Assembly: GCF_038005985.1 (NCBI RefSeq)
Contig: NZ_JBBOUI010000001.1
Span: 2,500,001 to 2,564,000 of the forward strand
Reading direction: 5' to 3'
DNA length: 64,000 bases
From: Solibacillus sp. FSL R7-0682
GTDB lineage: Bacteria > Bacillota > Bacilli > Bacillales_A > Planococcaceae
This document shows positions 1 to 64,000 of this stretch, in pieces (the first letter of the stretch is position 1; each line of letters opens with the position of its first letter). The position numbers were made by a program, and so were the translations under genes. Under the pieces are notes generated by a model, which saw nothing but the letters and a program-made list of their open reading frames with translations, made no database searches and was not told the DNA's origin.

Positions 1-405
1 TTTGACAGATGCCCCCATTGAGATTGCCGCTTCAATTACACCTTTTGGGACATCGAGTAATGATTGTTCTACAAGACGTGCATAATGGGCAATGGCAATA
101 ATGGACAATGGCACTGTGGCAGCAACTGTGCCTATCGCAGTTCCAATAACTAACCGAGTGAATGGAATTAAAAATACAACTAATAATAAAAACGGAAAAG
201 AACGAATTACATTCACAACGAGACTGAGCACATGATATACGAATCGATTTTCAAGCAACTTCCCTTTGCCACAAAGATACAAAAATGTTCCTATGGGCAA
301 GCCCACGAAAATCGCTGCAACAATTGAGATACCAACCATAAAAAATGTTTCGCCAATTGCTCCCCAAATTTCGGCCTCATATTGCACTAATACTTCAGGC
401 ATCAT
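1..405 (-). CDS. metI: Methionine-type ABC importer permease, MetI-like (3' end cut by window edge)
   Basis: The minus-strand frame is open from an ATG at 405 to the left edge, so only the first 135 residues are present. They read as a MetI-family permease: an N-terminal membrane helix (IGETFFMVGISIVAAIF), a segment RSFPFLLLVVFLIPFTR, and the start of the permease EAA loop (PKGVIEAAISMGAS). The start overlaps the stop of the ATPase gene before it, and GGGAGG lies 5 nt before the first of two adjacent ATG codons. Known role of the family: with MetN and MetQ it imports methionine across the cytoplasmic membrane. The binding protein gene is not in the window. Confidence 0.85.
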   Translation of the reverse strand, partial: MMPEVLVQYEAEIWGAIGETFFMVGISIVAAIFVGLPIGTFLYLCGKGKLLENRFVYHVLSLVVNVIRSFPFLLLVVFLIPFTRLVIGTAIGTVAATVPLSIIAIAHYARLVEQSLLDVPKGVIEAAISMGASVK

Positions 406-1141
406 GATCGCCTCCCTTCACAAGCTGATCTACAAAGCTTTGTGGATGCGGCTCTTTCATTTGAATGCCTGTCCGTTCAAGTTCGAGCGTTTCATAAACT
501 TGTCCCCTATCCAATACGGTTGCCCGGTGACAAATACTTTTAATAACGCCAAGCTCATGGCTTACAAGAACAATCGTAACCCCTAACGTTTCATTTATTT
601 TTTGTAACACCTGTAAGATCTCAGCTGTCGTATTCGTATCCAATGCAGAAGTCGGCTCATCGCAGAGTAATACAGCTGGTTCATTGGCAAGTGCCCGCGC
701 AATAGCTACCCGTTGCTTTTGTCCCCCACTTAATTGGGCGGGATATTGCTGGGCTAAATGATCAAGCCCGACAAACTGTAGGCACTCCATTACACGAGCA
801 TGACGCGCTTTTTTCGGATGGTCCGCTAACACTAATGCAATTTCCACATTGGCATAAACAGTTTTATTTGAAACGAGATGAAAATGCTGAAAAATTATTC
901 CGATTGATTTTCTTGCCTCACGTAATTGCTTCCCTTTAAAACTAGTTAGTTGTTGGCCATTAACAAAAACTTTCCCTTGATCAGGAACTTCCAGTAAATT
1001 GATTAAGCGAAGTAACGTAGATTTCCCCGCTCCACTCGTACCGATTAACCCGTGAACCTCTCCCTTTTCAATTTGTAACGTCACGTCTCTTATTGCCTCA
1101 AAAGACCCAAAACGTTTAGAGATGCGCTGTAATTGAATCAC
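395..1141 (-). CDS. metN: Methionine-type ABC importer ATPase, MetN-like, without NIL domain
   Basis: ABC ATPase with Walker A GTSGAGKST, signature LSGGQKQR, Walker B VLLCDEPTSALD and H-loop VSHE. It couples to the MetI-like permease, whose gene overlaps its stop. The GTG at 1141 is preferred as start: GGAAGGG sits about 9 nt upstream and the protein then begins VIQLQRISKRFG as in the family. An ATG at 1159 would leave a leader of only about 8 nt from the promoter seen upstream. The protein is about 248 residues against roughly 340 for B. subtilis MetN. It ends soon after the ABC core, so the C-terminal methionine-sensing NIL/ACT-like domain is absent. No SAM riboswitch was seen upstream. Confidence 0.8.
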   Translation of the reverse strand: MIQLQRISKRFGSFEAIRDVTLQIEKGEVHGLIGTSGAGKSTLLRLINLLEVPDQGKVFVNGQQLTSFKGKQLREARKSIGIIFQHFHLVSNKTVYANVEIALVLADHPKKARHARVMECLQFVGLDHLAQQYPAQLSGGQKQRVAIARALANEPAVLLCDEPTSALDTNTTAEILQVLQKINETLGVTIVLVSHELGVIKSICHRATVLDRGQVYETLELERTGIQMKEPHPQSFVDQLVKGGDHDA

Positions 1142-1173
1142 TTTAAAACACCCTTCCATGCATAACGACTCTT

Positions 1174-1202
1174 ATTATAGTAGAAGAGGTTTCAACTGTC
1201 AC
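1174..1202 (-). promoter_or_regulatory. SigA-type promoter of metN-metI
   Basis: On the minus strand there is a -35 GTGACA (1202-1197), a 17-bp spacer and a perfect -10 TATAAT (1179-1174). Transcription would begin about 1167. Confidence 0.6.
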
Positions 1203-1284
1203 CATTGAAAGTGTGCTTTCCACTAATGAATTTAAGTTCACTATATAAATGAATTGGTGTTACTAAAAATTTGTATAATAAGAG

Positions 1285-1797
1285 TTAATTCGTATAAAGA
1301 GATTTTAATAAATAGTTACCATGTTCGGACTTACCTTCAACAAAAATAAATTCGTAAGAAATGTTATAAATACCCAAAATAATAATGACTTCATTTTTTT
1401 CGGGAATGAAAGCTCTAAATTCAAAATGTTTATAATCAAAATCATCCATTATTGGGTGTTCATTGGCAGCATCACCATATGTAATGGAATTATTCTCTTT
1501 ATTGATGCTAACTGAAGGGGCAATAACCTTCTCTAAATAGTCATAGTCTTTATTTAACATGGCTTCAATCACTCTCAATGACAAGTTTAACGTTTCTCGA
1601 AGTCGATCATGATCTATTGCTTCCAAATTCGTATTACTAAATTCACTAGTACTTGTTTCTACATCTAACAAGGATTCTTCGTTAGATGATGAGGTAATTA
1701 CTTTTTTATCAGTAGTATTTGACATAAATAACGAAACAGTAACAATTACACTTATTACGAAAAGTAAAATTATAATTGATATGAACTTTCTTAACAT
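1285..1797 (-). CDS. Hypothetical membrane-anchored extracytoplasmic protein
   Basis: No family recognised. One N-terminal membrane helix (ISIIILLFVISVIVTVSLFM) follows a short basic segment, then a Ser/Thr/Glu-rich linker and a soluble domain of about 120 residues. This looks like a protein anchored outside the membrane. ATG at 1797 is chosen because GGGAGAG lies 8 nt upstream; the in-frame GTG at 1806 overlaps that site. It is transcribed away from the sigma factor gene that starts at 1893. Confidence 0.6.
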   Translation of the reverse strand: MLRKFISIIILLFVISVIVTVSLFMSNTTDKKVITSSSNEESLLDVETSTSEFSNTNLEAIDHDRLRETLNLSLRVIEAMLNKDYDYLEKVIAPSVSINKENNSITYGDAANEHPIMDDFDYKHFEFRAFIPEKNEVIIILGIYNISYEFIFVEGKSEHGNYLLKSLYTN

Positions 1798-1892
1798 ATT
1801 TTTCACTCTCCCAACTTTTTACCTTATTTTACAAATTATTCGTCACATTTCATATTATTCAATTGTCTTACTTTTTGAAAGGAGGGAATGGC

Positions 1893-2408
1893 ATGTACCA
1901 AAAAACAAGTGCAATAAATTTTATAAAAGAAGAAAATAAAGAAATCGAATTGTTTGTACAAGTACATTACGACAGGATTTACAAATACTGCTTTCGTATT
2001 TTAAGGAATATACAAGATGCAGAAGATGCAGTTCAAGAAATATTTATGAAAGCAATTAATAGTGGAAAGTTGTCGAAGGTGGAAAATGAGAGTGCATGGT
2101 TATTTAAAATCTCTTATTTTCATTGTCTAAATAAAATAAAAAGACAAAGGATATTAGCATTCATTCCATTTACCGATCAAAATGACTCTAGTTTAGTTGT
2201 TGAAAATCAATATGAAGACGAGCTTCAATTCATCTTGGTGCGTTTAAAGCCTGAAGAAAGGGCATTAGTCGTATTAAGGATTATAGAAGGATATAGTTTT
2301 GAAGAAATCGCTCTTATTATCGAAAAACCTTCTGCCACCATCCGAAAGCGATATGAACGCCTGAAGGCTAAAATCAAGAGTATACTAGAAGAGGATGTGC
2401 GTTCATGA
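1893..2408 (+). CDS. ECF RNA polymerase sigma factor
   Basis: About 171 residues with both ECF regions. Region 2 is HYDRIYKYCFRILRNIQDAEDAVQEIF; region 4 is LRIIEGYSFEEIALIIEKPSATIRKR, a helix-turn-helix for the -35 element. The ATG at 1893 follows AAAGGAGGG; an in-frame TTG at 1863 lies upstream of that site and is rejected. The gene overlaps the next one by 4 nt (ATGA), the usual sigma/anti-sigma layout. Confidence 0.9.
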   Translation: MYQKTSAINFIKEENKEIELFVQVHYDRIYKYCFRILRNIQDAEDAVQEIFMKAINSGKLSKVENESAWLFKISYFHCLNKIKRQRILAFIPFTDQNDSSLVVENQYEDELQFILVRLKPEERALVVLRIIEGYSFEEIALIIEKPSATIRKRYERLKAKIKSILEEDVRS

Positions 2409-3358
2409 ATAAAATCAAGAACTTTGAGGAGTTTGAAAAACGATTAAGAAATGAGCCGATAGCTATGCAACCCATGCAAAAACAAAAACTAATTCAGCGA
2501 TTGGCAACTTATTCACAGCCGAAAACAAAACGTCTATCCTTCGTGTTGATTATTAGCATGTTTTTACTGTTTTCTGTTGCAGCTGCCGGAGCTGGAGGTT
2601 TTTCTGGGCTTACCTTTTTTAAAAACGATGGTTCTACGATAATCGAAATGGATACAATGTCGGAAGAAGAGATGAGGCCACATCTTGTTTCAAATAAAAT
2701 CATCAAGAAGAATTTAAACTTAATGGATGAACTAAGGAAAACAGTACCTGAGGGGAAGTTTCTCTATTTTTTAGATGTGAATGTATATGAACAAACAGGT
2801 GAGATTAATATATTTCATCTATACAATCATCAATCGATTAAAAATGTAGATGAAATACCACGGTCTTTCGCCAAAAACATAAACTTGCAAAACTCCATAC
2901 TAAACGATTATGAAATTAAAAATGGAACTATAATCTATAATACACCACATAGTACAATCGATGATTTAGAAAACCTAGCAAAGAAGCTCCAGCAGCAGGC
3001 TAAGGAATCGAACAAATATTACGGCATCCTTGAAGGAGATTTGACTCAAGATATCGGATCTGTTTCACTTTGGTATGAAACGAATGATTTTCCGTTCTTC
3101 AAAAGTTTTGAGATAACTATACAATCCATAAATAGGAATGTGAAAACTAGTGAGGATTTATCTAGCTTTACAAAGATAAATAGTGAGCTGGGAGACAATG
3201 TTTATTATAGTGAAGATGAAAGAAAGCTACTCGTTGTCACTAAAGATGACCATAAAAATTATTTAATATCGGTTCGTAATCCTGTCATTTCTGAGGGAAA
3301 TATTGAACTACAGCGTTTTATTGATGTTGCTAAACACTTAGTGCATGGAAAAGAGTAA
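2405..3358 (+). CDS. Putative anti-sigma factor (membrane protein)
   Basis: 317 residues: a cytoplasmic N-terminus of about 42 residues, one membrane helix (FVLIISMFLLFSVAAAGAG) and a large extracytoplasmic domain without a recognised motif. Translational overlap with the ECF sigma gene and this topology support the anti-sigma role, which is inferred from context because no zinc anti-sigma HxxxCxxC motif is visible. Confidence 0.65.
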   Translation: MNKIKNFEEFEKRLRNEPIAMQPMQKQKLIQRLATYSQPKTKRLSFVLIISMFLLFSVAAAGAGGFSGLTFFKNDGSTIIEMDTMSEEEMRPHLVSNKIIKKNLNLMDELRKTVPEGKFLYFLDVNVYEQTGEINIFHLYNHQSIKNVDEIPRSFAKNINLQNSILNDYEIKNGTIIYNTPHSTIDDLENLAKKLQQQAKESNKYYGILEGDLTQDIGSVSLWYETNDFPFFKSFEITIQSINRNVKTSEDLSSFTKINSELGDNVYYSEDERKLLVVTKDDHKNYLISVRNPVISEGNIELQRFIDVAKHLVHGKE

Positions 3359-3502
3359 CACCACTTGTCAATGAATTACTAACTTTTGATATTTTTGAGG
3401 CTAATTATCTAAACCATTTTAATTTAAAATTTGAATGTTTCCAACAAACTTTGCCCATAATAGCAGTGCATACAAATGCAAAAAAAGAAAGGACGTGTCA
3501 CT

Positions 3503-4003
3503 ATGGGCATACTTGGCGGAAATCCTAAAGATGAACCTTTACATTACGGAGAAGTTTTTGACATTTGGACTCACTTAATCACAAATTATGGAAAGATTGC
3601 AGGCTATCAAACTTTTTACAATCATGCGGGTGATGAGGATTTAAAAAAATTGATTGAAGATGCGCTTCAACAATTAAAACATGAAGTCGGCATTTTAGAA
3701 AAAGTTTTAAAAGCAAATGGGGTTGGCTTACCACCATCACCTCCTGAGCGCCCAATTGCAAAATCAGAAAATATCCCACCTGGGGCAAGATTTTATGATC
3801 CTGAAATTAGCGCTGTCTTTTCTGCGGATATTGCAGCCGGCTTAATTGCTTGTAGCACAGCAATGGGCATGTGCACGAGAGAAGATATCGCGATGATGTA
3901 TGGGCAGTTCCATATGAATAAAGCCCAGCTAGGCGCGAAGCTTTTACACCTTAACAAAAATAAAGGCTGGTTAATCCCACCTCCATTGCACGTTCCTTTG
4001 TAA
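3503..4003 (+). CDS. DUF3231 family protein (ferritin-like fold)
   Basis: About 166 residues with the DUF3231 pattern of paired helices (EVFDIWTHLITNYGKIAGYQTF, DLKKLIEDALQQLKHEV) and the Pro-rich stretch PPSPPERP. The family resembles spore-coat CotF-like proteins, but its function is not established. The ATG at 3503 (AAAGG about 10 nt upstream, then MGILGGNP) is favoured over an in-frame ATG at 3476. The gene sits alone between two convergent sigma/anti-sigma modules. Confidence 0.75.
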   Translation: MGILGGNPKDEPLHYGEVFDIWTHLITNYGKIAGYQTFYNHAGDEDLKKLIEDALQQLKHEVGILEKVLKANGVGLPPSPPERPIAKSENIPPGARFYDPEISAVFSADIAAGLIACSTAMGMCTREDIAMMYGQFHMNKAQLGAKLLHLNKNKGWLIPPPLHVPL

Positions 4004-4066
4004 AGGTAATTTAAATCTTTGAGGTGTGAGTATATACTTCCCGCCTTAGATTTTAACGAAAAATAT

Positions 4067-4113
4067 GCCAAGTACAGCTGACATTTCCCTATGTCCTGTA
4101 CTTGGCTCCTTTT
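4067..4113. terminator. Bidirectional intrinsic terminator
   Basis: An 11-bp perfect stem, GCCAAGTACAG (4067-4077) with CTGTACTTGGC (4096-4106), is followed by a T-rich run on the plus strand. It ends the DUF3231 unit and probably also the convergent anti-sigma gene. Confidence 0.7.
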
Positions 4114-4128
4114 ATTATACACGCTTTG

Positions 4129-5253
4129 TCATTTAAACCGAATTAAATACATCGCTCGGTCCTGCCCCTCCCCATTTACTACGAGTGTACCCTGTTCGGT
4201 AAAGCGAGGTTTTACTAACCTTTCCTTAATCTTTGGTAAGGATGATGTTCGCTTAAGTTTTCCTTCTTCCAGCTCAAACAGCTGCACCGTATTACTATCA
4301 CCCTTCTGGACAGATAGTGCAAAATGTCGCCCATCTGTTGCGTAAGCATCTACCCCTACAGAAGTTTCAATAATGTTAAACTCATTTGAATTTGTATCTA
4401 TAGTACCTATAATCGCAGGCTGTTGTTCATCTGAATTCCACAGTAAGGCAAAAATATGATTGCCCTTTAACAAAACATTTTGCGCTATTTCATAAGGCAA
4501 TATATAGCTTTCCGTATTTTGTAGCGTTTCAAAGTTATGCACTGAAACTGTCGTGCTCGTTTGTTTATCAAGTTCGACGCTTTCAGAAATCGCAATCTTA
4601 CTACCATCAATTGCAGGACGGCTATTACTGCCCTCTTCAAATTCGCGCAAGCTTTCTTTTTCTCCGGTTAATAAATCTGCTTTCATATATGATGGTTTAT
4701 CATCGTTTAATGCCATATAAATAATCGTATTATCTTTTAATTCTATGCCATAAAAATAGTCATTATTTAGCACTGTAAGTTCATCATGTTTACGATCGTA
4801 AACGTGGATTTTTTCTACGTCCTCCACGGGCTGTGCCCAAACGAGCCAGTTTTCTGAAACCGCATAATCAAAAATTCGACCTACCTCTGAAGTATTCACT
4901 ATTAGTCTCTCGTGTTTCTCAGTTACATCAAAACTAAAAAAACCTTCTGCAGTGTTGTAGACAAATTCATTTGATTCTTCCACGTAGGTAGAAGTAATAA
5001 GCGATTCATATGGGACATTTGGAATAACTACTTTCTCAACTGTAATGTTTTGCTTACTCCATAGAGCCTGCTGAATTGACGGGCCAGCTATAAATATAGT
5101 TAATACAAAGGCTAAACTAGCTATTAATGCTGGTAATACATATGCTTTTTTCTTTTTACTTGGTGGTGTTTCCATTGCACTTCTTGTTTTTTCAATAATA
5201 TTTTTTTTATGAGCAGCTGTATTTCTTAACGGTGTTAATTGATATTTAGTCAT
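4129..5253 (-). CDS. Putative anti-sigma factor with beta-propeller-like outer domain
   Basis: 374 residues: a cytoplasmic basic N-terminus of about 35 residues, one membrane helix (AYVLPALIASLAFVLTIFIAG), then an extracytoplasmic domain. Repeats such as NWLVWAQPVEDVEKIHVYD and NTIIYMALNDDKPSYM suggest propeller blades. Its start overlaps the stop of the ECF sigma gene at 5246, so it is probably the partner that holds that sigma factor at the membrane. The role is inferred from order and topology. Confidence 0.65.
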   Translation of the reverse strand: MTKYQLTPLRNTAAHKKNIIEKTRSAMETPPSKKKKAYVLPALIASLAFVLTIFIAGPSIQQALWSKQNITVEKVVIPNVPYESLITSTYVEESNEFVYNTAEGFFSFDVTEKHERLIVNTSEVGRIFDYAVSENWLVWAQPVEDVEKIHVYDRKHDELTVLNNDYFYGIELKDNTIIYMALNDDKPSYMKADLLTGEKESLREFEEGSNSRPAIDGSKIAISESVELDKQTSTTVSVHNFETLQNTESYILPYEIAQNVLLKGNHIFALLWNSDEQQPAIIGTIDTNSNEFNIIETSVGVDAYATDGRHFALSVQKGDSNTVQLFELEEGKLKRTSSLPKIKERLVKPRFTEQGTLVVNGEGQDRAMYLIRFK

Positions 5254-5764
5254 CTAAAAGCACCTCCCATACTTCTTTTTCAAGCTTTTGCTTTAATAAT
5301 TCCTTGCCCTTTTTCAAACGTGATTTGATCGTACTTTCAGGGGCATCTATTAATAACGAAATGTCCTTTACAGATAAGCTTTCCAAATAAAAGTAAACGA
5401 TCGCCTCACGGTGCTTTATTGGTAAAGACAAAATGGCTTCGTCTAATAACGTTAACTCCTCTTGATGAACGAGCCGATCCGTATGTATGATTCTTTCTTT
5501 CTGAAGTATCAATTCGGAAATTTTCACCTTCTTATATGTCCAACTTTTTAAATAATCTTTACACGTATTGGCCGTGATTCGTGATAAATACGCACGGAGC
5601 TCCCCTTTTTCATCATAATTTGAATGATAAAACTTAATAAATGCTTCTTGTACCATATCTTCGGCAACATAAGGATCTTTCACATAATAATAAGCAATGC
5701 GGTACAGTAAATCGGTGTACGCCTCCATTACTTGTTCAACCAATTGGGAAGATTGCAATTCCAT
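5246..5764 (-). CDS. ECF RNA polymerase sigma factor
   Basis: 172 residues with region 2 (LLYRIAYYYVKDPYVAEDMVQEAFIKFY) and region 4 (KHREAIVYFYLESLSVKDISLLIDAPESTIKSRL). The ATG at 5764 lies only about 3 nt after GGAGG, so the in-frame TTG at 5758 (about 9 nt away) may be the real start. It overlaps its putative anti-sigma gene by 8 nt. The module is convergent with the other ECF module at 1893-3358. Confidence 0.88.
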   Translation of the reverse strand: MELQSSQLVEQVMEAYTDLLYRIAYYYVKDPYVAEDMVQEAFIKFYHSNYDEKGELRAYLSRITANTCKDYLKSWTYKKVKISELILQKERIIHTDRLVHQEELTLLDEAILSLPIKHREAIVYFYLESLSVKDISLLIDAPESTIKSRLKKGKELLKQKLEKEVWEVLLDD

Positions 5765-5820
5765 CTCCCTCCTCTCTCTTCATAAACGATGCTATATGTA
5801 AAAAAGACGAAAAAATAGTT

Positions 5821-5868
5821 AAAAATAAAAAAATGCTAAACAGCCTTGGACTTTGATGGGCGTTTAGC
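5821..5868 (-). terminator. Intrinsic terminator of the acetyltransferase gene at 5886
   Basis: Read on the minus strand, stem GCTAAAC-GCC/GGC-GTTTAGC (5835-5868) is followed by a long T tract (5821-5833). Confidence 0.7.
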
Positions 5869-5885
5869 GGTTAACTTTTCATTTA

Positions 5886-6332
5886 TTACACACGAGATTT
5901 AAGATTTTTACTTAGGAATACTAATCTTTCTATTTCTTCAAAACCGTTCTTCTTATAAAATGCTTCGGCTGGTATCCCTCTATCTGTAAGTAGTGTAATA
6001 TTACTAATATTGTGATCTAGCTCTTTTATTAAATAGTTTAAGAGTCCCTTTCCAATCCCTTTATTTTGATGCTGCAAACTTATACACATTTCGTTAATAA
6101 AATACTCATCTCCGCTCCACCAACTTCTATTTACACCTAATATAAATCCGATAATCTCTTCGTTTTCTACTGCTAAAACGCCTAAAAATCCAGGTGTATG
6201 ATAAAAATCTAGTAAATACTTGTGTGCTTTAGTATATGTCCATTTATCATTCCATGGCTCATCATTAAATACTTCGATAAATGTTTTTGTACAATTCATT
6301 AAATCGTTTTCTTCTAATAGTTTAAATTCCAA
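5886..6332 (-). CDS. GNAT family N-acetyltransferase
   Basis: 148 residues with the GNAT acetyl-CoA motif QHQNKGIGKGLLNYLIKEL and the beta4 segment IIGFILGVNRSWW; the C-terminal AEAFYKKNGFEEIERLVFL matches the last GNAT strands. Substrate unknown. It is a single gene with its own terminator. Confidence 0.85.
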   Translation of the reverse strand: MEFKLLEENDLMNCTKTFIEVFNDEPWNDKWTYTKAHKYLLDFYHTPGFLGVLAVENEEIIGFILGVNRSWWSGDEYFINEMCISLQHQNKGIGKGLLNYLIKELDHNISNITLLTDRGIPAEAFYKKNGFEEIERLVFLSKNLKSRV

Positions 6333-6571
6333 GACAAGTTCTTCCTCTCATTATATTGATTATTCAAATTTTATTATAAACGGATATTAATACATAGCGT
6401 TAATTCGATTACAAATATTCCATTCTTTCTATGAAGGTAAAACAAAGAAAACTCTCGTCTTTTTAATCCTTAGTAAATCAATAAGAAAAATAAATCATGT
6501 TTGTATTGACGGATTATTTTGCACTATGTTAAGGTTAGAAACAAATTTAGGATTTAATGGAAGGTGAATGT

Positions 6572-7351
6572 ATGACAAATGGACTTAATCTCGAAATAAA
6601 TCAGCTTTCAAAGCATTTCGGTCAAAAGGAAGTTTTAAAACAATTGGATTTAACTATTCCCTCAGGTCAATTTGTAGCGGTTGTTGGGAAAAGTGGCTGT
6701 GGTAAAAGTACATTACTTCGATTATTAGCTGGACTTGAGCAACAGTCAGGCGGTGAAATTTTGCAGGATGGTCAAAAATATAGTGAAGCAAAAAATGTTC
6801 GTGTCATGTTTCAAGAGGACCGACTACTTCCGTGGCTATCCGTACTGGAAAATGTCGGAGTTGGTACAGAACTCGCTAAAGGTTGGCAAGTATTAGCTAA
6901 TAGATCCCTACAGCAAGTAGGATTAATTGACCGAGCGAATGAGTGGCCAAGTGTTTTATCTGGGGGGCAAAAACAGCGCGTATCACTAGCAAGAGCATTG
7001 TCAGCGAACCCTAAATTGTTATTATTAGATGAACCTCTTGGCGCATTAGATGCGTTAACTCGTTTAGAAATGCAAAGTTTAATTGAAGATTTATGGCTTT
7101 CAAAAAAATACACAACTATTCTTGTAACACATGATGTATCAGAGGCAATTGCTTTAGCTGATCGAATCATCGTTATTGAGGATGGAAAGGTAACAGTAGA
7201 CCTTGAAGTTCCGTTACCTCGTCCACGCATACGATCAAATGAAACATTTATTCAGCTTGAGGAATTATTACTGAAACGTCTTTTAGGTCAAAATATTGAA
7301 CAAGAGAAAATTCATCAATATGCAACTTCACTTAATGATGTATTTATTTAA
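6572..7351 (+). CDS. ssuB: Aliphatic sulfonate-type ABC importer ATPase, SsuB-like
   Basis: About 259 residues with Walker A VGKSGCGKST, Q-loop region MFQEDRLLPWLSVLENV (typical of the nitrate/sulfonate/taurine group), signature LSGGQKQR and Walker B LLLLDEPLGALD. The ATG at 6572 follows GGAAGGTGA; the ATG at 6557 sits before that site and is rejected. First gene of ssuB-ssuA-ssuC. No SsuD/SsuE monooxygenase lies nearby, so the substrate (sulfonate, taurine or similar) is inferred from family only. Confidence 0.85.
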   Translation: MTNGLNLEINQLSKHFGQKEVLKQLDLTIPSGQFVAVVGKSGCGKSTLLRLLAGLEQQSGGEILQDGQKYSEAKNVRVMFQEDRLLPWLSVLENVGVGTELAKGWQVLANRSLQQVGLIDRANEWPSVLSGGQKQRVSLARALSANPKLLLLDEPLGALDALTRLEMQSLIEDLWLSKKYTTILVTHDVSEAIALADRIIVIEDGKVTVDLEVPLPRPRIRSNETFIQLEELLLKRLLGQNIEQEKIHQYATSLNDVFI

Positions 7352-7388
7352 AAATAATTATCTGAAAATACAAAAAACGAGGTGCACA

Positions 7389-8327
7389 ATGAAAAAATTA
7401 CGATCAATTTTTTTTCTAATAAGTATAGTGTTGGTTTTAGCAGCTTGTAATTCATCTAGTGCTGAGGACAAAAAAATACGTATTGGCTACCAAAAAGGTG
7501 CTACTACATTGCTACTAAAGAACAATGGCGATTTAGAGAAGGAATTAAATGACTTAGGCTATAAAGTAGAGTGGTCTGAATTCAATACCGCAAGCTCTAT
7601 TTTAGAAGCATTAAATGCTGGGGCTATTGATATCGCTAATGGTGGTGATGCTCCATCCGTCATGGCCATTACAAAAGGAATGAATTTCAACTATATTGCA
7701 GCGGAGCAATCTGCACCTCAAGCAGAAGGAATTTTAGTAAAAAACAATGATTCGATTACAACAATTGAAGATTTAAAAGGGAAGAAAGTTGCCTATAACA
7801 AAGCTTCTATTGCGGAATATTTACTTGCTACAGTATTAGAATCCGTCAATTTAACATTAGATGATGTGGAATCTGTTATTTTAAGCCCTGCTGATGCAAG
7901 TGTTGCTTTTGAAAAAGGAGAAGTCGATGCTTGGGTTACATGGGACCCTTTTATGACCGTATCTGAACAAAAGGGAAATACGATTTTAACAACAGCTGAA
8001 GGAATTTTAAATTACCGTAGCTTTTATTTTGCTTCCAATAATCTAGTTGATCATCATCCTGAGGTTGCAAAAGCCTATGTAGATCATGTAATTGAAATCG
8101 GAGCTGGAATTGATCAGGATCCGACTGATGCCGCAAATATTTTGGAGGAAAACACGGGTATTGAGGCAGCCGTTTGGGTAACGGCATTAAATCGTAAATC
8201 TTCCGCACCGACCTATATCGATAACACGGTGTTAGAAGATTTACAACAGTTAAGTGACGATTTACACAAAATCAACTTACTTGAACAGCCAGTGGGAGAT
8301 TTTACGGACTATATTTGGCAGCCTTAG
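7389..8327 (+). CDS. ssuA: Sulfonate/taurine-type ABC importer binding lipoprotein, SsuA-like
   Basis: Begins MKKLRSIFFLISIVLVLAAC: a lipoprotein signal peptide with lipobox LAAC, so it is anchored to the outer face of the membrane. The body has family features RIGYQKG near the N-terminus, ALNAGAIDIANGGDAPSV, and FEKGEVDAWVTWDPF. The ATG at 7389 is preceded by GAGGTG; longer in-frame readings from 7296 overlap the ssuB gene and are rejected. It hands substrate to the SsuC-like permease encoded 12 nt downstream. Confidence 0.88.
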   Translation: MKKLRSIFFLISIVLVLAACNSSSAEDKKIRIGYQKGATTLLLKNNGDLEKELNDLGYKVEWSEFNTASSILEALNAGAIDIANGGDAPSVMAITKGMNFNYIAAEQSAPQAEGILVKNNDSITTIEDLKGKKVAYNKASIAEYLLATVLESVNLTLDDVESVILSPADASVAFEKGEVDAWVTWDPFMTVSEQKGNTILTTAEGILNYRSFYFASNNLVDHHPEVAKAYVDHVIEIGAGIDQDPTDAANILEENTGIEAAVWVTALNRKSSAPTYIDNTVLEDLQQLSDDLHKINLLEQPVGDFTDYIWQP

Positions 8328-8339
8328 GAGGTAGTTAAA

Positions 8340-9113
8340 ATGAAAGAAAAAAGTAAGAAGCTACACAACATAATTGCACCGTGGATTATACCAATTACAA
8401 TCATTGTTTTCTGGCAGATTAGTGCGAAGTTAGGCTGGATATCGAATACGATTTTGCCAGCACCTTCTGAAGTGATTCAGGCAGGTATTACACAAGCGCA
8501 AAAAGGGGTTTTATGGGACCATTTACAAATTAGTTTTACCCGTGCCACTATCGGTTTTGTCATCGGAAGCGGACTAGCCTTATTTATCGGTATCGTAAAT
8601 GGTGCCTTCCCATTTGCTCAAAGATATTTGGATACGTCCATTCAAATGTTTCGAAATATCCCAAACCTAGCATTAATCCCCCTTGTCATCATCTGGTTTG
8701 GAGTTGGAGAAGAAGGGAAAATCTTTTTAGTCGCAATCAGTGTGTTTTTCCCCGTATATATAAATACGTATCATGGCATTCGCAATGTAGATCCTAAACT
8801 AATAGAAATGGCGAAAATCTACAACTTATCCAGTGTTCATTTATTTACAAAAGTCATTTTATTAGGTGCGCTCCCTTCCATTCTAGTTGGGATTCGTTAT
8901 GCATTAGGGGTTATGTGGCTTACATTAATAGTTGCAGAAACAGTAGCGGCAAGCTCTGGAATTGGCTACATGTCTATGAATGCTAGAGAATATATGCAGC
9001 TTGACATTGTTGTATTAGCGATTTTGTTATATGCCCTACTCGGAAAATTGGCCGATTTAATTGCGCAACTATTAGAGAAAAAATTATTAAAATGGAACCC
9101 TGCATATCGTTAA
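8340..9113 (+). CDS. ssuC: Sulfonate/taurine-type ABC importer permease, SsuC-like
   Basis: 257 residues, about six membrane helices, and the permease EAA loop (KIYNLSSVHLFTKVILLGALPSILVGIRYALG) that docks on the ATPase. Strong site GGAGG lies 8 nt before ATG. Last gene of the operon; no clear terminator was seen before the repeat at 9192. Confidence 0.88.
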   Translation: MKEKSKKLHNIIAPWIIPITIIVFWQISAKLGWISNTILPAPSEVIQAGITQAQKGVLWDHLQISFTRATIGFVIGSGLALFIGIVNGAFPFAQRYLDTSIQMFRNIPNLALIPLVIIWFGVGEEGKIFLVAISVFFPVYINTYHGIRNVDPKLIEMAKIYNLSSVHLFTKVILLGALPSILVGIRYALGVMWLTLIVAETVAASSGIGYMSMNAREYMQLDIVVLAILLYALLGKLADLIAQLLEKKLLKWNPAYR

Positions 9114-9191
9114 ACTAGCAATATGATTAACCAAATAAAAAATAAACCCTAGCCATAATATTTGCTGCCATTGAAGGTATCACTTTTTGAT

Positions 9192-9284
9192 CAGGGGGCA
9201 TTTTTCTACGGGCACGGCCTTACATGAATGTCTCAGGCCGTGCTGTTTCCCCAGGAGTTGACCCTGCACTACAATCAGTTCAAG
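9192..9284. repeat. Intergenic palindromic repeat, copy A
   Basis: The core hairpin is GGCACGGCCT (9211-9220) with AGGCCGTGCT (9235-9244). It is followed by TTCCCCAGGAGT and CCTGCACTACAATCA. The same ordered blocks (TCTCAGGC, CCCCAGGAG, CT-CACTACAA) recur at 61565-61650, so this is a dispersed non-coding element, not a gene. Confidence 0.65.
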
Positions 9285-9312
9285 TTAATTGTTTCTCAGA
9301 CTCTTTTCAATA

Positions 9313-10479
9313 CTACTCTTGCATTGCTGCTACGAATTGCGGAAGTGGATCTGCTAAGTGCTCACTTGTAGCCCACTCTTCATCATTTACAAGGCATGAA
9401 TCAAGCTCCTCAATCATTTGCTTTACGTCCATATCAATACCTATGAAGACAATTTCTGACGCACGATCACCGTAAGTTTCATCCCACTTTGCACGTAATT
9501 CATTGTCCTCAATTAAAATCTGTTGCTTTTCATGTTCAGATAATGTCGCCACCCACTCGCCAGCTCCTGAAAATTGGATCGATACTCCTGCTTGTGAAAT
9601 TAAGCCAGGCATATCGCGTGTAGCAAGCCAAAAAAATCCTTTTGAACGAACAATTTCCACCGGCATTTCTGCTAACCAATCATGCCACCGCTGAGGATGA
9701 AATGGACGTTTACGCCGATAGACGAAGGAAGTAATACCATATTCCTCAGTTTCAGGTGTATGTTCATGCTCTAGCTCATGGATCCAACCTGCAGCAGTCG
9801 ACGCTTCATCAAAATTAAATAATTGACGATGCATTAACTTTGTAAGGTCAATTTCACCATTCACTGCTAAATGTTGCTCTGACTTAGGATTTATACGAGC
9901 TAAAAAAGCTTGGAATTGCTGCAAATAATCTTTATTGACTAAATCACTTTTCGTAATCACAAAAATATTAGCAAATTCAAGTTGATCAACCAATAAGTCT
10001 GACACATCTCGTTGATCTGTTGCATCGTCTGTTTGCTTGCGTTCAAGTAACGTTTCACCGCTGGCATAATCATTCATAAAGCGATACGCATCTACAACTG
10101 TAATCATTGCATCTAATTCACAAATTTCTGTCAAATCAATCCCGGTTTCTTCATCGATATAAGTAAAGGTTTGAGCTACTGGTATTGGTTCACTTATACC
10201 TGTCGATTCAATGACAATTGCATCAATCCCCCCCTTTTCTACTAGATTTTCAACTTCACGTAATAAATCTTCTCGTAGTGTACAACAAATACAGCCATTC
10301 GAGAGTTCCACTAGTTCTTCTGTTGAGCGCGCAAGAAGGGCTGCATCAATATTCACTTCACTCATGTCATTGACAATAACTGCTATTCGTTCTGTTGCTT
10401 GTGTAAGCATGCTATTTAATAATGTCGTCTTTCCAGCTCCTAAATAGCCGCTCAATACTGAAACAGGAATTTTACTCAT
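9313..10479 (-). CDS. CobW/COG0523 GTPase, ZagA/YciC-like zinc metallochaperone
   Basis: About 388 residues: P-loop LSGYLGAGKTTLLN, metal-binding CxCC motif NGCICCTLREDL, switch segment IESTGISEP, and G4-like ITKSDLV, with a CobW C-terminal domain. In Bacillales such proteins are induced under zinc limitation and deliver zinc using GTP. The ATG at 10479 follows GGAGGT; an in-frame ATG at 10491 overlaps that site. A Zur box lies immediately upstream (10490-10510), overlapping the leader, which supports zinc-responsive control. Confidence 0.9.
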   Translation of the reverse strand: MSKIPVSVLSGYLGAGKTTLLNSMLTQATERIAVIVNDMSEVNIDAALLARSTEELVELSNGCICCTLREDLLREVENLVEKGGIDAIVIESTGISEPIPVAQTFTYIDEETGIDLTEICELDAMITVVDAYRFMNDYASGETLLERKQTDDATDQRDVSDLLVDQLEFANIFVITKSDLVNKDYLQQFQAFLARINPKSEQHLAVNGEIDLTKLMHRQLFNFDEASTAAGWIHELEHEHTPETEEYGITSFVYRRKRPFHPQRWHDWLAEMPVEIVRSKGFFWLATRDMPGLISQAGVSIQFSGAGEWVATLSEHEKQQILIEDNELRAKWDETYGDRASEIVFIGIDMDVKQMIEELDSCLVNDEEWATSEHLADPLPQFVAAMQE

Positions 10480-10489
10480 TCTTACCTCC

Positions 10490-10510
10490 AAATAGTAATA
10501 ATTACGATTT
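10490..10510 (-). promoter_or_regulatory. Zur box upstream of the CobW/ZagA-like gene
   Basis: Minus-strand AAATCGTAATTATTACTATTT, one base off the known Bacillus Zur palindrome TCGTAATnATTACGA in its core. The same 21 bp recur exactly at 10723-10743. Confidence 0.8.
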
Positions 10511-10558
10511 TAAAAAACGTAAAAAATTTTACTCTAAATTTATAGTGGTACTATCATT

Positions 10559-10708
10559 CTACTTCGTCTCTCGATGTATCGTTACACGTTTTAGACGAGG
10601 GCAATATTTTTTCAATTCCAATCGTTCTGCATTATTGCGTTTATTTTTTGTTGTAATGTAATTTTTATCCCCTGTCTCTGTACAAGCTAATGTGATATTT
10701 ACTCGCAT
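10559..10708 (-). CDS. rpmG: Ribosomal protein L33, cysteine-depleted (zinc-independent) paralogue
   Basis: 49 residues, [18 protein letters not shown] to RVTIHRETK, the full length of bL33. Ribosome site GGAGGTG is 5 nt before ATG. Zinc-binding L33 carries two CxxC pairs; here the first is CTET and the second is CPRL, so only two of four cysteines remain. Such C-minus paralogues are known to replace zinc-binding L33 when zinc is scarce, sparing zinc. The Zur box just upstream and the following CobW/ZagA gene fit that role. Confidence 0.92.
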
Positions 10709-10722
10709 TTCCACACCTCCAT

Positions 10723-10743
10723 AAATAGTAATAATTACGATTT
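10723..10743 (-). promoter_or_regulatory. Zur box upstream of the C-minus L33 gene
   Basis: A 21-bp operator identical to that at 10490-10510, placed 15 bp before the L33 start codon, where bound Zur would block transcription when zinc is plentiful. Confidence 0.8.
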
Positions 10744-10792
10744 ATAAACTAACATATAATTATCCTTTCTGTCAAATACTATTAATTATCCT

Positions 10793-10833
10793 AAAAAAAC
10801 TGCTGGGACAGTTGAAAATTCAATCGTCCCAGC
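10793..10833 (-). terminator. Intrinsic terminator of the ATP-grasp gene
   Basis: Minus-strand stem GCTGGGAC...GTCCCAGC (10833-10802) with further inner pairing, followed by a run of seven T. Confidence 0.75.
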
Positions 10834-10851
10834 ATTACACTTCCTAATACT

Positions 10852-11787
10852 TTAGTTATGTAACTGCTCTCCTAAAAACTTGGCAAGCTCGAGCATACCA
10901 TATTTTCCATACGCCTCTTCTGCGTCTGCATTATAATTCGTATTTGTATTCACATCATAAGCATAAGCATTGCCCTGTTCATCAACGATAAATTCAATTC
11001 CGGCAATCGCAATTTTGCTCTCGTGTAAAAATTGTTCAAATTTAGTGATTAACTCTGGATGTGCATTTTCCACAATTTCAAATTTCATATTTTGCTTTGG
11101 TTGCTCCCCAACCGGGCAATATAAATCCCCAATTTGACAAGCATCTGCAGGACATAGTTCAAACCCTTCGGACGTATCAACACGTACAGAGTATATATAA
11201 CGCCCACCGATAAATTCCGCGCGTGTAATAAACTGCCCTGGTGATTGGATATATTGTTGCACTAGTGTAATCCCATCGACTGGCTCTTCAAAACGCTTAC
11301 TATTTAAATATTCCTCTAATCCTTCAATCGAATAAAATAATTGGACACCAAGTCCTTTTCCTGCACGGTTATGTTTCGTTATGAACGGCACCATATTTAG
11401 TTGCTTAGCTGCATCAACAATTTTAGATTTCCCAACAGCTACAACCGTTTTTGGCGTTTGAATGCCTAATCGCTCTAATTGTGTATATTGCTTCACTTTA
11501 CTTAATTCATACTGAAGTGCCTGGCTTCCATTAAACACTGTTCGACCATGAAACTCGAGCCAATCAAGTACAGCACCTGTCAATTCTGGTGCATAACGAT
11601 GATTGCGTGTATGGGAAGATGCGCTCATTCGGCTATAAAAAACACCTTCTGGTGGCGCTTCCTGTAGGTTTACCGTACCCTCATTAAGATGCCATAGTTC
11701 ATAAGGTAAATTTAATTCCTGTAAACGTTTTTCAAGATGAATTGTCCATTCATTATTTTCATGGATTACATATATTTTCTTCGTCAT
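10852..11787 (-). CDS. RimK-like ATP-grasp ligase of unknown substrate
   Basis: 311 residues. The middle carries the ATP-grasp lysine and glycine-rich loop (PFITKHNRAGKGLGVQLF). The end has the metal-binding segment GIEFIVDEQGNAYAYDVNTNTNYN. The family joins a carboxylate to an amine through an acyl-phosphate, as in RimK glutamate ligase. The N-terminal 100 residues (VIHENNEWTIHLEKRL, PPEGVFYSRMSASSHTR) resemble RimK-like proteins found as single genes in Bacillales. Site AAGGAG precedes the ATG. It is divergent from the leader-ORF/EamA unit, which makes a shared role possible but unproven. Confidence 0.8.
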   Translation of the reverse strand: MTKKIYVIHENNEWTIHLEKRLQELNLPYELWHLNEGTVNLQEAPPEGVFYSRMSASSHTRNHRYAPELTGAVLDWLEFHGRTVFNGSQALQYELSKVKQYTQLERLGIQTPKTVVAVGKSKIVDAAKQLNMVPFITKHNRAGKGLGVQLFYSIEGLEEYLNSKRFEEPVDGITLVQQYIQSPGQFITRAEFIGGRYIYSVRVDTSEGFELCPADACQIGDLYCPVGEQPKQNMKFEIVENAHPELITKFEQFLHESKIAIAGIEFIVDEQGNAYAYDVNTNTNYNADAEEAYGKYGMLELAKFLGEQLHN

Positions 11788-11883
11788 GCTATTTCTCCTT
11801 CTTTCGCGAACTATTTAGTAACTTACACTTGAATCCTTAGTAAGTTTATAGGATTAAAGATAGTATAAATGATTTTCTTATAA

Positions 11884-11930
11884 TTACCTAGCAGTTTCTC
11901 ATAAAATTCCGTAAGAAACTCGTTAGGTAA
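11884..11930. repeat. Long inverted repeat in the divergent ATP-grasp/EamA control region
   Basis: Outer arms TTACCTA (11884-11890) and TAGGTAA (11924-11930); inner arms GTTTCT (11894-11899) and AGAAAC (11914-11919). It lies just upstream of the rightward promoter and could be an operator. Confidence 0.5.
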
Positions 11931-11940
11931 CGAAAAGATG

Positions 11941-11970
11941 TTGTAATGTTCTGATTATTAAACTTATACT
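11941..11970 (+). promoter_or_regulatory. SigA-type promoter of the leader ORF and EamA gene
   Basis: -35 TTGTAA (11941-11946), 18-bp spacer, -10 TATACT (11965-11970). Transcription would start near 11977, about 29 nt before the leader ORF. Confidence 0.55.
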
Positions 11971-12005
11971 AGATGTACTCTAAATAACGATAAGGGGGAA
12001 ATACC

Positions 12006-12092
12006 ATGCCATTCTCTATTAATTTCGCTGTACTACTAGCAACGTCTCCACCACCAGCTCTACGAATTAAACAGCATTTATTAACAGATTAA
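12006..12092 (+). CDS. 28-residue leader peptide
   Basis: A short ORF with a good ribosome site (AAGGGGG, 7 nt before ATG). It encodes MPFSINFAVLL, then ATSPPPALRIKQHLLTD, and stops at TAA 12090-12092. It contains three consecutive prolines, a motif known to slow ribosomes. Its stop codon lies within the first of three mutually exclusive hairpins that control access to the ribosome site of the next gene. Position, size and hairpins suggest a regulatory leader peptide, as in ermC or cat attenuators. A secreted or modified peptide cannot be excluded. Confidence 0.7.
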   Translation: MPFSINFAVLLATSPPPALRIKQHLLTD

Positions 12093-12138
12093 GAATCTGC
12101 GAAATATATGCTCTTTCGTAGATTCGAAGGAGACAAAC
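12085..12138 (+). promoter_or_regulatory. Translational attenuator: alternative hairpins over the EamA ribosome site
   Basis: Four segments are visible. 1:2 pairs CAGATT (12085-12090) with AATCTG (12094-12099). 2:3 pairs GAATCTGCGAAA (12093-12104) with TTTCGTAGATTC (12114-12125): 12 bp, one G-U. 3:4 pairs CTCTTTCG (12111-12118) with CGAAGGAG (12125-12132): 8 bp, one G-U. Segment 4 contains the ribosome site GAAGGAG, 6 nt before the EamA ATG. States 1:2 plus 3:4 hide the site; a ribosome stalled on the leader would open segment 1, let 2:3 form, and free the site. No T-run follows, so control would be translational. The pairings are seen; the switch is inferred. Confidence 0.7.
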
Positions 12139-13002
12139 ATGAAATCAAGCATACAATTTTTATTATCTATGATTATTTTCGGTACGATTGGATTAGTCGT
12201 ACGTTTTATTGAAATATCTTCAAGTAAAATCGCCTTTTTAAGCAGCTGCATTGGTTGCATATTTCTGCTGTTCGTCTTTTTACGACAAAAGAAAAGATTC
12301 TCAACGGATAAAATTAAGCGCAGTGCTGCTATTTTGTTCTTTTCCGCAATTGCACTCGCTGGTAACTGGATTTTTCTATACCAATCCTATGGTTACACAA
12401 GTCTTGCTAACGCAACATTAGGCTATTATTTCGCGCCTGTAATTGTAATGATGCTTTCTCCATTTGTGTTGAAAGAACCGTTGTCACTAAAAAAAATTGC
12501 GTGCATCTGCGTTGCCCTTATCGGGATGGTTTTCATTATTGGCAATGGTTTTAACGCCTCTGAAAAGCGTGATTTAGTAGGGATACTTTTTGGATTAATG
12601 GCCGCTTCCTTTTATGCAGCATTAATGCTCATTAACAAATTTATTAAAGGATTTGATCGATTAGAATTGACGATCGTTCAGCTTTCACTGACGGCGCTCA
12701 TTTTACTTCCGTATGTATTAGCAACAGAGGGAATCGATTTTTTATCCATACCACGTGCTTCCATTCCGTTCATTTTGTTGCTCGGAATCGTCAATACAGG
12801 AATTGGCTTTTGGCTTTACTTTTCAGGAATGGAAAATATGAAAGGCCAAAGCATTGCCATGCTCAGCTACGTCGACCCATTTGTAGCGATTATCATTTCA
12901 AGTGTTCTATTACTTGAACCGCTTACCATATTGCAGGTTATCGGTGGTTTTCTATTACTTGGTTCTACTTTTGCAAGTGAAATACATTTTAAAAGGAATT
13001 AA
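12139..13002 (+). CDS. EamA/DMT-family transporter under attenuator control
   Basis: 287 residues with about ten membrane helices in two EamA repeats (first from IIFGTIGLVVRFIEIS, second from LVGILFGLMAASFYAALML, ending SMLSYVDPF-type segment and VIGGFLLLGS). The family exports amino acids, metabolites or drugs; the substrate here is unknown. The start ATG follows GAAGGAG, which is part of hairpin 3:4 of the upstream attenuator. An antibiotic, amino acid or ribosome-active compound as inducer and substrate would fit that control. A terminator follows at 13007. Confidence 0.88.
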   Translation: MKSSIQFLLSMIIFGTIGLVVRFIEISSSKIAFLSSCIGCIFLLFVFLRQKKRFSTDKIKRSAAILFFSAIALAGNWIFLYQSYGYTSLANATLGYYFAPVIVMMLSPFVLKEPLSLKKIACICVALIGMVFIIGNGFNASEKRDLVGILFGLMAASFYAALMLINKFIKGFDRLELTIVQLSLTALILLPYVLATEGIDFLSIPRASIPFILLLGIVNTGIGFWLYFSGMENMKGQSIAMLSYVDPFVAIIISSVLLLEPLTILQVIGGFLLLGSTFASEIHFKRN

Positions 13003-13006
13003 TAAT

Positions 13007-13048
13007 AGCCTCGTGTGCAAATAATATTGCCCACGAGGCTTAAATTTT
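13007..13048 (+). terminator. Intrinsic terminator of the EamA gene
   Basis: Stem AGCCTCGTG-GCAA (13007-13020) with TTGC-CACGAGGCT (13027-13040), followed by TAAATTTT. Confidence 0.75.
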
Positions 13049-13143
13049 AAAGGAGAAGTTTTGATAATAAGAGGAATCATTTGGCGGAGTATATAAAATC
13101 CTTTTAGTGGTAACTTCCTTTTAATAAAACATTGTACTCTCTT

Positions 13144-13989
13144 CTATGAATGCATCATTAATTTCCGTTTTATTCGTACAGAAATGAACTCTAACATAAG
13201 CGCAACGATTAACGCACAATAGGTAATAGCCCCAACCTCATGTAAATCATAATAAAAGCTTGAGGCCATAAATAATTCAAAGCCAATTCCTCCTGCCGCT
13301 GCTGCTGCACCCATAGCAATTGCCACATCAAAGTTTGTCTCAAATCGTAAGAAAGTCCATGATACTAAGAATGAAGAGGATTGTGGCAGGACGACCGCGC
13401 GTATAATATGCCACCAATTGGAGCCAGATGCCCGTAATGCTTCAATTGTCCCTTCCTCAATTTCCTCAAAGGATTCCGCATATGCCTTCGTCAAATAGGC
13501 GATAGAATGGAGCATCATCCCTAGTACACAGGCAACTGCCCCTAAGCCTGCAACAATTGCTAAGATTAAAACCCATAATACAGTAGGCACAGCCCGAATG
13601 AAGGAATTAAACGCAATTATCATAGTTGCAACTTTACTTGGTGCTAAATTTTTCGCACTTAATATCGCAAGGAAAAAGGAAATTACCGCACTTAATAAAG
13701 TTGCAAGCAATGCAAGAGCGATTGTCATTCCAATTTGTAGTATGGCTGTCCCAAAAGTAATTTGGTTAAAGACTGGCTGTAAAAACATCATTTTTAAATT
13801 GCCTAACGTCATTGTGAGAGCAGTTTGCCAATCAATCTTCCCATAGTCTAGTAAAAATGGGCTAATCATTGTAAAAATTGCTAAGCTCCACAGTGTGAAT
13901 TGCATAACCATTGTAGCTCTTGTACGTTTTTTTATGAGGATACGTCCTTTTTTTACTGTTACATCTGTTAACGAAGGTACTGAATGCAT
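13144..13989 (-). CDS. phnE: Phosphonate ABC importer permease PhnE (second copy)
   Basis: 281 residues, about six membrane helices, EAA loop EALRASGSNWWHIIRAVVLPQ. Its start codon overlaps the stop of the first phnE, so the two permeases are translationally coupled and probably form a heterodimer with PhnC ATPases. It is the last gene of phnD-phnC-phnE-phnE. Confidence 0.9.
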   Translation of the reverse strand: MHSVPSLTDVTVKKGRILIKKRTRATMVMQFTLWSLAIFTMISPFLLDYGKIDWQTALTMTLGNLKMMFLQPVFNQITFGTAILQIGMTIALALLATLLSAVISFFLAILSAKNLAPSKVATMIIAFNSFIRAVPTVLWVLILAIVAGLGAVACVLGMMLHSIAYLTKAYAESFEEIEEGTIEALRASGSNWWHIIRAVVLPQSSSFLVSWTFLRFETNFDVAIAMGAAAAAGGIGFELFMASSFYYDLHEVGAITYCALIVALMLEFISVRIKRKLMMHS

Positions 13990-14777
13990 TATGAAATCGC
14001 CCTCCTAACTGAATTAGAAGTAAATTCAATCGCAAATACTACAATGATGATTGTTAATGTAATAAGACCGACCATTTCATAGTTCAGCATTTTATAATAC
14101 AAATCGAATAAATAGCCGATACCCGTACCTGTTAATATCCCCACAAGGGTTGCACTTCGAATATTTGTTTCAATCATATAAAATACCCAGCTGAGCATTT
14201 GTGGCATCGTTTCAGGAAGTACACCTTTTAACACCATTTGTAAGTAAGTAGATCCCGAAGCAGTTAATGCCTCCACTCCGTCTGAACTTGCTTCATCAAT
14301 CGTTTCGATAAACATCCGCACTAAAAAACCGAAAGTTGAAAAGAACAGCGCAAAATAGCCGGTAATTACGTTATGACCAAAGGAAATAACAAGAATTAAA
14401 GCCCATGCTACAACTGGAATATTGCGTGAAATAGAAGCAATTATTCGTGTTACATAACCTAAATATGAATTCACTTCTGTTGTTTTAGCACCTAGCATTG
14501 CAAAGAATAGCGCAAAAATAGCTGCTGAAGTTGTCGCAAATACCGATAAAACAATCGTTTCCCAAAGACGTTCTAACACTTTTGGTAAATTTGCTATCGC
14601 TTCAGAAGTAGGGATCAAATTCGAGAACATCCATACAATTGTCCCGGGAATTGCTTGAATTGACTCTAAAAAACTAAAATTCGTCATTTTAGCAGAACTA
14701 TATGTTAATACGATGAATACGATAAAGATCGCTGTTGCTTGCCACTTCTTTCTTCGTAAAATATTTGATCCTGTCAT
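13989..14777 (-). CDS. phnE: Phosphonate ABC importer permease PhnE (first copy)
   Basis: 262 residues with membrane helices and EAA loop ALTASGSTYLQMVLKGVLPE. It follows phnC by about 12 nt and overlaps the second permease gene. Two diverged permeases rather than one PhnE is common in Gram-positive phosphonate systems. Confidence 0.9.
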   Translation of the reverse strand: MTGSNILRRKKWQATAIFIVFIVLTYSSAKMTNFSFLESIQAIPGTIVWMFSNLIPTSEAIANLPKVLERLWETIVLSVFATTSAAIFALFFAMLGAKTTEVNSYLGYVTRIIASISRNIPVVAWALILVISFGHNVITGYFALFFSTFGFLVRMFIETIDEASSDGVEALTASGSTYLQMVLKGVLPETMPQMLSWVFYMIETNIRSATLVGILTGTGIGYLFDLYYKMLNYEMVGLITLTIIIVVFAIEFTSNSVRRAIS

Positions 14778-14789
14778 ACTTTCCTCCGA

Positions 14790-15668
14790 CTATTCTGTAA
14801 TTAATTCATCGATTGATGTACCGTATATTGCTTTAATAGCTGATGCATCTAATTTTTCTGGCGCTCCATCAAACACTTTATTTCCTTTACTTAGTCCAAT
14901 AATCCGGTCAGAATATTTCATCGCAACTTCAACTTGATGTAAGTTTACTAATACCGTGATGCCCATCGATGTTGAAATCTCCTTTAAATGTTCCATAATA
15001 ATTTTTGAAGCATTCGGATCAAGGGAGGCAATGGGCTCATCACAAAGTAATAATTTTGGTTCTTGAACAAGCGCACGTGCTATCCCAACACGTTGCTTCT
15101 GACCTCCACTTAATTGGTCGCAGCGTTTGTAAATATGCTCCTTCATTCCAAGCTTTTCTAATATCGATAGTGCAAGCAATTTTTCTTCTTCTGTATACAT
15201 TCCAAAAACGCCCTGCAGTGTGTTTTTATAACCAAATCGTCCGTGTAAAACATTTTCAAATACTGTCAATCTCGAAACTAAATTATAGTGCTGAAAGATC
15301 ATCCCAATCTTTGTTCGTTCTTTTCGTAAATCTTTTTTATTGAGCAGCCTGATGTTTTGCTCATTAAAAATGATTTCACCTCTTGATGGCTCAATCATTC
15401 GATTAATGCATCGTAAAAGTGTGGATTTCCCTGCACCTGAAGGACCGATAATGGAGACAAATTCGCCTTCCTTTAAAGAAAATGAAACATCATTTAATAC
15501 ATTTGTTTGATGATCGTAGCTTTTATGAATGGAGTTTAGTTGTAGCATTGAATAGGATTGATTTGGAGTTGGCACTTTTTTCTGATCCTTTGGTGGCATA
15601 GATGGTACCGGGTTATTTCCAGTCATATGCTCCTGTTGAATTGGTTTTGCTAATACCGAAGTGGACAT
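14790..15668 (-). CDS. phnC: Phosphonate ABC importer ATPase PhnC with N-terminal extension
   Basis: 292 residues. ABC core: Walker A IGPSGAGKST, IGMIFQHYNLVSRLTVFENV, signature LSGGQKQRVGIARAL, Walker B LLLCDEPIASLDP, and HQVEVAMKYSDRIIGL. A non-homologous N-terminal stretch of about 40 residues, rich in Pro and Gln, precedes the core. AAGGGAG lies 9 nt before the ATG at 15668, whereas the internal ATG at 15548 has no ribosome site, so the extension appears to be translated. It is separated from phnD by a terminator-like hairpin. Confidence 0.9.
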   Translation of the reverse strand: MSTSVLAKPIQQEHMTGNNPVPSMPPKDQKKVPTPNQSYSMLQLNSIHKSYDHQTNVLNDVSFSLKEGEFVSIIGPSGAGKSTLLRCINRMIEPSRGEIIFNEQNIRLLNKKDLRKERTKIGMIFQHYNLVSRLTVFENVLHGRFGYKNTLQGVFGMYTEEEKLLALSILEKLGMKEHIYKRCDQLSGGQKQRVGIARALVQEPKLLLCDEPIASLDPNASKIIMEHLKEISTSMGITVLVNLHQVEVAMKYSDRIIGLSKGNKVFDGAPEKLDASAIKAIYGTSIDELITE

Positions 15669-15700
15669 CGATACAAACTCCCTTTCAAATTGTATTTTCT

Positions 15701-15740
15701 GAAAAAAAGCTGCACTTAAAATTTTTCAATTTTAGTACAG
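15701..15740 (-). terminator. Intrinsic terminator or attenuator between phnD and phnC
   Basis: Minus-strand hairpin CTGTACTAAAATT-GAAA-AATTTTAAGTGCAG (15740-15710, one G-U) is followed by a run of seven T. It would make phnD transcript exceed phnC-phnE transcript. Confidence 0.7.
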
Positions 15741-15809
15741 CCTGCTTGTACAGCATAATTTCCCTATGACTTTAAGTTTCCATTTTTCCAAACAATATTT
15801 CCGAAGTGG

Positions 15810-16856
15810 TTATTTAGATAGTTCGCGAATTGGGTTGAACCAAGCATCTTCAACTTGTACAAATCGTTCTTCCTCTGATTTCGTAAATAACGCTGGCTCT
15901 TCTAATTCCTTTGGTTTGAAAATATCTGTATTATTTGCAGTTTCATCCGATGTCATCGCTTGAACTATTTGATCAATTTCTTCTTGTGTTAAAACATCTT
16001 TGTTTGCCGCGAATGGCGCATTTAATACTGGGGTTACTTGAATTAATGTAAATTCTTTCCCTTTTAGCGTGTTAAATGGTGCTGCCGCATCATCACGTAC
16101 TTTATAAATTGATCCTGGTTTATTTGCTTCGCCTTCTATAAGTTCCACGTAAGATGAAACACATGTGTCACAAAATGCTGCAACATCTGAACGACCCATT
16201 AACATATTAACTGCAGAGCCTTGATGAGAATCTCCGAATAAAACCGTTGGATAAACTTCGTTGCCTTCCATTAACTGTTCTTGTGTTAAATTTTTATCAC
16301 TAAAATGTGCAATAATCGAACTTGTTGGAACTTTAAATCCTGAAGTTGAAGACGCAGATACAAATGAAATGGATTTCCCTGCTGTTGCATTTAATGAAAA
16401 TTCACCATTATCTTTGTACACTTCAGCTTTTTCCTTTGGAACGGCTAACCAGCTGAAGTAACGTGCATCTTCTAATGTACCTGAAGCACCTGATGGTACA
16501 ACTAATGGTATGATGTTTTCATTTTTATTTTTTGCCTCAATATAGCCTTGCGCACCCATGAACGCAATGTGCCCATTTCCATTTGCAATTGTTTCAATCG
16601 CAATCGCGTAATCTGTCGTTAATTTATGTTCCACATCTCTTCCTGTAGCCTCTTTTAATAATTCGCCAAATGCATCTCGAGATGGTCCCATTTCTGCTCC
16701 GGATTCATTTGGATACCAGACGATAACAAGAGGATCTTTTTCATTTGCTCCAGTAGATGCTGGTTCATTAGAATCTCCTATTTCAGTTGAGTTACATGCA
16801 GCCAAAACTAAAGCACTAAAAATTCCTAACAGAAATAATTTCCACCGATTTGTCAT
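15810..16856 (-). CDS. phnD: Phosphonate-binding lipoprotein PhnD
   Basis: 348 residues with signal peptide and lipobox LAAC. PhnD features: PLVIVWYPNESG start of the mature domain, TTDYAIAIETIANGNGHIAFMGAQGY, and SASSTSGFKVPTS phosphonate-binding loop. GGAG precedes the ATG. It delivers phosphonates to PhnC/PhnE. A PhnF-type operator lies about 40 bp upstream, so it has its own control although it lies downstream of the lyase operon. Confidence 0.92.
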   Translation of the reverse strand: MTNRWKLFLLGIFSALVLAACNSTEIGDSNEPASTGANEKDPLVIVWYPNESGAEMGPSRDAFGELLKEATGRDVEHKLTTDYAIAIETIANGNGHIAFMGAQGYIEAKNKNENIIPLVVPSGASGTLEDARYFSWLAVPKEKAEVYKDNGEFSLNATAGKSISFVSASSTSGFKVPTSSIIAHFSDKNLTQEQLMEGNEVYPTVLFGDSHQGSAVNMLMGRSDVAAFCDTCVSSYVELIEGEANKPGSIYKVRDDAAAPFNTLKGKEFTLIQVTPVLNAPFAANKDVLTQEEIDQIVQAMTSDETANNTDIFKPKELEEPALFTKSEEERFVQVEDAWFNPIRELSK

Positions 16857-16895
16857 TGAAAGTCTCCTTCTTTGTTTTGAATAATAAGAATTTTT

Positions 16896-16912
16896 TGTAG
16901 ATGACTTCTACA
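16896..16912. promoter_or_regulatory. Predicted PhnF operator upstream of phnD
   Basis: TGTAGA-TGACT-TCTACA, a 6-5-6 inverted repeat with the same architecture as the site before phnG at 23519-23535 (shared form TGTARA-N5-TYTACA). It lies in the leader/promoter region of phnD. Confidence 0.6.
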
Positions 16913-16973
16913 CGAATCATTAAAACATCTATCGAATCGAATGAAAATAGTTTGGAAACGAGCTTAATAATGT

Positions 16974-17795
16974 TTAACATTTCATTAATAAATCGATATT
17001 TGGTAAATCCTTTGCTAAGTATTGGCCAAGTTGTACCGTTGATCCATATTTACCGTGAAAATCGGAGCCGCCTGTTAACAATAAGTCGTACTTGTCAGCC
17101 AACTTCTCTATTCGTTCTCGATGGGTTGCTGTATGATCGGGATGAACATACTCAATTCCATCTAATCCTTCTCTCACTAACTCCTCAGCGATGTCAAAAG
17201 AATCGAGTTGACCTGGATGAGCGATGACTGCAATTCCACCATCTTTCTTAATCGCTTGTAGTGCCTCCAAGGCATCAATATAGTATATATCGCCTGCAGC
17301 AACCCCCGCTCCTTTAAACAGTGAACGATACAGCGCTTGGTAGTTTTTTTCATCATACGACTCTTCAATAAGAGCATTCATAATATGTTGCTTATAGAGG
17401 GTGCCACTAATGTGAGCAAATTGTAATGCGTCCTCCTCCTTGACATTGAATCCGGCATTTTGTATGCATGCTAGCTGCCATAATGAATGCGCGTGCCTTC
17501 TAGCCAATAATGGTTTACATAATGCATTAATAGCTGGGCAAGCACCTCGAAAACCATAGCCTAGCATATGCACCTTCCGCTTGCGTTTAAAATCATAGGC
17601 TGATATTTCAACACCAGGAATAAACGTCATTTCATATTGACGTGCAAGTTGCCTCCCTTCCTCATGGTGCTTCGTCGTATCATGATCGACAACACCTAGA
17701 TGGGAAATGCCTGCTGCCTTTGCTTGTTGAAACAATGCTTCAAGAGATTCACTACCATCTGAATAACGGCTATGTGTATGCAAATCGATTTTCAT
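16974..17795 (-). CDS. PHP-family phosphoribosyl cyclic phosphate phosphodiesterase (PhnPP-like)
   Basis: 273 residues with PHP-domain metal motifs DLHTHSRYSDGS, GVVDHDT, IPGVEISAYD, AVIAHPGQL and GGSDFHG. Characterised PHP homologues in C-P lyase operons (from Eggerthella lenta) hydrolyse both ester bonds of 5-phosphoribosyl 1,2-cyclic phosphate, giving ribose 5-phosphate and phosphate. No metallo-beta-lactamase PhnP is present, so this enzyme would finish the pathway. Its start overlaps the phnL stop by 4 nt. The assignment rests on family plus operon context. Confidence 0.82.
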   Translation of the reverse strand: MKIDLHTHSRYSDGSESLEALFQQAKAAGISHLGVVDHDTTKHHEEGRQLARQYEMTFIPGVEISAYDFKRKRKVHMLGYGFRGACPAINALCKPLLARRHAHSLWQLACIQNAGFNVKEEDALQFAHISGTLYKQHIMNALIEESYDEKNYQALYRSLFKGAGVAAGDIYYIDALEALQAIKKDGGIAVIAHPGQLDSFDIAEELVREGLDGIEYVHPDHTATHRERIEKLADKYDLLLTGGSDFHGKYGSTVQLGQYLAKDLPNIDLLMKC

Positions 17796-18490
17796 AGAAG
17801 TACATCCTCTTTTTCAACGATTTTCATTGTAAACACATCATCACATAACCCTTCCATAAATTCTAAATCATGAAAAATACCAATAAGAGTCGTCCCTTGA
17901 GCCTTTAACTTTTCAATGGATTCGCGAACTTTTATTTTTGAAGCTTGATCTAAACTTGCTGTTGGCTCATCTAATAAAAGTAAGCGTGGTTCTTTTACAA
18001 TGGCTCTAGCAATATTAAGCCGTAGCTTTTCACCACCAGAAAAATTATTCGGATAACTATTCCAAAGCTTTTCATCTAAGTCAAAATGTCGTAGTGCATC
18101 TTTTGCTTTCTCTATTGCATGATCCATTTCAATTCCGATATCCAAAAGAGATTGCGTTACTAGTTGTAACGCAGTTGTTCTTGGCATAACACTGAGAAAC
18201 TGCGAAACATAACCAATTTCATATTTTCGTAAATATACAATTTGTCTTGGTGTCGCTGATAATAAATCAATCTCACCAAAAGCTTCTGATTGAAAAAGAA
18301 TTTTTCCACTTTGCGGCTCATACGTCCGATAAATACTTTTTAAAATTGTCGATTTACCGCTGCCGCTTTTTCCAACAATCCCTAAAAAACCACCTCGTTC
18401 AACCTGTAAAGAAATCCCCTCTAATGCTTGAAACGTTTTGTTTAGATGATGAATTGTAAAAGATTTATGCAAATTTTGAATTGTTAGCAT
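17792..18490 (-). CDS. phnL: C-P lyase complex ABC protein PhnL
   Basis: 232 residues: Walker A VGKSGSGKST, PhnL-specific YEIGYVSQFLSVMPRTTALQLV, signature FSGGEKLRLNIARA, Walker B LLLLDEPTASLD. PhnL works with PhnG, PhnH and PhnI to load phosphonate onto the ribose of ATP or GTP. It sits between phnM and the PHP phosphodiesterase gene. Confidence 0.93.
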   Translation of the reverse strand: MLTIQNLHKSFTIHHLNKTFQALEGISLQVERGGFLGIVGKSGSGKSTILKSIYRTYEPQSGKILFQSEAFGEIDLLSATPRQIVYLRKYEIGYVSQFLSVMPRTTALQLVTQSLLDIGIEMDHAIEKAKDALRHFDLDEKLWNSYPNNFSGGEKLRLNIARAIVKEPRLLLLDEPTASLDQASKIKVRESIEKLKAQGTTLIGIFHDLEFMEGLCDDVFTMKIVEKEDVLL

Positions 18491-18502
18491 GCCAGCATCT
18501 CC

Positions 18503-19675
18503 TCATCGATAATTTGTTTGTAAAATGACATTGCCGTCAACAATCGTCGTCGTCACAACCGGATAGTCATCTGCCATTTGCTCAATAATAATTAAGTCCG
18601 CTTTTTTACCTACTTCAATAGATCCGATTTCATTCGCCATATTGACAGCACGCGCAGGGTTAATCGTTACAAGCTGGAATAAACGATGTAAATCTTCTTC
18701 ATATTCTTTCGCAAGCTTAAAAATACCGTGGAGCATAGCAGGTGGATAATAATCACTACAAATAATATCAATGACACGAGCTTGTATCGCTTCACTTGCA
18801 CTTAAATTACCCGAATGGGAACCACCAATTAATATATTTGGTGCCCCCGCAATTGTTTGAAGACCCATTTTTTTTGCTGCCTTTGCCACATCTAACGTTA
18901 TCGGGAATTCACTAATGGTTGTACCATAGGAATGGACTAACTCGAGTTTTGCAATATCATCATCGTCATGTGACGCCACGGCAATATTTCGTTCAATCGC
19001 AAGACGACTCAAACGTTCAATTTCTTCTAACGACATTTTCGATTTATCTACCTGTTCTTGAATTAAAACATCCGCCTCTTGATTGCTCATGTCTCGGTAG
19101 CCGCGCATAATCTCCTTATAAATTTCTAAATTACGATATTGGCCTTGTCCTGGTGTGTGATCCATAAACGATAGTAAGTGTACCTTCCCATCTAAAATAT
19201 TGTTTTCTAGAACAGGAATTTGATCGATCGAATCAATTTCAAATCGCGCATGTAAGCGATGTCGAATTAAATGCGGTTCCAAATGTGTCGCGTGAATAGC
19301 GTCTACACTTCGTTGTACATTTTCAGGATTTCTAATGAGTTTATGTGAATATTTATCATCTCCGTAATAAGAAAGTGAATGGAAAATTGTCGTAATGCCA
19401 TGGGTCATTAAAATACGTTCACTTTCACGTAGCCCAATTTCAGTACTCATAATTGACGTTGGACGTGGACTCATAATTGTTTCAATATAATCGGAATGAA
19501 TATCAACAAAACCTGGGGACACGTAGCCTCCCTTAGCATCAATTACCTCGTAGCCTTGTAAATTGGCTTCATCCTCAGCGATGATTGCCTGAATGTTTGT
19601 TCCCTCTATTAGTACAACATGATTTTCTAAAAACTGCTTTTCCGTCACTATAATTCCATTTTTAATCGCAAGCAT
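18503..19675 (-). CDS. phnM: RPnTP diphosphohydrolase PhnM
   Basis: 390 residues of the amidohydrolase superfamily. It has the PhnM form of the metal motif (FVDIHSDYIETIMSPRPTS), metal ligands in SHDDDD, and the late TINPARAVNMANEIGSIEVGKKADLIII tail. It releases pyrophosphate from ribose 1-phosphonate 5-triphosphate to give the 5-phosphate used by PhnJ. It follows phnK by about 12 nt. Confidence 0.93.
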   Translation of the reverse strand: MLAIKNGIIVTEKQFLENHVVLIEGTNIQAIIAEDEANLQGYEVIDAKGGYVSPGFVDIHSDYIETIMSPRPTSIMSTEIGLRESERILMTHGITTIFHSLSYYGDDKYSHKLIRNPENVQRSVDAIHATHLEPHLIRHRLHARFEIDSIDQIPVLENNILDGKVHLLSFMDHTPGQGQYRNLEIYKEIMRGYRDMSNQEADVLIQEQVDKSKMSLEEIERLSRLAIERNIAVASHDDDDIAKLELVHSYGTTISEFPITLDVAKAAKKMGLQTIAGAPNILIGGSHSGNLSASEAIQARVIDIICSDYYPPAMLHGIFKLAKEYEEDLHRLFQLVTINPARAVNMANEIGSIEVGKKADLIIIEQMADDYPVVTTTIVDGNVILQTNYR

Positions 19676-19687
19676 CCATATGCCTCC

Positions 19688-20527
19688 CTATAGTAATGAA
19701 TAAACCAATTGTTGTGTGTACGCATGCTGTGGATCTTCTAATACTTGATCCGTTAAGCCATGTTCAATAATTTCTCCATTGAGCATGACAATTGTTCGAT
19801 CCGCAAGCATTCGTATGACAGCTAAATCATGAGAGACAACAATCATTGAAATGTTTAATTCTCGTTGAATCGATTTAATTAAATCGAGCACATCTGCTTG
19901 CACGGATAAATCAAGTCCTGTCGTTACTTCATCTAATAGTAAAATTGGTGGATTATTGGATAATGCCTTTGCAATTTGTACCCGTTGCTGCATCCCACCA
20001 GAAAAATTTTGCGGTGCTTCCTTACTCCGATGTACGGGAATCTTAACATGTTGTAAAAGGGATAAGCTGCGTCCTTCCATACTGCCTACATGTCGATTGC
20101 CCGCTGCGATTTGCTTTTCCGCAATATTGCTTAAGGATGAAAAATTCATTTTCAAACCAAGTATCGGATTTTGATAAACCATGCCTAAAATGGTATTCCG
20201 TATAAACCGTTGCATTTGAGAAGACTCTGTAAAAATATTAACCTTTCCGTCCTCATAATCTGCTAAATAGCCTTCTCCAGACGTAATTGGCTCATCAAAA
20301 TACAAGCTCTTCATAAATGTCGATTTTCCACTGCCACTTTCGCCTACAATGCCTAAAATTTCTCCTCTATATAAATCAAAGGACACATTACGACAGGCAA
20401 ATACCGTTTTACAATGCGGACAAAAGTTCTTTTCTAGTGCTGGCTGAGTGTCTACACAATACTTGCACCCTTTGCCATATTGCTTATTTAAATTTCGTAA
20501 TGAAAGAACAGGTTGCTCGTTTTTCAT
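19688..20527 (-). CDS. phnK: C-P lyase complex ABC protein PhnK with Cys-rich insertion
   Basis: 279 residues: Walker A VGESGSGKST, signature FSGGMQQRVQIAKAL, Walker B LLLDEVTTGLDLSVQ, typical PhnK. Before the first ABC strands there is an insertion with cysteines at residues 21, 24, 36, 39 and 45 (CKYC, CPHC, then C45), which looks like a zinc ribbon. I believe E. coli PhnK lacks it, but related Gram-positive PhnK proteins may share it. PhnK docks on PhnJ in the E. coli complex. The gene overlaps the phnJ stop by 4 nt. Confidence 0.92.
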   Translation of the reverse strand: MKNEQPVLSLRNLNKQYGKGCKYCVDTQPALEKNFCPHCKTVFACRNVSFDLYRGEILGIVGESGSGKSTFMKSLYFDEPITSGEGYLADYEDGKVNIFTESSQMQRFIRNTILGMVYQNPILGLKMNFSSLSNIAEKQIAAGNRHVGSMEGRSLSLLQHVKIPVHRSKEAPQNFSGGMQQRVQIAKALSNNPPILLLDEVTTGLDLSVQADVLDLIKSIQRELNISMIVVSHDLAVIRMLADRTIVMLNGEIIEHGLTDQVLEDPQHAYTQQLVYSLL

Positions 20528-21369
20528 TTTGCTCCCACCCTTTGCTGTAAAATCTCTTGCATATAGCTCGTATCATTGCATACATAATACGTTTCACCTG
20601 TCGCTTCATCGGTTAGCTCATCTAAATACACATTCGTTAAGCCCGTTTCACGACAAGCCTTTCCTTCGAACTGCTCTACAACAAATGGATAGTCTTCAAA
20701 GGCTAAGCTTGCTACATTTGTATAGGGAGGCACTGCGTATATTTTTTTCTCACGCCCCGCACCAAACAAAATCAGTGCATCACTTTGATGGATTTTTGGA
20801 TTATCGAAGCGAGGGATTGGACTTGGATTCATGACATAGCGATTGTTGACCATGACAGGGTAATCTGCACCTTGAGATGTTTGGTTGTAACGCATAATTT
20901 GCTCAAATAGCATTAAATAGGCACCACTATATTCTTTTTCCGCATGATAACGCTTCGTTTTATATTCGCTCTTTTCAATTTTTCGAAGTGGCTCTGGCTC
21001 TGGTACTTGTAGCACTAATAACTGGTCCTTCCGAAGTGGGATTTCTGGAATACGGTGACGTGACTGTATGATCGTCGCATCCTGTGTACGTGTAGTCGTT
21101 GTTACACCAGTCGTTTTTGTTACTAAGCTTTTAATATTCACCGCATTTACTGAATCATCTGCTCCTTGATCCATAACCTTTAGTATGTCGCCTTTCCCAA
21201 TTAGCGCTAATGTTAATTGAATGCCTCCAGTCCCCCAACCTCGACCAATCGGTAACTCTCTTGAAGCAAAGGGCACCTGATAGCCTGGAATTGAAATCCC
21301 TTTTAAAATTGCTCTACGAATTTCACGTTTTGATTGTTCATCTAATAGTGCAAATGGTAATTGTCGCAT
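20524..21369 (-). CDS. phnJ: C-P lyase PhnJ with altered cysteine signature
   Basis: 281 residues aligning along its length with E. coli PhnJ as I recall it: IPGYQVPF (glycyl-radical Gly, here Gly29), GWGTGGIQLT, DQGADDSVNAV, SRHRIPEIPL, FGAGREKKIYAVPP. PhnJ is the radical SAM-type enzyme that breaks the C-P bond. The known signature is CX2CX21CX5C: three cysteines hold the [4Fe-4S] cluster and the last forms the thiyl radical. Here it reads CX2TX21CX5M: Cys239, Thr242, Cys264, Met270, with no other cysteine. Base-by-base reading of 20550-20660 confirms this. The gene is otherwise intact and coupled to phnI and phnK. Confidence 0.93.
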   Translation of the reverse strand: MRQLPFALLDEQSKREIRRAILKGISIPGYQVPFASRELPIGRGWGTGGIQLTLALIGKGDILKVMDQGADDSVNAVNIKSLVTKTTGVTTTTRTQDATIIQSRHRIPEIPLRKDQLLVLQVPEPEPLRKIEKSEYKTKRYHAEKEYSGAYLMLFEQIMRYNQTSQGADYPVMVNNRYVMNPSPIPRFDNPKIHQSDALILFGAGREKKIYAVPPYTNVASLAFEDYPFVVEQFEGKACRETGLTNVYLDELTDEATGETYYVCNDTSYMQEILQQRVGAK

Positions 21370-22451
21370 TATTTGACCTCCCGTTTTATCGCACGCATTT
21401 GTTCGAGCTTTGATTGGAATGTGACATAATGTGGCATTTTCAAATGTGAGATAAAGCCTGTCGATTCAATAATATCCACATGTAAAAGAACAAACTCTTC
21501 GTCGTGAAGTGCTGTATTGCCCCCTGTTTCAAGAGCATGCTCAACAATTGACATCGCAATTGCCTTCGTTTCGTTTTGGCCAAAGCATGCACCGTAGCCT
21601 ACATCAAATTCTAAAACTTGCTGTTGTTCATCATCTACATTCATTGGAATAAAGGATTCTACTTCCGTAAGCTTGATTTCTCCTATGAAATACGGATCTT
21701 CCTCATCATCGATGGCCACATGAATTGGTTGATACCCTACGCGCACCTCTCCCACATTTGGATGCGACGCACCGTAGCCACGAATCCCTGCATAGCCTAG
21801 GGATGTAACGGTACCTGTTTGGCCTCGCGTTAAGGTTTGTAGTCGCTGAGATCGGTTCGTTGGAAACGAAATCGCCTGCTTCGTCACATCGCTCGGCTCG
21901 GTATCATTATTTGGATACGTCCGTATTAACCCTTCTGAACGTAAATAGTCCATTACTTTCGGTAAATTTTCGAGCATTAAATTGCTCGTTTCTGGTTTAT
22001 CCTTTTGCTCAAATTGTACCTTTTTCGCTTGCACATCTGCTTCACACTCATCAATTAAATCGAAGTTTAATAAGCGGTGGAAATAATCATGGGTTGCCCC
22101 TAATAGTTGCCCACCTGGAATGTCCTTAAAGCTTGAAGATATTCGACGAATAACAAACATATCTCGCGGATCTGTTACTGTTGAATAGTAAAGACGAGGC
22201 AGTGTTGAACGATGAGCTCGTAATAGAAAGACCGCCTCCTCTTGATTCCCTTCACTTTGCTTCATCGCTAAAGCAGCTAAGCGCTCACTATACAGACTAC
22301 TTTCAGACATAACCTGGTCAATAAACCCACGCATCGTCGCTTGGATTGTGTCCAAGGCAATATGCTGCCCATATTTGACCCGCTCATATTCTAAATGCTC
22401 TAACGATGCCTGAATGGGTTCTGCGCCACCACGAACTGCAACATATGCCAT
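21369..22451 (-). CDS. phnI: C-P lyase core protein PhnI
   Basis: 360 residues with PhnI features GGAEPIQASLEHLEYERVK at the start, GATHDYFHRLLNFDLIDECEA and GYAGIRGYGASHPNVGEVRVG. PhnI is the nucleosidase core that swaps the base of ATP/GTP for phosphonate, with PhnG, PhnH and PhnL. It overlaps phnH and phnJ by single start/stop codon contacts. Confidence 0.94.
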   Translation of the reverse strand: MAYVAVRGGAEPIQASLEHLEYERVKYGQHIALDTIQATMRGFIDQVMSESSLYSERLAALAMKQSEGNQEEAVFLLRAHRSTLPRLYYSTVTDPRDMFVIRRISSSFKDIPGGQLLGATHDYFHRLLNFDLIDECEADVQAKKVQFEQKDKPETSNLMLENLPKVMDYLRSEGLIRTYPNNDTEPSDVTKQAISFPTNRSQRLQTLTRGQTGTVTSLGYAGIRGYGASHPNVGEVRVGYQPIHVAIDDEEDPYFIGEIKLTEVESFIPMNVDDEQQQVLEFDVGYGACFGQNETKAIAMSIVEHALETGGNTALHDEEFVLLHVDIIESTGFISHLKMPHYVTFQSKLEQMRAIKREVK

Positions 22452-23014
22452 TATTCTTCCACCTCTTCTATTTGTGTTGTACGAGGGAGCGCAAATAGAT
22501 TGGCCGAGCTGTCGACAATAACTACGTCTACCCCTAGTGGGAATTCTTTATTTTTGTGCGCTCGTTCCTTAATAAAGGAAGTTGGTAAATTACATGAAAT
22601 GATTCGTTTTGTTTGTATGCCTGGACCTGTAAGCTTATAAGTTTTAGGTTGCGTTTCATTAGAAATTTCAATAATGATTGTTGCGGATTGCTGCGGGTTT
22701 ATTAAGTTGCCAATTTTTGCTGAATGAATTGCTCGGATGACTTGCTCTTCTGTTGCATCCGACGAAACAATAATAAAATCCGCCAACTCGATAGCAGCTT
22801 TTTTTGCCCCAGTCCATGCTTGAATATCAATGTCTCCTTCTGAAAAAGAAAAATAGCTTACTTCACCATCTAATAAAGTGATACATAAGGATGCTGTTGC
22901 ATCATACAAGCCAGCCATCGAAAGCTGTACATCTAGCTTTTTTAGTTCACCCGGTGAAGCAAAGCATTCCATTATCGCTCGAAAAGTTTGTTGTGTAAAA
23001 TGAACTGTTTCCAT
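22451..23014 (-). CDS. phnH: C-P lyase core protein PhnH
   Basis: 187 residues, starting METVHFTQQTFRAIMECFASPGE, with LLDGEVSYFS, GNLINPQQSATIIIEI and LTGPGI segments characteristic of PhnH. It is a structural partner of PhnG and PhnI in the core complex. The stop overlaps the phnI start. Confidence 0.92.
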   Translation of the reverse strand: METVHFTQQTFRAIMECFASPGELKKLDVQLSMAGLYDATASLCITLLDGEVSYFSFSEGDIDIQAWTGAKKAAIELADFIIVSSDATEEQVIRAIHSAKIGNLINPQQSATIIIEISNETQPKTYKLTGPGIQTKRIISCNLPTSFIKERAHKNKEFPLGVDVVIVDSSANLFALPRTTQIEEVEE

Positions 23015-23024
23015 GCATACCCTC

Positions 23025-23447
23025 CTAAGTCGTCATCGTATCGAACTGTACTTTTGTTCGTTCTATAGATCGTTTCACTTCTTGCTGCGCTTGCTGCTGT
23101 AAAAGTTGAAGCTCATTTAAAATAACTTCCCATTCCTCTATTTCTGGAAGGTTTGCATTGTAGGCTGCGTCAATTATGGCTAATGCTCTCGCAAGCTCTG
23201 GTTCATGCTCAATGACTAATCCGACACCTAATGCGTTTTGTAATTTAACCTTTGCCTCTGTTACGAGCACTTCTCCAATATAAAATAGTGATTGTTGAGC
23301 AGATTCACGCAACTTAATCATGACAAGACCTTCTCTAGCCGGTTGCAAATCGAACACCTCATAGTTTTCGATCATTGTTTGAGCCATGTCGATTGCTTGC
23401 TTACGCCCTACATTAATTAATAATTTCGTTCGAGTAGCTCGATTCAT
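23025..23447 (-). CDS. phnG: C-P lyase core protein PhnG
   Basis: About 140 residues starting MNRATRTKLLINVGRKQAIDMAQ. Family segments: REGLVMIKLRESAQQSLFYIGEVLVTEAKV and ALAIIDAAYN. The ATG at 23447 has AAGGGG 8 nt upstream; an ATG at 23510 has no ribosome site and lies next to the operator. It is the first gene of the lyase operon. The operator at 23519-23535 overlaps a possible -35 (TTGTAA), giving repression by PhnF. Confidence 0.9.
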   Translation of the reverse strand: MNRATRTKLLINVGRKQAIDMAQTMIENYEVFDLQPAREGLVMIKLRESAQQSLFYIGEVLVTEAKVKLQNALGVGLVIEHEPELARALAIIDAAYNANLPEIEEWEVILNELQLLQQQAQQEVKRSIERTKVQFDTMTT

Positions 23448-23518
23448 TCCTTCAGCCCCTTTCACCTTTAAGTTATCTTGTTGCCAAGCTACGTAGTGAA
23501 AAGGTTTCATAAAGTTCT

Positions 23519-23535
23519 TGTAAAGCTACTTTACA
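23519..23535. promoter_or_regulatory. Predicted PhnF operator upstream of phnG
   Basis: TGTAAA-GCTAC-TTTACA, a perfect 6-5-6 inverted repeat (one extra base pairs on each side) in the phnG promoter region. It has the same form as the site at 16896-16912. Confidence 0.65.
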
Positions 23536-23573
23536 AAAGTGGCGCCCAGCTATTGAAATTACCTGTTAAAATA

Positions 23574-23614
23574 CAAAAAAAACACTCCAAACAAGTTATG
23601 TTTGAAGTGTTTTT
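23574..23614 (-). terminator. Intrinsic terminator after phnF
   Basis: Minus-strand stem AACACTTCAAAC/GTTTGGAGTGTT (23611-23581, one mismatch) followed by a run of T. It separates phnF from the phnG operon. Confidence 0.7.
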
Positions 23615-23640
23615 ATCGTAAATGCATGTGATGCCAGATG

Positions 23641-24342
23641 TTAAAACTGAAAATGAAAACGATCTGTCCTGTAAAGGATTTCCGTATATTCAAGTAAAAC
23701 GTCACGCTCTGCATCCCAATTATCCGATTCAACCCTAACTAATGGAACTAAAACTTCACAGTTTAGTAAAGTACGCTCAAGCTCACTCGGAAAAGAAACG
23801 GTCAATTGTGAAAATGTACTTTCAAACTGCTGAACCCCATTTCGTTGGTAAAATTGATACATCGATGTTAACCGGTGATCGATTTGTTTTACATATGGCA
23901 TATGATCTACAACTATATACGAACGATGAATCGCAGCAGGCTCATGATCGATAAATCGAAGCCGTTCTACTAAATATAATGTATGCTGTTTTACATAAGG
24001 TTTACTATAGATCGCATGGTCAAACGGTAATTGCTCTAATTTTGTTACAATTGATTTATAATTCGATGTTTGCTGTATCATTTTTTCACTGAAACTTATA
24101 TCCCCAGACATTACAACCGCTAAAGGTTTTTGGCGATGTTTGATGAAGCGTCCTACCCCTTTTTGAGAATAAATTATCCCCATCTTTTCAAGGAGATTAT
24201 AAACATGACGGACTTTAATACGAGAAAGCTTGAATTGATCTACTAGCTGGTATTCACTTGGCATCTTGCCATCTTCCTCAAATTGCCCTGAAAAAATACC
24301 TTGTAATAAATAATCCTTCACGAGTAATTCCTGCTTATCCAT
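23641..24342 (-). CDS. phnF: GntR/HutC-family phosphonate repressor, PhnF-like
   Basis: About 233 residues: N-terminal winged helix of the GntR type (MPSEYQLVDQFKLSRIKVRHVYNLLEKMGIIYSQKGVGRFI) and a C-terminal UTRA effector domain (HTLYLVERLRFIDHEPAAIHRSYIV). It is encoded just before the lyase operon and has its own terminator. The ATG at 24342 is favoured (GGTGGGG 8 nt upstream) over an in-frame GTG at 24351. It probably binds the TGTARA-N5-TYTACA sites before phnG and phnD. Confidence 0.85.
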   Translation of the reverse strand: MDKQELLVKDYLLQGIFSGQFEEDGKMPSEYQLVDQFKLSRIKVRHVYNLLEKMGIIYSQKGVGRFIKHRQKPLAVVMSGDISFSEKMIQQTSNYKSIVTKLEQLPFDHAIYSKPYVKQHTLYLVERLRFIDHEPAAIHRSYIVVDHMPYVKQIDHRLTSMYQFYQRNGVQQFESTFSQLTVSFPSELERTLLNCEVLVPLVRVESDNWDAERDVLLEYTEILYRTDRFHFQF

Positions 24343-24751
24343 TTCATACACCCCACCTATAAAATAATTCCTTTCTTACATTATACTTACTTGTCTTATG
24401 TAACTTTTTTGAAAGGAATCGAGGTGAAATAAGTGATACCAACGGCTTGAACTACTTGAGTAGTCCATTGTATAAATTAAATAAATATTTTGTGAATTAA
24501 AATCAATGTAATATCAACCTTCTTTACAAAAGAAACAAATGGTTTACTCTATAAGATTAAGTACAAGAAATTATACATTAGGTGTCCTTTTATAAATGGT
24601 TCATTATAACAGTTGACTTGGAATAAAGGACGTTGTAGATCTTCCTTTATTTTAATAAGAAAAAAGCTTTATATAAAGCCCAGTTAGTGAAACAAAAACG
24701 CTTATGAAACAATCGTGACTGTATATGGAGATAGGTTCCATTTTTATATAC
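24343..24751. other. Intergenic region without recognised gene
   Basis: About 400 bp of AT-rich sequence between phnF and an acetyltransferase gene. No supported ORF, RNA or operator was found; it holds the phnF promoter region by position. Confidence 0.5.
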
Positions 24752-25198
24752 TCAGACATATTTTTCTGGTATATACAACCGCATATAAAGATAACCATTT
24801 TCTATATTGTCTGATCGCTCAAAGCCTAAGCTACTCCAAAATTTTAGTGCGGTTTTATTTTCTAAATTAACTGGTAAGGAAATCCTACTTGCATTATATT
24901 CTTTACACAAATAATCAACGCAAAGCTTCGCCGCTGCTGTTCCATAGCCTCTTTTTTGAAAACGGCTATCTATCATAAAATTTATGATTTGGGGGTTATT
25001 ATCAACAATAGACATTGAAACAAAACCTACCATCACATTATCGGCATAAATTGCAAAAGGGCGTGACTCCTCATAAAATACCCACGCCTCGGCTAATGAA
25101 AACGCCACAGAATCTACAAAATCCACACTTATATCAGTTGTACGCAAGTTTAAACATTCTTCATAATTGTCACTATTAATTTTTCTTAACTCTAGCAA
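24752..25198 (-). CDS. GNAT family N-acetyltransferase
   Basis: About 148 residues with GNAT motif A (MIDSRFQKRGYGTAAAKLCVDYL) and the C-terminal NKTALKFWSSLGFERSD, near the SpeG/RimJ type. TTG at 25198 is 5 nt after GGAAGGTGAG and is the preferred start; an in-frame TTG at 25216 precedes that site. Substrate unknown. Confidence 0.82.
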   Translation of the reverse strand: MLELRKINSDNYEECLNLRTTDISVDFVDSVAFSLAEAWVFYEESRPFAIYADNVMVGFVSMSIVDNNPQIINFMIDSRFQKRGYGTAAAKLCVDYLCKEYNASRISLPVNLENKTALKFWSSLGFERSDNIENGYLYMRLYIPEKYV

Positions 25199-25466
25199 AG
25201 CAATCTCACCTTCCAAATATAGTTATGACTGTTTAATATGTATAATTCAACTTTTGGTAACAACCTTTAGTCCATCGGCATTTGGCTTCCTTGCTTATTA
25301 TCCCTTGTACACCATACTGATCCGACCTAGGCTCGGCCGCACATCTGCTTCTTAACGCTGTTCATCTAAGAATCTAAGTGCCTAATCTAGTAATTTATAA
25401 GGATTGCTTAAATTGACCGTTATAATGGATATATTTTTTTGAAACTCGGATATTTCCATATTTGCC

Positions 25467-25679
25467 TCACCTCATCACTTTGAGTTCATAGAATGTTAAA
25501 TTATACCATAAAAAATTCCCAAAGCGATGTTTGGTATTTGTGTAGGGGCCAAAAACTTTGGTAAAAATCCCCTGAACTAAATCCTGTGCAATATCATGCT
25601 GCGGACTAGGCGAAAAATACAAATTGTCATTAATAAATTTATATTTGATTCCGCAAAATGAAGATTTAACCTTCTTCAA
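25467..25679 (-). pseudogene. Remnant of an ECF sigma factor gene
   Basis: A 70-codon frame containing HDIAQDLVQGIFTKVF, which resembles ECF region 2.2 (consensus like AEDLVQEVFIKVF), followed by NFLWYNLTF. Region 4 and a proper N-terminus are missing. No convincing anti-sigma gene follows; a 25-codon frame at 25469-25392 (MEISEFQKNISIITVNL) has a good ribosome site but no match I recognise. Confidence 0.4.
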
Positions 25680-25718
25680 CTAATCTACTAGTTTAAGTAC
25701 ATTTCTTCATAATAAATT

Positions 25719-26597
25719 TCATTCTTTTTTTATTACAGGGGTATTTTTTCCGATTATCACACATATCACAACAATAATTGCTAAAATAATCGTTAGCCAT
25801 GTAATCGATTCTCCTAAGAATAATACAGAAAATGTAATCATTATAAAGGGCTGTATATATTGAATCTGTCCTACTCTTGCAATCCCTCCTAAAGACATTC
25901 CACCATACCATGCGACATACGCTAGAAACTGGCTTACAATAGCTAAATAGAACAAACTAATCCAAGCCTCGATAGGTGCTTGTAAAATATCAACTGATAT
26001 GTTTAAGCCAACGGGAATAATAAAAAACGGCGCACCAATTAATATAGCCCAAGCAATAACTTGCCAACTACCAAGCTCTTTTGATAGTTTTCCGCCTTCT
26101 GCATAACTTAATCCAAGTATTAGAACAGCTGCAATTAGTGCAACATCACCTTTTTGTATTTGACCTAAACCTAAATATATGGCATAAACAAGCACTGTTA
26201 CAGCACCAATAATACTCGCAAACCAATAGCGTTTTGAGGGTCTCTCTCCTCCACGCCACATAGCAAAGCCTGCTGTCGCAAGTGGTAGGAGAGCCAGTTC
26301 AATTGCGCCATGGGAGACAGGCAGTGATTTCATTGCGAATGTTGTCAATAAAGGAAAGGCAAGCACAGCACCAAAAGCGACAATACACAAACTTTTCAAA
26401 TGATTCTTATTAGGTAATGATTCTTTTTTTATGATAAAAATTATACTTACAATAATCGCTGCAATAACTGTCCTACCTAATCCAACAATTGTCGCACCAA
26501 AATAAGGGACGGATATACTTGTTGCTGGTAGTGTAAAGCTAAAACAGACTATGCCAATAAAGCCGAGAAGCATTCCTTTTGATGTATTGTTTTCCAT
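25719..26597 (-). CDS. EamA/DMT-family transporter
   Basis: About 292 residues with ten hydrophobic segments in two EamA repeats (GMLLGFIGIVCFSFTLPATS; GDVALIAAVLILGLSYAEGGKLS). The ATG at 26597 follows GGGGGA. It is divergent from a MocR-type regulator at 26746, a frequent pairing in which the regulator controls the exporter. Confidence 0.87.
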   Translation of the reverse strand: MENNTSKGMLLGFIGIVCFSFTLPATSISVPYFGATIVGLGRTVIAAIIVSIIFIIKKESLPNKNHLKSLCIVAFGAVLAFPLLTTFAMKSLPVSHGAIELALLPLATAGFAMWRGGERPSKRYWFASIIGAVTVLVYAIYLGLGQIQKGDVALIAAVLILGLSYAEGGKLSKELGSWQVIAWAILIGAPFFIIPVGLNISVDILQAPIEAWISLFYLAIVSQFLAYVAWYGGMSLGGIARVGQIQYIQPFIMITFSVLFLGESITWLTIILAIIVVICVIIGKNTPVIKKE

Positions 26598-26713
26598 TAA
26601 TATTCCCCCTTCACAAGCATACAAATGTGTTACATAATCATGGATAATATGATTTTGTTAATTACAAATGATTGTATTGAATACTTACACTTTTTGAAAC
26701 ATGTGAATTCTAC

Positions 26714-26731
26714 ATCTGTCATGGGACAGAT
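26714..26731. promoter_or_regulatory. Inverted repeat in the EamA/MocR divergent region
   Basis: ATCTGTC-ATGG-GACAGAT (7-4-7) just before the MocR ribosome site. It is a candidate operator or leader hairpin. Confidence 0.4.
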
Positions 26732-26745
26732 ACAAAGGAGAATAT

Positions 26746-28119
26746 ATGGTTACAAAATATCGAGGGATTTTAGAATGGGTGAAACAGCAAATTGAGGGTG
26801 GGAAGTTAAAAACAGGAGATAAATTACCGTCAATTCGGCTGCTCGCTGAACAATTTCAATGTAGTAAAAATACGGTTGAAAAGGCCTTGCTTGAATTGGA
26901 AAAACAGCATATTGTCTATGCAAAACCAAAAAGCGGTTATTACGTTGTTGATTATTATCAAACACCTAATACACATGAAAATATTATTGATTTTTTATCT
27001 GCAGGTCCAGATAAACGAATAATGCCTTATGAAGACTTTCAGCACTGTATTAATCAAGCAATTGACCATTATAAAGAGCATTTATTTACTTATAGTGAGC
27101 AACAGGGACTTATTTCTTTACGTAACGAACTTGTGAAGTATTTGCAGAATTTACAAGTCTTCACAAAAACTGAGCGACTTGTCATTACTTCTGGCTCACA
27201 ACAAGCGCTTCATATTCTTTCAGTTATGCCATTTCCAAATGGGAAAAACAATGTATTAATTGAGCAGCCTACTTACTTTGGTATGATAGATTCCTTACAG
27301 TTAAATCAGATTACAACTTTAGGAATTCAACTGACAATGGAGGGCATTGATTTTGAAAGACTTGAAAATATATTTCGAACAAATGATATTAAATTCTTTT
27401 ACATCATTCCAAGATGCCATAATCCACTAGGACATCATTATACGAATGAAGAAAAGAAAAAAATCGTTGCTCTTGCAGAAAAATACGATGTATACATTGT
27501 GGAGGATGATTACTTAGCAGAATTAGATACGGATTCAAAAGTAGACCCTTTATTTGCCTATGAACCCAACGGAAGAGTTATTTATGTTAAGAGTTTTTCG
27601 AAAGTATTTTTGCCGGGGTTACGTATTGCTACTGTTGTACTACCTGAAAAAATGATTTCCTCCTTCATTCACTACAAATTTAGCACTGATTTCAATACAT
27701 CGCCACTTTCACAAGGAGCATTAGAAATCTATTTAAAAAACGGTATGTTTCAATATCATTTAGAAAGCGTAAAAAAATTGTACATAAAAAAAATGAATAC
27801 ATTATTAGAAGCTTGTTCATTGTATTTACCAAACTATGTACAATTCACAAAGCCAAAGAGTGGTTTTTATCTCACCATCTTTTTGCCTTCCTACATGGAT
27901 GTCGATCAATTGATTTACCGATTACATGAAAAACATATTTATGTAGACAATGCTTCGAGAATGTATTTAACTGGAAACGAACAAAGAGCAATTCGACTAA
28001 GTATTTCACAAGTAAACGAAGATAAGATAAGGTACGGTATTCAGCAATTAGCATCAACATTAAATGATATGAGTGAAAAAAAGAAATACACCCCACTCTC
28101 ATTTAAATCCTACCATTAA
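26746..28119 (+). CDS. MocR-type regulator (GntR HTH fused to class I aminotransferase fold)
   Basis: 457 residues. N-terminal GntR winged helix (KTGDKLPSIRLLAEQFQCSKNTVEKALLELE); C-terminal aminotransferase-like domain with ITSGSQQALHI, PRCHNPLGHHYT, VEDDYLAELD and the PLP lysine region VKSFSKVFLPGLRIA. MocR proteins use PLP or an amino-acid adduct as effector. AAAGGAG precedes the ATG. The divergent EamA transporter is the likely target. Confidence 0.9.
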   Translation: MVTKYRGILEWVKQQIEGGKLKTGDKLPSIRLLAEQFQCSKNTVEKALLELEKQHIVYAKPKSGYYVVDYYQTPNTHENIIDFLSAGPDKRIMPYEDFQHCINQAIDHYKEHLFTYSEQQGLISLRNELVKYLQNLQVFTKTERLVITSGSQQALHILSVMPFPNGKNNVLIEQPTYFGMIDSLQLNQITTLGIQLTMEGIDFERLENIFRTNDIKFFYIIPRCHNPLGHHYTNEEKKKIVALAEKYDVYIVEDDYLAELDTDSKVDPLFAYEPNGRVIYVKSFSKVFLPGLRIATVVLPEKMISSFIHYKFSTDFNTSPLSQGALEIYLKNGMFQYHLESVKKLYIKKMNTLLEACSLYLPNYVQFTKPKSGFYLTIFLPSYMDVDQLIYRLHEKHIYVDNASRMYLTGNEQRAIRLSISQVNEDKIRYGIQQLASTLNDMSEKKKYTPLSFKSYH

Positions 28120-28152
28120 TATCATCCAAAGAGCCTTTATACAAGACAAATT

Positions 28153-28190
28153 AAAAAAGTCGTTTCCTTAATGTAGGAGTCGACTTTTTT
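28153..28190. terminator. Bidirectional intrinsic terminator
   Basis: Stem AAAAAAGTCG..TCCT / AGGA..CGACTTTTTT between the convergent MocR and chemoreceptor genes; T-runs on both strands. Confidence 0.75.
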
Positions 28191-28228
28191 TATATATTTA
28201 ATCTTAAAAAACTTAACTTTTTATAAAA

Positions 28229-29611
28229 TTATTTTCCTACTATCGCTAAATCTACTCCAACAACTCCTACAATGACATCGCCGTTTTTGATTGGACACGA
28301 TACTGTTAAACACTGTTTCTTTGTTAAAGATGAAACATAGACTTCGGATACGAAGAATTCCCCTCGCAATGCATGCTGAAACCATGGGCGTGCTTTTGCA
28401 TTTACGAGGCCTGCTGGTGGATTCGAAAAAATAAACGTCCCGTCTTCATCATTTGACCAGATTGCTTCAATATTTTGGTTGGACTGTGCAAAATTTAATA
28501 GCACATTTTTATGTAAGTGATCATCTAACTCATTTAATGACTGCAATTCTAATAGTTCAGTCAATTGACATTTTATAAATTCGATTTCGCTTTCTTCAAC
28601 AATTAAATAGTCTCTATTGTCATCAGTAGCCTGAACTATATTCTGAAGCTCTTTTGATGTATTTGTTAATGAGCTCATAATTTCAATTATATCTGTGATA
28701 CTTTCATGTTGTTTATTTGTATCAGTCGTTACTTGATAAACTTGATGTTCATTTGATAAAGCCATTTCAGAAATATCATTTAACAATCTACTAATTTCTG
28801 AAATACTATTCTTTTGTGAATTGACCGCTTCATTCGTATTTGTAATTGAGTATTGTATTTGTTGGATTCGATTTTGTAATGTATGAAAGCTCGTCAATAC
28901 ATTGCCAATTTCCTGAACACTTAACTCAACCTGCTTTTCTTCATTATGAACCATTTCCGTTGACTTACGTATTTCTTGCTGAATTAGATGAATATTTTGC
29001 GTCGTTTCTGCAACAGCATTTGTTGTTAAATTTGCTAATGTCCCTACTTCATTCGCCACGACATTAAAACCTCGCCCATGTATCCCTGCCCTCGCTGCTT
29101 CAATAGAAGCATTTAGCGCAAGGATTTTTGTCTTATTCGAAATAACGCCGATTGTATCAACAATTTGCTTTGTCTGAACCGAATGTTGCACTAAATTATT
29201 CATTTGCATCAATAATTGTTGATAGCCAAGTTGTAGATTTTCAATTTTATTTTCAAGCATTTGGATTGTATTTAAAGACTTTGTTAAATCATCAAGTGTC
29301 ACCAAACTATCCTGTAGTACTTGGTTGGAATTTGAAGCCACATCCACTGAAGATGCTTCAATTGCACCCATTTGTTGCTTTACCCTTATCGTAAATTCAC
29401 TTGTTTTTTCACTTTGCTCCTTCAACTGCAATATACTTTGCTGCGAAGAAGATGACGTATCATTTAACGAGGTAGTAGCTAACTTAAGATGTTCTACAAC
29501 AGCATTCAGTTGATCAACGGAAACTTGAATTTGTAGATTTATCGTAGTTTCTTGTTCAGTATGTATTGCTTCATTTGAATGATCTACGGATTTTGAAAAC
29601 CATTTAATCAT
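28229..29611 (-). CDS. Soluble methyl-accepting chemotaxis protein with C-terminal Cache-like domain
   Basis: About 460 residues and no membrane helix. Residues ~60-350 form the coiled-coil MCP signalling module, with hairpin tip [24 protein letters not shown]. The last ~100 residues look like a PDC/Cache sensor ([37 protein letters not shown], ending [11 protein letters not shown]). Sensor after signalling module is the reverse of classical chemoreceptors, and a Cache domain inside the cytoplasm is unusual. The ATG at 29611 has GAGGGG 6 nt upstream. It would signal to CheA/CheW. Confidence 0.85.
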
Positions 29612-29617
29612 ATACAT

Positions 29618-29964
29618 CCCCTCTTCATATGTTAGTTTTTATAACATTATTATACAGAAAATTCATATAATTTGTTATTTTTTCTAACATTATGAAAAAT
29701 TACATTCTAGTGCTTTGTATTAGCTTGTATTTTAAATATATATATACATTCTAAAAGGTCAGTCCCAAAAATCTAAATGTTGTTGTTTTTAAGCGAACCA
29801 CACTTCTTCCTCCACTTGTAAATCATACGCTTCCATGGTTGACCACCTAAAGCTAAAGTAGCGACGATTTCCTCTAAATTTTTATGCTATAGCTCTCTCC
29901 TACTTAATATAAAGATTCTTTAAAACTGGCAGTAGCCCCTGCTCATTCTGAAGAAACAGTTGAT
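29618..29964. other. Intergenic region with a decayed coding remnant
   Basis: On the minus strand, 29880-29790 reads EEIVATLALGGQPWKRMIYKWRKK and then stops; it has no start and no recognised family. It is followed by ATTTTTGGGACTGACC near 29760. This may be the end of a lost mobile or repeat element. Nothing else is supported. Confidence 0.35.
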
Positions 29965-30393
29965 TTATTCGTCCTCACCACTAAACGGATGGACATACAT
30001 ATCAATATCAATCAATGCATTGATACTACTAGCAAACCGGCTAAATTCAGGGGAAATGACAAGTCCAGGTGTGTTACCGTTTTCCATTATAATGACAAGC
30101 TCTAGTTGGACGTTTAAATCGAATTGCTTCTTTAGCTGATTAATCGTATCTACTTTTTGATGGAATATGTCATAAATAGGATCCAGGACCTCTTCCACTA
30201 CTAAAGTCTCAAGCTTAGCTGTCTTGTACTTCCAGCATGTATAAAAACGTTCAAGTGCAGTATGATTATTCACGAGATCTCCAACCTTCCACGTTTGCGT
30301 TGGCTCTACACCTAAACTTTCTGTCACAATCTCTAAAGGAAAATCATCATTTCCAATAAATTGTATGTATGCATATATTGATGTTTGCTCCAT
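29965..30393 (-). CDS. DUF4279 family protein
   Basis: 142 residues starting MEQTSIYAYIQFIGNDDFPLEIVTESLG, with EPTQTWKVGD, the DUF4279 hallmark. Family function is not established; members are often found next to polymorphic-toxin immunity genes. It starts 3 nt after the upstream gene stops, so the two are co-transcribed. Confidence 0.75.
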   Translation of the reverse strand: MEQTSIYAYIQFIGNDDFPLEIVTESLGVEPTQTWKVGDLVNNHTALERFYTCWKYKTAKLETLVVEEVLDPIYDIFHQKVDTINQLKKQFDLNVQLELVIIMENGNTPGLVISPEFSRFASSINALIDIDMYVHPFSGEDE

Positions 30394-30396
30394 TCC

Positions 30397-30714
30397 CTAC
30401 ACCACCCCTTTTGTAAATATGGACGGCGAGAATACGACCTCATATTGATCTGCAAACGCCTCTTTTAACTGCTCTGTCAGCCTTTCTCCACGCTCATTAT
30501 GCTGTGCTTCTAAGGCCATTGCTCCCGCTACAGTACCATCTTCTTCCCAGTCAATCCATGTGCCGTAATCTGCTATCCAGGCATACAATTCTTTTACTAA
30601 AGGTGCCGGTAACAAAAAGTCCTCTAGGTCCAAGTTAGTAAAACATTTTTTACACCATAACGGATCCGCACTGAAATCCGCCTCAACTTTTATCACTTTT
30701 AGTTCCTTGCACAT
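30397..30714 (-). CDS. Hypothetical protein with a single CxxC motif
   Basis: 105 residues; DPLWCKKCFTNLDL has one CxxC pair, which may bind metal. The rest (WIADYGTWIDWEEDG, HNERGERLTEQLKEAF) is typical of small uncharacterised Bacillales proteins. Coupled to the DUF4279 gene. Function unknown; an immunity-type role is only a guess from the neighbour. Confidence 0.65.
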   Translation of the reverse strand: MCKELKVIKVEADFSADPLWCKKCFTNLDLEDFLLPAPLVKELYAWIADYGTWIDWEEDGTVAGAMALEAQHNERGERLTEQLKEAFADQYEVVFSPSIFTKGVV

Positions 30715-30904
30715 TTTTGTTCGCTCCTCTAACCATTTATTCGCTACTGTTTAGCACCGTGTTCTTATTTTATTGAAAATTGAATTTTTCCTGCTATTCA
30801 AGTTCCAAATAACCTAAAATCTTACCAGCCTTCTCCTATGCTTCCTAATTTTTTTGAACGATATTACAAAGTTTAAAGTACGGAGTACAGTCCGATATTA
30901 ACCA

Positions 30905-30944
30905 AAAATAATCGATAGCCTAAAAAATTGCTATCGATTTTCCT
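30905..30944. terminator. Intrinsic terminator after the MFS gene
   Basis: Perfect 9-bp stem ATCGATAGC (30911-30919) / GCTATCGAT (30930-30938) flanked by A-rich and T-rich tracts. Confidence 0.7.
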
Positions 30945-31001
30945 ATTATTCTATTTTTAGTTTAATACGCCAATACTTTCATACGTAATCACTTATACCT
31001 T

Positions 31002-32225
31002 TTAATCACTTACCACCTCTGCAGGAGTTGGATTGTTCATTTTAATCGTTAAAATGCTACAAGATGCAATAAGAATCGCTGCAATCACATAAGCACCAAA
31101 TAAATTAATTTGAATCACAATAAAACCCGATACAAGAGAGCCACCTAACATCCCTGCCATCATTAACGGCATAATGACACCGTTCGTTCGTCCGATATAT
31201 TCAGTGGCCACCTGTTTGATCATTAATGTACTAAAGACAACTTGGAAAAACGCAGCCGCTAAGCCTGATAAAATTCTTATACTAAACGTGAACACCGGCC
31301 ATACGGATACTACTTCTAATAGTGTAATTACAGCGAAGATTAACATACAAAGAGTCATAACCATTTTCGTATAACGCTCTACAAATACTGTGAGTGCAAC
31401 CGCAATCCCACCACCAATGAGCATACCAATTCCTTCGGCAGCAGCAAACCATTGCACATCTTCCTTTTCAAGCCCTAGTCTCTCCATAATAACAAAGACA
31501 TCCAACGGCTGTGTAATACCAAATGCTAAGCCTGAAATGAAAAACATCGCTGCAATTATTTTTAAATTCAGCTGAGATAACACATACTGCACACCTTCTT
31601 TAATTTCAACGACTACAGATTGTTGCTGTTCTTTTGCAATATTACGTTCTGTCTTCGGTAAAAATAGCTGAATAAAGGCTGCCAATAAAAAGATGACAAA
31701 TAAAACCGTAATCGATGTTGTTACACCTAATTGCGTATAAATAAACGTACCTAAAATTGGCCCAATAATTAAAAATAAAGCCGCAATACTTTGACCAATA
31801 CCGATTGCACTACCAACTAGGTGATCAGGAATGTGCTTTTTATAAATGACTGCTGACGACGGCTGCGAGAACTGGCTTACAATTGCCGATATAACGGCTG
31901 CGGCAAATACAGATTGCCAAATGCCTCCTGAAATTAAAACTAAAATTACCATCATTGAAATAGCACTTAAAAAGTCCCCTAAAATAACCGTTCGCTTTGG
32001 ATTCCAGCGATCTGCGTATGCACCACCAATAATCGCAAAAACAAAAATGGGTAAATACTCTAATGCGGTTAATAACGAAACCGCAACAGGGTTATTATTC
32101 GTTTGGTCCATAATATAATAGAGCAGTGCCATATTGCGTGTCCAAATACCAATTTGCTGTAGTAAATCCGCACTTTGAACAATTAAAAATACATTATTTT
32201 TTAATAACTCTTTCATATTATACAA
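31002..32225 (-). CDS. MFS exporter (drug-efflux like)
   Basis: 407 residues, twelve membrane helices, MFS motif A region GGAYADRWNPKRTVILGD in loop 2-3. It resembles the MFS_3/Bcr-like exporters of macrolides or enterobactin. The TTG at 32225 is about 4 nt after AAAGGA; an ATG at 32216 is the alternative start. Substrate unknown; single gene with its own terminator. Confidence 0.85.
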   Translation of the reverse strand: MYNMKELLKNNVFLIVQSADLLQQIGIWTRNMALLYYIMDQTNNNPVAVSLLTALEYLPIFVFAIIGGAYADRWNPKRTVILGDFLSAISMMVILVLISGGIWQSVFAAAVISAIVSQFSQPSSAVIYKKHIPDHLVGSAIGIGQSIAALFLIIGPILGTFIYTQLGVTTSITVLFVIFLLAAFIQLFLPKTERNIAKEQQQSVVVEIKEGVQYVLSQLNLKIIAAMFFISGLAFGITQPLDVFVIMERLGLEKEDVQWFAAAEGIGMLIGGGIAVALTVFVERYTKMVMTLCMLIFAVITLLEVVSVWPVFTFSIRILSGLAAAFFQVVFSTLMIKQVATEYIGRTNGVIMPLMMAGMLGGSLVSGFIVIQINLFGAYVIAAILIASCSILTIKMNNPTPAEVVSD

Positions 32226-32384
32226 TTATCCTTTCAATCTATTTGCTTAAACATGTCCGATTGTAAACTATTGAGTAAACCCATACTAAAGTGAGAAAAT
32301 AATGTTTTACCCTTCCAGTTAAGGATGAAGAATTAACACAAGGAATTAAAGGATGCTTTCCAGAGAATTACAATCCAATTTGCA

Positions 32385-32939
32385 TTACACTTCGCAACTC
32401 TCTTTCAGCATAATTTTTTCGAAACGGAAAAATTCATATTCATCGACTGTTTCTGGCTCTTCTCCTTCGACATTCGGCCCTGGATTGCCTCGGTGATAAA
32501 ACTCAACGATGTTGAAGCCGCATTTGTTGACATAAAAATGAATATTACGCTTTTCAAAATACGGTGTGTGTAGCTCCCAGACTTTCGTTTCTGGGAACGC
32601 TGCTTCGATCGCAAACCATGCCTTTGTGCCAATGCCTTTCCCATGTGCAGACGTCAATGTATAAAAGAAATCGACTTCATTACGCCCTGTTTCTTCATTA
32701 ATTTTTAATACGACACCCCCAATTCTTTCGCCATTTAGCATAAGCTGGCGGACGACTGCATGTGGATCATGAAGTGATTGTTCAAATTCTCCATCCGACG
32801 GAAGTGGACCCATTTCCGTCGGATCGTCTGCTTCTATAAAGCTATCCTGTAAACCTTTCATAAACGCTTCTTGTAATTCTTGTTTTAAACTATTTAACTC
32901 ATCCTGTGGTACAGGAGCTAATGTAATGTGTATTGTCAT
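32385..32939 (-). CDS. GNAT family N-acetyltransferase
   Basis: 184 residues with FYTLTSAHGKGIGTKAWFAIEAAFP as acetyl-CoA motif and KRNIHFYVNKCGFNIVEFYH at the C-terminus. It follows dedA by 20 nt on the same strand and may belong to the pssA-dedA transcript. Substrate unknown. Confidence 0.82.
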   Translation of the reverse strand: MTIHITLAPVPQDELNSLKQELQEAFMKGLQDSFIEADDPTEMGPLPSDGEFEQSLHDPHAVVRQLMLNGERIGGVVLKINEETGRNEVDFFYTLTSAHGKGIGTKAWFAIEAAFPETKVWELHTPYFEKRNIHFYVNKCGFNIVEFYHRGNPGPNVEGEEPETVDEYEFFRFEKIMLKESCEV

Positions 32940-32959
32940 ATAAAAATCCTTTCTATTTT

Positions 32960-33436
32960 CTAATCAAAAATGTGTCCAAGCGTTAAAAACAATAGACTCC
33001 AGAGTAAAGCACTTGTTCCTGCGTACAGCGTATAGGTTTTAATGGGCATATGCGAGATTCCACACAAGTAACCTGCTACATGTCGCATCCCAGGGACAAA
33101 GTAGCTCACAATAATGGCAGGTGCCCCGTATTTTTCAATCCAGTATTCCGCCTTCTTGTTCCATTTAGTTGATAATTTAAACCATTTTGCAAACCACTCT
33201 AGTAACGGACGACCGACTCTTTTACCTAGTCCGAAACTTACAAGCATCCCAATAAGTGATCCACTAAAAACAGCTAGCAGCGATAAGTTATAATCCAGCA
33301 AGCCAATTTTCGTCAAATACCCGACGAGTAGAACGAGCACCTCATCCGGAATCGGCAAGCTAAACAATCCGAGAGCAAGCACAATAAGGATGGCAGCGTA
33401 TCCGTAGTTTTCAATTAACTGATTTATGAACGTCAT
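32960..33436 (-). CDS. DedA-family membrane protein
   Basis: About 158 residues with DedA features: LFSLPIPDEVLVLLVGYL, GSLIGMLVSFGLGKRVGRPLLEWF, and FVPGMRHVAGYLCGISHM. DedA proteins act in lipid flipping and membrane homeostasis. The ATG at 33436 is better placed after GGGG than the ATG at 33445. The gene starts inside the end of pssA, which supports coupling with phospholipid synthesis. Confidence 0.85.
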   Translation of the reverse strand: MTFINQLIENYGYAAILIVLALGLFSLPIPDEVLVLLVGYLTKIGLLDYNLSLLAVFSGSLIGMLVSFGLGKRVGRPLLEWFAKWFKLSTKWNKKAEYWIEKYGAPAIIVSYFVPGMRHVAGYLCGISHMPIKTYTLYAGTSALLWSLLFLTLGHIFD

Positions 33437-33962
33437 GAACTTCATCCCCGTCTAACTTATTTTTTTTAAAGTGAGGGAATTTCACGTGGCTCACCATTAA
33501 CCAAGCAAAAAGACACGAGTTGATTAGTACTAACCACGGTGACATTAAGGCTACACTAAGCAGTAACCCAATCGCTGCAACTGGAACAGGTAGCCCAACA
33601 AAAGTTGGTAAATCACTTTGCATTACATTAAAACGTGCTAGCCGTAGGACTGCACCGATACTATAAAGCAGAGCAATGCTTAAACCAAGTTGCCCGAGGT
33701 CAGATAAAACAAGTTGATACGCTAGGATTGCTGGTGCAACGCCAAATGTCACAATATCAGCTAATGAATCTAACTCTTGACCAAATGTGGAAACAGCATT
33801 TAACTTGCGGGCTGTCCATCCATCAAATACATCAAATAGTAACCCTAGACTAATACAAATTATCGCTACGCCGAATTTTTGTTCAAATACCGCATAAATC
33901 GCTAATACACCACCAACAAAATTACATAATGTTAGTATCGTTGGGAATAACTGCTGTGGCAT
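33411..33962 (-). CDS. pssA: CDP-alcohol phosphatidyltransferase, probable phosphatidylserine synthase
   Basis: 183 residues, membrane protein with the CDP-alcohol phosphotransferase motif FDVFDGWTARKLNAVSTFGQELDSLADIV (D-G-x2-A-R-x8-G-x3-D-x3-D form). N-terminal PTILTLCNFVGGVLA matches PssA. It transfers a phosphatidyl group from CDP-diacylglycerol to serine. The upstream MerR-type promoter (34052-34082) would place pssA-dedA under the divergent regulator. Confidence 0.85.
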   Translation of the reverse strand: MPQQLFPTILTLCNFVGGVLAIYAVFEQKFGVAIICISLGLLFDVFDGWTARKLNAVSTFGQELDSLADIVTFGVAPAILAYQLVLSDLGQLGLSIALLYSIGAVLRLARFNVMQSDLPTFVGLPVPVAAIGLLLSVALMSPWLVLINSCLFAWLMVSHVKFPHFKKNKLDGDEVHDVHKSVN

Positions 33963-34051
33963 GAAATCGACTCCTATCTTCTATTTCAACAGTTCCATCC
34001 ATATACGATGGCTTGTCTCCTGTTTCTTTTCGTGTTATGTTCACAAATAGT

Positions 34052-34082
34052 AGTGTAATGTATGGAGTAACTCTAGAGTAAA
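34052..34082 (-). promoter_or_regulatory. MerR-type promoter toward pssA-dedA (19-bp spacer)
   Basis: Minus strand: -35 TTTACT (34082-34077), 19-bp spacer holding CTAGAGT-ACTCCA dyad, -10 TACACT (34057-34052). A 19-bp spacer with a dyad is the hallmark of MerR activation. It nearly matches the site at 35014-35044. Confidence 0.65.
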
Positions 34083-34089
34083 GGGAGAA

Positions 34090-34935
34090 ATGAAAAAGAT
34101 GAAAAATAATCTTGAGAAGACATTTTCGACTGGCGAATTTGCGAAGCTGCTTGAAGTCAGTAAGGACACGCTCCTCTATTACGATAAAATCGACTTATTT
34201 AAGCCGGCTGGTACCTTAGCTAACGGCTATCGTTACTATACATTTGATCAAATCGACCAGTTTATGGCGATTCAATCTCTTCGAGCAGTAGACTTACCAA
34301 TTAAAAGATTGAAAACTTATTTTGACGCGCCAACGCTTCAAAGTTTGCGAGAATTGGCGGAAGAGCAGCATAAAAAGGTAAAAATGGAAATCGAAAAATT
34401 AAAGGATATTCAACAATTTCTCAAACAGACCGTGGTTTTAACTATGGAAATGGAGAGTGCTTCATTTGGTGAAGTCTTCATCAAGTCATTACCAGCAGAG
34501 CCTGTCGTCTATAGCGTGGATCAAGTAGATTGGAATAAATCAGACGAAGAAACGATGGAACAATCTAATTCCTTTTTTAAAACGCTTGGTTTGAAAAGCA
34601 TTGCTGCAGGCGGAGATGTTTATCCGAAAGAAGCTTTTCTGCGAGGAGATTTGATGCATGCGGAAATGGAGGTACCAAGCTACTTTTTCTGCCATGCCGA
34701 TGCGCCTTTAGCGAAAATAAAGCCTGCTGGTGACTATGCAATCCTTTATCATCAAGGTACGTATGAAAGTTTAAACACAGCCTATCAAATTCTTCGGACA
34801 TTTTTAGAAACTAAGCAGCTCGAAATCGACGGGGATATTTATGAGGAGTACTTACTGCATTCGATTGCAGCGAAAGAAGAAGAACATTATATTACGAAAA
34901 TCAGTGTCAAAGTGAAGGAAAGCCATTTAGAATAA
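34090..34935 (+). CDS. MerR-family regulator with GyrI-like effector domain
   Basis: 281 residues: N-terminal MerR winged helix (FSTGEFAKLLEVSKDTLLYYDKIDLFKPAGTLANGYRYY), coiled-coil linker (ELAEEQHKKVKMEIEKLKDIQQFL) and a C-terminal ligand domain (ESASFGEVFIKSLPAEPVVYS) of the BmrR/GyrI type that binds hydrophobic compounds. It is divergent from pssA-dedA and upstream of a DUF418 gene; both have matching 19-bp-spacer promoters. Start could also be the ATG at 34099. Confidence 0.88.
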   Translation: MKKMKNNLEKTFSTGEFAKLLEVSKDTLLYYDKIDLFKPAGTLANGYRYYTFDQIDQFMAIQSLRAVDLPIKRLKTYFDAPTLQSLRELAEEQHKKVKMEIEKLKDIQQFLKQTVVLTMEMESASFGEVFIKSLPAEPVVYSVDQVDWNKSDEETMEQSNSFFKTLGLKSIAAGGDVYPKEAFLRGDLMHAEMEVPSYFFCHADAPLAKIKPAGDYAILYHQGTYESLNTAYQILRTFLETKQLEIDGDIYEEYLLHSIAAKEEEHYITKISVKVKESHLE

Positions 34936-35013
34936 TACACCTCATACGTCTATCGTTTTAAGATAGGCGTATTTTATTTGAAATTAACTTATTTAGATTT
35001 TTTCAAAAAACTA

Positions 35014-35044
35014 TTTACCCTAGAGTCACTCCACACTCTATACT
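35014..35044 (+). promoter_or_regulatory. MerR-type promoter of the DUF418 gene (19-bp spacer)
   Basis: -35 TTTACC (35014-35019), 19-bp spacer containing CTAGAGTCACTCCACACTC, -10 TATACT (35039-35044). The sequence CTAGAGT-ACTCCA is shared with the divergent pssA site. Confidence 0.7.
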
Positions 35045-35092
35045 TACATTTGTTCATTTTTTGAACAACCTAGACGAAATTGGAGGTACACT

Positions 35093-36262
35093 ATGTTACC
35101 AAAATTTACACCTATGCAAGAAAAAAATCGTACTATCGCGATTGATGTGCTACGAGGCTTTGCATTACTCGGCATTTTACTTGTTAATATGTCGAACTTC
35201 CACAGTCCAGTTCTTTACATGGACTCATTTAAATACTGGCCAAGTCATGTAGATCAGTTTTTCTCGAATTTTGTGGAACTCTTTGCTCAAGGGAACTTTT
35301 ATCCATTATTTGCCTTTCTCTTCGGCTACGGGGCCATGATTATTGCTGAGCGCTCTCAAATGAAGGGAATTTATTTCCCTACCTTTTTTGCACGTCGCTT
35401 AGCCATTTTACTTGTCATTGGCTGCACGCACGCATTCTTAATTTGGAATGGCGATATTTTAATTACGTATGCAATTGTTGGCGTATTCTTTATTTTTTTC
35501 TATAAACTAAGTGGGAATGCCTTATTACGATTAGGCATGTTTGTCTACACAATTCCTGTATTGATTAATTTATTCACTATACAAGCACAACAGCAGTTCA
35601 TAAGCAATCCAAACGCGGTTCATACATCGATTGAAACGTATAGTAGTGGCACAATTAATGAAATCATTAAGCAACGTGTTGCGGACTGGGCGTATATGAA
35701 TCTTGAGGTAAGTGCGATTTCACTTTCTGTTGGGGTGTTTGGCCTAATGCTAATGGGTGCTGCATTTTCTAAATTGCGATTATTAGTAGAAGTAGACAAG
35801 CATAAAAATTTGTTACGTGGGTTACTAATTGTTGGATTCTTACTTGGATTCGGACCAAGAATAGCATTCTTCTTACAATTAGATAATTTCTTCTTTATGA
35901 TTTTACAAGAACATTTTAGTGGTGCATTTATTGCCTTATTTTATATGACGACGATTGTTTTACTAGCTCAAACAAAATTTGGCCACAAGCTTTTACACCC
36001 ACTTTCACATGTTGGACGCCTATCGATGAGTAACTATTTACTACAATCAATCTGTATGACATTCATTTTTTATAGCTATGGTCTTGGCTTATATGGTAGT
36101 ATTTCTTATACAACAGGGTTTGTACTAGTTTTCGCCTTCTTCATCTTGCAAATTTTCATTAGTAAATGGTGGGCAAAGCGATTCCATTTTGGACCAGTTG
36201 AATTCGTTTGGCGATGGGCTACTTATGGAAAAAAACCAACATTTAAAAAAACACTCCATTAA
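35093..36262 (+). CDS. DUF418 family membrane protein
   Basis: 389 residues with about nine or ten membrane helices. The N-terminus AIDVLRGFALLGILLVNMSNF and the C-terminal DUF418 segment (GRLSMSNYLLQSICMTFIFYSYGLGLYG) define the family. Function not established; B. subtilis YeiB-like relatives are of unknown role. GGAGG is 7 nt before ATG. Its promoter suggests activation by the MerR protein encoded upstream. Confidence 0.87.
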   Translation: MLPKFTPMQEKNRTIAIDVLRGFALLGILLVNMSNFHSPVLYMDSFKYWPSHVDQFFSNFVELFAQGNFYPLFAFLFGYGAMIIAERSQMKGIYFPTFFARRLAILLVIGCTHAFLIWNGDILITYAIVGVFFIFFYKLSGNALLRLGMFVYTIPVLINLFTIQAQQQFISNPNAVHTSIETYSSGTINEIIKQRVADWAYMNLEVSAISLSVGVFGLMLMGAAFSKLRLLVEVDKHKNLLRGLLIVGFLLGFGPRIAFFLQLDNFFFMILQEHFSGAFIALFYMTTIVLLAQTKFGHKLLHPLSHVGRLSMSNYLLQSICMTFIFYSYGLGLYGSISYTTGFVLVFAFFILQIFISKWWAKRFHFGPVEFVWRWATYGKKPTFKKTLH

Positions 36263-36327
36263 TAATTAAAATTTGTATACTAATTTTAATTATTAACCTC
36301 TACTTTTGAAAGCTAGTTATTTACAGT

Positions 36328-36370
36328 AAAAGTCCCTTGATTCATATTAAAAAATCAAAGGGCTTTTACT
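36328..36370 (+). terminator. Intrinsic terminator after the DUF418 gene
   Basis: Stem AAGTCCCTTGATT / AATCAAAGGGCTT (one G-U) followed by TTACTT. Confidence 0.7.
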
Positions 36371-36434
36371 TATTAATCACTTTTCTTTATGCTTTTCTTG
36401 CATGGAATTAAGAAGAACCTTGAACCTTTAATGA

Positions 36435-36539
36435 AAAAGACCCATTGAAATCTTTATTGAGGGCGGGGAAATCATTTTACGCAAGTATGAGCCACAAGCT
36501 GGTTGCATCGTGACAGCATATTGCCCAAAACTCCACTAG
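36435..36539 (+). pseudogene. AbrB-family C-terminal remnant
   Basis: An open stretch without a start reads RPIEIFIEGGEIILRKYEP and then AGCIVTA, matching the middle of AbrB transition-state regulators (DPIEIFVEG..IILRKY). The N-terminal DNA-binding part is lost or out of frame and the end is broken by TAG at 36537. Confidence 0.65.
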
Positions 36540-36724
36540 GTTTTGCTCTTTAACGTTCTCCTTAATATAGTCAACAAGTTGGTCTAAAAACATTTCATTT
36601 GTATTCCCTCTCAAATTGTAGATATTATGCTTTTGAATTTCCCCCCTGCTGCGATAGGAGAATTTCTACAAGGAGTTTTTATACAACTCACCATTCGAAG
36701 TAAATGATGACTTCCCTTCATAAT
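36540..36724. other. Gap with a minus-strand remnant
   Basis: Minus strand from an ATG at 36593 reads MFLDQLVDYIKENVKEQN and runs to a stop near 36480, overlapping the AbrB remnant. No family recognised; it may be the decayed end of a lost gene. Confidence 0.3.
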
Positions 36725-38359
36725 CTATCTTTCATTCTCTTGCATTTTCAATAATTCTTCTTCAATTCGCTTCACATCAATACGCTCATATAGTGGCTGT
36801 ATGTTGTTAATAGCTTGTGGTAGTTTCGTTTTTACAGTCCAAGTATCTAATGAAGTATCCAACATTTGTTGAATTTCCGCACAAGCAAATGGTAAAAATG
36901 GTTGCAATAATTGTGCTAAGTTTTGGATTACAAAAACACAAGTTGCTAGTGTTTCTTCGCATTTTTCAGGTTGTTCATTGATCGTGATCCAAGGTTTTTC
37001 ATCATCAAAATAACGATTAGATGCTCGAATTAATTCAAAAATGGATTCCAAGGCTGGTTTACTATTTCCTTGTTCAATGAATTCACCTACAAGCTCATAT
37101 TGTTGTTGAACAAGCTTTTCCATTTTAGCGTTAATTGCCACTTGAGGTACTTGACCTGCGAAAGATTTTTCAATAAATTTCAAATTGCGGTTCACAAAGT
37201 TGGCAAATGCACCTAAAAGTTCACTATTGTGACTATAAATAAATTCTCTCCATGAAAAATCGGCATCTCGACTTTCTGGCGCATTAATTGTTAAAAAATA
37301 GCGCAATGAATCGGGGTGGTAGTTTTCTAACATATATGGCGCCCACACTGCCCAATTTTGACTAGTAGAAATTTTCCGCTTCTCAAGCGTTAAGTATTCA
37401 TTGGATACAATATTTGTTGGCAGTCCTTTGTTTTCGATTCCCATTAAAATAGCCGGCCAAATCACACTATGGAATGGAATATTATCCTTGCCATGTACAT
37501 AATACGCCTTCGTTTGCTCATTCCACCAATTCGATACGTCTTGTTGATGCAACTTGCCCCATTCGATGCTCGCGGTATAATAACCGGAAACTGCTTCAAT
37601 CCAAACATAAATTTTCTTCCCGTCAAAGCCCGCAACTGGTACATCAATGCCATTAGGTAAATCTCTCGTAACAGCACGGTCCGGTAAGCCTTCCTGTAAA
37701 TATCGTTGCGTTAAATTAATCGCATTTTCGTGCCATCTTTTTTCGTGATGTGCTTGTTCAACAAATGTTTCTAGTTGCTTTTGAAATTTGCTAAAAGCAA
37801 AATAAAAATGTTCCGTTTCTTTTATCTCTGGTTCATTCCCACATATTTTACAGCGTTTTTCTAGCAAATCTAATGGGTCTAATATTTCCGAACAATTATC
37901 ACATTGGTCACCACGCGCTTTTGCCCCGCAATTAGGACAAATGCCTTCTACAAAACGGTCCGGTAAAAACTGCTGATCAATTGAGCAATACGCTTGTTCA
38001 ATTTTCTTTGTATATAAATGCCCATTTTTTAATAATTGCAGAAAAATACTTTTCACCGATTCATGATGATGTTTTGCATCTGTGCGCGTATAAAAATCAT
38101 ACGTAAAACCAAGGCGTTGAAATGTTTCAGTAAACTCTTCGTGATAGCGATCGGCAATTGCCGTGACGGTTGTATTTTCTTGATTGGCACGAATGGAAAT
38201 CGGCGTTCCATTACAGTCACTTCCAGACACATACAGTACATTGTCCCCTTTTAACCGGTAATATCGGGCTAAAATATCCCCAGGTAGTAGTGCTGCAATA
38301 TGCCCTAAATGCAATGAGCCATTGGCATATGGCCAAGCCCCTCCAATTAAAATATTCAT
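36725..38359 (-). CDS. metG: Methionyl-tRNA synthetase, second type (MetRS2-like), no C-terminal tRNA-binding domain
   Basis: About 544 residues. HIGH motif as LHLGH, zinc domain with two knuckles ([16 protein letters not shown] and CKICG after it), KMSKS loop as KRKISTS, anticodon-binding helical domain, and no EMAP-like C-terminal domain. It charges tRNA-Met. The four-cysteine pair of knuckles resembles the second MetRS of B. anthracis and S. pneumoniae, which resists MetRS inhibitors, rather than B. subtilis MetS. GGAGG is 8 nt before the ATG at 38359. A T-box with AUG specifier precedes it. Confidence 0.92.
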
Positions 38360-38434
38360 CTTCAATTCCTCCATCTTTTTAATGTAACCTTGTTAAATAT
38401 AAATGCATGTGGAAGCCTTCTTGTTTTAAAACAC

Positions 38435-38696
38435 AAAAAACGCCCTAATCGTAAAAGAACGATTAGGACGAATACATTTCGTGTTACCACCTAAATTCAC
38501 AAATAGCTCACACTATTTGCCTTCACCAGTACGTGTTCATACTGCCGCAGTTGTAACGAGTGCCACCTCGTCGTAGCCTACTAAAATTTCGGTACGAAGC
38601 TCAAAGGTCATATTCGGTAAGGTTTGTTTGCTTCATTTCCACCATCAGAAGCTCTCTACAAAACGCTGCTTACTTACTCTTCCTTATCAATGCTTG
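38435..38696 (-). ncRNA. T-box riboswitch, Met (AUG) specific
   Basis: Minus-strand leader of metG. Elements in order: AGTAAGTA start of stem I, AGAGAG and GATGGTGG motifs, specifier AUG in the context GAATATGACC (38611-38609), T-box AGGTGGTAACACG (38492-38480) whose UGGU pairs with an ACCA tRNA end, and terminator CGCCCTAATCGT / ACGATTAGGACG (38470-38441) with six T. Uncharged tRNA-Met would favour antitermination and raise synthetase production. A -10 TATAAT lies at 38705-38700. Confidence 0.92.
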
Positions 38697-38848
38697 AATA
38701 TTATAACAAATTTATCCTAGCATTTAATCATTTCCTTATCAAGTTAATTTCTAATACAACAGAAAAGATTGCTCAATTTCACAATTAAATTTTGACATTT
38801 TACAACTTTTGTGTAAAATTACACTAAAAAGGCAGGTTTATATACGGC

Positions 38849-39301
38849 ATGGTAAAAGAAGATTTCATTCAATTAATTTCGAATAAAATGAAAATTGTTC
38901 GTACTGAGCAAGGCTTTTCCCAAGAAAAGATGGCTGAAATTTTAGGCATTTCTAAGAAAACCCTTGTACAAATCGAAAAAGGACGTATGCCAGCAAGCTG
39001 GACAACCGTTTTAGCGTTTTGTGCACTGTTTAATGAAAGTGAAATTTTAGTTTCTACACTTGGGGATCATCCGGTCGATTTTGCACAAATGATTGCAGAA
39101 AAAATTGATGCGACCTCTAGGGAAAAAACACTTGGCGGGAAAATTTGGTGGAAAGAAATTGATCATGACGGTGATTTTCGACTACAGCAAAATTTAATTA
39201 GTAATCATTACCGCATTTTAGATAGCGAAAATTATCGTTGGTTTAGCACCTTTGACAAAAATGAAGCATTAACTAGGCTAAAGGAGTTAACGAAAAATTA
39301 A
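38849..39301 (+). CDS. XRE-family regulator
   Basis: 150 residues; N-terminal helix-turn-helix KIVRTEQGFSQEKMAEILGISKKTLVQIEKGRMP. The C-terminal half (KTLGGKIWWKEIDHDGDFRLQQNLISNHYRIL) has no recognised fold. First gene of a unit with two small membrane proteins (next start 22 nt downstream), so it may regulate them. Confidence 0.82.
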   Translation: MVKEDFIQLISNKMKIVRTEQGFSQEKMAEILGISKKTLVQIEKGRMPASWTTVLAFCALFNESEILVSTLGDHPVDFAQMIAEKIDATSREKTLGGKIWWKEIDHDGDFRLQQNLISNHYRILDSENYRWFSTFDKNEALTRLKELTKN

Positions 39302-39323
39302 TAATGGCTGTGGAGGCTTCAAT

Positions 39324-39767
39324 ATGAAAAAAAGAATTGTTTCCATTAGCTTTATAGCTGTTTATCTATTTGTCCTTCCGCTCAATGTTATACCAGCGAT
39401 AAAGCATCCAGACACAACGATTGAAATGACACATTTTATTTCATCTTTAATTTTTATTATAGCCTGTCTTATACTTTCAGTTCTCTATCAGAATCTTACT
39501 TCGATTTTGTCACTTGGAGGTATGATAGCTGGCATTGTTATTTTTATATTAACTAAAATAGAATGGCTAGCTTATGAGTATGCAGTTTTAGATGTAATTC
39601 AGGGCATTGTAAATCCACTATACATAGTATTTGTCGTACCACTATTCGGTATAAACTATTGGTTTGATGTGCGTTACGAAATGTTCTCAATCGGTACATC
39701 ATTGTTTTATTTACTGCTCTTTGCATTCTCACTATTCAAAAAATGGACTCTTTCAAATAGGAGGTAA
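39324..39767 (+). CDS. Small membrane protein, four helices
   Basis: 147 residues with four hydrophobic segments (IVSISFIAVYLFVLPLNVIPAI, FIIACLILSVLYQNL, IAGIVIFILTKI, SLFYLLLFAFSLF). No family recognised. Its last codons contain the strong ribosome site AGGAGG of the following gene. Confidence 0.65.
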   Translation: MKKRIVSISFIAVYLFVLPLNVIPAIKHPDTTIEMTHFISSLIFIIACLILSVLYQNLTSILSLGGMIAGIVIFILTKIEWLAYEYAVLDVIQGIVNPLYIVFVVPLFGINYWFDVRYEMFSIGTSLFYLLLFAFSLFKKWTLSNRR

Positions 39768-39772
39768 TTTCA

Positions 39773-40213
39773 CTGTACTTCAAATCTGCATATTTTTATT
39801 GGCTTATTGGATTTATCTTATTGTATATAATCACGATAATTGGGATGAATATGTTTTGGCATCCAAGTTTAATATTTCTTGGTATCATTTCATTAATTGG
39901 AATTCCCTTTACATTGGTGTTCAGCGGAATTAAATTCTTACCAAAGCCCTTTAATAATTTTACTTTTTGTATTGCAGCTTTATGTTTTGGTTTGAGTCTA
40001 TTAAATGTAATCGGTCAAGATGATAAAGGGCTTTTAATAACGTTTTTCGGAACGGATATTTTATTTGTGAAGCTGTTATATTTAGAAGACATTAATTTAA
40101 TGGATGAGCGTCTAACAACTATTGGGGTTATCGCACGTGTCGTAGTTGGTGCGTTTTATGGCTTCGTACTAGACAGCATCCAGTATTTATTACATCGACT
40201 AAACAGGGATTGA
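39773..40213 (+). CDS. Small membrane protein, probable CTG start
   Basis: About 146 residues, four hydrophobic segments, no family recognised. An in-frame stop at 39758 limits the start. After a strong AGGAGG (39760-39765) the only well-spaced codon in frame is CTG at 39773, giving a first helix FYWLIGFILLYIITIIG. TTG at 39821 or ATG at 39845 would cut that helix and have no ribosome site. Either CTG is used or a start codon has mutated. Confidence 0.6.
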   Translation: MYFKSAYFYWLIGFILLYIITIIGMNMFWHPSLIFLGIISLIGIPFTLVFSGIKFLPKPFNNFTFCIAALCFGLSLLNVIGQDDKGLLITFFGTDILFVKLLYLEDINLMDERLTTIGVIARVVVGAFYGFVLDSIQYLLHRLNRD

Positions 40214-40217
40214 ATGT

Positions 40218-40264
40218 AAAAGAGGCAAAAGCTAGGAAAATCCATGAAGCTATGCCTCTTTTTA
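40218..40264. terminator. Bidirectional intrinsic terminator
   Basis: Stem AAAAGAGGCA..AGCT / AGCT..TGCCTCTTTTT between the membrane-protein operon and the Nudix gene. Confidence 0.75.
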
Positions 40265-40278
40265 ATGTCCTGTACTTG

Positions 40279-40800
40279 TCAACTAAACTCCAGTTTCTCG
40301 TTCACTTCAAAGCTTCCTTCAAATGCCGCGTTTACAATATGTATTGCTAATTCATGATCATCTAGCACAAATGGTAATTCCGCTGGCTCGACCCATACCC
40401 TTGTTGTTGCTTCGTATTCTCGTAAAAATGGCAAACACGCTGTAACATCCATACGATAAAAGGCTTGATAGCCGATTTTAGGGTATTTTCCGTTCGGGTC
40501 AAAATTACTATTTTCTTCATGACTTACTTCTATGCAGCCTAAATAGTAAATTTCTCCTTCCACATAAGCCTCTTCCAATACTTCACGATGAACAGCTGCA
40601 TCGACCGTTTCATCTTCATCAATATGCCCTCCTGGAAGATTAAAGCCTCGGCCTTTAATATAGCTAAGTAGCACTTTCCCATCGTTTACACAAACACAAT
40701 GAGCACTAGTTACCTCCGTTTGCTTTACAGGGAATTGTGGCAGCCATGTCAGTTTGACATAGTGCTTGCCCCCGCCCCAATACGCATAAATTGTTTTCAT
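40279..40800 (-). CDS. Nudix hydrolase
   Basis: About 173 residues with Nudix box GHIDEDETVDAAVHREVLEEAYVEG, matching GX5EX7REUXEEXGU except Ala for the last Gly. The family hydrolyses nucleoside diphosphate derivatives; substrate unknown. The ATG at 40800 follows GAGGAG; longer frames overlap the TetR gene and are rejected. Confidence 0.87.
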   Translation of the reverse strand: MKTIYAYWGGGKHYVKLTWLPQFPVKQTEVTSAHCVCVNDGKVLLSYIKGRGFNLPGGHIDEDETVDAAVHREVLEEAYVEGEIYYLGCIEVSHEENSNFDPNGKYPKIGYQAFYRMDVTACLPFLREYEATTRVWVEPAELPFVLDDHELAIHIVNAAFEGSFEVNEKLEFS

Positions 40801-40835
40801 AGGTCTCCTCTTCTCGATGCTTTTCAGTTTAGTAC

Positions 40836-41375
40836 TTAAGATCGGTATAACTGTTGGATTTGCCCAGCAATATAATCTGAGCTTAAATGCGAGCCATCCT
40901 TTAGCCACCACATAATGATGCCAACAAGGGAAGCTGTTTTGATTTCAAGATCGACAAGTATTTTTCTACTTGGATTTATACTATGAATTCGACGCGTTTC
41001 GATTAATTCCTTCATCAGTTGGAACAAATGCTTTTCAAATTGTTCTAACTGAAATAGAACAAGCAAATAATGCCTTTTTGTATATAAGTAATCCAATAAT
41101 TCAACTAATGGGTATTCTTTATTTATGTTATTTTCCGTCTTAAGAACCTCTATTTTCCCCGTTATTTCTTGAAGTACTTCTTCTGTTAATTGGTGTATTA
41201 ATGCATTAATATCCTCGTAATGTAAATAAAAGGTCGTTCGATTTAATAAGGCTTTTTCTGTTACCTTTTGGACGGATAATTCATTCAATGTATAGCCCTC
41301 GATTAAAAGATTTAATAAGCCGTTTTTCAACATTTCCTGAGTCCGAATCGTACGGGGGTCTACTTTTTTCGTCAA
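40836..41375 (-). CDS. TetR/AcrR-family repressor
   Basis: 179 residues, TetR helix-turn-helix (TLNELSVQKVTEKALLNRTTFYLHYEDINALI) and a C-terminal domain of the TetR_C_11-like kind. Start is TTG, 8 nt after AGGAG. It is divergent from a multidrug exporter with AGACA/TGTCT inverted repeats between them, the usual repressor-exporter design. Confidence 0.87.
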   Translation of the reverse strand: MTKKVDPRTIRTQEMLKNGLLNLLIEGYTLNELSVQKVTEKALLNRTTFYLHYEDINALIHQLTEEVLQEITGKIEVLKTENNINKEYPLVELLDYLYTKRHYLLVLFQLEQFEKHLFQLMKELIETRRIHSINPSRKILVDLEIKTASLVGIIMWWLKDGSHLSSDYIAGQIQQLYRS

Positions 41376-41499
41376 TTTTCAAACTCCTGTCTATAATCAT
41401 AATTTTTTTAGACAGTTATATACTATTCTGTCTACTAGCATACAAAATGTCCTAAACTGTTCATGGTCAATTATTGAATTTTCTTGTTAAACTATTTCG

Positions 41500-41514
41500 T
41501 AGACAATATGTCTA
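41500..41514. promoter_or_regulatory. TetR-type operator before the exporter gene
   Basis: TAGACA-ATA-TGTCTA palindrome, overlapping a -10 (TATGTC) 17 bp after -35 TTGTTA. Related arms AGACAG and CTGTCT occur at 41410-41432, nearer the TetR gene. Confidence 0.65.
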
Positions 41515-41543
41515 TAAACTATTTTAACGCGAGGAGTTTCTGT

Positions 41544-42935
41544 ATGCAAAATGAAATAACCGATAAAACAAAGAAGCTGTTGCTTATTGTAATGATTGCA
41601 GGATGCTTCTTTTCAACATTAAATCAAACATTATTAAATGTTGCCTTAAGCGATTTAATGGTAATTTTTAATGTGTCACCAACGACCATACAATGGTTAG
41701 CCACAGGCTTTATGTTAGTAAACGGGGTATTAGTGCCGATTACTGCTTTTTTAATGAAACGCTTTTCAACGCGCCAATTATTTATTAGCTCGATGCTATT
41801 CTTATTAGTAGGCTCGATAATTGCTGCTAGTTCTATGAATTTTCCGATGATGTTAACAGGCCGTATGATTCAAGCCGTCGGGGCAGGCATTATTATCCCT
41901 TTAATGATGACGGTTATCGTCTATTTATATCCAGTTGAGCAGCGGGGGGCAATGATGGGTAAAGTAGGCTTTGCCATTATTTTTGCACCGGCTATAGCCC
42001 CCACTGTAGCTGGTTTTATTATTGAATATGTATCTTGGCGCTGGCTATTTATAGGACTAATTCCTTTTGTACTTATCATTATTCTAATAGCCTATAAATA
42101 TTTAATGAATGTTTCTGAAGTGACAAAAGCAAAATTAGATATGCTTAGCGTCACGTATTCAACAATTGGCTTTGGCTTCTTATTGTTTGGCTTTAGTAGT
42201 GCTGGTAATCGTGGATGGGACGACTGGGTTGTTTTAACTTCCATAGTGTTAGGTATTGTTGGAACGATCCTGTTTTGCCATCGTCAACTTACATCTAAAG
42301 AGCCATTATTAAATTTAACAGCATTTAAATATAAGATGTTTTCGATGACAACGATCGTGAATATCGCCATTACAATTTTAATGTATGCGGATTTAATTTT
42401 ATTACCAATGTTTTTACAAAGCGGGCGTGGGTTTACAGCGTTTGAAGCGGGGCTGCTTTTACTACCAGGGGCAATAATTAATGCAATGCTCTCACCAGTG
42501 ACAGGAAAGATGTTTGATAAGTACGGAGCAAAACCATTATTTATCGTTGGTATGCTATTTATTGTTGCTTCGATGTGGGCTGTAATTGATTTATCCGAAA
42601 CAACCTCCTATACGTATTTACTAGTTCGCACAATTGTTTTACGGATTGGTCTAGCATTTATTACAATGCCACTTAATACGGCAGCATTAAATGCTCTACC
42701 AAAAGAAATAGCATCTCATGGTTCAGCAATTAATAATACTGTTCGTCAATTAGCTGGAGCAGTAGGAACAGCAGTAATTGTCACAATTTATTCGATGCAA
42801 TTAACAAAATATTCCATTATTTCTATGGAGAGCTATGCATTAGCTGCCAATACAACTTATTTCTATATGTTAATCGTTGCAATTATTGCCTTTCTCATTG
42901 TTTGGTTTGTACCAAAGACGAAGAAAAATGAATAG
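41544..42935 (+). CDS. DHA2-family (EmrB/QacA-like) drug:H+ antiporter
   Basis: About 463 residues and fourteen membrane helices. It has N-terminal SDLMVIFNVSPTTIQWLATGFMLVNGVLVP and motif C-like GFAIIFAPAIAPTVAGFIIEYVSWRWLFIG. The ATG at 41544 follows GAGGAG; an earlier ATG at 41484 precedes the operator and is rejected. Divergent from its likely TetR repressor. Terminator follows. Confidence 0.9.
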   Translation: MQNEITDKTKKLLLIVMIAGCFFSTLNQTLLNVALSDLMVIFNVSPTTIQWLATGFMLVNGVLVPITAFLMKRFSTRQLFISSMLFLLVGSIIAASSMNFPMMLTGRMIQAVGAGIIIPLMMTVIVYLYPVEQRGAMMGKVGFAIIFAPAIAPTVAGFIIEYVSWRWLFIGLIPFVLIIILIAYKYLMNVSEVTKAKLDMLSVTYSTIGFGFLLFGFSSAGNRGWDDWVVLTSIVLGIVGTILFCHRQLTSKEPLLNLTAFKYKMFSMTTIVNIAITILMYADLILLPMFLQSGRGFTAFEAGLLLLPGAIINAMLSPVTGKMFDKYGAKPLFIVGMLFIVASMWAVIDLSETTSYTYLLVRTIVLRIGLAFITMPLNTAALNALPKEIASHGSAINNTVRQLAGAVGTAVIVTIYSMQLTKYSIISMESYALAANTTYFYMLIVAIIAFLIVWFVPKTKKNE

Positions 42936-42946
42936 TTCATACAATC

Positions 42947-42981
42947 AAGCCAGCTGCGTATGTGTAGCTGGCTTAGTTTAA
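42947..42981 (+). terminator. Intrinsic terminator after the exporter
   Basis: Perfect stem AAGCCAGCT (42947-42955) / AGCTGGCTT (42966-42974), then AGTTTAATTT. Confidence 0.7.
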
Positions 42982-43030
42982 TTTAAAAATGTCCCCTATT
43001 TCTGCACCTTAGGATAATCCTCTCTAACCA

Positions 43031-43339
43031 TTATAAAGTATTCTTTTCACCACGACGATTCACTCTAATCATTTGAATACAGGCTACAATTACTTGAACA
43101 AGTAAAGCAAAAACTAAAACGAGTGTAACTAAATTAAAATATGGTGTTTCGTAACTATCAAACCATTCCTTTACAAATGGCTGATTCATAATTTTATTGA
43201 TTAGCTTCCCATCAATATCCCTCATATTAGGTATCCACCCTGTTTCCTCCATACCCCAAAATAGAATTTGTGAAAGTACTAACGCTAAAAACGAACCAAA
43301 AACTGAAGATTTCAACAATTCAACGGATTTTTTTCTCAT
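43031..43339 (-). CDS. YfzA-like small membrane protein
   Basis: 102 residues with two membrane helices (SVFGSFLALVLSQILFWG; LVTLVLVFALLVQVIVACIQMI) around an outer loop containing ETGWIPNMRDIDG. The GWxP sequence is what I associate with the YfzA family. Function unknown. It lies 12 nt after the ABC permease gene and may be co-transcribed. Confidence 0.65.
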   Translation of the reverse strand: MRKKSVELLKSSVFGSFLALVLSQILFWGMEETGWIPNMRDIDGKLINKIMNQPFVKEWFDSYETPYFNLVTLVLVFALLVQVIVACIQMIRVNRRGEKNTL

Positions 43340-43350
43340 AATAACAACTC

Positions 43351-43959
43351 CTAAAACACTTTCTTCTCATATATTCGGAATGATATATACCATGAAGTTA
43401 TATATAAAATTAAAAGAATAATACTTCCCCATGCGAAAAGTTGACTATCTGAAGTTTGCATTATTTTCTTTGTTCCCTCTCTAAACAGGTCGTTCAAATT
43501 CGGAATAAATGTACTGACCAGAATCAAATACAACACAAGTAAACCACCAAAGAGATAATGAATAAACATGCTTTTAAACAGATAGGAAAAAGGGAAAATA
43601 ACGGACATTATTATGCATACAATTGAAACAACAAAAAATATTTCCTTCCAGTACATGAGCTGCGCATTAAATAGCCAATCCCCTATAAAGATACAGCCAA
43701 TATATAAAAAAGCTATGACTAGTACCGAAAGATAACGATACGTAACAATTTCTTTTCTTGTATAGGGCAAGGCACTAAGGAGTATTTGAATGTTTGACCT
43801 GTCATCTACACTTAAAAAGCTATGACTTGTTGTTATTATAAAAATAATAGCAACAAACAAAGCGGATAAATCAAAAACCATACATAGGATTAGTAAAATA
43901 AATGTCCCAGCAAGCACCTTTTGATGTAAAATAAAATCCTTTTTTAATAACGTCAGCAT
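43351..43959 (-). CDS. ABC-2 type permease
   Basis: About 202 residues, six hydrophobic segments, start MLTLLKKDFILHQKVLAGTF typical of ABC-2 permeases paired with GntR-YtrA operons; FLSVDDRSNIQILLSALPYTRKEIV is the amphipathic coupling region. The ATG at 43959 follows GGGGAGATAGGAG. Works with the ATPase encoded just before it. Confidence 0.82.
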   Translation of the reverse strand: MLTLLKKDFILHQKVLAGTFILLILCMVFDLSALFVAIIFIITTSHSFLSVDDRSNIQILLSALPYTRKEIVTYRYLSVLVIAFLYIGCIFIGDWLFNAQLMYWKEIFFVVSIVCIIMSVIFPFSYLFKSMFIHYLFGGLLVLYLILVSTFIPNLNDLFREGTKKIMQTSDSQLFAWGSIILLILYITSWYISFRIYEKKVF

Positions 43960-43963
43960 ACTC

Positions 43964-44821
43964 CTATCTCCCCTTTTTTGTGTAATACATAATATCTTCC
44001 AATGTCGCTTTCTCAATTAGTGCCATATTTCCAAAAAGTGCTTCTACACTTGCTTTATTATCTGATAGTCCAACAAAGCCGTGACGTGATTTTTCAAGTC
44101 CAATAAATTCTTGTACGATGTCTTCATCAAGAAGCGCTAACTCGCCTTTTACAACGACATAGCTTTCCTCGATTTCCGTCATATCCTTGGTAAATACGTG
44201 ACTGCCCTTGTGAACAAAGGTAATATAGTCTGCAATCCGGTCTAAATCTGTCGTATTGTGTGTAGAAAAGAAAATCGTTTTATCTCCGTCCTGCATAATG
44301 TCATGTAATAATTGAAGAAGTTCCCGACGAAATACTGGATCAAGGCCCGAAGTTGGTTCGTCCATAATGATCAGCTCCGCCTCGTGGGAAAGTGCAATAG
44401 CTAATGATGCCTTCATTTTCATTCCTTTTGATAGTTGCTTTAAACGTTTATTTAATGGCAACTCAAAAATTTTTACATAGTGTTGAAATAGCTCTTCATT
44501 CCACCTTGAATACGAAAGACTGACGATTTTTTTCATTTTCTTCAGTGTCAGCTCTTCATAAAAGACATCCTCATCAAAAACAAAGCCTATCCGGTTTTTA
44601 ATTTCTTTTTCGTGTTCTTTATACTTTAAGCCAAATACTGTGATATCTCCTTCATTTGGTTGGAGGAGATTCATCATGAGCTTAATCGTAGTTGATTTGC
44701 CCGCGCCATTCCCACCGATAAAACCTGTAATATATCCTTTTTTCACATTAAAAGATAAATCATTTAGCTCGAAGCCTTTAAACTTTTTGTGTACATGCTG
44801 AAGCTCAATAACATTCTTCAT
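43964..44821 (-). CDS. ABC transporter ATPase (YtrB-like)
   Basis: About 285 residues: Walker A GGNGAGKST, signature-region LSKGMKMKASLAIALSHEAELIIMDEPTSGLDP (variant signature LSKGM), H-loop FFSTHNT. The ATG at 44821 follows GGAGGAG and overlaps the GntR gene end. Such GntR-ATPase-permease operons answer cell-envelope stress in Bacillales; substrate unknown. Confidence 0.88.
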   Translation of the reverse strand: MKNVIELQHVHKKFKGFELNDLSFNVKKGYITGFIGGNGAGKSTTIKLMMNLLQPNEGDITVFGLKYKEHEKEIKNRIGFVFDEDVFYEELTLKKMKKIVSLSYSRWNEELFQHYVKIFELPLNKRLKQLSKGMKMKASLAIALSHEAELIIMDEPTSGLDPVFRRELLQLLHDIMQDGDKTIFFSTHNTTDLDRIADYITFVHKGSHVFTKDMTEIEESYVVVKGELALLDEDIVQEFIGLEKSRHGFVGLSDNKASVEALFGNMALIEKATLEDIMYYTKKGR

Positions 44822-44822
44822 C

Positions 44823-45197
44823 TTACTCCTCCTCATACAGTAGCATTAATAATTCTGTTAAATCCCCTATATCTAAACCGATTTCTTTTCCATTTCGAAT
44901 AGCCGTGAGCAATTGCTCTTCAATTGCTTTTTGCTTGCGGTCAATAATCATTTCCTTGTTTTGCTCGACGACAAATGATCCTTTTCCAACAACGGAATAA
45001 ATAAGACCTTGTTTTTCGAGCTCTTCATAGGAACGCTTTGTTGTGATGAGACTAACATCCAAATCCTTTGCTAGCTGACGCATCGAAGGAAGAGCATAGC
45101 CTGCGGTTATTTCCCCCGATAAAATGCCCTGTTTAATTTGGAGGACAATTTGTTCATAGATTGGCTCCTTCGAATTATGTGAAATTAAAATTTGCAT
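44823..45197 (-). CDS. GntR-family regulator, YtrA subfamily
   Basis: 124 residues: winged helix (ITAGYALPSMRQLAKDLDVSLITTKRSYEELEKQGLIYSVVGKGSFV) plus a short C-terminal dimer helix pair, the compact YtrA layout. It is the first gene of the GntR-ABC operon; the TATATACA palindromes before it are its likely operator. Confidence 0.88.
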   Translation of the reverse strand: MQILISHNSKEPIYEQIVLQIKQGILSGEITAGYALPSMRQLAKDLDVSLITTKRSYEELEKQGLIYSVVGKGSFVVEQNKEMIIDRKQKAIEEQLLTAIRNGKEIGLDIGDLTELLMLLYEEE

Positions 45198-45219
45198 TAT
45201 CGAACCCCTCTTTATATTC

Positions 45220-45253
45220 TTTGTATATACACTTTATATACAATATATACAAA
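45220..45253. promoter_or_regulatory. Nested TATATACA palindromes, YtrA-type operator
   Basis: Inner perfect repeat TTGTATATA-CACTT-TATATACAA (45221-45243), plus a third half-site so that TTTGTATATA (45220-45229) also pairs with TATATACAAA (45244-45253). It lies just before the GntR gene. Confidence 0.7.
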
Positions 45254-45292
45254 CGACCATTTAATGTCAACTATTCCCAAAAAACTTTAGCC

Positions 45293-45328
45293 ATAAAAAA
45301 ATGAGCAAGGTACTATACCAAGCTCATT
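45293..45328 (-). terminator. Intrinsic terminator (distal)
   Basis: Minus-strand stem AATGAGC..GGT / ACC..GCTCATT followed by seven T. Confidence 0.65.
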
Positions 45329-45393
45329 AGGAACAGTTTATTTAATTTAAGTGATCTATCGGCAAAATGGTTTTGAAACGCTATATAAATGAA

Positions 45394-45420
45394 AGGTTGG
45401 ACAGCTGTTCGATCCAACCT
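45394..45420 (-). terminator. Intrinsic terminator (proximal) of the gene at 45428
   Basis: Stem AGGTTGGA / TCCAACCT (45394-45420), weak T tract after it on the minus strand. Confidence 0.55.
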
Positions 45421-45427
45421 CCATTAA

Positions 45428-45727
45428 TTATAAATAAAATGACTTCACCTTCTCTGGCAAAAATTTTTTCATTATAAAACCAGCTACTATTAGCCCTATC
45501 AATACAAAAACGATATTTATTATTATCACACTGACCCCTATGTTCAAATTAGAAACATAACCCTTACCAGCAATAACGATACTTATACAAATTGCTATCG
45601 AAGTAAGAACCACAACTATGTATTGCATCCACTCTTTTGCATTTAACTTAGAAAATAGCGTTCTATTTTTAGAAAACTTTACAATTGTAAGTACTAAAAT
45701 AATTCCAAGTAAGGTGCATTCAAACAT
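45428..45727 (-). CDS. Small membrane protein
   Basis: 99 residues with three hydrophobic helices (FECTLLGIILVLTIVKF, MQYIVVVLTSIAICISIVIAG, IGVSVIIINIVFVLIGLIVAGF). No family recognised. Confidence 0.6.
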   Translation of the reverse strand: MFECTLLGIILVLTIVKFSKNRTLFSKLNAKEWMQYIVVVLTSIAICISIVIAGKGYVSNLNIGVSVIIINIVFVLIGLIVAGFIMKKFLPEKVKSFYL

Positions 45728-45792
45728 TTAAACCCTCCCTTTATTAAAAGTTAACTGTTGGTGAATTAATTTAAAAAATATCTTTGCCTTCA

Positions 45793-46353
45793 TTAGATTT
45801 GATTACTATGTATTTTTTTATACTCGTGTTCCCATTCTTCTCGTAAAATCCCCATCCATATTGAATCATAATAGTTACCTTCATACAACCGCACTCGACG
45901 AATACGTGCCTCTAGTTGCATACCTAACTTCTGTCCAACAGCAATCATTCGTTCATTGCCAGACCATGTTGTGAATCCTACTCGTACAATTGGCAAAGTT
46001 GTAAATAGATGCTGAATCCAAAGCTTTAATACACGTGTTCCTATCCCTTTTCCCCAAGAGTTCGATTGGTGTAAGCAAATACCCATTTCTAGCCACTTAG
46101 AAGGTTCATGCTCCCAATAATATGAAACGATGCCACAAACAATGCCATCCACTTCAATTATCCAATTATTATCAGAGCACACCCACTGTTGACCGGTTGG
46201 TAAAAATTCTTCATAGCTTTTTGATTGATAAGGAAAATAAGGTGCATTCCATTTTTTCCATTCTGGATTTTCATCTTTAAACTCTAGTTCCCACACACGT
46301 GGTAAATCAACATCTTGCATAGGTCGAATAGTAATTTCATTATCTTTATACAT
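45793..46353 (-). CDS. GNAT acetyltransferase, RimJ/RimL-like
   Basis: 186 residues: start ITIRPMQDVDLPRVWELEF, acetyl-CoA motif HQSNSWGKGIGTRVLKLWIQHLF, and NERMIAVGQKLGMQLEARIRRVRLYEGNYYDSIWMGILREEW typical of RimJ/RimL. It may acetylate a protein N-terminus or an amine drug; not resolved. Confidence 0.86.
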   Translation of the reverse strand: MYKDNEITIRPMQDVDLPRVWELEFKDENPEWKKWNAPYFPYQSKSYEEFLPTGQQWVCSDNNWIIEVDGIVCGIVSYYWEHEPSKWLEMGICLHQSNSWGKGIGTRVLKLWIQHLFTTLPIVRVGFTTWSGNERMIAVGQKLGMQLEARIRRVRLYEGNYYDSIWMGILREEWEHEYKKIHSNQI

Positions 46354-46642
46354 AGATTAACTCCCTTTTTTAAACTATTATTATTGATTTGTTCTAATTT
46401 TCATCGCCGCAATAACCATTTTATGTCAAAACGCAACCGATAATCAACCACTTATACACATTTCCTAATACACACTTAATCATATTTGGGAAGACTCTTC
46501 TTTAATATTCATTTAATCACACGCATTTTATAGGTAATAAGTCGTTCATATAAAATAACTAAATTCTTCTACACAATTGCCCTTTCTATGTAAAAACGAA
46601 ATGAATATTCTAGTTTTAAACATAAAAGAAAGGTTGATCCTA

Positions 46643-48352
46643 GTGGAGCAACATGTCAATCCAGCTGACCCAGCTACAATACCGAAGTTTGTTGATAAAT
46701 TATCAAAACCCCCAGTAGCAAAGCCTACACCTAACAAATCATACCCTCCTAATTCCTATTTCGAATTAGATATGCAAGTTGCCTATCATCGTTTTCATCG
46801 GCATTTTCCACTCTCTAAAGTTTGGGGTTATAACGGAATAGTTCCCGGTCCTACCATCGAAGCAACGAAAGATAAGCCTACCTATGTAAAATACATTAAT
46901 AACCTCCCGACTAAGCATTTTTTACCAGTTGATCATACATTGCATAGCTCTACAGATTCACAAGAAGTACGAACAGTTGTCCATCTTCATGGCGCTCATG
47001 TTGATTGGGAAAGTGACGGTCACCCTGAAGCATGGTACACGAATAACTTTGAGTTCACTGGCCCTAAATTTAGGAAGGAAGTCCACCATTACACAAATCA
47101 TCAACCCGGCGCAACATTATGGTATCATGACCATGCGATGGCTTTGACACGTTTAAATGTTTATGCTGGTCTGGCAGGGTTTTACTTACTTAGGGATACT
47201 CTTGAAAAGAGGTTGCAGCTTCCAAGTGGAGCTTATGAAATGCCCTTAATGATTCAAGATAAATCCTTTAACGAAGATGGATCTATCTTCTATCCGGATG
47301 CTCCACCATTCCCAGTACCTGTTCACCCGTCGATTACACCAGGAGTTGTTGGAAATACAATCCTAGTTAATGGTAAAGTATGGCCCTATATGCGAGTAGA
47401 GCCAAGAAAATATAGATTTAGAGTCGTCAATGCTTCAAACAGAAGAGGATATAGATTAGAACTTTCAAATAATCAATCTTTCATACAAATTGGGACAGAT
47501 GGAGGATTATTATCGAAACGTGTAGATGTCGCTTCAATTGGTCTCCTCCCAGCAGAAAGATTAGATCTTGTGATCGATTTCTCTCAGCACAAAGGGGAAG
47601 TCATTTCATTGATGAACACCGATGATGAGTTTCCAGATGAACATACAAATGTAATTATGCAATTTAGAGTAGATCTTAAGCTAAAGGACTGTGATAGTCC
47701 AGATATTCCAGAAGAGCTTTATCCTGAAATGGATCTACATGAGGACCACGCCCATATTTCGAGAGACTTACCATTATCATTTACTTTAGATCAATATGGA
47801 AGGCCGATGTTACTTTTAAATGATCGCATGTATCATGAACCAGCTACAGAAAAACCAGCTGTAGACAGTATTGAAACATGGAATTTTATTAACCTTACTC
47901 CATTTATTCATCCAATTCACGTACACTTAGTTCAATTTAAAATATTAGAACGAAGACCGTTTAATGTAGAACGCTATCAAAATGAAGGTGTGCTCGAATA
48001 TACAGGAGACCCTATACCTCCTCATGAATATGAGCGGGGTTGGAAAGACGTCGTTAGAACAGATGGGGGTATGGTGACGAAAATCATTATGCATTGGAAG
48101 GAGTTCACAGGTAATTACATTTGGCATTGTCACTTCTTAGAACATGAAGATCATGATATGATGCGACCGATAACGGTTATTAATGATGCGCATCCTGTCC
48201 AAACGCCACATGCTAGTGAACCTCATCAATCACAAGAAAGTTTATTGAATGAACCAAAATTAGAGGAAAGACTTCAAGTCGAGGTTTCGAATAGCCCAGA
48301 CTCCCCTACGGAAGACAATACTATCAAAACTGATTTTGATACAACGAGTTAG
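46643..48352 (+). CDS. cotA: CotA-type multicopper oxidase (spore coat laccase) with C-terminal tail
   Basis: About 569 residues. Copper ligands in order: HLHG, WYHDHAM, HPIHVH, and HCHFLEHEDHDMM; closely patterned on B. subtilis CotA (RLWGYNG..PGPTIE, NNLPTKHFLP). CotA oxidises phenolics and helps form the protective brown spore pigment. Start is GTG at 46643 with GAAAGG upstream. After MMRPITVI an acidic, Ser/Pro/Glu-rich tail of about 60 residues is absent from CotA as I know it. A CATA-type -10 near 46549 might serve SigK, weakly. Confidence 0.9.
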   Translation: MEQHVNPADPATIPKFVDKLSKPPVAKPTPNKSYPPNSYFELDMQVAYHRFHRHFPLSKVWGYNGIVPGPTIEATKDKPTYVKYINNLPTKHFLPVDHTLHSSTDSQEVRTVVHLHGAHVDWESDGHPEAWYTNNFEFTGPKFRKEVHHYTNHQPGATLWYHDHAMALTRLNVYAGLAGFYLLRDTLEKRLQLPSGAYEMPLMIQDKSFNEDGSIFYPDAPPFPVPVHPSITPGVVGNTILVNGKVWPYMRVEPRKYRFRVVNASNRRGYRLELSNNQSFIQIGTDGGLLSKRVDVASIGLLPAERLDLVIDFSQHKGEVISLMNTDDEFPDEHTNVIMQFRVDLKLKDCDSPDIPEELYPEMDLHEDHAHISRDLPLSFTLDQYGRPMLLLNDRMYHEPATEKPAVDSIETWNFINLTPFIHPIHVHLVQFKILERRPFNVERYQNEGVLEYTGDPIPPHEYERGWKDVVRTDGGMVTKIIMHWKEFTGNYIWHCHFLEHEDHDMMRPITVINDAHPVQTPHASEPHQSQESLLNEPKLEERLQVEVSNSPDSPTEDNTIKTDFDTTS

Positions 48353-48376
48353 GAAAAATTAAGCGTGAATATAAAA

Positions 48377-48419
48377 AAGCTAGGAAGCTCATTTTTTTCT
48401 TCCTAGCTTTCATTTTTTT
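48377..48419 (+). terminator. Intrinsic terminator of cotA
   Basis: Perfect 12-bp stem AAAGCTAGGAAG / CTTCCTAGCTTT, then CATTTTTTT. Confidence 0.8.
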
Positions 48420-48638
48420 ATCGTTGCATTGCTTTTCGCAAACGTGCCATATTGGCAATTGTGTTAATTAGAAATGGATACAATACGAGCACCCTTTTCT
48501 CCCCAATCCCAAGCACGATCCTATACCATTACGATCGCAGATATTTTTGAAATGAGGTATGAACTATTGTTTTGCCCTTGAGTAATGCCTTCCATTTGTT
48601 CCATAAAGCTATATTTGGAATGTTGTATCACCAATTGA
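48420..48638. other. Decayed sequence after cotA
   Basis: No intact gene. Minus strand ends with LINTIANMARLRKAMQR before a stop near 48420, which looks like the tail of a lost protein of unknown family. It may have decayed together with the TetR remnant that follows. Confidence 0.3.
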
Positions 48639-48755
48639 ATATTTACATTTACAGCATACGGAACAATTGGTTACTTAACAAAATGGATTGAAGAAGATTG
48701 CGCACATCCTATCGAAGAAATGGCAACTGGTTTACGAAACATCGGTGGGCTTTAG
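48639..48755 (+). pseudogene. TetR-family C-terminal remnant
   Basis: Frame without start reads FTAYGTIGYLTKWIEEDC then HPIEEMATGL and ends at TAG 48753-48755. This is the usual end of TetR regulators (YGTIG..WIE..EEMA). The DNA-binding half is absent. Confidence 0.6.
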
Positions 48756-48820
48756 TATCGCTCCCAATAATGAAAAAAGCCAGTTCAATGAAAATTCATT
48801 AACCGGCTTTTAAATACTTA

Positions 48821-50311
48821 TTAAATAGATTTGGGTTTTTCACAAATAGCTAAAAGTTCTGTACTTAAATCTTTTAATTCTTCAATTGAACTTGTAATCA
48901 TATGAATTGCTTCATTTTCTACCATTAAAGTCGAAACTATTTCTTCTGTTGCAGCAGCATTTTGTTCAGAAATAATTGAGAGTTGTTGTACATGTTGACG
49001 TGTAGCAGTCACTTCTGATGTTGTTTCCTGAATCATAGCTACGTTTTTTAATAAGTTTTCATTTGACTGAGTAAAACGTTCTTTCATCGATTGGAAAGTT
49101 TCGGCGATTTCTAATAACAACTGTTGACCTTCTTGAACAGAATTATTCCCATCGTGCGATTGTTTTTGAGCGGCTAATGATTGCTCGACTAGTTGTTGAG
49201 TTACTTCCGTAATTTCAGTTGCAATTTGACTACTTTGTTCTGCAAGCTTTCGAACTTCATCTGCTACAATGGCAAAACCTTTTCCGTGCTCACCTGCTCT
49301 TGCTGCTTCAATTGCTGCATTAAGTGCTAGTAAATTCGTTTGATTCGCAATATCTTGGATACCACCTAATAAATTTTGAACATGCGTAAAGCTATCTTGT
49401 AGCTGATCCACTGTAGAAGTCGTTAAATTAATAGCACTGTTTACGGTCTCCATGTGCTGATTCACCCGACTAACTCGTTGCCAATTGTCCTCCATTTGTC
49501 CATGTAGAACTTGAGACTCCTGTAAGTTTTGTTCAGAATTTTGTACAGTTTGTTCCATTATGACTGCTGTATTTTCCATTATGCTATCAATAGCGCGGAC
49601 TTTATCGTTTTCATCACTAATTGAATCCATAATTTGATGGACGCTATTCAAAATTACTTCACTGCCTTCTTTAACTCCGCTAGCATGAGTTAACACTTCA
49701 TGGGCATTCGCATCTAATTGCAGTGCGCCCGTTTTTACTCCTCCTAAAATCTCAGACAATTGTAGCGCCAATTCCTCGGCTTCTTTTTCTTTTTTGGAAC
49801 TTTGCTCCAATAATTTCTTTCCAGACTTTGTTAAAAAGTAAAGTGCAGTGGATGCACCTAATAAAACAACAAATACTGTAACAAAGTTAGATACACTTAC
49901 ATTTTCACCCAAAAACTTGTGAGGAACAATTAAATAAATACTTAACACAAATATTGCTTGAAAAAATGAAAAAAGTAAAATTAACTTCTCGTTAAAGTAA
50001 AGAGAGATCATAATTAGTGAGAAAAATAAAATATAGTGCTTATTAAGTGCATAGTCATCTACAAAGAATAAACTACAAATGACCAATAATGGAATGAAAG
50101 CAAATAAAAAACTTTTTAAAAACTCTGGTAAACGAATAAAGTATACAATTGTTGAAATACTAGCTACCCCTAATCCAACAATCATGTAGAAACTTGTATT
50201 TTCTATACCACGCGATAAAACTAATGGGGCTACTACTAATACAACAATTATATATGTTAGTAGCAAATTAATATTATGTACTTTTTTTGTGTTATAAGTA
50301 GATGAATCCAT
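48821..50311 (-). CDS. Membrane methyl-accepting chemotaxis protein
   Basis: 496 residues. The first ~170 hold about six membrane helices with short loops and no large outer sensor domain. There is no HAMP domain. The MCP signalling module follows, with tip [38 protein letters not shown]. It probably senses membrane-located or energy signals and signals to CheA/CheW. Transcribed away from cotA. Confidence 0.88.
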
Positions 50312-50560
50312 ACTTTTACAACAACCCCTCTCCTACTTTTTTCTATTTTGTAAACCAATTCTACTACAAATAAAAACCTTTAGATAGGAAAAAATAATTA
50401 AAAAATAGATTTTTTTAACAAGTATATTATTTGGTTGTTACACACCACTATCTATTAAGCTTCACTATGGTTTTAAAATATTCACCTCCATTTCAAGGCC
50501 ATTAATTTTCGCAGAAATTACCACAAACTTTTATTAATTACAATATGGACAAAGCCATTT

Positions 50561-51742
50561 TCACAATCCCCGCTCTCGCTCTTCAACTACTTTTCCGTAT
50601 TTTCCGCCACCCCCTCGTACAATCGATAATTCACCATTTCTTGCCTGATCAATTAAGTGCGCTAATTTTTCTGGGACAACATTTAAAAGTTCCTCTTTTG
50701 TGACTTTGTGTAAAATATTCATTTCGGTTGCGAAATGATGTAATAACTGTTCAAATGTTTTCGGACCTAAACCTGGAATAAAATCGAGTGGCACTTGATG
50801 AATATAAGGTGGCCTTGAAACAATGGCTACATCCTGATCAGATAATTCCTGGATTCTAGAAGAAACACCATTAATAAACGATTCACTTCCACAATGAGGG
50901 CATGTTTTCAGCTTACTCGTTATTTGATAACCGCAATTTATGCAAACTGTTTGATAATATTTTCCAAGGAGCGGGTTTAATCCATAATTAGCACGAATTC
51001 TACGTCCATCCTGTTGAAGAAGTGCTAATTTTAATTCATTAAAATTAGCATCTTTCAGTGTACACTTTTGATATTCCCTTGCTATTTTCCCAAGAGAATG
51101 AGCATCGGAATTTGTTAAAAAAGGATATAGCTGTAGCTCTTTTATGTTACGAACCATTTGCGTATCTGAACTTAGCCCTAGCTCAATCGCATCAATATAG
51201 TTTGGGTCAAATACTTCTGTTAAGCTTCTTTTAACCCCTTTCCCATAAAGACTTTTAAATGGTGTAAATACATGGGCCGGCACAAACAAACCATCCAATT
51301 CATTCACCTTATATTGAAGTTCTCTTCCCCCTACATAAATGCGCTGCGAACTAAGTGTTATATTTTTTACATAGTTGCTCATCCATTGCGAAAAAGCCCT
51401 CATCTTCTCTATTGTAGGAAAGTATGCTAACACATGAATTGGACCATTGCATGATGAATCATACACCTCAATTTCAGAACCTAAAAGCAACGTAATTTTT
51501 TGAAAACGAAGACCCCCTTCAGCTAGTTCGATCATATCTCCTCTATTTAGTAAGTCCTCAATCTCCATTAATATTTCTGGTGAATGACAATCGATTACTC
51601 CAATCATATCAAGCCCTTTTTGATTACTTGCATATTGTAATATGGCTTGCAATGTTAGCGTTTTACTACCCGTAATTTTTACTGGCTTTCCACTTGCCGT
51701 TCTTCCGATATGTATATGTAGATCCACATAAAAATCCTTCAT
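50561..51742 (-). CDS. EndoQ-type nuclease: PHP domain, zinc ribbon, helix-hairpin-helix
   Basis: 393 residues. PHP domain metal motifs DLHIHIGRT, GVIDCHSPE, LLGSEIEVYD, LFVPAHVFTPF and LTNSDAHS. They are followed by a zinc ribbon CINCGYQ...CPHCG and a helix-hairpin-helix FIPGLGPKTFEQLL. This matches EndoQ, which nicks DNA 5' of deaminated bases (hypoxanthine, uracil) in Thermococcales and some Bacillus. B. subtilis YqxK has the related N-terminus. Confidence 0.85.
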   Translation of the reverse strand: MKDFYVDLHIHIGRTASGKPVKITGSKTLTLQAILQYASNQKGLDMIGVIDCHSPEILMEIEDLLNRGDMIELAEGGLRFQKITLLLGSEIEVYDSSCNGPIHVLAYFPTIEKMRAFSQWMSNYVKNITLSSQRIYVGGRELQYKVNELDGLFVPAHVFTPFKSLYGKGVKRSLTEVFDPNYIDAIELGLSSDTQMVRNIKELQLYPFLTNSDAHSLGKIAREYQKCTLKDANFNELKLALLQQDGRRIRANYGLNPLLGKYYQTVCINCGYQITSKLKTCPHCGSESFINGVSSRIQELSDQDVAIVSRPPYIHQVPLDFIPGLGPKTFEQLLHHFATEMNILHKVTKEELLNVVPEKLAHLIDQARNGELSIVRGGGGKYGKVVEERERGL

Positions 51743-51878
51743 CTATCATCACCCTCTCCTTTAGCGCTTTTAAAATCATTCGATACAGTCAGACGCTTAG
51801 ATGTAACTCCCTTTACCCTTTCCCCATAAGTTACTCTCGTCAATTACCATTACCATACTCTGTAAAATTAAAATGCAC

Positions 51879-51916
51879 AAAATACCATTTTCCTCGAGGG
51901 AAAAATGGTATTTTTC
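51879..51916. terminator. Bidirectional intrinsic terminator
   Basis: Stem AAAATACCATTTTCC-TCGA-GGAAAAATGGTATTTTT style (13 bp), T-rich on both strands; ends the deacetylase/M23 unit. Confidence 0.75.
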
Positions 51917-51988
51917 TCAAGATTGTTACATTCCACTACGAACAACCCTATACAAAAATCTCAGGTGTATTTGTATCTTGCTGTACCA

Positions 51989-52741
51989 TTATGAACCAGC
52001 TTCTTTACTCTGATTTGCTTTCTGAACTTTTAGCAGCTCAGAAATAGTTACGAATTCATAACCTTCCTTTTGTAACTGTGGCAATATTTCTGCCAATGCC
52101 TGGACGGTTTGTTGGCGATTACCTCCGCCATCATGAAATAAAATAACATCTCCTTGCCTTGTACCTTTTAAAACGTTATTAACTATCTTTTTTACTCCCG
52201 GATTTTTCCAATCTAACGTATCCTGATGCCAAGACCACATTACAACTTTAAAACCTTCTTTTGTAACAGCGTCAATTAAAGCATCTGTATATTGTCCCTC
52301 TACTGGCCGGAATAATACAGGTGCATAACCAGTAATACTAAAAATCACATCGTTCGTTTGCTTAATTTCTTTCATAAGCTGTGGCACTTTTCCATTAAAC
52401 GGATGTGTGTACGTATGATTGGCGAGTTCATGCCCGTCTTCATGCATACGAAATATAATGTCCGCATTTTTTTCAGCATGCTCTCCTACAACAAAAAAGG
52501 TGGCTTTTGCATCATATTTATTCAACAAATCAAGTACTTCTTTTGTGTATTTTGGATGTGGCCCATCATCAAATGTCAATGCTACTATTTTTTCCTCTGT
52601 TTTAATATCCCAAACAATTTGACCGGTTTTTTCATAATATTGTCTGCCCTTATCAGCTGCTGCACTCTTGGATTCAAAAGCATACCCTAAAAAAATAATG
52701 GCGATACAAGCCGTTAACAATACAATATGATTGCGTTTCAA
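51989..52741 (-). CDS. Polysaccharide deacetylase (NodB family)
   Basis: About 250 residues: N-terminal membrane anchor (NHIVLLTACIAIIFLGYAF) then NodB domain with TFDDGPHP, HELANHTYTHP (metal histidines), RPVEGQY and ILFHDGG. It removes acetyl groups from peptidoglycan or other surface glycans outside the cell. The TTG at 52741 has GGTGGTGA upstream, better than the start at 52774. It lies close after the M23 peptidase gene. Confidence 0.88.
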   Translation of the reverse strand: MKRNHIVLLTACIAIIFLGYAFESKSAAADKGRQYYEKTGQIVWDIKTEEKIVALTFDDGPHPKYTKEVLDLLNKYDAKATFFVVGEHAEKNADIIFRMHEDGHELANHTYTHPFNGKVPQLMKEIKQTNDVIFSITGYAPVLFRPVEGQYTDALIDAVTKEGFKVVMWSWHQDTLDWKNPGVKKIVNNVLKGTRQGDVILFHDGGGNRQQTVQALAEILPQLQKEGYEFVTISELLKVQKANQSKEAGS

Positions 52742-52784
52742 CTGTTCACCACCTTTCACCCATACAGATAGCATACATGTATCG

Positions 52785-53774
52785 TTACTCTTTTAAAGCT
52801 TTTGTTTGTTTTTCCCAAAGTTGCAATGATGGATATGGATCAAATGCCCATTCAACACGTCCATTGAATTTATACATTCCATAATGTAAATGTGGGGCAA
52901 ATTTACCGGATGTTCCTTCTTTACCATACCCACTACTGCCAACATAGCCAATTAGCGTACCCGGTTCTACAATATCCCCCAATTTGACACCTTCATGAAA
53001 ACTATTGAGGTGGGCATAATAATGGTACGTATTTAAATGGTCCCGAATGCCGATGCGCCAGCCACCATAATCATTCCACCCCATTATTTCTATAACGCCA
53101 TAGGATGTTGAATAAACTTGCGTACCATACCGAGCAAAAAGATCTGTCCCTTCATGAATACGCCTTCCTCCCCATCCCCGGTTCGCTCCCCATGTTCCAC
53201 GGTAACTGTAATCGTAATTTAAAGGAAGGGGAAAATAATGCTTATCAAGATTAATTGTTTTGAAATGCTCGTATAGCTTTGAAATTGTACTTATTTGCTT
53301 AACTGCTTCTTCACTTTTATAATAAGACCATAAAGCTAATTCAAAATCTTCTTCCGTTGTACCAAAACTGCTTACATAACTTGCCAGAGATAACAAAGCA
53401 TCTTCATCCTGTTGAGAACTTGCTACACCGTCACCATTTCCATCTAATCCAAAGCCTCCAAAATACTGAATAGAGGCTGGGTTTTCGTCTTCAATGTTCG
53501 GGTTTAATTCACCTACCCAATATTCGGGAGCAAATTGAATAGCAGTAATCCCATCACGTTTTGGTATATCAGACCGCACAGTTTGAATGTTTCGCTCATA
53601 TTGATCTACTGCTGCAAGCCAATACCAAGGGACAAGCACATTTTCATATTGCTTGTACAGGGACAAACGCTCCTGAAAAATTTGTTCTTTAGACGGCTTA
53701 TCATTTGCAAATACAGTCGTAGAACAAACCATACTGAAACACAAGAAACATGAAAAAAGGGCCAACCGATACAA
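52785..53774 (-). CDS. Secreted M23-family peptidoglycan endopeptidase
   Basis: 329 residues: signal peptide (LALFSCFLCFSMVCSTTVFA), then a helical domain with TxSQQDEDALLSLASYVSS as in SpoIIQ-type or lytic-transglycosylase partners, then LytM/M23 domain (HEGTDLFARYGTQVYS, HYYAHL, and HLHYGM zinc ligands). Cleaves peptide cross-links of the wall. Start is TTG with GGAGG 10 nt upstream. Confidence 0.87.
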   Translation of the reverse strand: MYRLALFSCFLCFSMVCSTTVFANDKPSKEQIFQERLSLYKQYENVLVPWYWLAAVDQYERNIQTVRSDIPKRDGITAIQFAPEYWVGELNPNIEDENPASIQYFGGFGLDGNGDGVASSQQDEDALLSLASYVSSFGTTEEDFELALWSYYKSEEAVKQISTISKLYEHFKTINLDKHYFPLPLNYDYSYRGTWGANRGWGGRRIHEGTDLFARYGTQVYSTSYGVIEIMGWNDYGGWRIGIRDHLNTYHYYAHLNSFHEGVKLGDIVEPGTLIGYVGSSGYGKEGTSGKFAPHLHYGMYKFNGRVEWAFDPYPSLQLWEKQTKALKE

Positions 53775-53833
53775 TATGATTTAACCTCCTCTCTTCCCTC
53801 TTTAGTTTGACCGAAATCATGTTTTTCATGAAA

Positions 53834-54739
53834 TTAACTATAGGAAGAAGTGGAATGTTTTTCATCATTTTTTTCAAGCTTGAAACTTACTAACGTATCC
53901 TTTTTTATAAAGCCAACCTTAAAGTAAAGTGCGTTTGCAACATCATTTTCATTCTCTACACAAAGAACAATTTTTGGGATATTTTCAAAACTGAAAATTT
54001 CTGTTAGCACTTCTATAAGCAATCGTTTTCCTAACCCTGTTCCTTGATAAGCTGGGTCAATGGCAATATACTCGATATGCGCTTCATTCTCCTGTAAATC
54101 TAATTCAAAATAAGCATAGCCTTGAACTATTTCCCCCTGTTTTAAAATTTTTAAAAAATGCTCGTTAGATTGCTGTAATCGCCTGACTATTGTTTGTGCA
54201 TCATAATAGGTATTAGGAAAAGCAGCTAAATGAATCTTTTCAAACTGTTCAAAGTCTATTGGCAAATAAGGGCTACAACTCATTTTCTTACTAGGTATTA
54301 ACGTTTCTCTTGTTGCCTCCAGTATTAAATGTCTCCCTGTTTGTTGAGCTTGAACATGATTCATAAAAGATGATTGTTCACTATTTAATTCATTAATAAA
54401 AAAATAAAATGTTCGGATTTCTTCATATGATTGCAGTAATTCAAAAAATAATTCTTCTTGTAACAGTACATTAAATGGAATAGAGAACGGTCCCCAAACT
54501 TCTGCACAATCTTCATCAATATCTAATCCAATTAACGCAACAATCTTCCCATCTTGATAAGCAACAAATAAAGAAGTCATTTCTCCATCGATAAAATCCT
54601 CGTTTAGTGTATTAAAAATTTCCTGCTCCTGTTGACCACAATAGCCAATGTGGTGTTCTTTAATGTTATTATGCGCAGCAATAAACTTTGCAGCCTCTCT
54701 AAGTTGTGTAGGCATCATTCTTTCGATTGTGTAATTCAT
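53834..54739 (-). CDS. Tandem GNAT-domain acetyltransferase
   Basis: 301 residues. The C-terminal half carries the acetyl-CoA motif IAIDPAYQGTGLGKRLLIEVL and ENDVANALYFKVGFIKKDT. The N-terminal half (FVAYQDGKIVALIGLDIDEDCAEVWGPFSIP) looks like a degenerate GNAT domain without that motif. Substrate unknown. Confidence 0.83.
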   Translation of the reverse strand: MNYTIERMMPTQLREAAKFIAAHNNIKEHHIGYCGQQEQEIFNTLNEDFIDGEMTSLFVAYQDGKIVALIGLDIDEDCAEVWGPFSIPFNVLLQEELFFELLQSYEEIRTFYFFINELNSEQSSFMNHVQAQQTGRHLILEATRETLIPSKKMSCSPYLPIDFEQFEKIHLAAFPNTYYDAQTIVRRLQQSNEHFLKILKQGEIVQGYAYFELDLQENEAHIEYIAIDPAYQGTGLGKRLLIEVLTEIFSFENIPKIVLCVENENDVANALYFKVGFIKKDTLVSFKLEKNDEKHSTSSYS

Positions 54740-55087
54740 CTCGCATTCTCCTCAACAAATAATGATTGTTTATCACTATACTTTTCCAAACAAAAAGCCC
54801 CTCTGAAAATCAGAAGGACTAGAATTTAAAATTTATTATGTAGAAATAAACTTACAAAAATCGTAAGCTCAATCGAGGTATAATAAATGGGCAGACTAAT
54901 CCTATTTTTGTTTGAAAATGTATATACATTTTTCTCTTAAAAATAGAATTATTTACTCATCGTCCATTCATCATCCCTTCTAATAGATTGAAATGATTAT
55001 AGCATTTCGTGTTTTCAATTTCAAATTATTGTAAATTATAAATCAACAAAATTTTAACTCTCAAAACAATACATTGCTAAATAAGTT
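54740..55087. other. Intergenic region with a terminator-like hairpin
   Basis: Minus-strand hairpin CTTCTGA/TCAGAGG near 54796-54815 is followed by GGCTTTTTG and could end the 55882-55088 unit. The rest is AT-rich with no supported feature. Confidence 0.4.
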
Positions 55088-55594
55088 TCATTTTATTTCC
55101 ATTCCATTAATAATAATATTATTTCCATTCCATTCAATTTTCACTTCTTCTACCCTTGCTTCATTATAAATTTGTTTTTTAAACCAAAGTGGACCATTTA
55201 ATACACCTCTAATTCCAAATGTTCCTGTCGCACCTTGATCCCAACGTATAAAATCAATCGTAAATTTATTATTTGGATACTCCACTGTCTTAATAAGTTC
55301 ATGTCCACCAAACCAAGAAGCAAAAGAGGAAAATAGCAACATGAAAAATAAAGTTGTTGAAAGTGCGAAGGATAATAGAATGGTTAACCAACTTCGTACT
55401 AATCCCCATCCATTACTCGCATAGGAGAAACCTATGAGACTTAAAATAAATGTACCAACACTAAAGATTAGTGAAATAAAAATGGAAGGAGCAATTAACC
55501 AAGTTTTCTCGATCCATGCATAAATTGAATAAACGAATACCCCAATACAAAACAATGTGAAATAGAATGTAAAATAATGAACGAATTTAGCCAT
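55088..55594 (-). CDS. Hypothetical membrane protein
   Basis: 168 residues with three or four membrane helices (YFTFYFTLFCIGVFVYSIYAWI; LIAPSIFISLIFSVGTFILSLIG; WLTILLSFALSTTLFFMLLF) and a small C-terminal soluble domain (IRWDQGATGTFGIRGVLNGPLWFKKQIYNEARVEEVKIEW). It resembles the DUF5412-type small proteins, but I am not sure. Coupled to the DUF3139-like gene. Confidence 0.6.
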   Translation of the reverse strand: MAKFVHYFTFYFTLFCIGVFVYSIYAWIEKTWLIAPSIFISLIFSVGTFILSLIGFSYASNGWGLVRSWLTILLSFALSTTLFFMLLFSSFASWFGGHELIKTVEYPNNKFTIDFIRWDQGATGTFGIRGVLNGPLWFKKQIYNEARVEEVKIEWNGNNIIINGMEIK

Positions 55595-55600
55595 TAAATA

Positions 55601-55882
55601 TCACTTCCTCTCTGTAAACTCTCTATCAGTAACTTCTCCAGCTCCATTCACCCAAATTCGATATTTTTGGTCATTTATTATAACGATCAACGTATATTCA
55701 GAAAACCATTCCCCCCAACCCCCAATCCTATTAATGATTTCAATTTTTTCTATTTCGGTATTTTTAGCTAATACACTTTGTTTAACATCGTTCATTTTTT
55801 GATGTAGCCAAAAATTCATCATTAAGAAACTAAAAACAATACTTAACAAAACAATCGAAATAAGGAGCCCTATTTTTTTCAT
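55601..55882 (-). CDS. DUF3139-like membrane-anchored protein
   Basis: 93 residues: N-terminal helix (IGLLISIVLLSIVFSFLMMNFW) then a soluble domain containing WFSEYTLIVIINDQKYRIWVNGAGEVTDRE. Function unknown. It ends 7 nt before the next gene. Confidence 0.65.
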   Translation of the reverse strand: MKKIGLLISIVLLSIVFSFLMMNFWLHQKMNDVKQSVLAKNTEIEKIEIINRIGGWGEWFSEYTLIVIINDQKYRIWVNGAGEVTDREFTERK

Positions 55883-55993
55883 TATTTCACCTTTTCACTT
55901 GAAAGTTTTTACAATTGACGCCACTCCTTTATAACGAGTTGCCTAAACAATTTTAATTTTGATAAACTTAATCAATATTTAGGGAGGTACAAC

Positions 55994-56716
55994 ATGCGAA
56001 CAAATGAAATTGCAAAATTAACGAACGTACATCCAAACACGGTTCGACTTTATGAAGAATGGGGTTACATATCTTCCGTTCCAAGACAAGCAAATGGCTA
56101 TCGCAATTACTCAGAAATGCACCTTTTGCAAATGCAAATCGCTAGACTAGCCTTTAAGCAGGAATTTATTCAAAATAATTTACGAAAAATGGCAACTCGG
56201 ATTGTCCAGCTAAGCGGGAAAGAAAAATTCAGTGAAGCTTTAGAAGAAGCAAAAAATTATTTATCCTTTTTGAATAATGAACATAGCTATACGATAAAGG
56301 CTGTTCATCTCGTACAAAATTTCTTACACATCCAATTAACTACGGATTATAACTACACCCACAAGGAAATCGCGCAAAAATTACAATTATCAGAAGAAAC
56401 ACTTCGCAATTGGGAACGGAATGGTCTTTATTCAATTAAACGAGATGCACAAAATCGACGTCAATATACAGAAGCTGATATCCAAACACTTTATATTATT
56501 CGCACATTAAGAAGTGCTCATTTTTCCATTGCATCAATTTATCAATTTTTACAATCCATTCATAAAGTTGAAGATGTTCAAGATATTCATACACTTTTAA
56601 ATACACCGAAATTTGTAGATGATTTTCTCCATGTAACTGATGAACTCGAAATCAATTTAAAAAAGGCAATGAAGGATGTTAAATCCATCATTACCTTAAT
56701 CCAATCACATAAGTAA
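55994..56716 (+). CDS. MerR-family protein with two helix-turn-helix domains
   Basis: 240 residues. The N-terminal MerR HTH is EIAKLTNVHPNTVRLYEEWGYISSVPRQANGYRNY. A second MerR-like HTH begins about residue 115 (HKEIAQKLQLSEETLRNWERNGLYSIKRDAQNRRQYTEADI). The two could bridge distant sites or one could be degenerate. GGGAGG precedes the ATG. It ends 12 bp inside the convergent helD-like gene. Target unknown. Confidence 0.85.
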   Translation: MRTNEIAKLTNVHPNTVRLYEEWGYISSVPRQANGYRNYSEMHLLQMQIARLAFKQEFIQNNLRKMATRIVQLSGKEKFSEALEEAKNYLSFLNNEHSYTIKAVHLVQNFLHIQLTTDYNYTHKEIAQKLQLSEETLRNWERNGLYSIKRDAQNRRQYTEADIQTLYIIRTLRSAHFSIASIYQFLQSIHKVEDVQDIHTLLNTPKFVDDFLHVTDELEINLKKAMKDVKSIITLIQSHK

Positions 56717-58732
56717 AGTGGAAGGATCTTTCGCATCCACAAGCATCGTTAAATTGTGCATTGCTCGTGTTGTAGCAATATACAAAAGGCCTTGATCAAA
56801 TGTCGTCATATAGTTTGAATTTGTAACAAACGGGACAATTACGGCATCAAATTCGAGTCCTTTTGCATACTGAATTGTTGTCAAAACTACACCCGCTTCA
56901 AATACTTCACTCTGTCCATCTAATACGTGGAATGCTTGATCGTGTAAATGCTGTTTAATGATGCTCAAATCCTCTACTGTTTTACAAATAATCGCAGTCG
57001 TTTTAAAGGAATTTTTTATAGCTTGTCGAATTTGCTGTAGCATTTCTTCCGTTGAGTTGTAATACATTTCAACAGGCTTTTCGCCGTGACGCTCAATCGG
57101 ATTGATTGTGGAATTTCGCATAAACTGTTTGGCATATATAGCAATTTCATAGGATGAACGATAGCTTGTCGTTAGCTCAACATATTCTGAATTCATTAAA
57201 ATATCCAAGAACGCTTCCTTTGTAATCGTTTCAAAAGGGAGTAATGCCTGGCTAAAATCGCCAATAATTGTTCTTTTACAAGCAAATACTTTTTCAAGAA
57301 CGGCGTATTGAATTGGTGTATAATCCTGCATTTCATCTAATACAAAATGCTGTACGAGCTCATAAGTTTTGATTCCTTCAAAAAATAGTTGGCAATATAA
57401 ATATGGGTATACATCATTAAACTCAAAACACTTATTTTTGAAATGGAAACCTTCCTGTCCTACCTGTTCCATAAAGGCTTCATAAAGTGAAAGTGCAGAA
57501 TTGTGCTGCAAACGTTTCTTTAAACGTTTCACAATTTCATTTTTACTCGGAAGCTTTAGCTCACCATTTCGCTTCCCTTTTAAAACTTGAAGAATATCAT
57601 CGGCCATTAATTCGAGTCTATTTAAGACGGGTTCATTTACATAATTCATAAAGCGTCTTTGTAAATACTCATCTGTAAAATCATAGTCTGCAATTGTCAC
57701 CGATTGATTCTTTAGCATTGTTTTACTTTGTTCCTGTAAAAACCGCTGCAGCCTTTTTACAAATTGATAATTCGATTTGATAGCGGTACGTTTCGCATAG
57801 TCGCTTGTAGGATTTGCTAAAATATACGACACTTCTTGTTCAAAGGACATAAATTTTAGCGAAGAAGGCATAAGTTGCGCGGTTAATTCATCCATTGTTA
57901 AAGAACGGATAGGTTGCTCCCCTAATTCAGGTAATACCGAAGAAATATAATCCCCAAACACTTTATTCGGAGATAAAATAAAAATTCTTTCGGCCTTTAA
58001 TGTCTCACGATATTTATATAATAAGTACGCAATTCGGTGTAATGCAACCGCTGTTTTTCCTGAACCTGCAACCCCTTGAATAATAACATTAGAAGCGGAT
58101 TCATTACGGACAATTTTATTTTGCTCCCGCTGGATTGATGTGACAATTGTTTTCATTTTGTCGTTGGCATGCTGATTTAATGTTTGCTGTAATACTTCAT
58201 CTTGAATAGTTATGGAACTATCCACTATATATTCAATTTTTGAACGTTCTATTTTAAATTGCTTTTTAGCAATTATTTCACCATAAAATCGTCGACCCTT
58301 TGCTTCATAGGATGCTTCTCCTAGTTCAAATTCATAGTACATATTACAAACTGGCGCTCGCCAATCATAAATGAGCGCATTCCCTTCTTCATCAGAAAAG
58401 CCAAAGCGTCCAATATAGAAGGCTTCTGCATCCTTTATAGCTTCACCTGCATAAACAAAATTGAATTTCCCGAAATAGGGAGAATCGATCAACTTTGCAA
58501 GTTGCTGACGCTCATTTACTTGTGCAAAACCTCGTTTGTCTATCATGCTTAATGTTTGCTGGTAATCATATACTTCAAATTTATCTAGCTCGCTATTGTA
58601 GTCAATCATAAATTTTTGTAAATCTTTATAGCTTCGATCCTTAATACTAATATCTTTTGTTAGTTGTTCATACGCTTCGTTTAGTTTCGTTATCGTTTTT
58701 TGAAAATAATTCATCTCTTTTGAGTCCAACAT
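56705..58732 (-). CDS. helD: HelD-like UvrD-family helicase (RNA polymerase recycling factor)
   Basis: 675 residues. N-terminal coiled coil (FQKTITKLNEAYEQLTKDIS), Walker A GVAGSGKTAVALHRIAYLLY, Walker B VLDEMQDYTP, motif IV-VI segments TTSYRSSYEIA, TTIQYAKGLEFDAVIVPF and LLYIATTRAMHNLTML. HelD removes stalled RNA polymerase from DNA. It is about 100 residues shorter than B. subtilis HelD (774), so it may be a paralogue. GGAGGG precedes the ATG. Confidence 0.85.
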   Translation of the reverse strand: MLDSKEMNYFQKTITKLNEAYEQLTKDISIKDRSYKDLQKFMIDYNSELDKFEVYDYQQTLSMIDKRGFAQVNERQQLAKLIDSPYFGKFNFVYAGEAIKDAEAFYIGRFGFSDEEGNALIYDWRAPVCNMYYEFELGEASYEAKGRRFYGEIIAKKQFKIERSKIEYIVDSSITIQDEVLQQTLNQHANDKMKTIVTSIQREQNKIVRNESASNVIIQGVAGSGKTAVALHRIAYLLYKYRETLKAERIFILSPNKVFGDYISSVLPELGEQPIRSLTMDELTAQLMPSSLKFMSFEQEVSYILANPTSDYAKRTAIKSNYQFVKRLQRFLQEQSKTMLKNQSVTIADYDFTDEYLQRRFMNYVNEPVLNRLELMADDILQVLKGKRNGELKLPSKNEIVKRLKKRLQHNSALSLYEAFMEQVGQEGFHFKNKCFEFNDVYPYLYCQLFFEGIKTYELVQHFVLDEMQDYTPIQYAVLEKVFACKRTIIGDFSQALLPFETITKEAFLDILMNSEYVELTTSYRSSYEIAIYAKQFMRNSTINPIERHGEKPVEMYYNSTEEMLQQIRQAIKNSFKTTAIICKTVEDLSIIKQHLHDQAFHVLDGQSEVFEAGVVLTTIQYAKGLEFDAVIVPFVTNSNYMTTFDQGLLYIATTRAMHNLTMLVDAKDPSTLLM

Positions 58733-58901
58733 AAATAGCCCTCCTTTATACAGTAAAACTTATTTTAACGAACTAAATCTGGCTGGTGTATCAGTAGAGG
58801 GTTTTCAATATTAATTACCTAAAATTTACACTATCAATATTATTTATTTGTTCTGGAAATGATATAATGACAGAAAATTCTACATTTTGAGGAGGATTCC
58901 C

Positions 58902-60149
58902 TTGAAGCTTACGAAAGAAGAAAAATCTTGGATTCTTTATGATTGTGGCAACTCGGCTTATTCCTTGGCGATCACAACTGCACTTTTCCCGATCGTTTTC
59001 GGTATGTTTGATGGGGTCAATAGTATGGATTTAGGTTATTTTAATTCCTTAGCTAGTATACTAGTTGCCGTGCTTAGCCCTATTCTTGGGGCATTTGCCG
59101 ATTATAAAGACAAAAAGAAGCGGTTCTTCACTTTCTTTGCATTACTTGGAATTTTAACGACGTTTTCCTTTGCCTTCATTTCTCCAGATAGTGGGCAATG
59201 GCAGTTACTAATCGTACTTTATGTTTTATCTTGTATCGGCTTTGCAGGTGCTAATATTTTTTATGACTCATTTTTAGTTGATGTAGCTTCAGACCAGCGA
59301 ATGGATAAAGTATCTACAAGTGGATTTGCATTTGGCTATATTTCAAGTGTTATACCATTCGGGATTAGCTTGGGCGTTATATTGTTTATGGGGATGGATG
59401 TGGCAATTGGCTATCAAATTGGGTTCTTTATTACCGCACTTTGGTGGGGGTTATTAACAATTCCAATGATTAAAGATGTACAACAGCGTCATTATATTGA
59501 GCCAGAGCCAAATCCAATTGGTAACAGCTTTAAACGATTAGGAACAACTTTTTTGGAAATTAAAAATTATAAAGTAGTATTTATTTTTTTAATCGCATAT
59601 TTTTTCTATATAGATGGAGTTGATACTATCATTAAAATGGTCGTACCATATGCTACAAGTGTGTTAGGTAGTGATGGTCTAAATACATTTATGCTCCTCG
59701 CCATTTTATTAGTAATTCAAATTATCGCGTTTCCATGTGCGCTTATTTACGGGACGTTAGCGAAAAAATATTCAACAAGACTTATGATTATCATTGGTAT
59801 TACAACTTATATCATTTCCTGTATTGCCGCATTCTTTATTTCTGAAATGTGGCATATCTTCATCCTTGGTGCAATGATTGGTTCAGCTCAAGGCGGAATT
59901 CAAGCATTAAGTCGCTCTTATTATGGAAAGATCATTCCGAAAGAGCGGTCCAATGAATTTTTCGGGTTCTATAATATTTTTGGGAAATTTGCAGCCATCG
60001 TCGGACCCTTTTTAATGGCCTTAACGACAACTATGACTGGTGAAGCAAAATATAGTATTTTATCGATTATTCCTTTGTTCATAATCGGGTTAGTTGTATT
60101 TTTACTATTACCAAAGGACCCTACCTATCGAGCAAAAACTGTGAGGTAA
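58902..60149 (+). CDS. UMF1-type MFS transporter (Atg22/YxiO-like)
   Basis: About 415 residues, twelve helices; N-terminal SWILYDCGNSAYSLAITTALFPI and GGIQALSRSYYGKIIPKERSNEFFGFYNIFGK are UMF1 hallmarks. TTG at 58902 follows GGAGG by 6 nt; an in-frame TTG at 58887 precedes that site. The family likely exports amino acids or other solutes. Ends 1 nt before the next gene starts. Confidence 0.88.
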   Translation: MKLTKEEKSWILYDCGNSAYSLAITTALFPIVFGMFDGVNSMDLGYFNSLASILVAVLSPILGAFADYKDKKKRFFTFFALLGILTTFSFAFISPDSGQWQLLIVLYVLSCIGFAGANIFYDSFLVDVASDQRMDKVSTSGFAFGYISSVIPFGISLGVILFMGMDVAIGYQIGFFITALWWGLLTIPMIKDVQQRHYIEPEPNPIGNSFKRLGTTFLEIKNYKVVFIFLIAYFFYIDGVDTIIKMVVPYATSVLGSDGLNTFMLLAILLVIQIIAFPCALIYGTLAKKYSTRLMIIIGITTYIISCIAAFFISEMWHIFILGAMIGSAQGGIQALSRSYYGKIIPKERSNEFFGFYNIFGKFAAIVGPFLMALTTTMTGEAKYSILSIIPLFIIGLVVFLLLPKDPTYRAKTVR

Positions 60150-60150
60150 A

Positions 60151-61437
60151 ATGATGGTTAAAAAACAAAAATATTGCATCGTCATTTCTTACGATGCCTT
60201 TTCAAAAGATAACTGGGAAAGTGCCAAAAGCCAACCGAATTTAGCAAAATTAATTGCAAATGGTGCTTCAACAAACCGTGTAAAGAGTGTATATCCAACA
60301 CTGACATATGTCGTTCACAGCTCCTACGTAACAGGACTTTATCCAAATAAACACGGTGTCTTTCATAATAATCCGTTTCAACCGTTCATTCCGGAAGAAG
60401 ATCAAAATTGGCATTGGTTTAGAAAAAATATTAAGGTTCCTACGATTTATGAAGCAGCTAGGAAAAAAGGATTTAAAACAGCAGGTATTTTATGGCCTGT
60501 CACTGGAAAGGCAAAAATTGATTTTAATATACCTGAAATAAAAGCGGTAAAAAACGAAAACCAAGCATTGAAAATCCTAAAAAATGGAAGTAAATTATTT
60601 ACCCTTGCTATGGAATTGAAACATGGCAAAGTACGCCAAGGTATTGCTCAGCCGCATTTGGATGACTTCATTACCCTTTGTGCCGTAGATACAATTAAAA
60701 CAAAAAAGCCAAATCTTCTATTGATGCACCTTATTGATTTAGATGACTCAAAACATTTATACGGAACGAAAGGACCTCATATTAACAATGTTATCGAACG
60801 AATGGATCGTCGGATTGGTGATATTGTTGAAGCTGTAAAAGATGCAGGCATTATGGATGAAACAACATTTATCATTGTTGGAGATCATGGTCAACTAGAT
60901 GTCCGCTATAAAATACATTTAAATCGTTTATTTTATGAGAATAATTTAATTTACGAGGAAAAGGGAACGCTAAAATGGCGCGCCTATGTGCAAGGTGCGG
61001 GTGGAGCAGCTTATTTACATGTACAACAAGGGGATGAATTAGCAAAGGCTGCAGCACTAACACTATTAGAGGAAGCATTACAAAAAGCGGAATATGGACT
61101 AGAAGCAATTTATAAGAAAAAGGATCTTCAGCAATTACATGTAGATGATGCATTTGACTATATGATTGAGGCGAAAGAAGGCTATTGCTTTGAAGATGAC
61201 TACAAAAAAGAAGCTATTGTGGATTTACATGCCATCGGTAAAAAATACGCGACCCATGGCTACTCTCCTGAAAAACCTAATTATACAAGTAATCTAATTG
61301 TTTCAGGTAATTCTATTAAAACGGGCATGACTATAGGGGAAGTAAGTGTTGTTGATATTGCACCAACAATTGCACATATTTTAGATATTCCGTTTAACAA
61401 AACCGATGGACGTACATTATTTGAAATATTTAATTAA
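60151..61437 (+). CDS. Type I phosphodiesterase / nucleotide pyrophosphatase family protein
   Basis: 428 residues of the alkaline phosphatase superfamily. Metal and nucleophile motifs: VISYDAF, YPTLTYVVHSSYVTGLYPNKHGVF (nucleophile Thr), HLIDLDDSKHLYG and VGDHGQLDV. No signal peptide, so it is cytoplasmic. Coupled to the UMF1 transporter; the pair may handle a phosphodiester or phosphonate solute. GAGGT precedes two adjacent ATG codons. Confidence 0.86.
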   Translation: MMVKKQKYCIVISYDAFSKDNWESAKSQPNLAKLIANGASTNRVKSVYPTLTYVVHSSYVTGLYPNKHGVFHNNPFQPFIPEEDQNWHWFRKNIKVPTIYEAARKKGFKTAGILWPVTGKAKIDFNIPEIKAVKNENQALKILKNGSKLFTLAMELKHGKVRQGIAQPHLDDFITLCAVDTIKTKKPNLLLMHLIDLDDSKHLYGTKGPHINNVIERMDRRIGDIVEAVKDAGIMDETTFIIVGDHGQLDVRYKIHLNRLFYENNLIYEEKGTLKWRAYVQGAGGAAYLHVQQGDELAKAAALTLLEEALQKAEYGLEAIYKKKDLQQLHVDDAFDYMIEAKEGYCFEDDYKKEAIVDLHAIGKKYATHGYSPEKPNYTSNLIVSGNSIKTGMTIGEVSVVDIAPTIAHILDIPFNKTDGRTLFEIFN

Positions 61438-61496
61438 AATATGAGACGCTTGAAATTAAAATGTATCGCCTATATATAATGCAAGGAAAATTAGGG

Positions 61497-61717
61497 TGGG
61501 ACAAAACCAAAACATCATTTTTCTCGAGTGAGAAAAATGATGTTTTTTGTAATTGGTTTCCGTTGCGGGACGTTTTCCGGAGGCGTGCCAGAGCCTGTAG
61601 TCTCAGGCGTCACACTATTCCCCCAGGAGCCGCCCCTCCACTACAACCAATTTATTAAGTATCCAATTTTTAATACTGTATTTTACCGTAAATAGAGAAA
61701 TTTTCACTTCTGTCCCA
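61497..61717. repeat. Composite intergenic repeat element, copy B
   Basis: Bounded by inverted GTGGGACA (start) and TGTCCCAG (end). It contains a terminator hairpin at 61511-61546, then the conserved block 61565-61650 (GCGGGACGTTTTCC, TCTCAGGCGT, CCCCAGGAG, CTCCACTACAACCA). That block matches copy A at 9192-9284 in order and spacing. Non-coding. Confidence 0.65.
61511..61546 (+). terminator. Intrinsic terminator of the phosphodiesterase gene
   Basis: Stem AACATCATTTTTCTC / GAGAAAAATGATGTT with CGAGT loop, then TTTT. Confidence 0.75.
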
Positions 61718-61747
61718 GTCTCAGTTATCGTACAAATATATGATTGT

Positions 61748-62710
61748 TTAATCACTAAATAATGCGAAAGGCTTCATTAGTAAATTTAATGTTTCTTCTA
61801 AAAAATTTGTTATCGTACTAGCATTCGCAATACCTTCTTCTATTCGATCAAAGCGAAATGCGCGAATAATAGCAAATAAATGTAGCACAGCTTCTTTTTC
61901 TATTGCATTAAACTCTCTTTGTGTACAATACTGATTTATAAAACTTATAAATCTCTCTTCAGGTGTCTTATGCCCTTTATATTCAACATGCCAGCATAAA
62001 TAAATGCCGACAGCTATACATTCATTAACAAGCACTTCATCCCCCGCTATATTAAAATCAAACAGACCACTAATTTCATATTTTTCATTAAACAACATAT
62101 TATAATAGCAAAAATCACCCTGTGTAGCTGCTTTTGGTAAAGACGGCCACATTAGCCTCAATTTTTCTCTATGAGCATTATAATAAGTTGAAATGAGTGC
62201 TGTAATTTCTTCTTTGGGGTAACTCTCTTGTAATTTTAAAAAGCTTAATTCATTTTCATCATAATCGCCAAGCTTTTCTGTTTGATTACCTCCAAACATT
62301 GCCCAAGATGTTGATTGAAATAGCCTAATATTTTGTTGGAGAGAAAGCTGATGCATTTTTCCTAATGCAGTTGCAATATTAGTAAGAACCCTATCATTAA
62401 CATATTGCAATTCTGCCCCATAGACTCTTCTTTCTAATGTGTATATAAACGTTCCAAACTGTACTACAAAAGAATTGGCAGTTGTTTTTAAAAAGCTAGT
62501 ACAAGGTAGAATATTTGCCAATTGATTTGCAAATATACAAACATCATTTATACGATAATTTGTATATTTCTCAGCTTTTAAAATAAACTGTTCTCCATTA
62601 ATACTTTCAATCTCAATTAATTTCTTATCAGAATCTCGTATGACACGAAACTGTTGTATATCTATATTCCAGTGATCGAGTATTTGATTTATCGGAATAG
62701 TAAATGCCAT
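61748..62710 (-). CDS. Aminoglycoside phosphotransferase-like kinase (CotS/HSK fold)
   Basis: 320 residues with the APH/choline kinase pattern: ATP-binding lobe (IESINGEQFILKAEKYTNYRI), catalytic loop TQGDFCYYNMLFN (usual HGDxxxxN, here Gln for His) and metal-binding LFDFNIAGDEVLVNE. Substrate unknown; similar proteins phosphorylate small molecules or spore proteins. The replaced histidine might reduce activity. Confidence 0.78.
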   Translation of the reverse strand: MAFTIPINQILDHWNIDIQQFRVIRDSDKKLIEIESINGEQFILKAEKYTNYRINDVCIFANQLANILPCTSFLKTTANSFVVQFGTFIYTLERRVYGAELQYVNDRVLTNIATALGKMHQLSLQQNIRLFQSTSWAMFGGNQTEKLGDYDENELSFLKLQESYPKEEITALISTYYNAHREKLRLMWPSLPKAATQGDFCYYNMLFNEKYEISGLFDFNIAGDEVLVNECIAVGIYLCWHVEYKGHKTPEERFISFINQYCTQREFNAIEKEAVLHLFAIIRAFRFDRIEEGIANASTITNFLEETLNLLMKPFALFSD

Positions 62711-62730
62711 GTTCTACTCCTCTATCTCTA

Positions 62731-63270
62731 TCATTTTTTTGGCCTTTCATTGTAAGGAATATTTTTTTCTCGAGCCGTATTGTAAATATAGCTTGTAACG
62801 TGAAATTTATTTTCCTTCATTACAATTTCCTTACCATCGACTGTAGTAAAAATATGTTCCCCAAGATCGTTTGGTACAAATTCTAACGTAACTTCCTTCA
62901 CATCTGCCCAATCTAAAGATTTTTCAGTTATAAACTTCTTAAAAACAATTTTTTCTGAATCAATAACCGTATAGATTTGCGACGTACTATAAAGTAAAGT
63001 AAATCCTAAAAGTACAATTAAAATACTAGCTACTGCTGTCAAAGCTGTCCGTTTCCAAAATTGCAGCATACTCGCCCCTGCAAATACAGCAAAGGCAATA
63101 ATAATTATTGATGCACTTGTTCCAAAGGAATAGACAAATAATTTCGTATCATCTTTAAACAAAGTGTCAATGAGTATAATTGGTACAAAAATTGCAAAAA
63201 GTGGTGAAATAATTAAGCATGCAATTGCTGCCATTGAAAAAAATAAGCGTGGTGAAAAATTTTTAAACAT
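62731..63270 (-). CDS. Hypothetical membrane protein with PH-like cytosolic domain
   Basis: About 179 residues: three or four membrane helices (FFSMAAIACLIISPLFAIFVPIILI; SIIIIAFAVFAGASMLQFW; AVASILIVLLGFTLLY), then a beta-rich segment (VIDSEKIVFKKFITEKSLDWADVKEVTLEF) like bacterial PH domains. The ATG at 63270 follows GGGGGAG. Function unknown. Confidence 0.65.
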   Translation of the reverse strand: MFKNFSPRLFFSMAAIACLIISPLFAIFVPIILIDTLFKDDTKLFVYSFGTSASIIIIAFAVFAGASMLQFWKRTALTAVASILIVLLGFTLLYSTSQIYTVIDSEKIVFKKFITEKSLDWADVKEVTLEFVPNDLGEHIFTTVDGKEIVMKENKFHVTSYIYNTAREKNIPYNERPKK

Positions 63271-63354
63271 ACAACTCCCCCTTATCCAGTACACTTCCAT
63301 TATATAACAATATTAGTATATTTTTAAATTTATTTATATTTAAACTTCAATTCA

Positions 63355-63777
63355 CTAATTTTTCCTTCTTAATATAGCCTCATTAATTAATTCTGCTTCC
63401 CTTTTCAATTTCACATAATTTGCATACCAAATAATAAAGAATATAACACTCGTATATAGAAAATATGTCATCAAATCCTTTGATGTTATTGATACAATTT
63501 TGAGCCAAATTGAAACAATAAAAAGGACCACTATTGTCGTCAAATAATGAATAAACATCTTTTTTTCGTAATGTAATCTTGTCCGATAAATAATGCTTCC
63601 AAATCCCCCAGCAACGAGTGCTACTAAAAAGATTCCCAATACAATTAAATCATAGTTCATTTTAATTTGATCAAAGATTACTTCACCATTTTTCCAATAT
63701 GGTACACATAGCGATAACATAAAAATCATGCACCCCACTGCAAAGGACTGAATAATCGACGAAATTGCGTTTTGCAT
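63355..63777 (-). CDS. DUF3021 family membrane protein
   Basis: 140 residues with four membrane helices (SFAVGCMIFMLSLCVPYW; LIVLGIFLVALVAGGFGSIIY; YLTTIVVLFIVSIWLKIV; YFLYTSVIFFIIWYANY). DUF3021 proteins are encoded directly after LytTR regulators and are thought to hold them in check at the membrane. It starts 3 nt after the LytTR stop. Confidence 0.82.
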   Translation of the reverse strand: MQNAISSIIQSFAVGCMIFMLSLCVPYWKNGEVIFDQIKMNYDLIVLGIFLVALVAGGFGSIIYRTRLHYEKKMFIHYLTTIVVLFIVSIWLKIVSITSKDLMTYFLYTSVIFFIIWYANYVKLKREAELINEAILRRKN

Positions 63778-63780
63778 ACG

Positions 63781-64000
63781 TTACACCCCTATTTTCTTTT
63801 TAAAATTTGGTCGATATTTACGACTAATTACATCCTCTAGCCCATTCTCTAACGTAATGTCCAACGTTCCGCTAAATGATGCTTTAACAGATTGTACGGC
63901 ACTTAGATTGATTAGAGAACTTTTAGAAATACGAATAAACTGGTTACCTAATGTTTGCTCAAACACTCCCAATGTAGTCTTTGTCTCATACCAGTTCCCC
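63781..64000 (-). CDS. LytTR-family DNA-binding regulator (5' end cut by window edge)
   Basis: The frame is open to the right edge; the last 73 residues are present. GNWYETKTTLGVFEQTLGNQFIRISKSSLINLSAVQSVKA is a LytTR DNA-binding domain, ending RKYRPNFKKKIGV. With the DUF3021 gene it forms a two-gene LytTR regulatory system; such pairs control membrane or competence/bacteriocin-type genes. Confidence 0.85.
   Translation of the reverse strand, partial: GNWYETKTTLGVFEQTLGNQFIRISKSSLINLSAVQSVKASFSGTLDITLENGLEDVISRKYRPNFKKKIGV

Follow-up and report, generated by a model that had tools for sequence, protein, structure and literature searches.

The phn operon and its PhnJ

The window, the whole 64,000-nucleotide stretch of Solibacillus sp. 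FSL R7-0682 that was analysed, carries on its minus strand, from 24351 to 13144, an operon in the order gntR-phnG-phnH-phnI-phnJ-phnK-phnM-phnL-PHP, followed by putative phnD and phnC and two putative phnE genes (Table 1). The gene set of a carbon-phosphorus (C-P) lyase, phnGHIJKLM with transporter genes, was found in full, the transporter genes being named by eye. An earlier note on this DNA had described the other phn genes as intact and overlapping; the neighbouring frames are indeed open, and they overlap or merely lie close together. Scans for promoters and terminators, for a promoter pattern and against a defence library returned nothing informative.

Table 1. Genes of the phn operon and PhnJ codons of interest, in coordinates of the window. 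Residue numbers are those of the window PhnJ unless E. coli is named.
Feature	Coordinates	Strand	Remarks
phnJ	20524..21369	-	281 aa, cysteine-poor, CX2TX21CX5M
Cys239 codon	20653..20655	-	TGT; E. coli Cys241; Cys in 130/130 PhnJ scored
Thr242 codon	20644..20646	-	ACG; E. coli Cys244; Ser/Thr in 50/50 cysteine-poor PhnJ
Cys264 codon	20578..20580	-	TGC; E. coli Cys266; retained in 19/50 cysteine-poor PhnJ
Met270 codon	20560..20562	-	ATG; E. coli Cys272, the proposed thiyl-radical cysteine
Asp266 codon	20572..20574	-	Asp in 130/130 PhnJ scored
Gly29 codon	21283..21285	-	E. coli Gly32, proposed glycyl radical; 50/50 cysteine-poor PhnJ
Arg104-His105 codons	21055..21060	-	E. coli Arg107/His108; contact ligand modelled at Zn site (PMC9947105, available portion)
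Gln121 codon	21007..21009	-	E. coli Gln124; ligand contact (PMC9947105, available portion)
phnI	21369..22451	-	PF05861; Zn 'His site' histidines retained
phnH	22451..23014	-	PF05845; without the Cys36/Cys175 common in canonical Bacillota PhnH compared
phnG	23025..23510	-	PF06754
phnK	19688..20527	-	CX2C...CX2C insert, common to canonical relatives
phnM, triphosphate diphosphatase	18503..19675	-	TIGR02318, 422.3 bits (cut-off 390.55)
phnL, ABC ATPase	17792..18490	-	best PDB match is E. coli PhnL
PHP-domain gene, relative of phosphoribosyl 1,2-cyclic phosphate 1,2-diphosphodiesterase	16974..17795	-	NF041661, E 7e-91, 304 bits, under the model cut-off of 500
putative phosphonate transporter phnD, phnC, phnE1, phnE2	13144..16856	-	ORFs; homologues adjoin phnJ in relatives; named by eye
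GntR/UTRA regulator, PhnF-like by domain and position	23641..24351	-	PF07702, PF00392

Profile PF06007 matched the window PhnJ at 446.9 bits (cut-off 25) over profile positions 4-274 of 275, which places it in the family, and a genome-wide profile search returned no second PhnJ match. An NCBIfam scan of three PhnJ proteins gave no match; NCBIfam may hold no PhnJ model. The protein aligned over residues 5-272 with E. coli PhnJ (4xb6_D, E 4e-100), the alpha-D-ribose 1-methylphosphonate 5-phosphate C-P lyase (PDB 4xb6, 7z15-7z19), and retains the equivalents of E. coli Gly32, Arg107, His108, Gln124 and Cys241. The canonical SAM/[4Fe-4S] signature CX2CX21CX5C is absent. As the earlier note had reported, two of its four cysteines are replaced, Thr standing for Cys244 and Met for Cys272, with the spacing intact; the translation contains no cysteine beyond Cys239 and Cys264, and the proposed glycyl-radical site is present as Gly29. 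The residues of the PhnI-PhnJ His site (PhnI His219, His328 and His333; PhnJ Arg107, His108 and Gln124 in E. coli numbering) are all present in the window.

Distribution, conservation and selection of cysteine-poor PhnJ

In total, 132 distinct PhnJ proteins were collected and 130 scored, the partial sequences L110 and L049 being dropped; the sample was not random, and plasmid records were hand-picked, as spread rows and then as top matches to Thermus. All four signature cysteines were present in 80/130, and the remaining 50 lacked two or three of them (hereafter variants). These comprise 21 proteins from Caryophanaceae, 21 of Salinicoccus type or from Vaginisenegalia, and a separate clade of 8 from Thermus thermophilus and alphaproteobacterial plasmids. 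The earlier observation is thus right, and larger in extent than first described.

PhnJ was found in 54/261 genomes of the window's family; 49 of these 54 genomes gave 21 variants (window included), 27 canonical sequences and one partial (L049). Family variants are 77-100% identical to the window PhnJ and canonical family members 67-74%. Among the 21 closest family PhnJ, the second site is always Thr and the fourth Met or Leu; two of the 21, both from the genus of the window, additionally lack Cys264, and Lysinibacillus, Metasolibacillus, Caryophanon and Ureibacillus are further genera with variant PhnJ. Because these 21 share the pattern of the window, and it recurs in two other groups, neither a sequencing error nor chance explains the change in the window. 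The window's order contains one family only, so that an order-level search repeated the family search. In the order holding two Salinicoccus species, presumably Staphylococcales, PhnJ occurred in 20/157 genomes and all 20 were variants retaining the first cysteine alone; the PhnJ proteins of the two Salinicoccus species are identical, and Vaginisenegalia massiliensis contributes one variant. Thermus thermophilus contributes two distinct proteins, from HB8 plasmid pVV8 (WP_014677597.1) and from SNM7-6, which form one clade with six from alphaproteobacterial plasmids. These eight resemble the window PhnJ in having the first cysteine and CX2[ST] and in lying inside phnGHIJKLM operons; the five compared are 47-54% identical to it. 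In even draws of 398 genomes each, variants numbered 0/20 (phylum draw) and 2/17 (class draw) among genomes outside the window's family with a full-strength PhnJ match. Other variants likewise scored well against PF06007 (Thermus HB8 415.8, Mesorhizobium 394.4 and Vaginisenegalia 425.1 bits).

The first cysteine and Asp266 are present in all 130 PhnJ scored. At the second site, the 50 variants carry Ser (27) or Thr (23), giving a CX2[ST] monothiol motif; the third site is more varied (Thr 21, Cys 19, Leu 4, Val 3, and Ala, Met and Ile 1 each), the E. coli Cys266 equivalent thus being replaced in 31/50, and the fourth is mostly Met (42; Gly 5, Leu 2, Ala 1), with Met in Thermus and Gly or Ala in the alphaproteobacterial proteins. 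The earlier note had mentioned neither the constancy of the first cysteine nor the restriction of the second site to Ser or Thr. Counted from aligned position 5, one cysteine remains in 26/50 variants, two in 22/50 and three in 2/50. Cys264 persists in 19/21 Caryophanaceae variants, which hints at some remaining role there. Gly29, Arg104, His105 and Gln121 are each found in 50/50 variants. In one canonical PhnJ (L184), the His105 position is occupied by Gln.

Conservation in Bacilli was compared between 26 variants and 66 canonical proteins of the Bacillota set over positions 5-272, with L152 and one N-terminally cut row omitted. Of 85 positions invariant in the canonical proteins (at most one exception), 11 are altered in at least one variant; the alterations reach more than two of the 26 variants only at A24, C242, C264 and C270. 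Both TGT and TGC encode Cys239 in all three variant groups, and both TCN and AGY encode Ser at site 242 in the two groups that have Ser, so these residues have been maintained through silent change. In PhnI, the His328/His333 motif is present in 26/26 Bacilli variants and the His219 motif in 21/26 by pattern, and it was recovered in each of the three of the other five covered by alignment (all but loci L159 and L162); by alignment, all three histidines are retained in PhnI of two Thermus and three alphaproteobacterial variants.

Operons around variant phnJ genes are mostly complete. All 13 genes were found at 17/20 Caryophanaceae variant loci (window not counted); at L057 and L069 no gntR was found, and L070 has no phnE1/phnE2 and a phnC that is partial at the contig end. 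Loci L158, L159, L161 and L162 also have all 13 genes, although in two of them, L158 and L162, phnG and the gntR match are 1 to 5 kb apart. The Vaginisenegalia operon has no PHP gene. phnG to phnM are annotated in both Thermus plasmids, in Mesorhizobium and in Haematobacter; phnK is absent from the (incomplete) gene table of Nitratireductor, in Haematobacter phnM and phnC lie on either side of an IS66 element, the Mesorhizobium stretch examined has no phnCDE, and PHP, PhnP and PhnN are not among the annotated genes of the two Thermus operons.

Pairwise dN/dS was estimated by the Nei-Gojobori method for pairs with dS of 0.15-1.2. On these non-independent pairs, the median for phnJ was 0.042 in variants (17 pairs) versus 0.059 in canonical relatives (7 pairs), and phnI gave 0.048 (12 pairs) versus 0.074 (4 pairs); phnG and phnH were higher in variants than in canonical relatives (0.157 versus 0.122 and 0.208 versus 0.135, respectively). 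The Salinicoccus-type group gave 0.037 for phnJ (16 pairs). Variant phnJ in Bacilli is therefore under strong purifying selection, with a median dN/dS of about 0.04. In the Thermus/alphaproteobacterial clade the median was 0.19 (14 pairs), higher than in Bacilli; either constraint is weaker there or the estimate is poorer.

These results bear on decay, sequencing error or misannotation as the explanation, which is hardly credible: it has the missing residues themselves in its favour and nothing else, and it is contradicted by 50 distinct proteins in three groups, by conserved replacements and by purifying selection in Bacilli. The view that the PhnJ change is not decay is accordingly supported by its clade-wide occurrence, by the completeness of most operons examined and by unrelaxed selection on phnJ in Bacilli.

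Candidate partners and number of origins

Other proteins were considered as sources of ligands or of a radical. PhnK was rejected as a ligand donor, since its CX2C...CX2C insert occurs equally in relatives with canonical PhnJ; the insert is also absent from the four variant PhnK examined from Thermus, Mesorhizobium and Haematobacter. Across the nine phn proteins compared, no cysteine column was fixed in variants and missing in canonical family members. New cysteines in PhnG, H, I, K, L, M, PHP and D were rejected on the same ground, although some are frequent among the 21 variants compared: M123 in PhnM (17/21), H44 in PhnH (15/21), PHP86 (13/21) and L162 in PhnL (12/21). PhnG to PhnM of Thermus SNM7-6 contain two cysteines altogether (PhnG 65 and the one of PhnJ), which excludes, for that strain, a [4Fe-4S] cluster on three cysteines drawn from these proteins at one copy apiece; the same proteins of Thermus HB8 contain three (in PhnJ, PhnK and PhnL), only that of PhnJ being common to both. 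From these sequences, a partner subunit appears an unlikely source of ligands, and the earlier suggestion that one supplies them lost ground on all three counts: the PhnK insert is non-specific, none of the cysteine columns compared is both fixed in variants and missing from canonical family members, and PhnGHIJKLM of Thermus is cysteine-poor.

Variants also lack two PhnH cysteines: Cys36 is present in 31/39 canonical proteins and 0/26 variants, and Cys175 in 29/39 and 1/26, respectively. This co-loss was set aside as at most a regional correlate, since distant canonical systems also lack both. The largest variant-only gene cluster beside the operon, amidohydrolase/peptidase-like, occurs at 8/26 loci, is absent from the window and was rejected as an extra operon gene; among the top clusters listed for ORFs of at least 90 aa in the fetched stretches, none was common to the variants as a whole. 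An extra activase was likewise rejected, Pfam radical-SAM matches being level across 16 genomes of the genus (12, 11, 14 and 12 in the four with PhnJ; 10-13 in the twelve without). A dedicated activating enzyme was thus not seen beside the operon, and the genus showed no surplus of radical-SAM genes that would point to one.

The number of origins was approached with a quick tree from which the C-terminal region was omitted, containing 27 variant and 79 canonical rows (19 of the 42 Bacilli variants used). On this tree the variants need three changes, the starred branches force at least two, and the Thermus and alphaproteobacterial variants form one branch (SH-aLRT 99). For the AU test, four long-branch rows were removed and 19 of 42 Bacilli variants were again used; a constraint uniting all variants lowered the log-likelihood by 21.3 units and was not rejected (p-AU 0.179), and holding the Bacilli variants together gave a likelihood 6.5 above that of the free search. 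When the trait columns were kept, the first 26 variants formed one clade at 92/95. Two origins of cysteine-poor PhnJ are likely; as the AU test did not reject a single one, convergence on CX2[ST] is likely, short of proof.

Mechanism and competing explanations

Judged by conservation, the variants show that three of the four cysteines assigned to cluster or radical in E. coli can be lost from an operon that stays in place and still encodes Cys239, Asp266 and Gly29, the residues of the ligand pocket and the PhnI His site. Because the His-site residues, Gly29 and the Cys241 equivalent stay while two or three of the other cysteines go, the simplest reading is that the cluster would be inessential to C-P cleavage and the first cysteine essential. 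The cysteine-poor complexes are probably active C-P lyases in which the C-P bond is still split. The window operon retains a relative of the enzyme that consumes the cyclic product of PhnJ, so the product is presumably still made, an argument that extends to the window and leaves the Thermus operons outside it.

The explanation that fits best, to which we would give an even chance, is a cluster-free PhnJ variant inside an otherwise complete and selectively maintained C-P lyase, in which Cys239 would be the only thiol that the enzyme cannot do without. A cysteine followed three positions later by Ser or Thr is a recognised monothiol redox motif. Cleavage might accordingly proceed without a PhnJ-bound SAM/[4Fe-4S] cluster, Cys239 in its CX2[ST] motif might serve as the working thiolate or thiyl, and Gly29 and the PhnI-PhnJ metal site might act with it; a radical could come from a housekeeping activator, from oxygen or from the metal of the His site. 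By analogy with glycyl radical enzymes, pyruvate formate-lyase among them, one glycine and a single essential cysteine would make up the minimal set; no dedicated activating enzyme was seen beside the operon or in the radical-SAM counts of the genus. A different metal or radical arrangement, as the earlier note had proposed, remains the best class of explanation, on sequence grounds. A wider claim is tentative and, on balance, doubtful: that C-P lyase in general needs no PhnJ-bound [4Fe-4S], and that in the cysteine-poor forms, with probably two or more origins, the CX2C half of the site has turned into a CX2[ST] monothiol whose cysteine, equivalent to E. coli Cys241 and not to Cys272, is the working thiol. 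For E. coli PhnJ, the accessible passages of PMC7916636 name Cys241/244/266 as the cluster ligands and Cys272 as the attacking residue, and note a distance problem. According to PMC9947105, the Zn site with the PhnI histidines holds a ligand that was modelled as the cyclic product.

The four-cysteine module might instead be a structural metal site, treble-clef-like, throughout the PhnJ family, with every C-P lyase, canonical or not, cutting the bond at the PhnI-PhnJ His site; this is unlikely, and it draws on several observations. Compared with the treble-clef layout, the order of Cys knuckle, beta hairpin (249-264) and helix (267-280) would fit, in a low-confidence model (mean pLDDT 56) that is too weak to place residues. 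Loss of the module would be of a familiar kind: zinc-ribbon proteins, some ribosomal proteins for example, occur with and without their cysteines, and resemble variant PhnJ in losing a four-cysteine site while the rest of the protein is kept. Unlike them, however, the PhnJ variants never lose one of the cysteines, and Ser or Thr invariably follows it three positions later; the persistence of Cys239 in 50/50 variants after the loss of its partners is more than a purely structural site would call for. The His-site residues are retained in the variants examined. In the parts of the literature at hand, zinc is mentioned at the four-cysteine site in solved structures (PMC11978286, PMC7916636), and a distance of about 30 A is given between the cluster site and Gly32, in a mechanism described as unresolved (PMC9947105), whereas E. 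coli in vitro work, as covered in the available portion of PMC7916636, reportedly favours a SAM/[4Fe-4S] role.

A less probable suggestion is that C-P cleavage has been lost, the PhnGHI step being kept and PhnJ serving as a scaffold for PhnK and PhnL in another reaction. At least two cluster or radical cysteines are gone in 50/50 variants, and in Haematobacter a canonical and a cysteine-poor operon occur together on one plasmid, their phnJ genes about 18 kb apart, as a division of labour would predict; but every variant has Gly29 and the full set of ligand-pocket residues, the window retains phnM, the cyclic-product diphosphodiesterase relative and transporter genes, and selection on phnJ is unrelaxed in Bacilli. 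The chances are slimmer again that the cluster is still present, held by Cys239 and non-cysteine ligands or by cysteines of another protein. Fe-S clusters with non-cysteine ligands exist, Cys264 remains in 19/50, and a donor could be encoded elsewhere in the genome. Against this stand the cysteine counts, with a single PhnJ cysteine in more than half of the variants, the PhnK insert, which is neither specific to variant operons nor present in the four variant PhnK examined, and the two cysteines in all of SNM7-6 PhnG-M.

Among the open-access matches listed, no title or start of abstract mentions a cysteine-poor PhnJ, subscription papers lying mostly outside that search, nor is one mentioned in the available portions of PMC9947105, PMC11978286, PMC12413358, PMC7916636, PMC5529391 and PMC10574752. 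In the passages available, two papers use the four PhnJ cysteines as support for the function of a PhnJ or as a primer target, and cysteine-poor systems could be missed or judged dead by such function calls or primers. The textbook C-P lyase mechanism may not be universal, and a natural variant in which little besides the cluster cysteines is missing distinguishes the requirements of the complex from its dispensable parts. If the wider claim above is true, the accepted radical-cysteine assignment would be mistaken or limited in scope, and a form of the enzyme without an oxygen-sensitive cluster could cleave C-P bonds. Thermus thermophilus HB8 is a widely used laboratory strain, and its operon lies on plasmid pVV8, which makes the question directly testable; the relevant passage of PMC5529391, citing Ohtani et al. 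2012, describes this plasmid as rich in phosphonate metabolism genes.

Residues compared between canonical and cysteine-poor operons

Three features of the window's phn operon were compared with relatives carrying canonical PhnJ (all four signature cysteines) or variant PhnJ (two or three of them missing).

Compared features of the window's phn operon
Feature	Position	Strand	Description
phnH	22451-23014	-	residues 36 and 175 compared with relatives
PhnJ position 24	21298-21300	-	five residues ahead of the glycyl site
phnK residues 21-45	20393-20467	-	CX2C-X11-CX2C-X5-C insert

Cysteine was found at PhnH residue 36 in 31 of 39 canonical operons versus 0 of 26 variants, and at residue 175 in 29/39 versus 1/26. 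Both cysteines are also missing from distant canonical systems, and a link between these PhnH residues and the PhnJ site is possible. PhnJ position 24 is Ala in 65/66 canonical sequences and Gly in most Bacilli variants (21/26). The window's PhnK insert, which has the appearance of a small metal-binding ribbon, is common to canonical family members and was not found in the four variant PhnK examined (Thermus, Mesorhizobium, Haematobacter).

Distribution and integrity of phn loci

PhnJ was present in only 4 of 16 genomes of the window's genus, and the phn operon is therefore patchy there, a pattern originating in loss or transfer. At one locus of the same family (L049, from G153:C2), the phnJ match is split into two pieces in different frames, unlike the intact window phnJ, and reads as a broken or mis-sequenced copy.

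PhnJ matches on plasmids and in a phage record

Haematobacter massiliensis plasmid pOT1-5 (L212, 115000-160000) carries both a canonical and a cysteine-poor operon, with ~18 kb separating the two phnJ genes, and offers a natural side-by-side comparison of the two forms. On Microvirga sp. VF16 plasmid NZ_CP069355.1 (L208), PhnJ matches were obtained at nine places by tblastn versus only two by megablast; this plasmid possibly holds several divergent phn operons. Among 50,697 phage records, PhnJ was matched in one, OQ572413.1 (Pseudomonas phage Y12), where it could represent host DNA within the record.
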